The position numbers and the translations under genes are program-made. DNA of 64,000 nt from Ceratodon purpureus (taxonomy: Eukaryota > Streptophyta > Bryopsida > Pseudoditrichales > Ditrichaceae), in NCBI GenBank assembly GCA_014871385.1, contig CM026430.1, forward strand, positions 6,244,630 to 6,308,629, read 5' to 3'. The notes beneath the pieces are model-generated. The model searched no databases. It saw only the letters and a program-made list of their open reading frames with translations, and was not told the DNA's origin. Shown in pieces: positions 1 to 64,000 of this stretch (positions are counted from its first letter, which is position 1; each line of letters starts with the position of its first letter).

Positions 1-1
1 A

Positions 2-2241
2 GACCTTCCCTGGCAGGGTCTGTGCACTCATTTTGATGTCCCAGCCTTTTTGTCAATGGATGATTTCTTTTTACACAACGATGCCCATCATGTTCTGGAA
101 AACCTCAGCGTCAACCTTAATTCAGTTGTGGACAGTGCCAATCCAGAAAGTCAAACCCGTGGTCGGATCTTCTACACAAAAGAACCTGTGCAGATGAGAG
201 ACAGCACTTCACGCTCAGTCCTGTCATTTAGCACATCCTTTACGTTCACAATTACTCAAGAAGAAGGTGCAAACAGGAGTGGACCAGGGATGGGGACCAG
301 CACATTTGGTATAACTTTTGTACCAAAAAATATCTCCAAAATTGCTCATGTACACCTTACGGGCAAAAATGACCACATTCAAGGTTCAAGATGGCCTCAA
401 AATTACTTTGGGGTGGAGTTTGATACCTTCCAAAACCATCTTGTTAATGATCCAAGTGACAACCACATTGGTATTGTGAATAGTCTGGAATCATTGTATA
501 CTTACAATCTCTGTGGCCACCAAATAAGCCAATGTTCTTTTCCCTGGACAGGCAAATTTTACACACTTGGATTGAGTACAATGTTGCACCACCCTTATTA
601 CTTGAGGTATGGATGACAAATGGGTCACTAGGACATGGAATACTAAAACCAACCATACCAATCATCACAGTTCCCAAAATAGATTTAACTCATATTTTTG
701 AAGAAAACATGTATGTTGGATTTGTATCAATTTCTGGTTTGCACACAGATGTGTTTAACATCCAATCATGGAAGTTCACGAGTTATTTCATGAATGATAT
801 GAAATTGAAAATGACTCAATTGTCTATAAGAAATATCATGATCATAATTTTCTCTGTTTTTTGTACTCTATTACTTGCCTATTTGATGAATAAACATTGG
901 TGGCAACGTAAATGTTATGTAACTACAAAATATTCCAATTTGTTCCATCTTATGAGTCTACAAAAATTTGCTTACAAAGATCTAAAGAAGGCAACAAAGA
1001 ATTTCCATGAGAGTACCATACTTGGAAGTGGTGCATTTGGAATTGTATACAAGGCCACTCTTGAGATGTATTCAAACCATCCAATTGTTGCTGTAAAGTG
1101 CTTTAAACGCGTTGAGTCCAAAAGTGATATCCAAGCATTTTTAAAAGAAGCCTCTAGTATCAACCAAGTTCGTCATCGCAATTTGGTCCAACTACAAGGC
1201 TGGTGCTTTGAAGGAAATAACTTCATGCTTGTCTTTGAATACATGAGCAATGGAAGTCTTGATGAATGGTTGTTTCCAAAACGACGGAAACACCCTAATG
1301 ATTTTAAATACAAGAAGTTTGAGGGAGTGCTTCCTTTGACATTGCGTTGTTCTATACTTGGTGGTATTGCTGCTGCAATTGAATATCTTCATGAAGATTG
1401 GGTGCAATGTATTCTACATCGAGACATCAAGTCGAGCAATGTGATGTTGGATGATGATATGAATCCACATCTTGGAGACTTTGGACTTGCCCAACTTATA
1501 GACCATGAGAAGTTGGAGAAAACAACCTTAGCGGCAGGTACACTTAGTTACATGGCACCAGAGCTTCCCTATATTGGAAAAGCAACAAAAGAGTCAGATG
1601 TTTATAGTTTTGGAATACTAATGCTTGAAGTATTATGTGGCAAGCCACCACTAAATCAACAAGCTGATGGTATGGACGAAGATATATTTTTATTACAAAA
1701 TATATGGCGTGCACATGAAGCAAACAATATCTTGAGAGTAGTTGACCGCAATCTACTAACTCAAGATTTATACCATTCAAAAAATGCTAATGGCAATTCA
1801 ATGTCTACAAGAAATGGATGTTATAGACATGGTTCAAATGAATCTCTTGAGCCAAGCGCTAGTTTTACATCATCAACGCCATTGCTAAAATTTGAAGAAG
1901 GAAAGAAGATTATGAATCTCCTACATATAAGCATGATTTGTTGTTTGCCAAATTCAAAATCTTGACCATCTATAAGAGTTGTAAAGCAAGCAATTAAAGA
2001 ATTCGAAAACGCGTCTAATACTTCGATTACAATGGTAAATTTGATTTCAAATTTACCATCAAGAAGGCCAATTGGGCCATATTCACCACTAGAAGCTGAT
2101 ACACAAGTGATTCAAGATAGTTTCAATTTTTTAAGTAAACATCAACACAACTCTTACAAACGTAAGATACAATCACTTTTTACAGTAGCAAGAGTAGGCG
2201 GGGGAAGCACAATAAAGTGGACCACCAAGTGCAATATGTGA
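2..2241 (+). pseudogene. L-type lectin receptor-like kinase, 5' partial, disabled
   Basis: Membrane receptor kinase with an extracellular legume-lectin domain. The reading frame is open from the window edge, so the start and signal peptide lie outside. Up to about base 560 it encodes a lectin beta-sandwich (a GVEFDTF strand, then DPSDNHIGI), then the frame changes near 565-572, between GKFYT and WIEYN, which implies a 1-nt loss or 2-nt gain. The second frame finishes the lectin domain, crosses a membrane segment at about 830-890 and encodes a kinase with GSGAFGIVYK, AVKC lysine, HRDIKSSN, DFG and an APE-region. A TGA at 1963-1965 stands where the family has Arg in the conserved RPSIR motif; the same frame continues openly to 2241. 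There are no introns, as usual for this family. The last 15 or so codons are supplied by a transposon starting at 2197. Two lesions make a functional product unlikely. Confidence 0.85.
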
Positions 2242-2934
2242 TCACTAGGAAGTGAATATGAAGTGTGCTATTTTTTATAGCTCAAAGCTTATTTTGAGCA
2301 TTTTGGTGTAGTTTTTGAGCATTTTAGTCACTTTTTAAGATGTCATAGGGTATCTTACACACATCTCCATGAAAGAAACATCTTCAATTGAAACTTTATT
2401 TGACCCCTAATTCTAAATCATGAAAATGAACTTTTCCAAAGTCTCAATTTCTTCATTTGAGGCCCTCTATTGTCTTTAGAGGATGTTTTTTCCAATTTAA
2501 AAAACAATGTTCGGTGAAAAAAACCTCACAAAAAGTTTCACCAAAAACAGTGTTTTAAAAATGTCCCGGGATACTTTTTGTCAATCCAGGATTGCAAATA
2601 CGGCCACCCGGATCATTTCTACAAGCGTAATGTACAAACGAAGGGCCCCACAAAGTCAAAAGTGATTTCTGTCAAAACTACAATGTAATACGGTCACTTT
2701 TCCAAATGACTGCATTCACTTTGTTCAACTTTGTCGTGTTCATAGAGGTGTCTCAACTCAACAACTACGAACGCAAATTTTGGAAGTTGTAGTATATCAA
2801 GTCTACTTTCCGTATCCTTAACCTAATTTCCCATCAAGAAGTTTTAGATGCCACTTTCTAGCGTGTTTACACAATAGGCTGAAATTGGCAATGAGCTAAG
2901 CACTTTTGTGGTCCACTTTATTGTGCTTCCCCCC
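2197..2934. mobile_element. TA-flanked inverted-repeat element (mariner/Stowaway-like) in the lectin kinase tail
   Basis: Near-identical ends in inverted orientation: GGGGAAGCACAATAAAGTGG at the left and its complement at 2914-2934, continuing inward for about 33 bp. Both ends are flanked by TA (2195-2196 and 2935-2936), the duplication made by Tc1/mariner-type elements. The 738-bp interior has no long open frame, so it is non-autonomous. The insertion lies in the last codons of the lectin kinase. Reading across the empty site gives a stop codon within five codons, which suggests the insertion replaced the original end. The family assignment rests on the TA duplication only. Confidence 0.7.
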
Positions 2935-2936
2935 TA

Positions 2937-4516
2937 GGACATGAGCTTCCTTGATTGGATAAACATTTTAAAAGCATGATTTGTATACATCAATACTTTA
3001 ATAGTATATATGATGTTGTATTTACCTTTGATTGAAAATTTATGTCTTATAACATTACATTCTTCAAAGACCCTTTTAACACCCTCATCTAAAAGCATGA
3101 TAATATTATTTTCTTGAAGTATCATTTTCATGTTAAAGAGAAGTTTCAAATGAATTATGATAGAAATGAATTGCATAGATAAAAACACCTTGTCAATCTT
3201 ACACCTTTGATTCACCACTTATTAATATGTAGAGTGTAGTGCAATCAATGTAAATATTTTTTTAATTTTTCCATTGAATATAAATCTTTATTTGGTTTTA
3301 CTCTTCACATAGAAAAAGTAGTGCTTGTTGAAGGGATGAGAAAAGAATTAAAACTTTGTACAAGCATTGTTAACCCCTATTTGCCCAAGTAGGCATTTTT
3401 CGCCTAATATACAGATTCATCCGTATTTTTTCATCGGTCAAGCACTTTTTGTGGTGTGATATTTTGACTTTTTTATTTTATTTTATTTTATAGGAAGTTA
3501 GTTTTATGTATGTGTAATTCGATGGAAACAAAAATAATTTTTGAAAAAATTATGCCTCATTTTGTGTTGTAGTGTTTCACCAAAAATCTTGAAGACTTTG
3601 GTCTAAAAGTGTTCTTTAAGAAAAAAACTATCAAAATCAAGCATCCAAAATTCCAAAAATCACTATACCTAAAGTACTACATTATAATCCATCACAACAA
3701 ATTTCATCCACTTATTGTTAATATTTTATTCGTAATTGAATTCCAAAATAATTTTTTATTTTATGCTTCAAAATTTATAAATAAAGATCAGTGATAGCAG
3801 TCATAGATCTAATTGTATAGATAGAATCTAAAATTCAAAATGTATAACTTTTATTCATACATCGAGTTCTAAATATTCATATTAATTGCATTTTATAATG
3901 CATCTTTGCAAAACTACCTAGTAAACTTGACATAGGTGAGGACGTTTAGGGATTAAGAATGATCTCAAAGGTATAATCATTCAGATGTTAATTGTTTTGT
4001 TGGATCTCTAATGAGCATCAAACAATGATTCATGAGGTATGTCTTAATTCTTAAAGGATTATAAGTTTGGCAAACATTTTGAATTTAAAATGAGTTTCAA
4101 TTACTACATGAATTAGAAGAAAAAAAGGTTGTATTCTTTAAAGTTGATATTCCTTAAGTAAAGTCATAAAAATTATAATTTTTGGATGCTCTACAAAGCT
4201 ATTGCAAAGGTATCCAAAAATAAATATATTTTTTGAACATTTAAACAATTTCTATGAACTTTTAAGTCTGGAGGCTTAGAATGAGCATTAACTGCTCATA
4301 GAATCCTTGTTTTTATGAGAGGTTGGATTCCAAAAATGGAGCTCTTCTGCACCAATCTATACCAACTAAAAATTCTCAATTTTTCCAAGCACGGACGTAG
4401 ATTGGAACACTCTTAGAGGTAATTAGATAATGGCAACCACATTAAAATGTTACAATCTTAGACAAAAGCATTAAAACAAAAAGAAAATGACCTAGCATAC
4501 CAGATGTAATGGACTT
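2937..4516. other. AT-rich intergenic DNA
   Basis: Low-GC sequence with homopolymer runs and only short, compositionally random open frames on either strand. I see no RNA gene, no splice-supported exon and no clear inverted repeat. Confidence 0.5.
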
Positions 4517-5092
4517 CTATATGTAATCAAGTTCATTAGGGTTGGACGTAGCTTCACTCTCCACCCTCTTTAGAAGACCTTCCAATTGGTCAGTGATATC
4601 ACGTGCTCCCTTTATACTCTGCAACGATGTAATATAAGAGTAAGAACTAGGGACTCCATACTAGCCTAAAAATCCATATACTATATAGTCATAGAATCTA
4701 GACTCTTCCTCATCAATGCGACATGATACAAGACAACTATAACAAAACATGGTAAAAAAAATTGCACTCAAAATTGACTACGATTCTTTTTGACACGCTT
4801 ATGTGCATGCGCACGTAGTGGGCTGTTCTCTTCTTTTGCAATTTTTGACTACAATTTTTAGAATTTTGAACATGTAATATACCAATGGAAAAGGTATTGA
4901 AAATACCTTTCCAATGTTAAGTATTCCACAGTACTTAGGCCTATTATCAGTTGCACAATCCACAATTTCTGAATGAGCTTCATTGGCAAACTCATTTATT
5001 TTGTAGAATAATCTGTTCAAAGTAAATGAGGTATCATGACTAGTAGAAAGGGTGTACAACAACACCAAAGATGAACACCAAAAAATGTCCAA
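4517..5092 (-). other. Possible two-exon fragment of an unrecognised gene
   Basis: Two coding-like blocks on the minus strand can be joined by GT-AG splicing. The upstream block (about 5092-4907) reads NEFANEAHSEIVDCAT and ends at a donor at 4906. The downstream block (4618-4517) follows an acceptor and reads DITDQLEGLLKRVESEA, ending in TAG. The second block looks like an amphipathic helix. I do not recognise the family and found no credible start codon or upstream exon, so this may be a relic. The composition is more codon-like than the surrounding AT-rich DNA, which is the main reason for listing it. Confidence 0.25.
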
Positions 5093-7659
5093 TTACACCA
5101 AAAAATTTAACGCTGAAGCAGGAAACGTAATGGACAATATGCTTACAATCCACATAAAGGTCTTTTGAAATGTAGAACAGCAAAGCATGTGAAACATCCG
5201 TTAGTCAAAAGTAAATCAACATACATCGGACCCGGAGTTGCAGATCTGTGACTCTAAATCATCGGCTGATGCTCGTAAATTCCATGTCCTGGGAGGTGGG
5301 AGTTTTGCTGTTTAGTGTTGGAATTTGTTCCTCGGTAGAGGGGAGATGGCTGCTCCGGCCAAGGAGGTAGTGCAATACCAAGGCGACGCACGCGAGTCGG
5401 AGTAGCAAGCTACTGGAAGGATTCGCACCCAAGAAAAATTAGATTAATATCATGAGGCTTGATGAAAAATAAAAAAATAACTTTGAATAATATTTTATTT
5501 ATAAAATGTAAATTTAATTGATGCATAAAAATCTTGCCACATTATATATTCTTACCGTCTTTTGTGTAAATGTTTTGCAATGTACGTTATAGTATGCATT
5601 CATGTTAATTCTTTCAATTATAATATTTTTAAAATAAAATAATTAATGAATTTCATAAAATTACAATAATATGAGTTACATGAAATTGCTAAATACCTTG
5701 TTTTTGCAAATGAAGTGGATGTTTTTATTTTCTAAAGAATCATACACACTTATAATGTCTTCTAGAAAATAATTTCGTCTTGTTGTCAAAGGCGTCAATG
5801 AATTGTGCTGGTCGTTAGTTCACCATATAATTTCATTCAGTTTTTGTTTTTTTTTTAAATTATTTTTTTATATAAATTTAATTTTAAATTATTTATTAAA
5901 ATTAAATTATTCCTTTAAATATGTTCCTTTAGAGAAAAATTCATTCATTGGAACTTCTATAATTAAAAATGAACAACCATTGATGGTTTTATCAATAAAG
6001 ACCTGTGACATTTTTTAGTTTAAAAACATTATTATTTGTCATGCACCATAGGTATAAATTGAAGTGATATCTGAAATCTTACACTCTTCTAGTATACATG
6101 TTGTAGATGATGTGGATTGAATTTGGATTCAATTTGCCATATAAAATTGCAAGATTCTAATGTTTTATTCTTGAAAAAGGGATGATGAAAATTTCCTATC
6201 AATACATTAGAGATGAAATTCGTTTTCAAATATATTCAAATGAAAAAAAACTTAAAACACAAAGTTTTTTGAAATCATCATATAAACACATTGGTACCAA
6301 AAAAATCTTGAAAAAAGTTGATGTGCCCTAAAAAGTAGCTCAATTAATGACCCATTTGACCTCAAAAGAAAAAAGTGTCCAAAAGAGACCCGCGCACTAA
6401 AATGACTTCCAAACATTCATTACAACTTTGATTGACATGAAAAATCTACCATATAACTAGACTTCAAGAGAGATGATTACAACAATTTTTATTGGAAACA
6501 CATGTTGGTTGAAGGAAAAACAAGCCCTCAAAGTTGCAAATATTAAAATGCACAAAAAATATCCATAATTAAGACCTCTGTTTTCAAATGATTCCTAAAA
6601 ATTTAGTACATCTCAAATTAATTTAAAAAATAAAATTCTACAATAATCACACATCACAAGGAGAGTTTTTTTTAAAAAAAATTTCATTGAAATTGGACAC
6701 TACATGCCAAAGTTACAGGTCTTTGAAGGTGAAAGGTTCCAAAAAATGTTTAAAAAATGGACGATGAGGCAATTAGGGGTTAACCATTAATTTTCATTGC
6801 CTTTTACATTTGACATAAGTTCTAACAAACAATACATTTTGAGTTCCATTTGTATACATCAATAGTTTGCATTAAGAAATCAACGAATAGGAATTATTGA
6901 CAAATTTCCATATATAAATGCAATGGATAAATTTTTATTTATTTTTAGATGTATGTTCAATTTTGTATCAATTTATAAATCACCTAAAAAAATAGAGTAA
7001 TGAACTTGTGTTGATTTCTCATTACTTAATTCTACTTATGTCACATGACATGACACATTCAACTTAAAAATTGAAAGAAATGAAGTCAATACCATTCAAC
7101 ACATTTGAAACCCATTACATGAAAAAGAACTTAGCAGTGAATAAAGCATTCTAAAATTTATGTCCCCTACAAGTAGAATTTTCTGATATTAACCTAACAT
7201 CTAATCATGTGCAAAATATTACTATTGATGGTCTAAAGCGTTTTTTTACTTTTTAATCTAAGATGGTTATATAGAACCTAAATGTATCTCTTCTTCAATC
7301 TTCCATCTTTGATTGCTAACTATGATACACATGAGACTTCATGTCCATTTGAAGTATTTCTATTATGGCAATTTTTTGTCACTTTGACAATCCACAACTT
7401 ATTCATATTAAATCCAAAAATTATGAAATCATTTAGATTAAACTCCATTTCCAAATGCTCACAGAAATCAAACATTTTTCACAACTATATCTTGTTTCCT
7501 AACATAAGAATCCTCTAACTACACCTAAAATACATATTTTTACTATAGAGGTGGGAAAAACTTCCTTGAAAAAAGCCATACATAAACGAATCTTTACAAT
7601 CTATTCTAAATATATGCTAGATGAAAGAAAATCCCATTGCGTTGCATTTGACGTTTTCA
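5093..7659. other. AT-rich intergenic DNA
   Basis: Very AT-rich, with many A/T runs and short random frames. One more GC-rich patch at about 5220-5420 contains no frame I can support. Nothing else is recognisable by eye. Confidence 0.5.
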
Positions 7660-8010
7660 CTTCAAAACACCAACCCAAAACGTTTTCAGCTCCCAAAACT
7701 TTTCCAGCCCAAAACATTTCCAATTCCCAAAACTTTTTTCATCTCCCAAATTTTTTTGAGTTCCAAAAACGTTTTGAGTTACCAAATTTATTTCAGTTAC
7801 TAAAACTTTTTCAGCACCCTAAACCCTTTTTAGCTCCCGAGACTTTTTCAGCACCCTAAACCCTTTTTAGCTCCCAAGACTTTTTCAGCACCCTAAACCT
7901 TTTCAGCCCCCAAAACTTTTTCAGCTCCTAAAATTTTTCAGCTCCTAAACTTTTTCAGCTCCCATTTTTTTTTCCCCAGTTCCAAAACCTTTTCCAGTTC
8001 CCATAGCTTC
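7660..8010. repeat. Degenerate tandem repeat of a CT-rich 17-30 bp unit
   Basis: A block built from variants of AACTTTTTCAGCTCCCAAA and AGCACCCTAAACCC. Roughly a dozen imperfect units follow each other; the clearest near-identical pair is at about 7815-7895 (the TTTTTCAGCACCCTAAACCC unit). The block ends just before the pyrimidine-rich leader of the NudC-type gene, so it may lie in or next to its promoter. Confidence 0.7.
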
Positions 8011-8212
8011 TTTCATTTTCCGCTTCGATTGTGTTTTCCTCTAGAACACTCCAGACTGTCGGCTCCCACCACCATTGCCGCAACCCCACACAAATCACTC
8101 CCGCCATCGCTCCAACCAACGTCACCATTCCACCACCTTCCTCCCACTCGTCACACCAGTACCAGTCTCGCCCAATTTGGTGAAGTATTCGCGAAGTTCT
8201 TAGTTCCCAGGG

Positions 8213-8222
8213 TTTAGGGTTT
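8213..8222 (+). promoter_or_regulatory. Telo-box in the leader of the NudC-type gene
   Basis: TTTAGGGTTT, the complement of the plant telo-box AAACCCTAAA, lies 80 bp upstream of the start codon. In plants this motif is common near transcription starts of translation and growth genes. The sequence match is exact; function here is inferred. Confidence 0.5.
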
Positions 8223-8302
8223 TAGCCTCAGTTTCGGAAGAGTTTTTGTGAGTTTTTGTGGAATTTTTGTGAGGTTTGTTCTAGTTTGGAGGGGTTTACA
8301 TC

Positions 8303-10908
8303 ATGGCAGTGATTTCGGAGTACGAGGAGGAGGAGGAGGTGCAGGCCCCGGTGCCGGAGCGATCAGCTGAAGTGCAGGAGATTCGGCTCACGCCCGGGAT
8401 TGTGACGCCTCCTGGAGAGGTTGTGAGCAAGCAGCATGATGCGGTGTTGAGTGCGTTGCTGGTGGAGCATGAGCAGCGGCCGATGGAGATGCTGACGACT
8501 GTGATTGATTACTTGTTTCGGGAGACGGACCTCGTGAAGGAGGACGGGGTTGAGGTTAGGGTTTCGGAGATCGTGGGTGCGGCGAGGAAGAGGAGGCGTG
8601 AGGCGGATGAGGAGGCTGTTGCGGCGGAGAAAGAGAAGATGGCGAAGGTTGAGAAGGAGGTGAAGGAGAAGGAAGTGAAGGAGAAGGCGGTGGTTGGGGA
8701 TCTGAACGAGGCGCCGGTGGATGAGGATGTGGAGGAAGTGAATATCACGTCGAATCCTCTGAGCTTCGAGGATGAGGGTGATGATGAGCCTGCCGGTCCC
8801 GAAGTGAAGGAGCCTGGCGTGGATGATTATGATGAGAAGATTGATGGGAAGGGATTGAGTACGTTTCTGCTCCCCATTTAGTCTCTTGTTGCTCGTTTTA
8901 TGGTTGTTTTGGTTGATAGTTAGCGTTCGAGGTCTGGAATTGGATCAATCTTTGGTTGTTATTTCCCATCTGCTTTGCCGAAATTAGATGGTTGTGGAGG
9001 TCTCGCACTGGGTCATGTCAGTGATTATGCATCTGTTGTGTATGCCTCGGGTGTAGTGGCTTGAATTTACGGTTCGGGTATCTTTGTTTGTACATTGAGC
9101 TGTAGGTAAGCATGTAGACAATGTGTGGAATTAGTTTGATTGGCAAATCTGGATGAAGGAATAGTATTGGAAGTTATGATCAGGAAAGAGTGGTTCAGGT
9201 CTTTGAGCATTCAGCTACTTATGGTGCGAGTTGAAGCTGGGTCGGCTACAGTTCGAGTTCAGGTTGATAGGCAAAGTGTAGGAGTGAAGCTGAGAGATGA
9301 GTTCGGCATTTTGGTTTCGTGAGAGTCCTTATAATCACAACGCGGATACAGTCTGGGGTCGTATAGTCTTGGCAAATCGGAAAGACTAGTGGAAGGAACT
9401 GAAATGTACCGTATGGAAGGATCATTTGGATTGCTCATGCCGAGATAATGATACATGCAGTGTGGTCCGCGACGTGAATATTATGTGCACATCGCTGGGG
9501 TGTTCTAGCGTGCTTCTGAATGGTCACTTCTGAAATCATTTTGTATGGTGAGGATCGAAAGATAGGCAGATTCTTGCGTCTCTATTTTGTGACACATCTG
9601 TTGGAATTTGCAGAACCAAATGACGGAAATGGTTACGATCACGAGAAATATTCGTGGACGCAAACTCTTCAAGAAGTTACTGTGCAAATTAAGATACCAG
9701 AGGGAACTAAGTCTAGAATGGTGGCATGTGATATCAAGAGTAAGAGTTTTAAGGCAGGTCTCAAGGGTCAGCCTCCAATTTTGGCGGTGAGTTTTCTGGA
9801 AGCAAGCTCTTGATGCTGTTTTTTGTCTGTTTATCACTATTCTAATACTTGTAGTTGTTGTTGGCTTCCGCGTATGTGCTGCTTCCAGAAGTAAGTCCTA
9901 ACTATTGATGTGATCGGAGGAATGATTTTGTTTTCTGGGTCTGTTTTTACGCAGGGTGAATTCTTCAATCCAGTGAAGGCCGACGACTGTTTTTGGAGTT
10001 TAGGTAAACAATTACCTTGTTCAGTGGGTTTTTTCACGTCAAAGCGAGGGGTCAATTAGGTGTCTTTGCTAATGCTCTTGACTACAGTGGATCTTACCAT
10101 ATTTTAATTTAGTTTTTGGGTTGCGCTGGTGTTCTGAATCGGTCGTTCGGTTTGGCATTATGAATTCATTCTTATAGCCTTTTTTGTAATTCGCAGAGGA
10201 CAACGGTTCAACGCTTTCCATTCTGTTCACGAAACACAACCAAATGGAGTGGTGGAAATCTGTGGTGAAAGGTGAACCTGAAATCAACACACAGAAAGTG
10301 GAACCTGCAAACAGCAAATTAGAAGATTTGGATCCTGAGACTCGCCAAACAGTCGAGAAGATGATGGTATGTATTTTGGGCATGTGACGATCTTTTGGTT
10401 TTGCTGTTGAGATTCACCTTGCAATATTGATAGTTACATTGTCATGAGAGCTCATCGTATGTGAAATGTATTACCTGGCTACTACGAATGTATCACCCTT
10501 AACCTTTGCGGCAGTCTTGTTCGTTCAGTCACTGTGATCAAGCTCATGAAAGCTATGAAACTAGAAGCAGTCTCTCATAAACTGTACTGTTTTTTTGTTG
10601 CAGTATGATCAACGTCAGAAAGCAATGAATCTGCCCACAAGCGATGAACAAAACAAAGCTGATATCCTCAAGAAATTCATGGCCCAGGTAAAGATTTGCG
10701 ACTGTCAGTTATCTGGCTGTTGTAAAGATTTTCACCTTATCCTCGCTTATTGTTTACGCGTATAATGAATTATGCCCTGTTATCTTCTATTTCTGACATG
10801 AAAAGTCGCTGTATTTAACGACGGTATTGATTTCTCATGTGCTGGTGCTGGTGTGGCTTGTAAATACAGCATCCTGAGATGGACTTTTCAAAGGCGAAGA
10901 TATGTTGA
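8303..10908 (+). CDS. NudC-domain co-chaperone, BOBBER1-like
   Basis: Cytosolic small-HSP-like chaperone and HSP90 co-chaperone family, required for development and heat tolerance in Arabidopsis (BOBBER1). Exons: 8303-8858, 9614-9786, 9955-10003, 10197-10366, 10604-10687, 10870-10908. All junctions are GT-AG, giving 1,071 nt and 356 residues. The N-terminus has the helical NudC dimerisation region (residues about 40-80, with [13 protein letters not shown]), then a lysine/glutamate-rich coiled coil and an acidic stretch. The CS domain begins at about residue 188 ([14 protein letters not shown]) and includes the family signature [14 protein letters not shown]. The C-terminus [12 protein letters not shown] matches plant homologues. 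The start is the first ATG after a pyrimidine-rich leader. Codons of exon 1 are GC-rich. Nothing looks damaged. Confidence 0.93.
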
Positions 10909-12452
10909 AATAAAAAGGACGGTGACGGAGGTTGAGATTTAGGGAATACACAGTTTTATTAAACAGACACACCAATACATATATAGTACAGGCCACATGA
11001 ACCATGTGAATCTGGTTCTTAAACTGAGTACAGTCGCGCTTTGTGTTGTTGAGGAAGAAGCAGAACTAGGTGACTCATGCAACCTTCGTATGGTTGCTGC
11101 ATACGCTTCGTGATGTGGTATCAGTTTTGAAAACGACCGACTATTCACTCGGGATTGTATGGAAGGTGTTCGGCAGGTGATTTCTGTTATTTTTCCTGAA
11201 CTGAGGCTCTTATTGGGAGGACTGAGCGCCCACGGAATCCATCTGGTGTTTTCTACTGCTACGACTATTCTTCCCATTCAATTCCCATACATGTTCATAT
11301 TTGTCTCGAAGACCTGTTATCATCTTAATGTACAGTTGCGATTGACCTATAATCTCCATTACCTTCCTCTAATCTCACTCACAGTAATCATTCCATTTGA
11401 TGAGATGCCCTCAACAGTAGCTTCGCTTGCCCTGTGTGATCTACTTTCACTTGTTCTCGACGATCTCCGGCCTTCATCCCTTCTAATTGATTTCCAAAAT
11501 GGGCCTTCTTCTGAAACATCATTCACTCTGGAAACAGCACTGTTTCCTAGATCAAGCAATCTTGCTGAGTCCATCTGGTGGTATTGATCTTCCGCTCCTG
11601 GGTTCACCACTACCTCCAAGTCTGCATCACCTTGCAACATGGAAACTACACGTGCTATGGAGGGCTTTTGCTCTCCAGTGTGTTGTATGCAAAGAAGAGC
11701 CGTGTTGATTAGCCGTTGCACTTGCGGCTTCTCGTCATCTTGTAATGAGAGTGTTGGACAAACCAAGTCCAGCAGCCTGCCCTGCCCGTGTAGCTTCCAA
11801 GCCTGGAAAAATCACAAATACTCTTAAACAAACAGGTACTTGTTCATTTCATGCAAATCATCTTTAAATACACATGATTAGACTTGTTGGATTTCATACT
11901 TAATTAGTCCATTGACAAGCTATAATGCAAAAATAAAGATAAAAACTTGATACTCTGATCTTCAAAGTCATCTGCAGATGAGTGTTTGAGAAACAGTTGT
12001 GGCATACCCATTTGACAAGATAGACCATATCTGGTCGCAGTCTCTCATCCATGTTTCTTCGACTGCTTACAACTTCTAGGCATAGAACTCCAAAGCTGAA
12101 GACGTCTACTTTATCACTCATTTGACCAAGCAACGCATATTCGGGTGCCAAATACCCCCTGCGCACATGCATAATTCAAGATATAATGTTCCAAACTTCT
12201 AAGATCTGACCAATCTTAAAATTCACCCAAATATGGATATATAGTAAAGAATCCTCATCTACTGATTTGTTAGATAGATAAAAATTAAAGTTCTTTCGGT
12301 TTCAATATTGAATAGTTTTATGAGCTTACTTAAGATGAATCACAGATGTAAAGCATCAGCAGAGTCAAGTTTGCAGACATGAAGGATGAGATAATGAACT
12401 CTGTTTGCATTGAAGACTTGTTGAAAGAGAGATAAGGGATGTAGTGATCTTA

Positions 12453-12734
<282 letters not shown>

Positions 12735-15684
12735 TTAAATCATAGATATTTTCTAGCTTGAATATGTGTGGCAGAGAAAAAATGATTTGTAAAGGAGGAT
12801 ATGGGACCAGTCAAATGTCAGCAATATTGCTGCTATAGCTGTGGAGCGTGTGTTGATTATATTTCAAGAGATTGTACACAAAGGAATGACCCACTTACCA
12901 AGCAGAATTTGATCAACGTCAAAGTTGTCAACATACTCGTAAACCAGGAGCCTTTGGGTTTCGTGAAGGCAACACCCTTTCAGATTCACAAGGTTTCAGT
13001 GCCTCATTCCAGTGATCAGGACGACCTCATTCAAAAACTCATCTATACCTTGTGTAGGCATAGCGAATAACCGCTTCACAGCCAGTAATTTACCATTTGG
13101 CAATGTACCCTGCAGCAATTTGAAGATTAATGAAATCATACTTTCAGAACATGTCCTTGACATTATAAGAATGGTTGGATGTCACCCAGGTCAGTGAGCG
13201 AGCGCTCAGTAGGTGCTTGAATTCTCCTACATAGTGCCACGCATTGAAACCAAGTTGGAAAACTAAGTAATATATCAAAAAATTCAGGATGATGTATAAC
13301 ACTTTGCAAGGCTTCTGCAGGTTTAGTTTTTGAAATCCTGATTCTAGAATCTTGGTTGATAATATTATCAGCTCTCGTGTACGAAGTCCAGGTGCAGTAT
13401 ATATACCTTGTACACTGCGCCATAGCCTTCCTCACCCAACTTTACATCAGGATGAAAATCTCTTGTGGCAGTACGAAGCTCGTTATACGTGTATATAGTG
13501 GGTTTCACATCAAACTCTTCAAACTCTGCAAATAAAGACGATCGGGCAACTCTTCAAAGAATCAATATTGATCAATCATGTCTGTTCACTCACAGTTCTG
13601 AAGAACTCATAAAAAAAAACCTTGAATTGACTGCGCATGATATCAATCAAGTCAGAATGGACACTTACTTTGTTGAGCCTGAAGCATGAGATACTGCTTG
13701 TATCTGCGGTTTCTATAGAGAATAACTGCAAATCCAATCGCCAGTAGCACTAGTACTGATATTACACTTGAAACCGTGGAGATGATGATGATCTTGTGGG
13801 TCTTCTCCGTCAGAGCACCTGAATCAAGGAATAAGGGAAAGTGATTGAGAGCAGAATCTGAGACAATATCTCTAGTTCATTTCGATTTGCTAGATGTGGA
13901 ATTTAGAAGAGTCTTTACCGTATTTACAAATGAGAACGTTAGTTTCGTAGCTTGTGACAAGAAAAAGATCGAAAAAGAGTTCAGTGAGATCTTGAGCGCA
14001 TTCTTACTTCCCGAGTTGAAACAAATTTGTTCACAAAAACATCTCGTTCCGTCATCAGAAGTTCCGTTGCAATAGGGATTATCTTGTAGTCTGTACAAGG
14101 CAATATGGCACATTGGTGAATGTTAAATGGGAGTAGACGATAACTGAGCACCGTAAGTTAAAATGGCGTAGTTTCTAAGTTGATTCACTTCATCATAATG
14201 CTTACGAAAACCAATTTCAATCAAAGTATTTCTGGGTTGCCTTCCGATGAACAATAAAAGCTTTTCCTCAACATGAAGTAATCTTTTTGCTGTTCTACAA
14301 GGCAACAGTCATCTCAACTGGATTCAAATGGTTTTTGACAGTTGCATCATTGTGCTCACCTGAAAACTGTTTTGATGTCTTCAATGCTCCCCACATCGTA
14401 AATAACATGAGTGATATTGTTCTTACTCAACGAGAGAACTCGAAGTGATCCTGATGAGTTTGTTTGAAAGAAGCCACTCTTGTAAAGATGAATAATGTCA
14501 AGTGTCCCAGTGATGAAATTGTTGTCTAAATACCTGCAATGTTCTGATACAGCCACTTAGAAGATTGCTCTACATAGTGGCACTGAAGTCTTTTTGGGGA
14601 AAGAGGGGACGGTTCAAATAATGCCACTGGAACTACGATTCGTTCTTAACGATTCAGTTGAATATACGTAGGAAACATCATAGAACCCGAATACAAGAAG
14701 TAGTGTTACACATACCAACAAACCTAGAAAATCTCAAAACCCTACACGGTGTAATCCATCCAGTTATCCTGCTTGAAATGCTGTTCCAAGACGAGTAGAT
14801 TGTGAAACTTACAGTTCTTGAAGAGACCCAAGTTCGGAGATATTCCAGAGTGTGAGATCCCCTGTCAACTGATTGCCAGATAAGTCTAACACTGAAAGTG
14901 ATTTGGAGACTCTGGCATTGTAAATAGTGGCTAACTCAAACGACCCTGTAAATTCATTCCTGCTCAAATTCCTGGAACAAGGGCAAAGTTCATATGACTG
15001 TTAATCGTCCAGGACAGAGCTGCAATGGCGAGTGTAAAGAGTGAGAGTTGGACTTCTAGCCCAATGAATGTACTGGGTGTATAGAGGATTCTACTTGGAG
15101 AGGTCCAAGTGGGGTATCGTAGCACTATTCTAAATTCAGAATCCTTAAATTCTGAATGCTGTGCATGAGCTAGTTGCACCGTTTGATTTCATCTGCCGTA
15201 ATATCATATCCGACATGCTACATTTCAGAGACTGAGGAAACTCACTCTGCTTTTTCAGGGTAGAAAGGAACTGATGTGAATTTCAATTTCTTCCCTACAT
15301 ATTCTGTTCCGAGGTCTTCTAGTATAAATAAATTCAACTACTTCGCATCTGAAACTTCCCAAACTTACACAGTTTTTGCAATAAAATTAAAGCACTTACA
15401 TAGATTGTAACGATGATAGATTTGTAAGGTCTGGTAGTGCCCCTCTGAACTTGTTACTTGACACATCCCTGTTAATACCAACAGATTGCCTCAAAAATTA
15501 AGATGGAAGTTTCAAGGTGGTCTGCCTATGACCCTTACAAACATCTCAGATATCCTCAGCAACACCCGAAATCAAAGCTAGTTGCTAGTGACTTGAGACT
15601 TAACTTTCAACGCATCTGCATACTGTAAGGAAGACGCTGCAACGGAGATTCCTCTTTCAATCTTGAAGTTGCTTATAAAATAGG

Positions 15685-15686
<2 letters not shown>

Positions 15687-15725
<39 letters not shown>
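15687..15725. repeat. (AT)n microsatellite
   Basis: About 19 uninterrupted AT dinucleotides inside the intron between the seventh and eighth exons of LRR kinase A. Likely polymorphic in length. Confidence 0.9.
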
Positions 15726-15731
<6 letters not shown>

Positions 15732-16820
15732 CATTAAATTACCTTACGATGCTAACAAAATTTGTGCTCTGAGATACAATTGCCTTACAAGTGTAGAAAG
15801 AAAAGAGAAGACCACAATCCAAACAGTGTAATGCCACTCACAGAATCTGCAGGTTCGTGATCATTGTAAGTTTTGGCAGATATCCGGTGAACCTGTTGTT
15901 TGAAATATCCCTACGATGGGCCAATACCAAAACTCAGACGGTCCCTCAACTTGGCTAATCGAAAGTTTTTCTGTACTTTAAAATGCTTCACGTCAAGAAG
16001 AGTACAAACTTTGTTAAGATGGGATCAGAAACTAGAAATTTAGTGCATTCAGATTTTCAGATACTTACAGATGGTCCAGCTGCGTCATGTTCTCGAAGGC
16101 AAGATTGGGTATATCTCCCTCAAAGTCGTTTCTGCCAAGGTTTAGTGTCTGGAGGCCATGCATAGCGCTGATTTGAGAGAGTGGAAATGAACCATTGAGC
16201 CTGTTGCCACTCAAGTCCCTGCGGCAAAGACAGACGAACATCAGATTCAAACTGCGATACTCTTCGACTGGAAATAGATTATTTGGCTGCTGGTCCTCGA
16301 GATAGAAACATGCTTTTGACAAGAAACTTACAGAAATACGGGATACAAAAGATTATTGAATTCGTCAGGGATGTTTCCTTCGAAAGCATTGTCATGAAGA
16401 TCCCTGTGCAAGCAATCAACATTTAGATGATATGCTTTGTCAAGATCTTCTTCTATTGTCCTCCTGAATGAAATGAAACGAGCACGTAATTGGACCAACG
16501 ATGCATTATGTGAGTCAGAGTCGAGCCTTACAAAATGTATGCTGAAGTTTGCTGAAGTGTCCAAGGAATAGGTCCAGTAAGGTTTGGATTTCCAGTCAAC
16601 ACTCTGCAGGACAAGGTCCACCCACAACTATCGTTATTAGGGTGGGAGGCAGCAAATATAGGTGAAGTGAACTTGAGTTGGTTGTTAGTTAAACTTCAGG
16701 GCACAATGTTAGGAGTTTAAGGTTCAGGAACTGTTCGGCTTTAGAGATTGGCTTTATAGCAATCCTTACACACCAGCTCAGATGCTTTCTCAATGACAAG
16801 CAAAGATGACAGGCAGTTTA

Positions 16821-17209
16821 AGGTATACACACCTATGACCGATCACTTAAGCATTTCAGCATAGTAAATCTTGGGTTTTCAACAAGGAGTTATTTTTTGC
16901 ACGTAGTATCATAAGGTTCATGAAGAATGAGCATTTTTTCAAAATTAATTCAGTAAAATTCAAATTACTACAATTTTTTTTGTCCAAAAGTTAGTGTTAC
17001 CCATGATTGACATATAGGTGTACCAATGACTGACCATACTCAGATCAGTGATCAAACAGATTCCGTCACACTTACAGAGGCATTCTATTGGAGGAAATAC
17101 CCTAAATCTACTGTTCATCAATTATCCTTTACTAGTTTCCCATTGCTCTGGAATGGGGAAGCCTACTGATCCCTCATGGGTAAGTGATCCCTCATGGGTG
17201 TGTATACCT
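16821..17209. mobile_element. Stowaway-like MITE, AGGT family, copy 1
   Basis: Ends are AGGTATACACACC at the left and the complement at 17197-17209, flanked by TA on both sides (16819-16820 and 17210-17211). The 389-bp element sits in the intron between the third and fourth exons of LRR kinase A. Its left 150 bp align by eye with the element at 19288, including AGGTTCATGAAGAATGAGCA. It has no coding capacity. Confidence 0.72.
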
Positions 17210-18182
17210 TAGTGAGGGGACTTACAACGTGGTCAGTGTTGAGATGTTTCCGATTTCCGATGGCAAGATACCTGTAATTGATGCACTTTGGAGGGTCCTG
17301 TCGCCCAATCAACTATGAGGATAGTACACCTTAAAGAATCGTAGGATACAGACACCAACATGTGACTACAACTTTTGTTCTTGTTAGGTCTCCTACTTCA
17401 GAACAAGCTAGGGCATAGCCACAGCCGACCAGAACATAAGTGCGTAAGAGAGGGGAGATGCAACCAGGACGCAGACTTTGGGAGTGACAAATACTTACAA
17501 GCCGACGATGAACGCTGAGCAATCAATGTCAGACGAATTTACTTTTGGATGACAATTTATGTGAGTTAGGCACTGAACTCCCCGCCAATTGGGGTTTCCG
17601 TTAACGTATTCCTGCTCACATGGGAATATCTGTGAAGAGTTCCAGCCTGCCAAGTTACTCTCTGGATGGGGAGTGCTTGTATTCCATGCTCCCAGTATGG
17701 CTTGCATGGCATTTACTGCCAATTCGCACACCAACATAATCAGATGCCAAAGCCTTTGTTTCAAATAATCTTTGATGGCGTGCAACCAACAAGGTCAGCT
17801 CCACTCAAACCTTCTTAAACCAATACAAGTACTCAGAACATAAACAGAACATGGCCTTAAGTAGATACCGGTAGCTCAGTTAATTACGAACTCATGTTCG
17901 CAGGCAGAGAGTTGGTAAGATTTAAACTGACAGGACACTGGTGACAGATTGATTTTCAATTTGCTTCCTCAATTCTAAACCATACAAGGCTGTGACAGAT
18001 CATCCGAAGGAAAGACTACAGATTGGATTCAACTTACACTGGTAGGTATCGTACTGTTGAACTGACCAAGACGAGTTGGTGCCCAGAGGTGAAAGAGAAA
18101 GCAGCAGACCAACGAAGAGGAGCCGCTCAAGCGATCTGCACAGCTTCTTTTCACACATGATTACACCCATAACCCCTGGCAT

Positions 18183-19287
18183 CGTTATTCAGATTGCAAG
18201 ATCCAAAGAAAGGTGACAATGATAATAAACAAAGTAGTCTGATCTAGATATATAGTTCAGTTCATGCTGCTTGCTGCCAGGGAATGTTACCGGATAACCC
18301 AGATTACCATTAATGTCAACTGGCAAATGAGCCAAAATAGACCCTTATTCACAGGGTAATTCACCATATATTACCATTAATTTGTCAACTGGCAAATGAG
18401 CCAAAATAGACCCTTATTCACAGGGTAATTCACCATATTCACAGGGTACCAAAGTATGCACACTCATCATCTTGAGTTTAAATATGCAAATATATTGGGT
18501 ATGGATACCGACTGCCAATTGAGAACGCTGCCTCCCTAAGTTTTAGCATGAAAAAGACTTTGAAAAGTAGAATCTTGACCAAAAACTAGACATTCTCGGC
18601 AGTGCTCCAAATCTATAATAAAAAATTGTGAGAATGCCTCTGGTAGAACGCTTTAGTGTTCGAACGCTTTGCAGAACTTTGGGTGGGCTCTTGTAGAACA
18701 TCCCAAGTTGCGGGACATTGTTCCCACGTCGTGCGGGAGGAGTTCCCTGGACTAAAGTTGGGTTGTAGAACCCAAATTTGGCACAAAAAATCTTAAAAAA
18801 GAATGTAGAACCTTCAAATTGTGATTTCAGGGTTCTACATTTCTACATTCTAAAAAAGGGTCCTCCTCAGAGTTCGACCAGTACACATTAGTGTGCTCCC
18901 TGGTTTCCTTCCGAAGCTGTATCCTGTGCCTATGCCCATCCCCGTTTTACACAATATACCTTCATATTCCTGGGATTAGAGCATATGCTTGAGTATTGGT
19001 CCTTGGACGTTGCTAGGTTAGAGCCTGGGCAGAGGAAAGCACCGTCTGCTGGATAGTCCTAAAATTCCAATCAAGACAAGCTGGGATTCTTCACAGTTGA
19101 CTGTTCAACACAGATCTTCGTAAGTTGATGATTCTCATGCGCAGATGTATGCGGTCCGCTGGAATCTGTCCGGCAAATGGCACATGATGGGCCTTACTTG
19201 AAAATAGTACACCTTACATCATGACTACATACAGGTTTCCAAAAGCTGTACACTGATTAGTTCCAGGATCCATTTCAGGTGCATTTA
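18183..19287. other. Intergenic DNA upstream of LRR kinase A, with a short tandem duplication
   Basis: Contains two adjacent copies of a roughly 64-bp sequence (about 18307-18370 and 18372-18438, sharing GTCAACTGGCAAATGAGCC), about 125 bp upstream of the kinase A start, so in its likely promoter. Beyond that I see no gene. The stretch 18560-18900 has several GTAGAAC words but no clean inverted repeat. Confidence 0.55.
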
Positions 19288-19571
19288 AGGTAGACACACC
19301 TGTAACCGACAACTTAAAGCAGTTTAGCATATCAAAGCTTGGGTTATCGACAAGGAGATATTTTTGGTTCATAGAAAAATAAGGTTCATGAAGAATGAGC
19401 ATTTTTTCATGAATTATCTCCCAATATTGAAATTTGTACAATTTTTCAAAGTGAAAAGTACTTCCGAACCAATAGCCGATATATACAAATGAGGTACATC
19501 TATTCTTTCATAATCTAGGAATTAGAAGATATCGGCTATTGGTCATGTGTCGACTATAGGTGTGTCAACCT
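19288..19571. mobile_element. Stowaway-like MITE, AGGT family, copy 2
   Basis: 284 bp with ends AGGTAGACACACCT and, inverted at the right, AGGTTGACACACCT; TA at 19286-19287 and 19572-19573. It shares the left internal sequence (AACTTAAAGCAGTTTAGCAT) with the members at 16821 and 57922. It lies downstream of the rvt gene and upstream of LRR kinase A. Confidence 0.72.
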
Positions 19572-20012
19572 TAGGTGTGCTCTGTTCCTAAACCGAGGGA
19601 ACTCGTAATGATCGTTCATGGTTTCCACAAGAGCCACTATGTCAAATTCAACAAAATTTAAACCACAACTACATAACTGAAGCAAAACAACGAAAATCCA
19701 AGTTGGGAAAGCTAGTTGACTGCCATTCACTGGCTTCTTACAAACTCTTGTTGCAGAGTTGCATTTCATAATTTAAGATAACTAATTTACAGCTCGGTTT
19801 GAATACAGTACCGTAGTAACTGTGGAGGATGAGAAGAATTGGCCTCCTACCGCACCTCCATCCTTCAACATAGATCCTATAATACAATGATTACTAGAAT
19901 GAACATGATTTTTTCCCAATCGGCGATTGGAAGCTTTGCATCCAATCTGCCTGCTACCTTCAAGCACTACTCTCATAATTTAGTGTATGTTGACTTGTGT
20001 GTACAGATCAAA

Positions 20013-22700
20013 TTACTGCTCCCACCTCACCTTCCGACTCTTCCACACCTCCACCATCCCCATCGGCAAACTCTCGGGCCTCACCACCTCCAGGCCACCC
20101 CATTTCTTCACAACGCCTCCGCTGAAGCAGGCGACAACCCATCGCCAGTACGCATTCATGGACGACCAGTTAGCGGCAATTCCTTCCACGTCCGATTTCT
20201 GGAATTTACGTGACAGCTTACTCAGCTCCGCAATCACGTTCGATGGTACTGAATCAGGTCTAAGCACCAGTTCGGCATCCTCTGGGACTTTCAAGAGCTC
20301 CTCATAGACGTCCATCCATGACTCGAAACGCAGCTCGCGGTGCCGGGAGTACTCCTCGTACGAGAGAAACGGCTCGGTCTCGAGGGATTTGTTGCAGGTG
20401 TATGGCTTTGCGGTGGTGCCGTTCTCCCATTTCTCCTGCAACTGCGCGTAGAGCTCCTTCTCGGCGTCTAGAGCGTCCTCGAACTTCTTAGAGGGGTCGA
20501 CGCACAGGGCGTCGCGGATGACGTACTGTGGGATGAGAGGAGACTTCACTTCTAGCCCACCCATGGCGATGGGCCACAGGAACCAACCCGGGGGGATGTC
20601 GTGCACGCCGAACCGCTCTTGGATCACGTGAGCGAGGTATTCAATGACGGAGCCGCCGTGGTTTGGGAAGAGAGCGAGGTGGATGCGTTCGAGTGTGAGG
20701 ATGACCATGTCGATATGGCGCTGGCCGAAGCACTGGGCGGGAGGCGAGCCGAAGTTGTTGACGAAGAACGACGCGACGTATTTGTTGTATGCTTGCACCC
20801 AAGCGAACACCGAGTGCTCACATGCTTTCAGTTGAAGCTTCAGCTCGTCGATGTGGACGTCGACCTGAGATTGGTCGATGACGAACTGGCCAGACTCCTC
20901 GAAGTTCAGGAAACCCCACTTGATGGTCCCTCTTGGGAGATCTGGATGGAGTGGTTGCCCTACGGATACAGACCCCGTCTTCTCGTAGTTGAACTCTAAC
21001 CCCACAAGTTTAGTAAAGGAGCTCATTACCTGCCAAGCCTTCACGCACACCGTGGCGTCATTGTTCCATAACCAGAAGTCGTCGTGGATGCGGTAGAGGA
21101 AGAGCCCATCTGCTCTCTGATTGACAGCATAATCCATGCAGAAGAGGAGAACCTCGCCGAAGAGGCCGCTGAGGCTGTGACTCATGGGCACTCCGCGTTT
21201 GCGGATTTGGGGTGCAGCCATCGGCCCGTCGGAGCGGAACTCGAGCGGCGCGGATAGAAACTTCTGGAAGAAGGTGAGCCAAACCTCAGGCACGCCGAAG
21301 AATCTGAGAGCAGTCATTATGGAGCTGTGGGGTAAGCTCGGGCCGAACCAGGCGAAGTCGGAGCGCACAACGGTGAACTTGTCATGGATGGTGGTGTTGA
21401 AGAGGCATTCTGTGGTGAGAATGTGGAGAAGCGATTGCTTGATTCCCACGGCTGTCACCTCGCCAGGCTTCGCTCCTCCGTCTTCATCATAACCAGCTCC
21501 TACTTCCTCGAGGCTCTCGGACAATTGGCTCATAAAAAACATCTCTCGCTGCTTCGCTCGTCTCGTCTCATCGATCGACGTGGGCCCTTCGCCCCACTTC
21601 CCTCTCCGCTCGTCTTCCAGGAAATACTCTCGTCTCTCCTTTTCCTGCTTGGAGAGTGGCTTTGCCGCCCGCTTCCAGGCGCTTGAATTGAAGATACTCT
21701 TGAAGTGTTTTCTGAACTCAACTGCCCACTCGAGGCCAATCCAGTGCAAAAAGATGGCCTGCAGGATATCCTCATCCATGTAAATTCTGTACTTTCCGTT
21801 GATTTGTCTCCGCATCTCTACAGGAATGGCGTCCATGGCCGAACCGTCAGGTATCCAAGACCACGATTCTAGCGATGAGAGATGCATGTTGAGCACGTCT
21901 GTTACCTCAGTGAGGATCGTGTTGTTCTGAGTAAACTCCTTGAGAGTTTCACGTTTCTCGTTTGATAGAAGGTCAGCAACCAAGAGGGAGGATATGACTG
22001 ACTTGAGGTTGCGGACATACAATCTTCTATCACGGAAGAAGTTGTTACCAAATAATCCAATATCGTCACGCATGAGGGCAAGGATTTCCTTCGCTGCCTT
22101 TGAAGAGAAGAGATCGTCAAGGTCGGCAAGTATGGCAACAGTGTCGGTTTCTTTAGCAGTGAAGACGAGGGATTCGAACTTGGCGCGCTGCTCGTGCATT
22201 TCCTTCCTTCCAACCTTCTCAAATGTGCCGTTTGACATCTCACTTGCGCTGAAAGCCTCGTTGTTGCCCGTTAATTTCTGTTTATCTGATGCCTTCTCAG
22301 GTATGGAAGCGGTGCTTGCGATCCACTCGCTCAGTAGCCTTCCGAACAGCTCCGCATACTCGTACTTCGCCTTCTCCGTGTCAAGGGCTTTTGTGAAATC
22401 AGTTTCCCACTCACGCAGAGTTGCCTCGCCAATGCAGGGGTCGTGCTCGGCCTGGACCAGAAATTTCCTAACGCTCTGGAGGTAGTCCGCATTACCGAGG
22501 CTGGAGGAAGAGTCGGCGGAGCCAAGCCAGGAGTTGACGCCATCCAGGAGTATTCGAACCCTCTCCCGTGAGCTACTAGCAGCGCTGAGTGATGAAAGAA
22601 TCCTCTCTCTGTGGGAGTTGAAGTCCGTGACTTGCTTGGAGATCCCATGAAGCTTGGTCACAGTGATGGAGTTCAGGGTTTGAGAGAACGACGACGACAT
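20013..22700 (-). CDS. rvt: Cellular reverse transcriptase-related protein (rvt family)
   Basis: Single-copy RT-like protein of the rvt class (Gladyshev and Arkhipova), which is not part of a retroelement; family members polymerise NTPs or dNTPs in vitro and their cellular role is unknown. 895 residues in one uninterrupted exon. The N-terminal 430 residues are mostly helical and charged (coiled coil, SFTLN-like start, several KE-rich blocks). The RT core has motif A Asp448 in VVRSDFAWFG, motif B GVPMSHSLSG from residue 503, and motif C YRIHDDFWLW with Asp540 and Asp541, so all three catalytic aspartates remain. A helical C-terminal extension of about 300 residues follows, usual for rvt. The start at 22700 is chosen over an in-frame ATG at 22895 because the latter lies in a spliced leader intron, and 22700 has an excellent context (GCCACCATGTC). 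No LTR, integrase or endonuclease is nearby. Confidence 0.9.
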   Translation of the reverse strand: MSSSFSQTLNSITVTKLHGISKQVTDFNSHRERILSSLSAASSSRERVRILLDGVNSWLGSADSSSSLGNADYLQSVRKFLVQAEHDPCIGEATLREWETDFTKALDTEKAKYEYAELFGRLLSEWIASTASIPEKASDKQKLTGNNEAFSASEMSNGTFEKVGRKEMHEQRAKFESLVFTAKETDTVAILADLDDLFSSKAAKEILALMRDDIGLFGNNFFRDRRLYVRNLKSVISSLLVADLLSNEKRETLKEFTQNNTILTEVTDVLNMHLSSLESWSWIPDGSAMDAIPVEMRRQINGKYRIYMDEDILQAIFLHWIGLEWAVEFRKHFKSIFNSSAWKRAAKPLSKQEKERREYFLEDERRGKWGEGPTSIDETRRAKQREMFFMSQLSESLEEVGAGYDEDGGAKPGEVTAVGIKQSLLHILTTECLFNTTIHDKFTVVRSDFAWFGPSLPHSSIMTALRFFGVPEVWLTFFQKFLSAPLEFRSDGPMAAPQIRKRGVPMSHSLSGLFGEVLLFCMDYAVNQRADGLFLYRIHDDFWLWNNDATVCVKAWQVMSSFTKLVGLEFNYEKTGSVSVGQPLHPDLPRGTIKWGFLNFEESGQFVIDQSQVDVHIDELKLQLKACEHSVFAWVQAYNKYVASFFVNNFGSPPAQCFGQRHIDMVILTLERIHLALFPNHGGSVIEYLAHVIQERFGVHDIPPGWFLWPIAMGGLEVKSPLIPQYVIRDALCVDPSKKFEDALDAEKELYAQLQEKWENGTTAKPYTCNKSLETEPFLSYEEYSRHRELRFESWMDVYEELLKVPEDAELVLRPDSVPSNVIAELSKLSRKFQKSDVEGIAANWSSMNAYWRWVVACFSGGVVKKWGGLEVVRPESLPMGMVEVWKSRKVRWEQ

Positions 22701-22800
22701 GGTGGCTACGAAAGAGACCTCAAACCCACAACTACGTCCGTCGATGATGCCCAAGGATGACCAGCAGATCTGCTCTGCCCCTGGCACCGACGAACTGGTA

Positions 22801-23094
22801 CCTAGATTCACATAATACGAAGGAAATGCATTACGTTTCAAAACATAAGCATGACCTAGAAAATCGCTACCAACACCATTCGACAGCTCTGACAAATCAC
22901 AAGATTCACACTTTTCAAGCTAACCCAGTTAAAGAGAAATGTCCTAAACCCTGAACCCTAAACATCCAAACAGAGGACAATGTGCACAAAGAACGGCATT
23001 CACTGCTCTACAGCAAAGCTATTCACACGATCGAAATAATGCTGGATTGGTCAGAGGATAATAAGGAAGTAGGTTAGGAAACTGTGATCTTACC
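22801..23094 (-). other. Intron in the 5' leader of rvt
   Basis: A GTAAGA donor at 23093 and an acceptor ending at 22802 (TAG then GTACC) bracket a 292-bp intron upstream of the rvt start. It contains two telomere-like motifs on the minus strand, TTTAGGGTTCAGGGTTTAGG (22944-22963). A spliced leader agrees with this being an expressed host gene rather than a retrocopy. Confidence 0.55.
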
Positions 23095-23689
23095 TCTAGT
23101 GAATGCGCATCAGAATTCTCCCCTATCGTCCAAAGCTTTCAAACAATCCTCCACATGCTCCACCGACAGTAGCTTCAGTTTCCAAAATGCAAAGTACATG
23201 ACAAGCAATGCCTGTGTGCTCGGCATTTGTAGTTCCCGCTCCTGGCAAGTGTGACTTGCAGCACACTCGCACGCCGTGGAACACACTCTTACATGCTATA
23301 TCAGAGCATCGGAAGCCAGATCAGGTCAAGCATTGCCCCGATTGTCAACCTTACTAGTATTGTGCCCAGCGGTATGTATCCAAGTTGACGCAAACTTCTC
23401 CAGCCGATTCGGAGTCTAAAATTAATAGACCAATTACCGACATTGATAGCAAGTGAGCGGAAGCACTTTCAGCAACGCTTGCACACAAGGAGCAATCCAA
23501 CTTACTGTAGACCCAAAGTGCGCAAGACTAATGTGAGATACCAAACTAGTCCACGAAGGAAATCAATACATCACGTCTTGAACTCTTTCCTCTGCCAATG
23601 AGCAACACTAGAGAAGGTATATTGAATTTGATATTGCTGTGTTTTTCTATGTAGACAATCGTTACTAGAGATAACATGGAGACATCTTT

Positions 23690-24362
23690 TGATGGAAAAT
23701 CAGGTTGATTCGGGACAATTTTTATCATAGTTCAAAATGGTGATTTACTTGGTACGTGCCTGGTCAGATAGTTCTAGCATCCTCGACAGACCAGATAAGA
23801 GTTTCAAATATACATATAAGTCGTTGAAGTGCCTTCCATCAAGCGTCACAGTAAACCGTCCAATATTACTGTTCTTCAAGACAGGCAGACATAGGAGCCA
23901 CACCTTATCGACATGCTCTATGGTACACATGGAATACATCCAAACAGTGTCAAACACAATGTTCGCAACAACACTTCTTGCAGGCAATCAAATTGTCAAG
24001 GTACTTCCCATAAAAACTGTTGGTACAATGACCTTGAACGTGGATCAACTGCAATTTATGCATCTGTTCAGGATCCCATATTTTATCTAACAAGTGCTTC
24101 AAAGCAGATTTACAAGTACGTGACATACACCAAATCCAGAGCCTAATAATTTTGAGATGAATCGCTTTTTCCCAAATTATGCATCTTACTCTTCTTAGAG
24201 CAGATCATTCCGACAAAGTATTAGATAAAATTTTCACGTTGTAGCAATCTAAATGACAGTTATAAATTTCCATTGCCGTTCTTGACTCGTCCTTGGGCCT
24301 CGAGTCTCGATGGAAAGATCAAGTTTCACAATGATCCAGCCATCCCAAAGAATCACCTCCTT
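23690..24362. repeat. Duplicated 3' flank of LRR kinase B
   Basis: Aligns by eye over most of its length with 38720-39303, for example GGTGATTTACTTGGTACGTG and CATCAAGCGTCACAGTAAAC in both. Together with the exon at 24363-24770 this shows that a piece of the kinase B locus was copied here. Small indels separate the copies. Confidence 0.8.
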
Positions 24363-25190
24363 TCACCTTCCGATCAAGTCACTCAGCTCAATCCTTGTAT
24401 CTGTAGTCGACGAGCGCTCACAACTACCTCCTCTTCGAGATATTGATTTCACAAACGAAAAATCGCCTTCTTCTTTCACAGTGGCATAAACGTTGTCGAC
24501 AAAAGCCGCCACTCTCAATGACTCTAGGTACTTCTCATCCTTTCCAGGACTCAGCACCACAACCTCCGAATCTATGTCTCCATGCAACATGGCCACAACC
24601 CGAGCCATGGTTGGGCGTTGCTCTGGTGCATCTTGTAAGCAAAGCAGAGCTATTTTGATCATCCGTTGCACTCTTGGCTTTTCTTCTTCTTGTAAAATGA
24701 GTGTGAGATCAACCAAGTCTGATAGGTTTCCTTGGCCACCGTGAAGCTCCCAAGCCTGCATGGAGAGGATTCATTAGACGCACTTTAATTACTCTGCTGA
24801 AACAGAAGAGGATTGATCCTGACAGCACCTTCTCCAGGCTATTTACTGATCAAATGCAGGAACTGTGGATAACACATATGGTTATAGACATAAACCTAAT
24901 TAGTCACAAGAAGCTGGATCTTCAAGACAACATCTATATCCATGCGTGCTCAACATGAAGTCGGAATGGAACCGAGGTTCTCCTGCGAAATTTCCAAACA
25001 CGAAATTGCAATTACATGAAGTGCAGAGTATGGAACTTACACTTCGGTGATCCAAGTGAATTCACTTTATCTGTACCGAAACCCTAATTTTCATCCCATT
25101 TGTGCTATCATAGTGGTTGCCATCCACGACATGTGTAGTAAAGAAATTAACAAGGGCTCGTTGACGACACTACACAGTAATATTTTTAAT
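24363..25190 (-). pseudogene. Partial copy of LRR receptor kinase B (last exon plus intron pieces)
   Basis: 24761-24363 encodes the last kinase exon: AWELHGGQGNLSDLVD, subdomain XI with EQRPTMARVV, and a Ser/Arg-rich tail ending IELSDLIGR. It has no kinase N-lobe, TM or ectodomain next to it. Instead, 24790-25045 matches the intron of kinase B at 42535-42785, and 25045-25170 matches the intron at 43010-43140. The intervening exon (42788-42964) and all kinase exons between are missing, so the copy has undergone at least two internal deletions. It preserves the original C-terminus that kinase B itself has lost. Too incomplete to encode a receptor. Confidence 0.82.
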
Positions 25191-25981
25191 GTCCGGCAGG
25201 TTTCAGGAGGGGAGAAGTATGAGAATTTAATCTCCTCTTGAAACTTCTTGGAGTATTTTCTGCTATGAAAACAGAAAATGGTGTGCAGCAGGAAAAGAGG
25301 AATGGTTATTTTAGTGAGCCACTTACTCCAAAGGTGTTACTGTGATAGAATTTTCTATGTAAAGATGTGATATTGTTTTGTCAACTGTGAACCAAATTAT
25401 TGGCAGCAGTGAGTTAGTGGAGGTTTGTAAAGCAAATGTACAGACGTCAGACTAGTAACTATTCTCTGTTGTGCAACTGTCCCAAGAAAGAGACCGTAAT
25501 TGAATGAAAGTTGGACTCAGAATCCGTTTGTTTGAAGCATAGGATGAAGTTTGCGACAAGTCATTGCCTCATTGCAAACCGCACTGAAAGTCTTATGCTA
25601 CTTGAGCCTACTTCTAAAGTAGTACAGTTGTCTACGACATTCAAGTATTCACTTACTAGAGACTCACACCCTTCAGTATTTCTCACACCCTTGTCAATGT
25701 GTATTTCTCCACCTGAAGTATCTCAGAAGGTAATAAATCAAGAGTGTTGTAATCTTTACACTCTCATACATGCTTATTACAAATCCAAGCTACAGATCCA
25801 CTATCCTTATACATCTGAACCTTTTGTAGCTGAAATGTTTTTTAGATATCGCCAGTGCCTTCGCACTTTGCTTTCAAAGTCTCTATCAACCATTCTTGGG
25901 CCACCTCCGCTTCATGGTCTGAAATGAATGTATCGTGCTTGTTCAAATATATCCTGGTATATTTGATAAAACCAAACAGCC
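25191..25981. other. Intergenic DNA
   Basis: A 138-codon plus-strand frame at 25511-25927 shows no motif, and its composition gives no support as a gene. Nothing else recognisable. Confidence 0.4.
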
Positions 25982-26435
25982 TTAGCAAGGTTTGGAATCA
26001 TTGAACCCATGCCAACTCCCAACTTGTGCACCCACTTCTGCCAGAACTGTAAATGTGAAAAGCCCCCATTTGACGGCGCTCATAAACTTTTTTGTTGCTT
26101 CCGTGCCAAATGATACTTCGCACCCTTCTTGATCTTGGACGATATGGAAACCATTGATCTCTATGCTCACAAAAGAGTTGAACAACAAAGCTTGTCATTC
26201 CTGGTACCATATGAGTCACTTTAGGGTGCCTGAGACTCTGTTTCTCACGACTTGTTAAAAAGGGAAGGCGTGGATACTTGTGCTCCATTGTAAATGTCAC
26301 CATAGCATCCAACTTGGTACATATTTTTGACAACAACCTTCTTTGAATCGATTTAATCTCATCAATCTTCCTTTCAAGGATATCAAATCTCTCATGAATG
26401 CCAACTTCCATTTGTTTCACTAACATATTTAACAA
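25982..26435 (-). pseudogene. Frameshifted fragment resembling the C-terminal region of NB-ARC/Roco-type proteins
   Basis: The first frame (26435 down to about 26170) begins with a helical block containing ERKIDEIKSIQRRLLSKI, then VTHMVPGMTSFVVQLFCEH. The similarity continues in another frame (26190-25982) with GFHIVQDQEGCEVSFGTE and a hydrophobic helix, ending in GWHGF-type text and a stop. A region with a CEH-like strand, an H-V-x-x-Q-E-G motif and then a long helix is found at the end of large bryophyte and algal NB-ARC or Roco-like multidomain proteins, as I remember them. The identification is from memory and weak; the need for a frameshift to keep similarity is clear. No upstream domains remain. 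Confidence 0.35.
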
Positions 26436-27501
26436 TTTATAAATTAAATGACTCTATGATATATTATTTAACCCCTAAACGGAAGTCTAGGGTGTCTCTG
26501 GAATTGACAATTTGAGAAAAAACATTATATACTACTATTAAGAAGAATATTTTGGAAATTTTGTAATTATGTATGTATGAAAGTTTTATATATTTAATTT
26601 TAGATTCCATCTGTACGTATTGATTCACTAATACTCTTACCAATATATTCAACAATAAAATTTGAAAGTTAAAATTTATAAATATTTCTAAATTTGATTA
26701 TAAACAAAATTTTAATATATTCTTTGAGTAAAATTTGTTGGAATAACTTTGGAATGAGATACTCTTGAACATGGTGATTCTTTGAAATTTTTGTATTTCT
26801 TAGATCTATTACCTCATTTTTGGAATTCCACTATTAAACTACAGTCAATGCAATTTTGGCGAAGACTGGACATATTTCTACACTTATAATTTTAGAAAAA
26901 TATGTAATTTAGTATAACTACATCCAACCATTAAAGAAGACAACAACTTGGTGAAGAATCTCCAAAAATTTGGATGAGTTTCATACAAGCATTAAGAATA
27001 AAGTGAGAAATTTTTTGAATCTGTTCATTGTCTAGTTTGTCATTTAGGAGTTAACCCTAACAGACAATTGTCCAGGAATGTTCTTTCTAAAAACTTGGGT
27101 AGGTTCCTACAATTTCAATTTCATTTGGGATTTTATGAATTTTTTTATGTAAGTAGGCTTTGTGAACAGCTTTGTGTGGATTTTTTATTTTTTTTTTAAG
27201 GACATATTGATAAAAAATTACGAGGCTCTGAACATGAAAACCTGCATCTTGGACTCTATGAACACAATTCTTTGGTGAACAAAACAAGTAAATTTTAATT
27301 CATCTTATTGTGAGGCTAATTGCAAGTAATGGAGTATGAAAGAACAGGTAGAAAAGGTGATTAAAAACCCTGCATCGAGAGAGCTCGAGGTTCGGGCTTG
27401 CGAATGCAGGCTACGAAGAAAAGGAGACCAGATTCCAAGAAAGGGAATTCAATTGAATCGTAAAGTTAAAAGTTAAGGGAATCAGAACCTTTCTGAATAA
27501 A
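26436..27501. other. AT-rich DNA upstream of the gypsy remnant
   Basis: No gag, protease or 5' LTR can be seen here although a full chromovirus would have them. Only short random frames are present. Confidence 0.45.
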
Positions 27502-30500
27502 ATGTGTAAATCAATGAAGTTGGCTCCAAAGCATGCTATTGTGTCAGAGGCAGCATTCAAACTTTCCGTAAAAGGGGCTGAGCTCTACACTTTAGAGATA
27601 TCCGAAACGAATAGCAATGGGTTGTCAAGCTCAATTCCTACTGAGTACCAAGATTTGGAGAAAGTTTTCAGTGAGGAATCAGCTAATGAACTACCCAACC
27701 ATGGACCATTTTACATGAAAATCGAATTTAAAGATGGACAAGAACCTAAGAATACCGGACTACAACCTATGTCTCCCATAGAATTAGAAGAACTAAGAAG
27801 ATATTTGGAAGAGCATTTGGGTAAGGGATGGATTCGTCGATCCAAATCTCCCGTATCAACCCCTATAGTTTTTGCCAAGAAAAAGGATGGATCTATAAGG
27901 GTGTGTATTGATTATCGAAATCTCAATAAAGTGACCATAAAAAATCGTTATCCTCTTCCACTTATCCTAGAGTTAACGGACCGATTAGTGGGAGCAAAAA
28001 TTTTCACAAAATTGGATGTAAGAACAGCATATCATCGTATAAGGATGGCACCGGGCCACGAATATAAGACGGCTTTTAAGATCCGTTATGGCTTGTTCGA
28101 ATATCTAGTAATGCCTTTTGGTCTTACAAACGCTCCAACACAATTTCAATCTCATATGCAGAGTATCTTTTTGGATCTATTGGACATTTCAATTGTCATT
28201 TATTTAGTTGATATTATAATATTTTCAAAAAAGATGGACGATCATCAAAAAGTAGTACGAGATGTTCTTCAACGACTTTATGAACATGGGCTCTATGTTA
28301 AAGCTTCTAAGTACCAGTTTCACTGTCAATCAGTGGAATTTTTAGGGATGGTTGTTTCATCCTATGGGTTAGAAATGTGTGCAGATAAAATACAAATTAT
28401 TAAAGATTGGCCAATACCAAAAAAATTAAAAGAAGTTCAGTCATTTTTGGGCTTCGCAAATTTCTACCGTCGTTTCATACCCAATTATTCATGTATAGCA
28501 GTTCCTCTTATAACTTTAACACATAAAGATCAACCATTTTATTGGAATTCTGAAGCTGATAATGCTTTCAATGATCTCCGGGTAAGATTTTGTCGAGCAC
28601 CACTATTATTGCATCCAGATTTCGAACGACGCTTCGTTATTGAAACTGATGCATCCGATTTTGCTACATGCGGAATTCTTTCTCAACATGGCGATGACGT
28701 CCATCTACATCCCTATGCATGTAGAAGTTCCAAAATGTCTCCAGCTAAACATAATTACGACATTTATGACAAAGAGTTTTAAGTATTGTGCATGCATTTC
28801 AGGATTGTCGTGTTTATTTGGAAGGGTCACCGCATGAGGTGAAGGTTATTTCAGACCATAAAAATCTTGAATATTTTTTAACTACCAAACACCTAAACCG
28901 ACGACAAGCCCGTTGGTCAGAATTTCTATCAGCATTTCACTTCGTTATTCAGCATCGACTAGGTTCTATAAACATGCGAGCTGATGCTCTATCTAGGCTA
29001 CCTGGTGTCACTGATCAAGACTTGCAAGAACCAAGACCGTTATTGAAATTGGTTGCCTTAGAAACTTGTGAACCAGTTTGGAGGGACGACCAAATCATGG
29101 AGCATTTTCGGCTCAAGTCAACTACAGACCCTACAATGCGGCCTATATTAGCATATTTTGAAATGGAGCTGACAAAGCCCCATCAGACATTCGACATCGT
29201 TTCCAATCCTATAGCATGAATGAAGGAATTATGTATTTCCGTGGACTTGTTTTTGTACCAGACGACCATGAACTTCGCCGTCAAATTCTCAGATCACGAC
29301 ACGATTCTCCAAGTGCAGGTCATCAAGGTCGTGCAAAAACACTAGATTTGGTAGCAAGAAGGTTTTATCGGCCATCACTTCGAGGATATGTCCATCGATA
29401 CGTCGACGGATGTGATTTATACCAAAGCTCAAAACCTTCTCAACATGCACCGTATCGGTTACTGCAACCAATTCCAGCGGCTAATGTACCTTGGAAATGC
29501 ATTTCAGCGGATTTTATTGTAAAATTACCTCCAAGTAATGGTTATGATGCAATATTAGTAGTGGTGGATAAAAACACGAAACTAGCTCATTTCATAGCTA
29601 CTACGGAGAAAGTTGATTCTATTGGAACTGCAAACCTCTATCTTCATCATGTTTGGAAACACCACGGCTTACCCGATGAGATCATTTCCGACCGTGGACC
29701 GGATTTTGTTTCTAAATTCACAAGGAGACTTTATGAGCTTTTACGCATTCGACCTTGTTTGATAACGGCTTTCCATCCTCGGGCTGACGGCCAGACGGGG
29801 CGCGTCAATCAGATTCTGGAACAATATCTTCGCATGTTCACGACTAGGCAGCAAGATGACTGGGCGGATCTCTTGCCAATAGCAGAATTTGCACATAATA
29901 ATGCACTTCACTCGGCCACAGGGCTATCTCCATTTTATGCGACGTACGGATATCACCCCTCTATATATTTTGCAACTTCGACAATATCAACAGTCCCAGC
30001 GGTGGAGGACAGAATTCGGTATCTCCAATATATCCATGAAGGAATTAAAACTCTACTTCAAATTGCTGGAGACCAAGCAAAGACAAAGTATGATAGTGCC
30101 ATGGCATTTCCATCACGTTTTTAAAGTGGGTCATGATATGGTGCTGCTTCGCCATGATCATATCTCTTTATCAGTCCCTTCGAAAAAATTGACATCAAAG
30201 TTCCTAGGACCATACCCGATTATAAGTAAACTCTCTGACGTTGTATATCGCCTAAACTTGTTACCTGAGACACTACGAATTCACGATGTATTTCACATCT
30301 CGCTATTAGAAGCATATCGACAGGACACCATTCCAGGGCGAAAGCAGCGACCACCTCCACCCATTATAACAGCCGATGGTGAAATTGAGTGGGAAGTGGA
30401 TAAGGTGCTCGCTTCAAGACGGTTTGGACGATGGAGAAAATTGCAATATCTTGTTTCATGGACTGGATATGGATTGGAACAAAACTCTTGGGAACCTGCC

Positions 30501-30569
30501 TCAAACTTACAAAATGCCCCTCTTGCAGTAAAGGATTTTCACCGTCGTCATCCCAAGGCACTGACATAA
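27502..30569 (+). mobile_element. Ty3/gypsy chromovirus pol remnant, 5'-truncated and inactive
   Basis: Retrotransposon polyprotein fragment. 27502-28782 encodes the end of protease/linker, RT (IRVCIDYRNLN, FTKLDVRTAYH, MPFGLTNAP) and the start of RNase H. The catalytic box reads YLVD at 28201-28212: the first Asp of the YxDD pair is Val. A frame change near 28780 leads to RNase H (28788-29219), another near 29170-29215 to integrase (29216-30124, with an Asp-Asp-Glu core), and a third near 30121 to the C-terminal chromodomain (about 30390-30550, with LVSWTGYG and NSWEP). The zinc-binding region of integrase has Tyr for the last Cys (CDLYQSSK). No gag or 5' LTR is visible. It is therefore an old, immobile copy. 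Confidence 0.92.
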
Positions 30570-30580
30570 GGAGGGGGTAA
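30568..30580 (+). other. Polypurine tract of the gypsy element
   Basis: AAGGAGGGGGTAA lies directly between the pol stop and the start of the 3' LTR, the expected position of the plus-strand priming site. Confidence 0.7.
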
Positions 30581-30805
30581 TGTTACAACTCCAAGTCATA
30601 GCAACTGGACTGCATGGTGACGAGGCAGGAAGTAGAAGCGGTTACATTGAAGCTAGCAGTTACAGATTGATAGGTTCAACATCATCTCTTCGGTTGTGTA
30701 TAAATTCTCTTCTGTATGAGTCATTCTCATGCAACCTCTTTTAATACAAAGAGTCTGAAGGTTTACATCCTCTTTTAATACAAAGAGTCTGAAGGTTTAG
30801 CACAC
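30581..30805 (+). repeat. 3' LTR of the gypsy remnant
   Basis: Begins TGTTACAACTCC directly after the polypurine tract, typical of plant chromoviruses. It holds a TATA-like TATAAAT at 30699-30705. A 31-bp sequence (starting CCTCTTTTAATAC) occurs twice at 30735-30765 and 30769-30799, a local tandem duplication near the LTR end. The right border is approximate, since no 5' LTR is present for comparison. Confidence 0.6.
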
Positions 30806-31879
30806 ATGCCCCTAACATGCTTTTCATTGTGATGGTTCAAAACCCCCAACTTGTGTAATGTGAAAAAACCACTCCACACGTAGTCAAACTTTAATGAACC
30901 TCTCGAGCAATACCCAAAAAAATAATTTTGTGAATTTCAAATGCTATAAACTTCCAATCCGTACGATCGATCATGCTGAATTTTTTTTGAGGCACACTGT
31001 ATATATTATTCTATTTAAGATTCTACAATTGAAAGTGTAAAATAATTTCCTCAATTTTTTTCTTATCATATGCACTCTAAATGGCATTTTTGGACTCGTT
31101 TATTAAAAACATAGTCAAGGAACTTTAGGGATTAAAGACAAAATCAGAAATGGGTGCATCTACTTTGGTTTTCAGAAGTTGAATTGACATCCCATTGCAC
31201 AAAAGTGTCTACCTCCATAAAACTCCCATCAAATACAACAATGAATATGTTGTCAACTCTTGTTATTATAACAATGGATAAATTTATGACTGGTTGCTTT
31301 CAAGGAGGCCGGTCGATTTAGGCCACGTCCACCTCGGTGGGAGCCATGTCACAAGTGACAAAATATCTTGCATGTTTCTGAAAGCACCTTTCCAAACGCA
31401 ATCTCATTTCATATTTGTATACAAAAGTCGTTGCCAATCACTTAACCAGAAAATTACTTATTCCCTCTCCACTTGGCATGCAATGTAAGGGATACCATAA
31501 ATCCTAGAATGAAGTTGTCTAAGTCAGTTGAGAATAACGTGATTCTCAAGTCCATTATTATGAAAGTAACAAACAGAATTTCAAATACTTGCAGTCTAGC
31601 GTGAACCTTTTACATCACAAAGTTTTGCTTGACTTCTTCAATCCTTTAGTTCATCACACTTTAACCCCTAAACGCCTAAACGACCAAAAACTGGTCGTTT
31701 TCATTTTTCCAAGTTCATTCAGAGGCAAATACCTCAAGAGACCTAAAAAGCAAAAGCTATATTTGTAGTGTAGACATGAAGAATGATCATTTTTTAAGTT
31801 ATTGAAGTATAAATTACCATTTAAAGTGAAAAGTTCATAGATATCCTTCTATGCACTCTTGAAAAGTGTGAATCAATTT
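30806..31879. other. AT-rich intergenic DNA
   Basis: No gene, RNA or inverted repeat that I can support. Confidence 0.4.
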
Positions 31880-32570
31880 TTTTTTACTTTTTTTAGACTT
31901 ACAACTGTGAGATCTTGTTAATAAGCCTATTTTCACTTACTGTTAAAAAATTTGACCTTTGGATGTTTATCATTTGCACGATCGTAATATTCAAAGTTCG
32001 TGCAAAAGTTTTTTTGGGCATTGTCTCCACCGTGCGAAGGGGGACTTGAAGATTGTGACCCAAACATATTGGTTGTATTCTTTTTCATGTAGGTAACTAA
32101 GTTGGGAACGCTCATGCAAAATTTGAGAGACTCATTACACTTTTTCGACTTTCATGCAAATTTTTTTTTAGAAGAAGGTCTAAAACCAAGGATAGAGTAA
32201 AACTTGCATCACATTAGATATATTTGGTCTAAGAAAAAGAATGAACGGCGACTAGGCACCTTTAAAAGTTTTTGAATTTTACAAGAAGGAATTTTTGAAA
32301 ATTCCTAAATCTCAAATTTTACCAAAGTTAGAATTTTTTTTATAAAAATAAAAATAATAAAAATAATAAAAAATAATAATCACTAAAAACTTTGAAGCTT
32401 GCTCTTGTAAATTATGAAGGCTTCTCTTGTAAACATGTAAAAGTATTTAGTCGGGTCACTTGTAAAAATGAGTAAAAATCTTAGTCAAAAATATTAATTT
32501 AAACCCAAAAACGCAGACTGTCCGAAATAACAAGAACCCATTATGGCTTTTATGGATGGTTAGGAATTAA
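31880..32570. repeat. Dispersed non-coding repeat, copy 1
   Basis: Diverged direct copy of 34590-35410. Shared landmarks in the same order include CATGCAAAATTT followed by AGAGACTCA, CTTCATGCAAAT versus TTTCATGCAAAT, AGAAGGT, and a GGATRGTTAGG near the end. No coding capacity; probably an old transposon or satellite piece. Confidence 0.55.
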
Positions 32571-32807
32571 TGTTGACTTGTTACAATGCATCTTAAACAA
32601 AATCAAGACCAATGTTTTGAAATGAATATGCACCTTCCTCCTCTTTTTGGATATTGTATATCAAAAACAACACTGTCGTTAGGTAGTTCGTTCAGGTTTT
32701 TATTAGGAGGTAAAAAGTTTAAAAATTATTTCGCCAGGTAAGTTCTCTTGCCTTAGTTTGCTGCGGTGTAAGTTCTTTTATTGCAATGGATTTCCACCAT
32801 TTGATTA

Positions 32808-32808
32808 A

Positions 32809-32843
<35 letters not shown>

Positions 32844-32856
32844 TAAAAATAAAAAT
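32808..32856. repeat. (AAAT)n low-complexity tract
   Basis: Repeated AAAT/AAAAT units on the plus strand. Confidence 0.85.
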
Positions 32857-33362
32857 ATTGGCAGTTGCTTTCGGAACTGACTTCATATAATCGTATGGGG
32901 AATTGATTTTCTTGAGGATGAGGTGCATTCCAAAAAAAATAAAATGGTGCATATATTAATAACATTATGTCATATTGGTATGTAACCCGTGTCCTTTGGA
33001 CACACTCACAAAAACACTAAAGGTAGTGATTATCAATATGAGTTAAGAATAGTATGTGCTATATATTTGAACTAGGAACGAACAAACCGGTAATTGAATT
33101 CTTTTATAAAGGTAGATATGACATGTGAATATAAGCATAATGAAGCGGGGTTAGCCTGGACTGGGCCTTGAAACGAGGCCAAGTCGGGCTTTATTATTGT
33201 TATCATTGTATAGAGCATTCTAAGAGGATTATTTGTACCTTTTGTGGAACGGGTATTTTCAATTTCTATCTGATTTTCAGACAAATTGCAATTTGTTTTT
33301 CCTTTCAATTCAAGGTTTTTGGATGTGAACTTGGTAAAAAAACAGCCTTCATTATAATATCC

Positions 33363-33664
33363 CACTTTGGCAGGACATCCCCCACGCTGGGACTTACTAG
33401 GTGCAACGAGCGTTTTTCGGAGAGGCAAGGTTGATGAGCCCTTAGTTTTTGGTTTTTTATTTTAAAATTCCCAAGGGGGTCTCCATGAAGTAATTCGTAG
33501 CCGCAGGCCCCATTTTTGAATTCAAAATTACCAAAAATGGCCTCGGGGGGGTCCAAATTGAAAATTTCAGGGTTTTGGAAGAAAAAAGCCAACCAATGGG
33601 AGTGGCTCCTAAAAACGCTCGTAGCACTAGGTAAGTCCCAGCGTGGGGATGTCCTGTCCAAGCC
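33363..33664. mobile_element. 302-bp MULE-like MITE with 9-bp target duplication, copy 1
   Basis: Perfect 9-bp direct repeats ATAATATCC flank it (33354-33362 and 33665-33673). Terminal inverted repeats of about 50 bp: left CACTTTGGCAGGACATCC, right the complement of GGCTTGGACAGGACATCC, continuing inward through CGCTGGGACTTAC and ACGAGCG. A 9-bp duplication with long TIRs points to the Mutator superfamily. The interior is non-coding. Nearly identical to the element at 58366, in the same orientation. Confidence 0.85.
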
Positions 33665-33998
33665 ATAATATCCCAAGTCTCACTATTCCAAGTTCCAACA
33701 ATCCCCAAATTAACTGAACTTACTGCAAGCCTTGGATGCACAACGACAGTCAACCTTATAAGGCAGTCAATGCGACATAAATGAGTAAGTAGGATTGCTT
33801 CAAATATCAATTGTCGGAATCCACTTGTCACTCACAGAAAACTGGTGATGTTGGGGAATTTTCTGCAATACTCTAGTCTTCTCAGAAGCGAGACTGTATT
33901 TATGAAGATACTTTGATATGTTCAACACATGCACTGCAAATCAACGAACGATCTTGAAAATATGGTTGAAATACCATGAATGGTCCAATGCCAACGTA

Positions 33999-34262
33999 CC
34001 GTAACACCATAGCTGGTTCGTTCCTTGTGAAACGAATAATTATTTTTTTTGGAAAAATAAGGTTCGTCTCTCCAAAATTGATTTTCTTGATTTTAGTTTT
34101 TTACTAAAAATTTACTAAAAATAACCTCATTTGGCTTAGATATGACAAACAATCAAAAAAAACAATTTATTCTATTTTCGTTTTTTGGTCTTCATAATTT
34201 TCAAATTTTTTCGTTTTCTATTTTTGGAATTATTTAAGAACGAACCAGCTATGGTGTTACGG
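33999..34262. mobile_element. 264-bp TA-flanked MITE
   Basis: Terminal inverted repeats of about 28 bp beginning CCGTAACACCATAGCTGG, with TA at 33997-33998 and 34263-34264. AT-rich interior without coding capacity. The core word ACCATAGC-GG is shared with the small inverted repeat at 50960. Confidence 0.75.
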
Positions 34263-34589
34263 TAGTCATTTGAGACATTTACACGTATTAGGAGATGAAG
34301 CAAATTTGGTCTCATAAAATCCTGTGTACTGAGTAATTCCTACACTAATTCAAAGAACGAAGTACATTCAAGCACTAAACAATTTTTTAAACTTCCAAAT
34401 TCAACCTCTTCTTACATTCATTAGTTGAGAATTATAAAAAAAATGACAAACATCCCTCAGAACATAAATTATCCCCTAAATTTCCTTGTGTTTTTGAGAG
34501 CTTGAATCCTCAAAACTGCGATTTTTTACCACTATGCCCTCCCAGAGATATGAATTTATTTATTTTTTTATTTTTTTATAATTTTTTTT

Positions 34590-35410
34590 TTGGAATTTCA
34601 ACGGTAAGATCTTGTACCTAACCCTGCTTGAAAGAATTGATCCAACTTTCATTCCGTTGGATGTTTTTCATTAGTGAAATCATAGTGTTCAAAGTTTCAG
34701 CAGAAATGTTTTTGGGTCTTGCCCAAGAGGCATGGTGCAAATGGACCAAAGGGAGACTTGATGATTATTACTTTAAACATTTTGGTCATATTTTTTTCCA
34801 TGTAGCTAACTAGGTTAGGTGTGCTCATGCAAAATTTTAGAGACTCAAAACGCTTTTTAGATCTTCATGCAAATTATTTTCTATAAGAAGGTATAAAATT
34901 GACAAAATAGTAAAACATGCGTTACAAAAACAATTTGTGAGCTAAGAAAAAAGTGAACGGTGAGTAGGTACCTTTATAAATTTGTGAAATTCAGAAAAAA
35001 AAATAAAAAATTTAATTCAAAAATCTCGAATTTGGACAAATTTTCAAACGAAAAATTCAAAAATTACTAAAAACTTTGAAGCTTGTTTTTGTAAAATTGG
35101 TAAACTTTTTGACTTGAGTCACTATGGAATTTGAGTAGTGATTCAGTTATGAACATATATCAATTTTTTTATTTTTAAAAGACCTAATTTTAGACTGCCC
35201 GTTTTGGACTTGAAACCTAAAATTTCTAGATGAAGGTTCTAAAATTGGAATTTGGCGTCAAATTTTTTACTACATAGACCTTATTGTAAAGGGAGCACCT
35301 AGTCAAAATTTTGAAAAAAAATATTACTTTTAACCTCCCCATGTAGGCTGCCTAAAATCGCAAAAACTCATTTTGGGTTTTAAGGATAGTTAGGGGTTAT
35401 GGTTTACACA
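34590..35410. repeat. Dispersed non-coding repeat, copy 2
   Basis: Direct-orientation relative of 31880-32570 with the same order of landmark words. Both lie in the AT-rich block between the gypsy remnant and the germin-like gene. Confidence 0.55.
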
Positions 35411-35828
35411 AATTAGTCTTATTGGGTTTTGGAGTCGGTAGATTGATGGTGCCTTCCTAGCTACTCCGTATATTTGTGAGTCAGGGCTAATTTTTCACAA
35501 AGTTTTTGCCCGTCTACGTCCAAAAACCTTGAATTGAAAAGCAAAAAAGGATAAATAAACCTTTAACAATGTTTGTAGTTTTTGTACTCGCTCGGCCTAG
35601 CTGCGGAGCCGTGATGCATGAAGAACAAGAGAATTCATCCACTTGTTTTGAAGGGTAAATAGCAATTAAAGAAACAAAATTGAACATGTTTCTATAAACT
35701 AATTTTGATTCAATCGCTAAGTTTATCTTCAAATAAATTTTTTGACATTGTGTTAAAAAGTTTATAAATTTTGTGGTTGATGAATCAATGTGTGCACATG
35801 AATCAAGCACTTGAAGATTGATATAATA

Positions 35829-36267
35829 GGCTACTAGTAGCTTAGGCGCCATTTTGCCTAATAATTAGTTATAGTGCAAAAAGCGATTAGGCAATTGAAA
35901 AAATAATATCTCAAAGTCGAGTTGTTTTGAATTTAGGGTTACTTTCATGAAGGATGGGAACTACTTCTACTTTTAATTGTACACTAATTGCATGCAATAA
36001 TAACCTTAAAAACACATATTGTCGTGTGTCAGTGGTTTTTTATATGTAGGTCAAAGATTTTGTAAGTTATTTCATTTGTGAAAAATAAATTGTAGAAAAG
36101 TAAAGTGGATTTTGCATTGTGAATTTGCCACAGGTCGCTTGAATTCATGTAATTTGGGACAGTACTCTAATTTAATTTAATTTTTTTTTGGCAAACAAAG
36201 GCAATAATTTCTAAAAAAAATAGGCAGATTTTTTAAAAATCATTTTTTGCCTAAGCTGCTAGTAGCC
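35829..36267. mobile_element. 439-bp TA-flanked inverted-repeat element
   Basis: Left end GGCTACTAGTAGCTTAGGC, right end the near-perfect complement (one mismatch over 19 bp), flanked by TA at 35827-35828 and 36268-36269. The end sequence is itself partly palindromic. Non-coding. Confidence 0.65.
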
Positions 36268-37231
36268 TACGTTATTTTGAAGAGGTATTAGTGGTTTGAT
36301 TTCATTACGCTCATATGCACATGTATGATGTCATACATGACACAATGTAATTGATGTTTGTACCATTTGATTTTTGGAAAAAAAATATCAAAAAAATATA
36401 TTCTAAAGTGAATTTGACACGTCCAAGTACCGGATAATTTTCTAAGAACCCGTCTACAAAAAATGTTTTTTTTCATGAACATGTCCCTAGACATGTCAGG
36501 GACCTTGTGAAAAATCACCACAAATTGTGACCCATCGAACATGTTGTGAAAATATATAATCCGCTTTCTCTGCAATGAGTTCGCTTCATTTGCTCCCAAA
36601 AATAAAATAAAAAATGTATAATCCAAAGTCAAAACGAGCTCTTGAAACTTCTGTAGAAAACAGCGATGGCACTTTGACAAAATTGTCTATTCACGGCGCG
36701 CTTTGTGTGTGACTGTGTGTGGATGAGTCATGATTAACTTTGATGTCGATACGAGAAGAACGTGCTCCGTATGCTATTGGTTTGTACTTGGTGACTATTC
36801 CCTCACAAATTATAAAACATATTCCGACAAGATAAACCTTAGAACAGTTGAAACTCGAGACCGACAAAGTTGAACAGTCGAATCTCCCCAGGCCAAATTT
36901 TGGCTGGGTTGTATGTTTACTCCTTCGCAATGAAATACTTCGTTTGTGCAAAAACAAAATTAAAAAAATTAAAAAAATTAAAAAATTAAAAAGTCGAAAC
37001 TCGAGACTGACAAAGTTAAGGACACTTCGACCTGCATGACAATAGATATTGGTGTAGATGACGGACAGGAGACCTGTTGCATTCGGGACCCACTGTATGT
37101 GTATAACCAGAGCAGTTGAGCATTCAGGAGTCTATCCAAGTTGCAGAGGGTTCGATCGGGTCCTACTAGATCGATCGTCACCAACATATCTCAGTTACTA
37201 GATCGATCAAGAGAGAGAGTTGTTAGAAGCC

Positions 37232-38540
37232 ATGGCTGCAGCAGTAGCACAGCTGTTGTTGTTTGTTGGCGTGGTCGTGAGCAGCTTCTGCCTCCATGGC
37301 GCTCGTGGTACGACCAACATGGACGACCTGGACTTCATCCCGGAGCTGACGCAGCGGCAGGCATTCGACAGCGACGATTTCATTTTCAAGTTCAAGAAGA
37401 CCGCGGATCTGACGCCGTTCGGCAACTTGCGGCCCATGTTCGTGGACTTCAACCCGGCTCTGGCCACTCTGCCCGGCGATGGCGCCTCTCAGAACCTGGT
37501 GACGGTTGGGCCTTGCGCCATCAACCAGCCCCACAATCATCCGCGAGCCACTCAGATCTCCCATCTCACCGAAGGTATTAATTTCTTCGATCATCTCACA
37601 ATGAATATACATTGCAGCAGTCGACCTTTCCAGCTGAGCCTTTGAGTTTTATTACCGGCATCTCCAGTACTACAGTTTCAATGATAGTTGAAGATGCACG
37701 ATCAACTGTGATTGTCATCGTTGAGAAAATTACCTATCTATTGTCATCACTCACTTCTGGTTCTGAGGTTGGGATGTGATGCGGAATCGATCAGGCGAGC
37801 TGTTCTTTGGCTTTGCTGAGGAAAATGGCGGGCGAAGCTTCGTCGGTGGAAACGCAACGAAAGGCCAAACCGTCATCGTTCCTCAAGGTAATGAACTTTT
37901 ACTGAACACTCCTCTCATGGATCATCAAATTTGTCTAACCTCATCGGCAATATTGACAATTTGCCGTGTGCAATTATGTCATATTTAGTAAACATGTTTG
38001 TGCTTTTCATGTGTCAAAGGACAAGTGTTAAGTTATCAATCTTAAGACAAGCTTCATGATCTAAAATAGTTCCCCTTTCTTTGATCACATTTTATTTAAA
38101 ATTCACCATCTTTCCTTCGTGCCAATTTTGACTTCTTAAATCTCAAGTTTAACTCTGCCAGTAATCACAGCGTTAACAGGATTGAGGTAAAGTATTCTAG
38201 ACCTTCATTAAGCTAATACTCCGATGGGGTTAAAATGAAGGCAATTGTACAAGTTCAATTATGCATTGATTCATGTCTGATTCGATCCGCAATGGCAGGT
38301 GTGATCCATTTTGCCCAAAACTTGGGGTGCAAGGAGGCGCAGTTCATTGCGAGCTTCCCCCACCGTGACCCTGGAACTCAAACAACGGCGTCCACATTCT
38401 TCAAGCTGCCGCTCAGTGTCATCCGTGCTACCACTGGTCTCACTAACCAGGAAATAAAAAAGATCCAGCTTAGTGTAGCTGCTAATCCTAATCCATCTTT
38501 AGACAAAGAATGTGCCAAGAGATGCGGCATCAAATATTGA
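37232..38540 (+). CDS. GLP: Germin-like protein (cupin)
   Basis: Secreted apoplastic cupin; related proteins bind Mn and act as oxalate oxidase or superoxide dismutase. Exons 37232-37574, 37768-37887 and 38299-38540 (705 nt, 234 residues), GT-AG junctions. Signal peptide to about residue 27 (hydrophobic LLLFVGVVVSS core), then the germin DLDFIPELTQRQAF-type N-terminus, cupin box 1 PHNHPRATQISH and box 2 VPQGVIHFAQNLG, ending CAKRCGIKY. The start is the ATG in GAAGCCATGGCT; an upstream TTG in frame is ignored. In box 1 the usual metal ligand Glu after HPRA(T/S) is Gln, while both His of HxH and the His of box 2 remain, so metal binding or catalysis may be changed. Downstream DNA (38720 on) belongs to the LRR kinase B flank. 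Confidence 0.9.
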
Positions 38541-38719
38541 TGACCCAAGTGGTGTGCATCAGTCAGTTACACGAAGATACAAGTGTATGTAAATAGGCCA
38601 CAGCCACTACCTCAACCTATCACGACCAATAAAACCAGCCGAGAATGGCAAGTTCCTTGCTGATGTTAACAAAGTAAAAAAAAAGTGTTTCAGATTCAAG
38701 GGTGTTTTGTGTCCAAATT

Positions 38720-39303
38720 CTGGTGAAAGATCAGGTTGAATCGGGACAGTTGTAGTTCAAGATGGTGATTTACTTGGTACGTGCCTGGTCAGATAGTTCT
38801 AGCATACGACCAACCAGACACATGAGAGTTTCAAATATACAAAGAAGTCGTTGAAGTGCCTTCGATCAAGTGCCTTCCATCAAGCGTCACAGTAAACCGT
38901 CCAGTATTACTGCTCTTCACGACAGGCAGAGATCATAGGAGCCACACCTTATCGACATGCTCTATGGTACACATCGAATACATCCAAACAGTGTCAAACA
39001 CAATGTTCGCAACAACTCAGTTTTTAGGCAATCAAATTTCCAGGATACTTTCCATAAAAAAAAGTTAGTTCATTGACCTCGAACATGATCAACTGCAATT
39101 TATGCATCTGTTCAGGATCCCATATTTTATCTAACACTTCAAAGCACATTTACAAGTACGTGACATCAGCAAGGAAACATCAAATGCAGAGCCTAATAAT
39201 TTTTGAGATGAATCGCTTTTCCCAAATTATGCATCTTACTCTTCTAAGAGCAGATCATTCCGACAAAGTATTGGATAAAATTTTCACGCTGTAAGCTAAA
39301 TGG
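38720..39303. repeat. 3' flank of LRR kinase B, duplicated at 23690
   Basis: Collinear with 23690-24252 up to the word CTAAATGG at 39296-39303, where the inversion at the end of kinase B begins. Confidence 0.8.
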
Positions 39304-39317
39304 TTTCGTTTGTGAAA

Positions 39318-45356
<6,039 letters not shown>

Positions 45357-47280
45357 GACCGCTTACTGCAAGCTAAAACAGACTCAAACGTTTCGAGTCA
45401 TTACCATCTCGTCTCACAACCAAACCATCACATCAGATACCAACTCTGAATTATTCGTAATCGCCCACAGAGGACAACCTGCACGCAATCAGAAAGACTC
45501 AAAGTCCCCGATCCCTGGACGACTTCCATAACTCGTATCAGTCCTTGTCAAACACGTGAAACCACTATCTTACGTACTTTCAACCCAATGTAAAGTGCCG
45601 ACTTAAAGTTGCCGACGCAAGGTTGACTAACACGAGAGTAGCGTAATCTACTCGAGGTCACGAGACTCGAAATTCGCTGATCTGTATGTACTTATTCAGT
45701 TCACGCGAAGTTACTTTAACAAGTGTAAGTAGAACCAAATAACGAAGTTAACGTAATCTGTGAAACAAACGTACGTAGATAGCGCTGTGAACCTCGTCAT
45801 GAAAGTTGCTGATCGATATTCAGTACACTGATGTGATATCGATCTAGGTGATATTAACATCACGTTCCTGCAGACAAATCTAACGCAGCACAGGCAGGTC
45901 TACACAACATGAAGTTAATCAGAGATATGAAACCAGTGCAGGTGACTGCGACCCACAAGTTTGACAGTGAGTCCACGGCGAGAAGAAGAATTGCCTGCGT
46001 TGAAATTGTCGGAGGCGATTTCACGGCGAAGGCATATGCATCCACACGACTTTCGCTGTGCGCCATATCTATGGTTTCTGTAGATTCGAAAGGAAAAACG
46101 TAGGCCTTCGGTCCTTGATGCCGAAAGTGAGTCTCCAAACGCGTATCAGGTAGTATCCGCCGGATATTACATCCGTGTCGTAGAGGTATTGCACGAGTAT
46201 CAGAGGTATCAGTTGCGAAGTTCTTGAGTGTCCGGGTATCATACTGTTCTCATGCATGCAAACCTATGATATTCAGGAACTCATAACGCTTTATGTAAGC
46301 GGACTCCCAGTTGTGATGCAATTGCATCACAATTGCATCGTGGCGTATGTTGGAAGTGAGGAGGATGAATATGGAAGAGGCGTTCGGGATGGAATCTGCG
46401 CTGTTGAGTTGGAATTTGCGTGTTTGAATCTGGTGCGGGTTGAAAACGAGGTTTGTGAGTTTGAAATTCTGGTGATGTTGGTTTGAGCTTGGAAATGGGC
46501 TGTGGAATGGAGACCATGAATTCAGCTTTTGATGTATGAAAAGGTTTGAGGAATGGTGACTATGTGGACAAGTGGACTTTGGATGTGTGTCTTTTTGATA
46601 GTGAACAGGAGATTTCTAAGTCACTAGAGTTATTTGTAAACTCACAAAAGGGTCATCCAAAGATTCACCTCATACGTCACCTTCTTTTTTTTTTTCCCCC
46701 AGCTTATGGCTGATGAGTAATAACGGATTAATTAGATAGGTGAAAAAATAATCATACTCAAGCCTTATTTTTGGAAATTGTACTATGAACTTACTTTTTG
46801 GTATTAATACAAGAAAATTATGAATTTTCAAAGCTACTCTAAAAATCTCCTTACAAACAGTTAGTATAATCTTCTCAAATCACTCATAGTTTATAGATTG
46901 ACACATATTTTAGGAGATACATAATGATGATGCAATTCAATACATTGTTTATCAAATATAGTTTTATTTGAATTTTTAATTTTTTAACTTTTTTCTTCTT
47001 TTTTTCTTACTGACTTGTCTCATCTTTACAAATTCTAATATAAACTTACATAGAAGCACTCACAGATGTCACTTTCCTTCACATATAAATAGGTGTACAA
47101 TGAACTCGAACTAATTTCTCTAGCTTCTCTATTTAAAAACATGATATAATTGTTGAATTTCTTGGTTGATTTTATTAAAATAAGTTGTTGAAATGATAAT
47201 AGTTTGATATTAAAGAATCTACCACTTAGCATTAGTGGGAATGATGATTCCAAATGACCTCGTAAATCTACAACAATGTA
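45357..47280. other. Intergenic DNA upstream of LRR kinase B
   Basis: Balanced-GC upstream sequence to about 46650, then AT-rich. Opposing short frames at 45860-46140 have no supporting motif. It holds a perfect 22-bp palindrome at 46311-46332 (TTGTGATGCAA and its mirror). Confidence 0.4.
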
Positions 47281-47510
47281 TTAATTTGAAAATCTTGAAA
47301 TTTGTAAAGTACATATCTCACCCTTCATAGAAAAACCAAACTGGTTAAAAATAGAATTTTGATTTTTTTTGCTAAATCATTTAGAAATTTTGTTTTACGA
47401 GTAGACTACAATTTTGATGATAAGGTCCCAATTTTCTATTTTTAAACAGTTTGGTTTTTCCATGGAGGGTGACATATGTCACTTTATAATTTGAAATCAT
47501 TTTAATTTAC
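47281..47510. repeat. Fold-back element
   Basis: Two arms of roughly 80-90 bp pair as inverted repeats; the best part is ACCAAACTG with CATAGAAAAACC on the left and its complement on the right (47440-47480), extending outward through TCACCC and AAAGT. Non-coding hairpin-type MITE; borders approximate. Confidence 0.6.
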
Positions 47511-47555
47511 ACATTTTATGTCAATTGTACAAGAAATTGAAAATTGTTCATACAT

Positions 47556-48839
47556 TGACTTTGAATCTTTTTCAAAAATGGGCTTTAAAACTATTGTTTA
47601 TAAATAAATCTAACATTTAAATTTATATCAATATTTATATTTTTGACCAATTTGACCGCCATCGAGATGAAGAGGTAAGGAATCGCTCGATAGATATTTA
47701 ATAACTAGTGTCGAATGAGACCGATACACTCTTAAATATATGTAATAAGGGTGTGCATATGATTTGCACCTCTCACCTACCACCGGTCATGTATTAGGCA
47801 TGGCCATGGGTAAGAATGAGAGATAGGAAACGTTGGCTCTTGCGAAGTTTATGGGTGGATTGCTTCAGATGAAGTTTTATAGTCTCTTAAGCACAATAAA
47901 AGTCTTTGACGTAAAAATAAATATAATTTACATGATGTTCTTTTTATTATTTAAATCATTCTCCTTTAAGACTTGTGTTATAAGTTTAATTTCTTTTTTA
48001 ATTTGAAAAAATACTTATAATATGTCTTTATATCCAAGGAAACCTGAATGTTGAGTAAAATAAGGATTTTTTTAATCATTAATAAAGTAACAGATTAAAA
48101 TCTTAAGCAAAATTAATAATTATGTGGATAAAGGATTTTGATACAAGAAGTTATATAAAGTATTTTTGTTCTTTTAAGTCTAATTTGTATGAGGCGTCTT
48201 TCTTTTTTGATCTCAAATCTATATTTTCAAATATGTAAGTAAGGTCTTTAAATTAAATAAAATATATTTTTAAAAACTTTTAATGTATAGACCTATTAGT
48301 CTCAAAAAGGGTTTAGAACCATTGGTTCTTGATCTTTTATCTTTCGATGCCAAAATTTTGTTCATTTAAACGTAATCATACAAAATTGATTTTAAATTGT
48401 ATGATATTATTCATTTAGTTGTTCTCCATTTCTATTTTTATTACAATTGAATAAGTTAATGTCATTGTGATTTAATATTGAAATGTTAAGACATTTTAAA
48501 AATAAGATTTTTTATGATTTAATTTATTTGAAATTAAAAAGATTTTTAAATATTGGATGTGTTTTAGGCTAGAACATTGTGAATGGTTTTGTGATTATAT
48601 TTTAATTCTAGAGCTTTTGATTTAAGGATTTTTGTGAATAATTCCCTTTTATCAATTTAAAATGCCAATTTAGATACATAGGCAATAATCTTCACAATAA
48701 AGTAGAAAAACTATAATGCTTTATTTTTTATTAAATTTATACTAATAGACATAAATATAAATATTGATATAAATTTAAATGTTAGATTTATTTATAAACA
48801 ATAGTTTTAAAGCCTATTTTTGACAAAGATTCAAAGTCA
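47556..48839. mobile_element. 1.28-kb element with 90-bp terminal inverted repeats
   Basis: Arms 47556-47644 and 48751-48839 match as inverted repeats with about three differences in 90 bp. Ends are TGACTTTGAATC and its complement. ACAT occurs directly outside both ends (47552-47555 and 48840-48843), a possible 4-bp duplication. Very AT-rich interior, no coding capacity. The superfamily is unclear. Confidence 0.6.
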
Positions 48840-49447
48840 ACATCGTTGCGGATATGCTAGGTAACCTTGAACATAGGCTCCTGCTCAAAGGAGTCTCGGA
48901 TCCCCTAGATGGTCACTGTCTTGGACCTCAGATCTTTCTTGAGAATCTCCGCTACCTTACACTCAGTCCTTGTGGAAGTTAATATGGTTGCCATAATGGA
49001 TTGAATTAACACTATAAAATCATGTACACAAGTGATGGACCCTTGTAGAAGGAAGAATAACTCTGAAGGTGATTATACATGTATATAATAAATACTCCAT
49101 CCTATGATACTTGCTTTTTATTTGATGATAAATAATTCAATGATTAAAGAATCTACTTTTTTAAAATTTAATTTTTTTAACAACCATTCAATGATTAAAA
49201 ATTCAATCAAGAATGAATATGTAATAATTTAGAATAAAAAAATTTACCTCATTTAAAGTCCCAATTCTTTTTAGAAAAAATTGACATTTAAAGGGAATTG
49301 AAATTTTGTTGTTATATTGAATTGTCAACTTTTTTAATGAATTTGACAAAATATATGTAAATGGTAGAATAGAATAAATTTATGATAAAGACACTTTTAA
49401 TTTACTATTTAAAACTTTTTCCAATGTTGTCTGACGATCACTCCAAA

Positions 49448-49641
49448 CACCTAAACAATAAACCTCGCCCTCGTCTTAATGACAAGGTGGGCCCTTTCTT
49501 CCTCTTCCATTCGCTGATTCTATTTTTAGGGGGTATGTGGGTCTTTTTTAATAATTTTTTATATAGGGCTTTATGCCTTCCAATGGGAACCCTGGTTGGG
49601 GGGCCTCGTCATTAAGACGAGGCTGAGGTTTATCGCCGGGG
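49448..49641. mobile_element. 194-bp MITE with 7-bp direct repeats
   Basis: Inverted ends containing ATAAACCTC and CCTCGTCTTAATGAC, with CTCCAAA on both sides (49441-49447 and 49642-49648). It ends 9 bp before the next MITE. Confidence 0.6.
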
Positions 49642-49650
49642 CTCCAAATA

Positions 49651-49966
49651 AGGTTGAATGCTCTAAAACCACCAACTTAAGGTGATTCCAAAGTTTGTAG
49701 AAGTCGTATGCATTCTCTGAAATTTTTCATCGAAGGCAGAACAAGAATGATGCCGAAGGTAGTTTTTTCCAAAATTAAATAGCAAAAAACCAATTTATTA
49801 TGAATTTTATAAGTGAAAAGTGTGCGAGACCCTAAAACCACCCACCGTGTTCTAATGTACAAATGAGGTACATCTGTTTTCCAAAATCTAGGAATTAGAC
49901 CTGATCGGTTTTGGGGAATCTAGTGGTTGGTTTTGGGGCGGTGGGTGGTTTAAGGACATTCTACCT
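49651..49966. mobile_element. Stowaway-like MITE, AGGT family, copy 3
   Basis: Left AGGTTGAATGCTCTAAAACC, right the complement of AGGTAGAATGTCCTTAAACC, flanked by TA (49649-49650, 49967-49968). Shares the subterminal ACCACCAACTTAAG word with the copy at 57922. About 390 bp upstream of the AlaX-type gene. Confidence 0.75.
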
Positions 49967-50354
49967 TACTCTTCTCTTTCAAATATCAAATCCGGTACAC
50001 ACCAACCCAAACAAAAACAACAAAGTGTTGCCCCATTCTCAGACACCGGGCGTGAAGCAAGTGTGTAATCCTTTGGTACCTTGTACCAATCCCCACAGAT
50101 CCAAGACCAACAGAATGGCAAACCCACTCTCCCACAACAAACTCCACAGCCCCGGAGTAGTCAGCTGCAGCTGCAGCTTCTTCTTCTGATAAACTATCAT
50201 ACAACACCCTCCCAGAAGAACTTGCCACAGAACTTGCCACCTTACAACTCCTGCAACTCAAACTCCATCACAAACCTCTCTCCCATAAAAACCAACCCAT
50301 TCACTCCATTGCCACAAAACAGATCTAAGTTACTCCACAAGTAAGCTCATCACC

Positions 50355-53300
50355 ATGGTTGCAGCAGGAGCTCCAGCTTCTGCCACTGAGGGCACTCGTG
50401 CATCCACCAAGCTGCTCTACTTCGATCATATGTGGACGCTCCAGGCCACAGCAACTGTAGTTTCTGTCATCACGGTAAGCAATTTATCATACTCTTGGGG
50501 TGTTTTATTTTTTTGGACTGTTGGATTTATGTCTGGTTTTTTTTGGTTTCAAGGAGGTTTTGCATTGAGTTGATTTGGATGTTTTTTGATGGTTTTCTGG
50601 ATGTGCATTGTTTTGGTTGTGATTGGTTTTAGGGGAGGAGAGTGGTGGTTTTTTTCTTTTTGGTGATGTTGTGGGTTAGGGTTTAGGGTTTTAGGAACAG
50701 TGGGTTTTGGTCTTGGATGTGTGTTTTGGTGGTTTTGAAGTGGGTGGTTGTTTTTTTCTTTGGTTTTGGTGGCCTGCTGCACGCCGTGGGATGTGAGGAC
50801 ATAGCGCATGTATTGCACTTGCTATTGTTCTTGTCATGTTCTGCATTTTCAGTTGCTATTGTTCTGCGTTTTCGCCCCACGTGTGTTCTTGCTGGGATGT
50901 GATGTGAATTCGCACTCTGACGCCAATGGCATGATGGTGAATACGCTTCAATGTGAATACACCATAGCAGGGTCACTATAACAAGGTCGTGTTTTTGTCT
51001 CATAATTTTCTAATTTCTTCGTTTTTTTTTTTTTTTTTTTTTTGGTTTGGGCGATCCTGCTATGGTGCTATGGTATCTTTCCAGTGTGCTACGCGTTGAT
51101 GTGTATTGTTTGTGAGGTTTATACTGTTTCTTGATCATGTAAAGGGTTAAGCTTATTAGGTCCTGTTGCCGATCGGGAGACGATTTGTTGCTGTGATGTG
51201 ATTAATTGTGAGGTTTTGATGGTCTTAGATACCATTATACACTTAAAAAAGCAACAAGAGTAGGGTGACCTATGAGCCTTGAAGAAATAGTTGCAATATT
51301 GAAGGGAATTAGGCGGTAAGATGTGGTACTTCTTTTCTACGAGGTAGTCACTTGTCATGCCTGTTCCAACATCGGGTAGTTGCTGATCTCAGTCAGCTTA
51401 TTGCTCTGCATGAAAAAATGGTGTTTGTTTGAGTGGTGTTGAAAAGTCGGACAACTGAGGCATGGAAATTGTTGTGTTTTGGACATCAGCAGGATTCTTA
51501 TTTATTATGGTTCTTTGTTGCTTCTCTGGTTGCCTTCATTTAATCAGGAAGGAGAGCGGGTGGCAGTCGTGTTGGACCAGACAATTTTGTATCCCCAGGG
51601 CGGGGGTCAGCCGTTTGATACTGGCTTTATTGAAGCCTTGGATGGGCCGATTAAATTCCGTGTCACTGATGTCCGTGCGAAATCTGGTGTGGTAAGCTCA
51701 CTGGTGTTTATGAATAACAAATTGCAGTTCTATTTTTGAGTTACTGATAGGGCTTGTGAAAACGTTCTTCCTGAGGAGTGAAGTCAAATGCGTAGTATTC
51801 AATATCAGGGTTGAGCTTTAGTCTTTATACATGCTTGGGGACTTGTCTTACTTGTTCAGCTGGTTTGTATCTGTAGGTATATCACTATGGAAATTATGAT
51901 GAAAACACACAGACAAAAGTAGCCAGTTACAAACCTGGAGATGGAGTCAAAATTGTTGTAGACGGTACCCGGCGAACTCTTAATTCTAGGTTTGTTAACC
52001 TTCCCAATTCCCTTGTAACAAATACGACGCAAAAGAGTGTTGTTCAACTGCTTGATTGGTGGGACGTTTTGTCAATATCTGTCATTGATCCATTTGTGGT
52101 GAACATTCTGCTGGAGATCCTTCCAGAATTTTTTTACTTTGAAGAGACCGTGACTTTTAGTTATGCTTGGGAGGGACAGATTGCATTCAGCTGGTCATCT
52201 CCTTGATGCATGCATGCGCAATGCTGGGCTTGAAACATTGGAGCCTGGAAAAGGCCACCATTTTCCTGATAGGTATTTTCGTTAACCTGGCTGAAGTGAT
52301 TTCCTTTCCACCTTTAATTGCTTTTACAGTTGGTGGTTATAGTTTGTTTTGGTTGATACCGGAATTTCCCAATGACGTGAATTTTCTGTGCAGCCCTTAT
52401 GTAGAGTACAAGGGAGTCATACCATCAAAAGATTTGGAGAACAAGCGGGGTGCTTTAGAATCCGAAGTCAATCGTCTAGTAACGCTGGGTGGTCAGGTAT
52501 ATTTAGCTTCGAAGCTTCAAACCTACTGGGCTTTGGTTGCCTGGGTTGGCTTACATGGTGCTTGTTCTGCTTCTGCCTTATTCTGAGAGTAATAGGTCTG
52601 TATTCTTGTTTGCTCTTGAACTTTGTCTCCTTATGGACTGTCATTGTGATGTGGCCTTTTGCGTTTATCCTATTACTGTTTTAACAATCTGCCTTTATTC
52701 TTGTAGAAGTTCATACTTTCAGTTATATTGTCTTTGAATGCCTAAGGAATGAACACTGCTGTGGGCATCTTTCACATTGGTCTTGTAAAAACTTTTGCAG
52801 GTGCGAGCGATGATTGTACCCTATTCAGAAGCCGCAGCTTTATGTGGTGGAAGTTTGCCTGACTACGTTGCGAAGGTTGTACCTCAGTCTGCATTTACTC
52901 TTTCAATGAATCATTTTCTTTCCTTTTCTTTTTAAATCAATGGGCCAATAGCATAACATTCAATTCATCACAAGCATAGTATTTAATTTGTTTCGTTGAT
53001 CGATACTTACGGTTCAAAGATTCGTATGTTGCAGGACAGCTGCCCACGAATTGTTTGCTTGGGTGAACATCCAGGATGCCCTTGTGGAGGAACTCATGTT
53101 TCTGAAATCTCTGAAATTGGGGAGGTCAAGGTTGGTGAATACAGTTCCCTATACCGTTCTCTGCCAAAACTTAAAAGCCGGAAATTTCTAACATGGATGT
53201 CATTTAGGGAAATGCATTTTAATTTTTATGACACTGGTTGTTTATGATGGGCATTGGGCTGTTCTATTACTTCCCTTAGAGAGGTCCCAATTTGACCGTA

Positions 53301-53500
53301 CTGACCATTACATTTTGTAGCACATTGTTTTCACACCTTCACAAGCTCCTCATACATCAAATATGAATCATTGGATTTTAAAAGGGGTTGTGTGGTCATT
53401 GGAACTAACTATTGTATCGATAATGATGTAGGTCACTCAAATTCGTGTGAAAAAGGGAGTCTCCAAGGTGTCCTACAATCTGGCAGATAGCGTGGCATAA
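50355..53500 (+). CDS. AlaX-type alanyl-tRNA editing protein
   Basis: Free-standing homologue of the editing domain of alanyl-tRNA synthetase; it hydrolyses mischarged Ser- or Gly-tRNA(Ala). Exons 50355-50474, 51548-51691, 51877-51989, 52180-52272, 52394-52496, 52801-52875, 53035-53130, 53432-53500 (813 nt, 270 residues). The N-terminal beta-barrel has LYPQGGGQPFDTG. The catalytic zinc site is complete: HSAGH (HxxxH) and CGGTH (CxxxH). Two donors use GTTGG or GTTGT rather than GTAAG. The start ATG has a CACCATGG context and follows a pyrimidine-rich leader. No aminoacylation domain is attached. Probably cytosolic; no transit peptide is obvious. The gene looks intact. Confidence 0.92.
50682..50691 (+). 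promoter_or_regulatory. Telo-box in the first intron of the AlaX-type gene
   Basis: TTTAGGGTTT within GTTAGGGTTTAGGGTTTTAG, about 210 bp into intron 1, a position where plant telo-boxes are often found. Function inferred only. Confidence 0.45.
50960..51073. mobile_element. Small TA-flanked inverted repeat in intron 1 of the AlaX-type gene
   Basis: Left CACCATAGCAGG and right CCTGCTATGGTG, with a second CTATGG outside the right arm and TA outside both ends (50958-50959, 51074-51075). Contains a T23-like tract. Related in its end sequence to the element at 33999. Confidence 0.5.
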
Positions 53501-56439
53501 GATTCCAATCCAACCCAGACGACATTATTACTAATTCGCAGCTTTCACAAGTGGCAGCGGTCGTAGGTAGTGTGATGTATATTCTTGTAATTAAGTATAC
53601 AATTTTATCTGTCGTTTTCAGAGTATGCTGGCAGCCAGAGACTTTTCAACTCAGCGAACCTTTTAATTAATAGCAAACATGTCTACCGAGATCAGACCAG
53701 TAGCTAAGCACCATCTGCAGATACCAACAGTAGCAAATACAGCAACTTGAGCTCTGTTTTCAAGTTCCTAGACCAATTCAGTTGAACACAATTTTCTTAG
53801 ACATATCTCATTATTTAATTTATAAGTGAGTCTTCGTCATGACCCCTGACGCCCCAATAGACCAATTTTTAACCTTATGACGCCACATTAAGTCATCTCA
53901 ATGCAGTTGAAGATCTCAATCTTTCATGAAATCTTCGAAATCAGCTTCTCCGCAGTGTGCCGGGCCCCGGGACGGCGTCAACTTACATGCATCCAGGTCC
54001 ATCGTTCCTCGCTTGACTGTTTCTTGCTTCGACCAATATGCTGGCGATGATCGAGAATTCGCATCACTGTCCATGCAATACCAGATAACAAGCTTCGCGA
54101 ATAACGCACTCTACATCACACGTCCGGCAGAATATCTCTCAATTCACACCCACCTCACAAGAGACCGGAGACTTTCGAATCTTCCGCTCGTACTGTACTG
54201 GCCTTACCACAGACCAGGGCTCAAGTTTCGGGGAACTTTGACAACTCCGCAACAGTTGTGTAGCTTTTATTCCTGGCGCGAATCCAACTTGTTCGTGCTC
54301 GCAAAGGCACTTGTACATATTCCCGCATGTAGAATCGTGTATATACAATGTGCTACGAAGCTGCGGCATGAAACATCAGCGGTTGATAATTGACGCACTG
54401 ACGCAGGGTTTTGTCACGTCTGGTAAATAAGGAGTAGACTTGGTGATGTCAGGCATTTTCTGTCGTGTTTGTAGGGATTTGGTGATGGATTGTTCGCATT
54501 GGCAGGGCTGCCGTAGGTTCTGGTAAAAATATAGCAAGGAATAAAGCGAGAACATCCGTGGCTCCGAAACGCTGAACTGATTAAATCGCTGTCAAACTGT
54601 CAAAGTTCTGTTAAAGTTTGATCTAAGATTAGGCTGCTTCAGGAACTTCTGGCGATCTCTGTGTGGTATACGCTCTGCTCCTCCATTTGTGCCCCGGGAA
54701 GTTAAAATAATAGTTTGAAAATAAAAAGTTCGATCTCATACTTCCATTATAAGTGGCATGAAGTTTGTGTCAAGTTGATACTTGTTTTTGGAAAATCTGC
54801 GCATCTGGCAAGTCGGTCTTTAGTATTCCAGGGGAGAGAAACCGGAGGTAAAGTAGTTTTTTAGCGTTTCGAACGCTGGGAAGTATGGGCGGTTCCACTG
54901 CAAATAGTTTGCAATTTGTTTCCTCAGTGTCCTCCATATGCGGATCGAGCTTCACAAGCAGCCGCCGATAGAGGCACCTGGTCCAGATTCATGGACCTTT
55001 TTCAAGTGTCAACTCTTGAGTAAGGTACTGTTTCTAGATCTTGGACTGTTACATCCGCTGGATGTTGCACTGTCGCATTTCTTAAAAGTCTCATTTATAC
55101 CGAAGATGAAGTATGCCATTAAGTTAATGCAAGACAACATCGTGAATGTGAATATTGCAGCGCTCCGCGGATCCCGACACCTGAAGCAGTGCTTTGGAGT
55201 GGACTTTCAGGTTTTCAGTCGCTCTGAGGACGTATCTGATACGTGAGTTACGACCGATCTTTCTTTCTTAAATGTTAGACCGCCGAGGGTGCTCTTTCTG
55301 ATTAATTTTGCGGTATGATTTACGACTACCTGGGCTTCATATTGAGCAATAGCGCTATTGGTTTGATCGCTCTCGGGACAACTTGGCGGGTGAGGCAATC
55401 ACCTCGTGTGTTTTCCTGTCTTCAAGTATTCGGTCTCGAATGCGAGGGCGCTTCTCTGTTTGTAACACTAGTCTGGACCTCTTCGTTCGAAATATCGGCT
55501 CCTCCTCTGTCTTTGCGGTGGCTGCTTTGTCCTCTCCTCATTCATTTCTGCTTTATAGTTTTCTCCTGTGGGTAAGTGAGGACCTAAACTTGAGGAGTAA
55601 CTTTCAGTAATCCGGGCATTCAAGGCAATCTTCCGATCCCTTAGGATTTGCGTGTCTTTCATTTCGGTATTTTTCGGGGCTTCTTGGTGGGTTTCAGGAA
55701 AATTGTAGTACTAGTGTCTTCATTCTTATATACGGTACGACTTGGAAAATGTGTTCCGTATCTTGGCGGTTGACGAAGTTCTACCTACCCTAGCAATGTA
55801 GCTATTGGACGAAATCGCATAGCATCTAACTTTGAGATTCGGGAAGAATTCCTGCCGTGCGTTCAGAGAAAGCAGCGAGCACTTGTATTTCTAGCAAGTA
55901 CCGGTATTACGATTAGGGAAATAGATTTCTGAACAGGGGAGTGAATGCAGTTGCCATCATTTTGAAGCAGCACAAGCGTGACTAATGATTGCCCTAGAGA
56001 ACGTGTTTTAGAGGCGAACTTTATGAATAATAACTGATCGTGCAAATGTTGTTCCGTGTCTGGCATGTTACTTTTCAACTTTAAGTGTTTTTCTGATTAA
56101 ATATCTTGTTGGTGTTTATGTAGATACTCTTGCAGCATCTGCAAGTGAGACCTTGGCGACCGGTTCGGCTCGCCATATACCAAATGTAAGCAGCGGCAAC
56201 AGATATTCTTTTTAGGGTTACCCAGGGAGCTCTGTTGTCACCAATCGAGTCATTACATAGAATAGTTTGTACCATAACAATTTACGTCGATGATTTCTCT
56301 GGAGTCCCATTTAATTCAAATAGGGCATTCAGTTTGTCCCAATCATTGGTTTGCGACCGAAACAGAATTGACCCTCTAGTTCACATATTGATCATTATGC
56401 TGGCTTTACACAGTGAAGAGGACTATATTCTTTTTGAAG
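53501..56439. other. Intergenic DNA between the AlaX-type and phytocyanin genes
   Basis: Moderate GC. Several frames of 60-155 codons occur but none shows a motif. One at 54938-55241 ends at a good donor (AC followed by GTGAGT), so an unrecognised transcript cannot be excluded. No transposon ends seen. Confidence 0.35.
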
Positions 56440-57790
56440 ATGATTCCGAGATTATACGTGGCCTCACGGCCATCGAAAGCTCGCGCTCTCGCCCAGGTGG
56501 TGCTGGTTCTAGCGGCATGCGTCGAGATGGGTCTCATCCATCATGTTCAATGTGCAAATTATACTGTGGGATCAGGCTTCACTGACACCAATGCGGGGAT
56601 CGGAATGAATTACACTTGGACGAACACTGTGAACGGACTGGTGAGACCTGACGTGCTGGAGGCTGCTTACCAACAATGGGCTAATTCTGTCAACGTCACT
56701 GCTGGCGACACTTTAAGTACGATTCTTCTGCTCTTGCCATTTTCACGATAGAACAAATATTACAGGTTAAAATTAACGATGACATATATTAATCTGAATC
56801 CATGGTTGAGATTACTTCCATTAATTACAGTAATTTGTTTGCGCCTTGCAAAGTTCTTGAAGCCAATGAGACTTAATCCTTTGCCCGAACAGTTGTTCGA
56901 TGAGTTAAACCCGAGAGTAACCATTTAAATCTTAATTAGTGCTGTCCGCGGTCATATCAATCTGCTGTCATTTTTTCTCATATCAATCATTTATGTCACT
57001 GTTAATCCAGTTTTTGACTACTTAAGAGGAGCACATACCGTCTTTCTTGCCAAGACTGAGTTAGCCTACGCGAATTGCGACTTCAGTGCGGGTTCATTGG
57101 AAACCATACCAGATGCAGTTCCGGCAACTGTAAGTGAATTCTGGATTACCTTTTTCCTTCAGTTTAAGAACACTCTGGCTGCTGTAGTGCATTGAACTGG
57201 ACGTGCTTCCAATTGTCGATTTGGCAAGTCGAGAGCTCGGTCAGTTGTCACAGCTACATTCACTATATTGATTCAGAATGCCGGCCTTCCATTAGTTGTT
57301 TTGGAGGTGTTATGTAGGGGTCGGATTCCTCACTTCTGTTGTTCGGGAAAATGGTTTTTCGGACAGTACACTGTCAAACCAACAGATGTGGAGCTCTTCT
57401 TTACGTGCACAGTTCCTGGACATTGTGCTGGCGGCCAGAAAGTGAAGATTGCACCTTTTGTAAGTATTTTGTAACTGTTTTTATCTGTAGGACTGCTGCT
57501 GTAACTCCTTGTACCAAACCAGCCTCGTACTTCTCTTCTTTAAAACCCGCTATCACAATGATAGTATTTATGTTTTCTCTGCTTTCTTGTGAGGATTGAG
57601 ATTCTAGATTGAAGACCGTCCGTTCAAGCCAATCACTAATAACGGCTTGTTGTGGGAGCAGGGCACCACGAGCGCTACACCAACTACACCCCAAGGATCA
57701 AATGCCCCTCAACATTCAACATTGAGCACTGGAACTATCGCGATGCTCCTTTTCGTATGTTACTTTAGTCTTTTCACTCAACATCCTTAG
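56440..57790 (+). CDS. Phytocyanin (stellacyanin-like blue copper protein)
   Basis: Extracellular cupredoxin, probably GPI-anchored. Exons 56440-56716, 57011-57129, 57367-57459, 57608-57790 (672 nt, 223 residues). Signal peptide ends near HHVQC/A (residue about 39). Copper ligands: His in GAHTV, Cys and His in TCTVPGHC, and Gln in AGGQKV as axial ligand, the stellacyanin type rather than Met. The pairing cysteines are in AYANC and GHC. A Thr/Pro/Ser-rich linker and a hydrophobic C-terminus (TIAMLLFVCYFS) fit a GPI signal. Exon 3 has two in-frame acceptors, 57277 and 57367; the later one gives the family spacing of about 45 residues between His and Cys, so I prefer it. The N-terminal part before the first ligand is longer than usual. 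Confidence 0.85.
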
Positions 57791-57921
57791 AATGACTTGT
57801 ATCTTTAGAAACAAGTGCCCTGACTAAATCCACTACCGTTTATATTCATTTGACTAAGTAGGTATTAAGTAGGTGGTTGCATCCTAGATCATTTGTAGTC
57901 ACAGCAATTCCAAGAATGTTA

Positions 57922-58319
57922 AGGTCGACTGTCCTAATACCACCAACTTAAGCAGTTTAGGCTATTTTGAGCAGTGGTAAATTTTGAAAAAAAATATGAG
58001 AGGCTTCGAAATAGGATTTTATAAGGATTGGAAAAAAATGCAACAAGAAATATGCATTTCTCAATTTTCTACAAAATTCCAAAGTACAAAGTAACCTATG
58101 ATCCAAATCAAACCTCTAGACTACTCCATGTTCACTCCATGTTGTACAAAATTTCACTCATAATGATATCCAAAACCACCAACCTTTTTTTTGCAATGCT
58201 TGATGTGCATTGGTTTACTTGAATAGTGAAATTGGTGGTTTTGGGTCTCAACTGTGTTGGCCAAAGAAAGGTCTACATGTCAGACATGGGGAAGGTGGTG
58301 GTATTAGGACAATCGACCT
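57922..58319. mobile_element. Stowaway-like MITE, AGGT family, copy 4
   Basis: 398 bp; ends AGGTCGACTGTCCTAATACC and the complement of AGGTCGATTGTCCTAATACC, TA at 57920-57921 and 58320-58321. Starts 130 bp after the phytocyanin stop. Confidence 0.8.
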
Positions 58320-58365
58320 TAGGTAGGACCTCGAAGATCAGCGCCGTCTTCACCCATCCAACCAG

Positions 58366-58665
58366 CACTTTGGCAGGACATCCCCACGCTGGAACTTACC
58401 AAGTGCTACGAGCGTTTTTCGGAGGGGCAGGGTTGATGAGCCCTTAGTTTTTGGTTTTTTATTTTAAAATTCCCAAGAGAGTCTCTCTAGAGTAATTCGG
58501 AGCCGCAGGCCCCATTTTTGAATTCAAAATTACCAAAAATGGCCTTGGGGGGGTCCAAATTGAAAATTTCAGGGTTTTGGAAGAAAAAAGCCAACCAATG
58601 GGAGTGGCTCCTAAAAATGCTCGTAGCACTAGGTAAGTCCCAGCGTGGGGATGTCTGTCCACGCC
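58366..58665. mobile_element. 300-bp MULE-like MITE with 9-bp target duplication, copy 2
   Basis: Flanked by perfect TCCAACCAG repeats (58357-58365, 58666-58674). Same ends and interior as the copy at 33363 with few differences. Located between the convergent phytocyanin and WRKY genes, about 350 bp beyond the WRKY stop. Confidence 0.85.
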
Positions 58666-59013
58666 TCCAACCAGTACATGTCCTACATGACAATAGAAAT
58701 AGCTCTATTTGGAAAGGGGGAAATTTATTCCGCACCCTAACTTTAATCTTCTAGAGAACCCACAACCTTGGCCGATTCTGTAGCATCAGGTGAAAGGACA
58801 GATGGAATCATTCTTGTGAATAATATTGATACATCGAACATAAGCGAATAGACCTGCACTATGTAATTGTGAATTCGATTAATGTGACAACAGATTTTCT
58901 ACCATAGGCATTCACGACAGTTTTGTCCAAAATGCTGGTAAACATATCGTCTATGAAATTGTCATTTTTCTATTTCACATTTTTCGGATGATACGCTCTT
59001 TTATATAATCTAT

Positions 59014-62000
59014 TCAACGGGTCCACTTTCCAAAAGCTCCACGCTGTGCTACATCCTGATTTCTGGAGTTAGAAAGATCTACTTCCGGTTCGGTCGACGT
59101 TTTTTCATTAAAAATGAAGGAACCACTACCACCTGGTATTGAATCAAGAGCATTACCTTCATCCCTTTGCAATCCGTTCAGGTCCTTAGACATAATAGAA
59201 CTAATGGCAGCTGCTAACGCAGCACTAAACTTCGGATCATTCGTAATCGCATCAGTGGCACTACTCACAGAACCTACAAAGGAATCCAGTTTCTTCACAC
59301 CTTCCTCACCAGCACACAGAAACGACGCCATCTTCGCAGACAACTCTTGCTGCATCTCCTCGTGCCTTGCTTGACTAAAACTAGAACCTAATGAAGAGGT
59401 GACTGCAACTTGTGTATAAGAATTTCTTGGAAAAGTAGGATTTGGTCCTTGATAACGACCATTCCCTGGATGTGATAGCATATGAAGATCCACCATCTTC
59501 GTTGCAGGACCAGCTTCGTTTCTTGCGGGGAAGTGGGTTAGGGTTGCAGGCCCAGGAGTTGCACCCGAGTCTCCCAAGCGGAGGCTTAGCTGGGTGGTAG
59601 GATCTCGTGTGAAGTCAAGTGTGATGGTAGGCAAAGATGTGGAAGCATAGGTGGAGCTATTCTCTGTTGAGCCCAGCATTTGGGGATCCCGTTGCAGGTA
59701 ATGCTCAGGGACTCCAGCCATGCGTGCGACGTCACTCGTTGTGGACCCCGAGAGAAGCATGCTGGCAGCAGCAGAGGTTGTGGACGCCATGGCTGAGGCT
59801 GCTTCAGAAAGAGGGTGGTTGTGTGCGCCTTCGTATGTTGTTATCAGAATCGACGAGTCGTCTGCACATCTCTGAACCTGCACATGAGAAATTTGAAAAA
59901 GGTTTTATGATCATCAACACTTTGGCATCCACTTAAAGCTCTAGGGATGTCCAGCGGACCACATTCATGAGTTACGGGTTGCTTCAACAAAGATAACAGT
60001 GCAGAGCTGCATATAACTTAAATATTATCGGGGTCCATTTTGGTAGAGCTGATGCCATGCATTAAACATGGAGAGTTTGTTATATCCTATGATATTGACT
60101 CTTCAATAAAATTATGGTGTCTATCTTTTTATACCTTTATTAATATGATTGAAACCCTCACTCGTTTAGGTTGCGTGTTGTAGTGTGAAGACAGAGCGTT
60201 TATATGAGAACTATATGTCTACACATTACACAATCTATAAAGTATGTCATGGAGAATGCGTGGAAAAAGCATTTACAGTACTGAGAAGTGCACCATTCAT
60301 TACAAAATTCAGGGCAGTATTTCATAGATAGTTCAGTGCAGCCTATACCTGCTTCCGAACAGGACACCCCCGGACCACAGTGCACCGGTAATAAGCCCTT
60401 GGACACGGATTCCCCTTGGCCATTTTCTGACCATACTTCCTCCACTGGCAACCGTCGCCCATCTGCATCCACATCATAGCCCAACATGACCCCAATCAAT
60501 GTGCAATCCATACTTAACCAATAACCTAAACCTTCAATTTAGTCAACAATTCTCCCTCTCTGCCTCACATAAATGACCATTAGGTCAGTTGGTCTCACCG
60601 TTGTAGAATCTAAGCGCGTCCGGACCAGCACACGAGCCTTCCGCACAGGCGCATGATCTGTAGTTGCATCTACTTTAAGCAGGTTCTCGGTGCTAAGTTT
60701 TTGCACCTTGGGAGCAAAACCAGCTGTGGCTGCATCCTCGCTATCGCTAGGGAGAGATCTTTTGGAGCTAAAACCAGGTGACTCGTCACCTGATGAGGCC
60801 GAAGGCGACCTGTTGAGCCTCCCTCGATGAGAAGATATTACTTCTTTTTCTAACCCAGCAGAATGATACCTCGTTGCGATGGCATCGCTCTCCATGTGAG
60901 TATTGTAAAGTTCTTCATCTACATTAGCTGTGTGAGTGATCTCTTCGGGTGATGATGCATCTCCTGTTTGTCTACTGTCGTGATTAAGAGGACTTGAGAG
61001 CTCGGAAGAGAGTCTTGAGAGCACGCTTGCATCCGCTTCCTGCAGTTGGCCACATACTAAGACAGTTGGAAGTTGGAACGATACTAGTGCTAACTTGAGT
61101 ATTAATTGTTTTAACGTGAGTTTATTTAGGGGTCTAGGCTTTGATCACATTATCTCATTGATGAGCAATGTTGAAGCTAATTCATCAAGAGACTATTCAC
61201 TCAGAAATGGAGGGCAGTACACTGTGTTCAAAACTAATACAGCAACTACGATCAAGGTATGCTCTCACCTCCTGAGATTGGATCCGTCGTGGCTGAATTG
61301 GTTGTGATGAGCTTATGAGAGAGTGCATGTTGTGATTCTCTTTTAGAACTAGAGCCAGCTCGTACTTCAGCCGCTCATTCTCCTCGCCCAACCGGCTCAA
61401 CTCCAAATGCGAGTTCACGAGCTGACAAATCACAACGCACATACACACTCAGATCAATACTTCCAAGTCCAGGCTAGACGCCTATCTTAATGCACGGTCC
61501 CAGAACTTTAGTCCTCCTAACTCCCCGAACTTTAAGCCCTCCTAACTCAAAACAGACCCACTACTTCACTGCTTCACAAGGATCGAACAACCAGTGCTTC
61601 GTGCTAAAATCCAACATTCCAGCTGATTCCATCTTTGGTTCGCCTTGGCACTGACGCTGATTATGAGCAAAGTTACCGCGAAGAAGCGAGCGACCCCGTA
61701 ACAATGGAAGGTGCTAGGTAGTTGATTACGAAGTACTCCTACATGAGTACTAGAACACTACTTCTACCCAAAACTTTACTCAATGATCTGGAACGGTACC
61801 ACTGTTGGCAGTAACACGGTACTATCATGACGCTGCTGTTGCGCCTGCAAAGGTGATACGTGGAGGATGGTACTGTACCTGGTCACGCAGCCCCGACGCA
61901 GTCGGCTCCGGTGACGATGTTGTTCGATGCCTGTAGTCAGCTTCAGACTGCACAGCAATAGTGGCACCTTTGGTCGCCTCAACCTGCAACAATACTCAAC

Positions 62001-62640
62001 TCTCAGTCAACTGTCGACGGCCAATCCACCACAATTCAACTTTGAGTCCACATCGTCTCGAGCGGTACGGTGCCGACCTCTAGCTCAGACACTGAAATAG
62101 TAGTCTGTAGGGAAAAAACATCGATGTCGACGAAATGAAAACAACAAACTTCGAGAGTTCTCGAACAGTCGCAACCAGGCTGCGCGCCTGTAAACCTTTC
62201 GAGAGGGGTCGGAAAAATGGCTTTGAGATGGAAGAGGTTCCTACCTGAGACGGCGTAGCGAGGTTAGACTTCCAGAACGGTACAACTTGGGGGTTTGTTC
62301 CTTCGCCAGATCTGGTGCCCTCAATCGCCAGCCCTTGCATTCTGCTGCCGAATAGAGCGGCCTTCTGAACCTGTATCTGTTCTTCTAGACGACCTAAGTT
62401 TGTTACCTCTAAGTCGTCTTTACAAGAGAAGGACGAGCGGGCTTCTCTATCTAAAGATAAGGACTCCGAGATAACGCTTGCTTCAACTTCCTGGGTATCA
62501 TGTTCCAAGAGCAGTGCAAGGTTGAGAGTACTTCTGACTCCGGTGTCCGTTCTGAGAAGCTCCTGAAATGAGTACCTGTTCTCTTCGCCTACAATATCTC
62601 TCTCACTGGAACTTGTCTCTAGGATGCTCAGTGGAGCCAT
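59014..62640 (-). CDS. WRKY transcription factor, group IIb
   Basis: Nuclear W-box-binding regulator; group IIb members in seed plants (WRKY6/31/42/47 type) act in stress and senescence. Exons 62640-62245, 61983-61879, 61421-61269, 61039-60599, 60462-60349, 59877-59014 (2,073 nt, 690 residues), all GT-AG and frame-preserving. A leucine-zipper-like helix is at residues about 168-205 ([18 protein letters not shown]), a basic [10 protein letters not shown] stretch just before the domain, then WRKYGQK at about 372-378 and a C2H2 finger (CTVVRGC ... EGAHNHPL). The last intron splits the finger directly before VQR, the position that defines groups IIa/IIb. The C-terminal 250 residues are Ser/Ala-rich and contain [14 protein letters not shown] and [14 protein letters not shown], family-typical. 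The start is the first ATG of the frame. Confidence 0.9.
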
Positions 62641-63680
62641 TGCATATTATCAAGACTTTCGCAAGCCTACCATATAGTCCACGTCGACAAAGTTTCAACT
62701 TCGAAAGGTTGAAATCGCACAAATAAAGCTGTGGGCTTGCGGTCAAGACGCAGTGAACTTCAACGAGGAATATGGAGAGGCGAACTAAACTCGGGTGACT
62801 ACATATAGTTTTCTTCGGAATGAGACAGACACACAAGTCTATGGGCGTCGGTCACCAAACACGGAAGTGGCGCTGCAGTGCGGGATACCTTGTGGGCGAA
62901 ATAAGATGAATCTATTGTACTCGTGAAGAAGATTCAGCCGACAAATTCTAGTTCCGGTGAGCTGAACTAGTCCTATTGACCACAAGAAGTTCTACTCCCC
63001 TAGAGTTCACAAGCTTGGACTAATGCACCGAGTGTCCATGTGGTGATTAGACCACCTTCTAAATCTAATCTATCTCGAATCTAACAAGGGTGGGACTTAC
63101 TTATAGAGCAACTGGTGGGCTAGCTCGGAGTCTAATTCCGTGTTAAAGTCCCAAGAAGTCGACATTGGAGGTCATTGGAAGCAATCCAAGTCATTGCATA
63201 GGTCCCCACCAATTTAGTGGTCTCTTTTTATGGCAAAGGCTCGAAGAGGTGACGCGTCCACGCGTGTAAACTAGATGACGAAGGTCGAGAGGGCTACCGT
63301 CACGACAACCAGGTTACCTTGAATATACATGAAACTGAGGATTTGAAGATCAGGCCAGGCTCCTGAAGCATGAATGCGATCCAAACGTCGTTAGAACTTC
63401 AAACCCAGTGAACCCCGCCTCCTGAAGATGATGCCGATGATGTTATCCACTACATATACCCTACCTTGTTACTTAGTTAAATATTAAATATTATACCTAC
63501 GCAAGAACAGAAACAACCACTCAGTATCTTTGAGACCAGAACAGGGTTACGAACGTACAGAGTAAATCGTAAATCAATGCATGAACCCTCTCAGGGAGAT
63601 CATTGATAAATTTTACTTGGTCAGGTTAAGTTAAACTATCCCCACGGCTACAATTGAATATTCGTGAGCCCAGAAACACG
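62641..63680. other. Upstream region of the WRKY gene
   Basis: No gene or inverted repeat that I can support. It should contain the WRKY promoter and leader, but I see no unambiguous TATA box. Confidence 0.4.
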
Positions 63681-63884
63681 TCAACATACCCCGAGAAACT
63701 CAATGTACTGCAATCCAATTTGGTACTGCTCCAGTTCTGACGAGTAACCTTGCGGTCCGAGCATGGAACCCGGAATGAATTTGTTAAATCTCTCTTTGTC
63801 AATTGATACAGGGTACATCCTCAAATCCCTACTAGTCACCGGCAACTGTGGGACAAGACGTGGAAATTGTTCTCGGAATAACAT
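63681..63884 (-). other. Possible coding exon of an unrecognised gene
   Basis: A 67-codon frame starting with ATG reads MYPVSIDKERFNKFIPGS and continues with ELEQYQIGLQYIEFLG, followed by a possible GTATGT donor at 63690. The residue composition looks protein-like. Upstream in frame is a stop, and a possible acceptor (TTAG) precedes the ATG. Family unknown. Confidence 0.25.
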
Positions 63885-64000
63885 GCAGTATCCTAATCAG
63901 TCTGCAAAGCAACGGCCCAGCCGGAAGCGACCTGTACATTCTTTGGTACTATATCGATCACCTGGGAGTCGCATCAGAACCTGGAATCTAGCCTCAAACT

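Follow-up and report, generated by a model that had tools for sequence, protein, structure and literature searches.

The closest described systems are the rvt genes (RVT, reverse-transcriptase-related cellular genes), reportedly described by Gladyshev and Arkhipova in 2011. Mosses are said to be among the hosts in that account, its abstract reportedly gives a preference for NTPs, and the transfer into mosses is said to be perhaps already described there. Going by its title, a 2018 paper by Yushenova and Arkhipova reportedly concerns protein priming and multimers of rvt. The Neurospora rvt protein is a terminal transferase and is strongly induced upon inhibition of protein synthesis, according to the accessible portion of one report (PMC3520738). 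The available part of another describes rvt catalysis as non-templated and the catalytic residues as required to relieve stress, for example starvation (PMC10680173).

A gene of the moss Ceratodon purpureus, found in the 64,000-nt stretch of DNA analyzed here (the window), is almost certainly of this class. The best explanation as a whole, to which we give a probability of roughly 0.62, is that the gene is derived from an ascomycete, has been kept by selection, and encodes a non-templated polymerase with a stress or defence role. A first-pass annotation had recognized an rvt-class host gene, and the gene is indeed intact, has a complete catalytic triad, and lies outside any retroelement. The same annotation had proposed an undescribed activity. 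This part does not stand, as the rvt class is already described; its biochemistry, including non-templated polymerisation, has been published, and a stress phenotype has been reported in other organisms. The value of the moss gene lies in its fungal origin, a possible second transfer, and the link to UG37.

Reading frame, start, and leader

The gene occupies one long open frame on the reverse strand and is preceded by a predicted leader intron.

20013..22700, (-) strand: rvt coding sequence, 895 amino acids, without an intron in the coding sequence
22802..23093, (-) strand: predicted leader intron of the rvt gene, 292 nt, GTAAGA...TCTAG, from sequence only

The uninterrupted frame of 895 codons reported at first pass is confirmed, and it is much longer than chance would produce; shuffling the letters of its 2688 nt 300 times gave open frames of at most 270 codons. 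The start is supported by the sequence MSSSFSQ, which is common to four relatives (P0002, P0003, P0005, and P0006), and by the lack of an in-frame ATG upstream as far as 22895. Its context, GCCACC ATG T, had been called strong; it is good at -3, but there is no G at +4. The predicted leader intron has GT...AG ends where the first-pass annotation put them (AG/GTAAGA ... TCTAG/G), and five upstream ATGs lie in the presumed exon 1 of the leader (207 nt). GC3 is 0.69 in the rvt gene versus 0.30, 0.42, and 0.29 in three other open reading frames of the window. The ratio of observed to expected CpG is 0.93, compared to 0.84 and 1.04 in the gypsy pieces of the window, which show no depletion of CpG, and because it does not separate the gene from these pieces it was set aside as a criterion.

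Active site and protein architecture

The protein combines an N-terminal helical region with a reverse-transcriptase palm.

22221..22700, (-) strand: N-terminal helical region, about residues 1-160, with AlphaFold2 helices at 2-40, 44-59, 65-84, and 92-131
22122..22124, (-) strand: codon 193, Asp replacing the Tyr found in 293 of 300 family members
21453..21683, (-) strand: variable, poorly modelled insert that separates the fingers hairpin from the catalytic palm, about residues 340-416
21327..21368, (-) strand: motif A, ...SDFAWFGPSLPH, with D448 at 21357-21359 and G453 at 21342-21344
21168..21203, (-) strand: motif B, RKRGVPMSHSLS, with P-M/I-S-H replacing the usual PQG in the alignment
21066..21095, (-) strand: motif C, YRIHDDFWLW, with D540 at 21081-21083 and D541 at 21078-21080

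Conservation was counted in an alignment of 300 family proteins that includes the window's own. The three catalytic aspartates claimed at first pass (D448, D540, and D541) are Asp in all 300. The stretch around D448, which we take to be motif A, reads D-F-x-W-F-G-P-S-L-P-H in the rvt protein, with F452 conserved in 297/300 and G453 in 299/300. In motif C, H539 is conserved in 296 of the 300. Motif B, usually PQG in reverse transcriptases and PQG in DRT9 as well, has Met at residue 506 in 182/300 and Ile in 97/300. Both the alignment and fold comparison place a reverse-transcriptase palm with its three aspartates in the protein, and judging by these residues it is likely to be catalytically competent.

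In most rows of the comparison with solved polymerases, the aligned segments leave out the N-terminal region and mainly cover residues 156-875. In the AlphaFold2 model the pLDDT of the insert dips at 360-370 and 400-420. From its modelled position the insert is a candidate for the RVT "loop 2a," on our assumption that this loop is a large insert between RT motifs 2 and 3.

Class assignment and the link to defence polymerases

The gene is almost certainly an rvt gene, because its protein matches the RT_UG37 profile, the catalytic triad is present throughout the alignment, and mosses are reportedly among the hosts of the class. Pfam gives a weak RVT_1 match alone (18.2 bits versus a cut-off of 29.6). 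In contrast, the PADLOC profile RT_UG37 (PDLC03776, described as DRT), which we take to be a prokaryotic anti-phage defence profile, matches residues 12-723 at profile positions 9-657 of 778 with an E value of 9e-72 and 240 bits, compared to 3e-6 for the second-best PADLOC family. Scans of 2, 24, and 5 proteins, with two counted twice, covered 29 moss, liverwort, and fungal members of the family, and all 29 match RT_UG37; in the eight for which ranges are given, it extends over the greater part of the protein. These matches tie rvt to the unknown-group or defence reverse transcriptases. The literature searched, which did not include the founding rvt papers and the UG/Abi survey, contains no equating of rvt with UG37. 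DRT9 is the sole PDB sequence match of the family profile at E values up to 0.1 (E 9e-6), while the closest solved folds are the R2 and LINE-1 non-LTR polymerases, over residues of about 162-883. The group II intron maturase model TIGR04416 scores 16.5 bits on the rvt protein versus a cut-off of 300.

The homologue set consists of the matches listed and is thus a lower bound; Morchella is missing from one listing and present in another. No named Neurospora or bacterial rvt is found among the 120 matches listed per homologue search. The window has one rvt copy, and two paralogous Ceratodon clusters are found among the matches listed. The Fusarium genes named RVT1 and RVT2 are ordinary retroelement genes and not of the rvt class, as far as the available text of their report goes (PMC4920403).

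The profile matches allow a different emphasis, in which the protein is a eukaryotic UG/DRT member that acts against viruses or transposons like the bacterial UG enzymes. RT_UG37 and DRT9 both point this way, and every experimentally characterised UG enzyme has been implicated in phage defence, according to the accessible section of a preprint (PMC12632851). However, a function for UG37 was not found in the literature, where the letters have unrelated uses among the 20 of 121 matches listed, and neither an accessory gene nor an ncRNA was recognized next to the rvt gene. The eukaryotic phenotypes given in the available portions of two reports are also of another kind, namely translation inhibition and starvation (PMC3520738, PMC10680173). 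A dedicated defence enzyme is therefore possible but rather unlikely.

Moss relatives and selection

The gene has a nearly identical counterpart in what is probably a second Ceratodon isolate and a more distant paralogue. The best relative is C. purpureus M758_9G065900 (P0002), on a 16.8-Mb contig, which is 98% identical over the full 895 amino acids; the two proteins are of equal length and differ at 14 residues. The paralogue, C. purpureus KC19_1G316800 (P0003), is 71% identical and lies on a 29.0-Mb contig, and a Physcomitrium patens relative is 64% identical. We take M758 and KC19 to be two isolates and, reading partly from the tags, 9G and 1G to be chromosomes 9 and 1. Asp193 is found in both C. 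purpureus sequences of the 20013-22700 locus, and the chromosome-1 paralogue lacks the change.

The 14 differences from P0002 all lie within residues 70-395, with none in the last 500. Their clustering exceeds the effect of conservation (p 3e-5 and 1.5e-4 under two weightings), and it perhaps reflects a mosaic haplotype or gene conversion.

Selection, which the first-pass annotation had read from the integrity of the frame, is supported at the protein level by the count of stops and by the conserved columns. A neutral branch of 0.25 changes per site would be expected to bring 12.4 stops, and none is seen (P ~4e-6). Among columns defined as conserved in 110 non-moss rows, the rvt protein keeps 117/121 at the 95% level, 87/88 at 98%, and 36/37 at 99.5%, and the 14 residues at which the two isolates differ avoid the conserved columns (p 0.01). 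On these sequence comparisons, selection on the protein has probably maintained the gene.

A gene that has lost Tyr193 could be a sub- or non-functional duplicate, with the chromosome-1 copy being the active one and the copy in the window having another or a waning role. The replacement of a tyrosine present in 293/300 proteins, seen in both isolates, and the existence of a 71% paralogue agree with this. On the other side, the triad is intact, there is no stop or frameshift, the length is equal in two isolates, and the branch to the gene measures 0.24-0.25 from the shared node versus at least 0.31 for P0007 and P0003. A waning duplicate is thus improbable.

Probable fungal origin of the moss gene

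The moss proteins are placed with the Pezizomycetes in five maximum-likelihood trees, all made up of fungi and bryophytes with no outgroup from beyond them. The 38-row tree gives the unlabelled P0010 as sister to the mosses (99/97), followed by P0009 with Maublancomyces gigas (99/96) and then by P0027 (95/91); Tuber, Choiromyces, and Morchella belong to the same 15-row group (100/98). The unlabelled rows P0004-P0007 and P0022 fall among the mosses. With basidiomycetes as the root, mosses and Pezizomycetes are united at 100/99. The first-pass annotation had given the class a patchy occurrence that included mosses. Its presence in mosses is upheld, but the moss genes are found inside Ascomycota, next to the Pezizomycetes.

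A position of the mosses outside Ascomycota is rejected by the AU test (p 0.0005). A second AU set gives p 1e-8, a value confounded by basidiomycete-like rows and P0063, which fall between the groups there as well. A group of the Pezizomycete-side rows without mosses has p 0.011 in the best-sampled set (9 of 38 rows), and p 0.088 (11 of 32) and 0.134 (4 of 18) in the other sets. We are less sure that the mosses lie "within" the Pezizomycetes rather than being "sister to" them. The nesting of moss rvt in Ascomycota suggests horizontal transfer from fungus to moss, and a fungal origin is very probable.

Several other rows have unexpected positions. Ascobolus (P0237), which by name belongs to the Pezizales, is outside the other Pezizales on a long, weakly placed branch. 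The record P0188 from the hornbeam Carpinus fangiana is 45% identical to Macrophomina and is likely to derive from a fungus in the sample. P0103, from the budding yeast Trichomonascus, is placed inside Aspergillus-like fungi.

A record of a leafy liverwort, Calypogeia fissa, also contains an rvt protein (P0298), encoded on a contig of 8.9 Mb. In the tree this protein joins the Leotiomycete Phialocephala (59% identity, 100/100), far from the mosses, and it is 43% identical to the moss proteins, and a clade of mosses plus liverwort is rejected (AU p 1e-5). In the available part of one paper, C. fissa is listed as an Ascomycota host, and the liverwort symbiont is Hyaloscypha ericae, a Leotiomycete according to a reference title (PMC7062687). 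The Calypogeia gene would, with moderate confidence, represent a second transfer; the listed Ascomycota symbiosis fits transfer and a contaminating symbiont alike.

If rvt had instead been inherited from a common ancestor of plants and fungi, it must have been lost from most plants. Losses are easy, and several kingdoms are said to have members of the class in the portion of the source available (PMC3610870). Nevertheless, both rejections given above (p 0.0005 and 1e-5) contradict vertical inheritance, as does the finding that Maublancomyces is closer to the moss proteins than to Tuber or Morchella, and we regard it as very improbable.

Genomic surroundings

The rvt gene lies outside any retroelement. 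In agreement with the first-pass annotation, no LTR, integrase, or endonuclease could be assigned to it, and no long repeats bracket it in 17000-25500, where the largest spanning pair is 27 nt at 74%. The nearest retroelement pieces are gypsy-type reverse transcriptase/RNase H and integrase frames at 27502-30124 (+). A tblastn search of the window with the protein matches only the gene itself, so there is no second copy there.

Other features of the window include a tract upstream of rvt (23687-25180) that is a broken copy of 38718-43141, a tract 15-18 kb further on to which it is 84-94% identical in pieces. A 302-nt repeat pair (33363-33664 and 58366-58665) is 94% identical. A match to U2 spliceosomal RNA at 5345-5478 (-) scores 57 bits versus a gathering score of 46. 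A lectin-domain receptor kinase frame is found at 532-1965 (+), and the frame at 59014-59883 (-) contains the end of a WRKY domain.

Searches for relatives elsewhere gave 29 and 16 pattern matches in genome contigs (two scans) and 42 in viral contigs, none of them confirmed. The rvt protein (P0001) has no relatives in plasmids and phages by tblastn. P0116 matches 14 plasmid records over 12-27% of its length, and 12 of these records are annotated ltrA; P0113 matches no plasmid record.

Local domestication of a LINE or R2 polymerase within the mosses would account for the resemblance to R2, but at about 10-13% identity this is possible for any large reverse transcriptase. Full-length relatives of the same architecture occur in hundreds of fungi, the tree of these relatives speaks against such a history, the endonuclease is absent, and the RVT_1 score is below its cut-off, which makes domestication highly unlikely. 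Membership in a LINE or R2 element was likewise rejected, as there is no endonuclease by Pfam and no repeats or second copy in the window. Fungal contamination of the moss assembly, to which the tree position and the high GC3 could point, is hardly credible with plant-type genes (the lectin kinase and the WRKY end) in the same 64-kb window, 98% and 71% relatives on 16.8-Mb and 29.0-Mb Ceratodon contigs, and a relative in Physcomitrium.

Proposed origin, mechanism, and role

The intact frame, the conserved triad, the family, the fold, and the tree position are observed, and a history and mechanism can be proposed around them. Under the preferred reading of an ascomycete-derived polymerase, the ancestor of Ceratodon and Physcomitrium would have taken rvt from an ascomycete of, or adjoining, the Pezizomycetes. 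A later duplication in the Ceratodon lineage would have given the chromosome-9 copy in the window and the chromosome-1 copy. The product would be a helical bundle plus a polymerase that assembles into multimers. It may polymerise nucleotides with no nucleic acid as template, possibly adding them to one of its own tyrosines. Tyrosines 304, 404, 641, and 851 are near-invariant in the 300-protein alignment, and together with the family's Tyr193 they are candidates for priming.

In reverse transcriptases the fifth residue after the motif A aspartate is an aromatic gate against ribonucleotides. Because this position after D448 is Gly in nearly all of the family, ribonucleotides may be accepted via G453. 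By analogy, non-templated, NTP-tolerant synthesis by the protein is somewhat favoured. For activity, priming, sugar choice, and multimers, we infer from relatives or from residues. The protein may serve in a stress response when translation is impaired, or it may act against foreign nucleic acid in defence; either role in the moss is a guess, and a tentative one.

The two bryophyte lineages suggest a broader scheme, which is speculative and has the odds well against it. Bryophytes would have gained a UG37/rvt defence-type polymerase from fungi at least twice, with a donor on the Pezizomycete side for the mosses and one on the Leotiomycete side for a leafy liverwort, each donor class being known to enter living host cells. 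A non-templated, ribonucleotide-using, protein-primed polymerase would then provide a defence or translation-stress response that is otherwise lacking. Repeated gain from fungi, if true, argues that the activity is useful to plants.

A moss with an rvt gene of fungal origin is a good test case, in a plant, for the host benefit of rvt proteins. Since a moss is a haploid plant and gene replacement is easy in Physcomitrium, the function of a plant rvt gene can be tested. If the UG37 link is true, the unknown-group reverse transcriptases would include rvt as a eukaryotic line next to telomerase, an enzyme assigned to that group in the available section of a 2025 preprint (PMC12632851).

Comparison with known systems

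The solved polymerases closest in fold, R2 and LINE-1, are about 11% identical to the rvt protein, and in contrast to them the rvt gene has no endonuclease and is not repeated in the window. The class 1 UG/Abi polymerases (AbiK, AbiA, and DRT3b) and DRT9 are similarly distant, at about 10-14% identity, and motif B of DRT9 has PQG where the rvt family has P-M/I-S-H. The RT_UG37 match runs from the N-terminal helices through the polymerase, although its best stretch leaves out the last 170 residues of the rvt protein. The PADLOC library covers prokaryotic proteins of anti-phage defence, while the gene described here is a plant nuclear gene.

The rvt genes and the Ceratodon gene share a length of about 900 amino acids, three catalytic aspartates, and the absence of mobile-element parts. 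Fungi are the main hosts of rvt, as they are among the relatives found here, and horizontal transfer is frequent according to the available text of one report (PMC10680173). Three rvt paralogues are reported in Anabaena sp. 90 in the accessible part of another (PMC3610870). Genes of this class are usually single copy, whereas Ceratodon has at least two paralogues. The moss gene is further set apart from other rvt genes by its origin beside the Pezizomycetes and by the loss of Tyr193 in the 20013-22700 copy.
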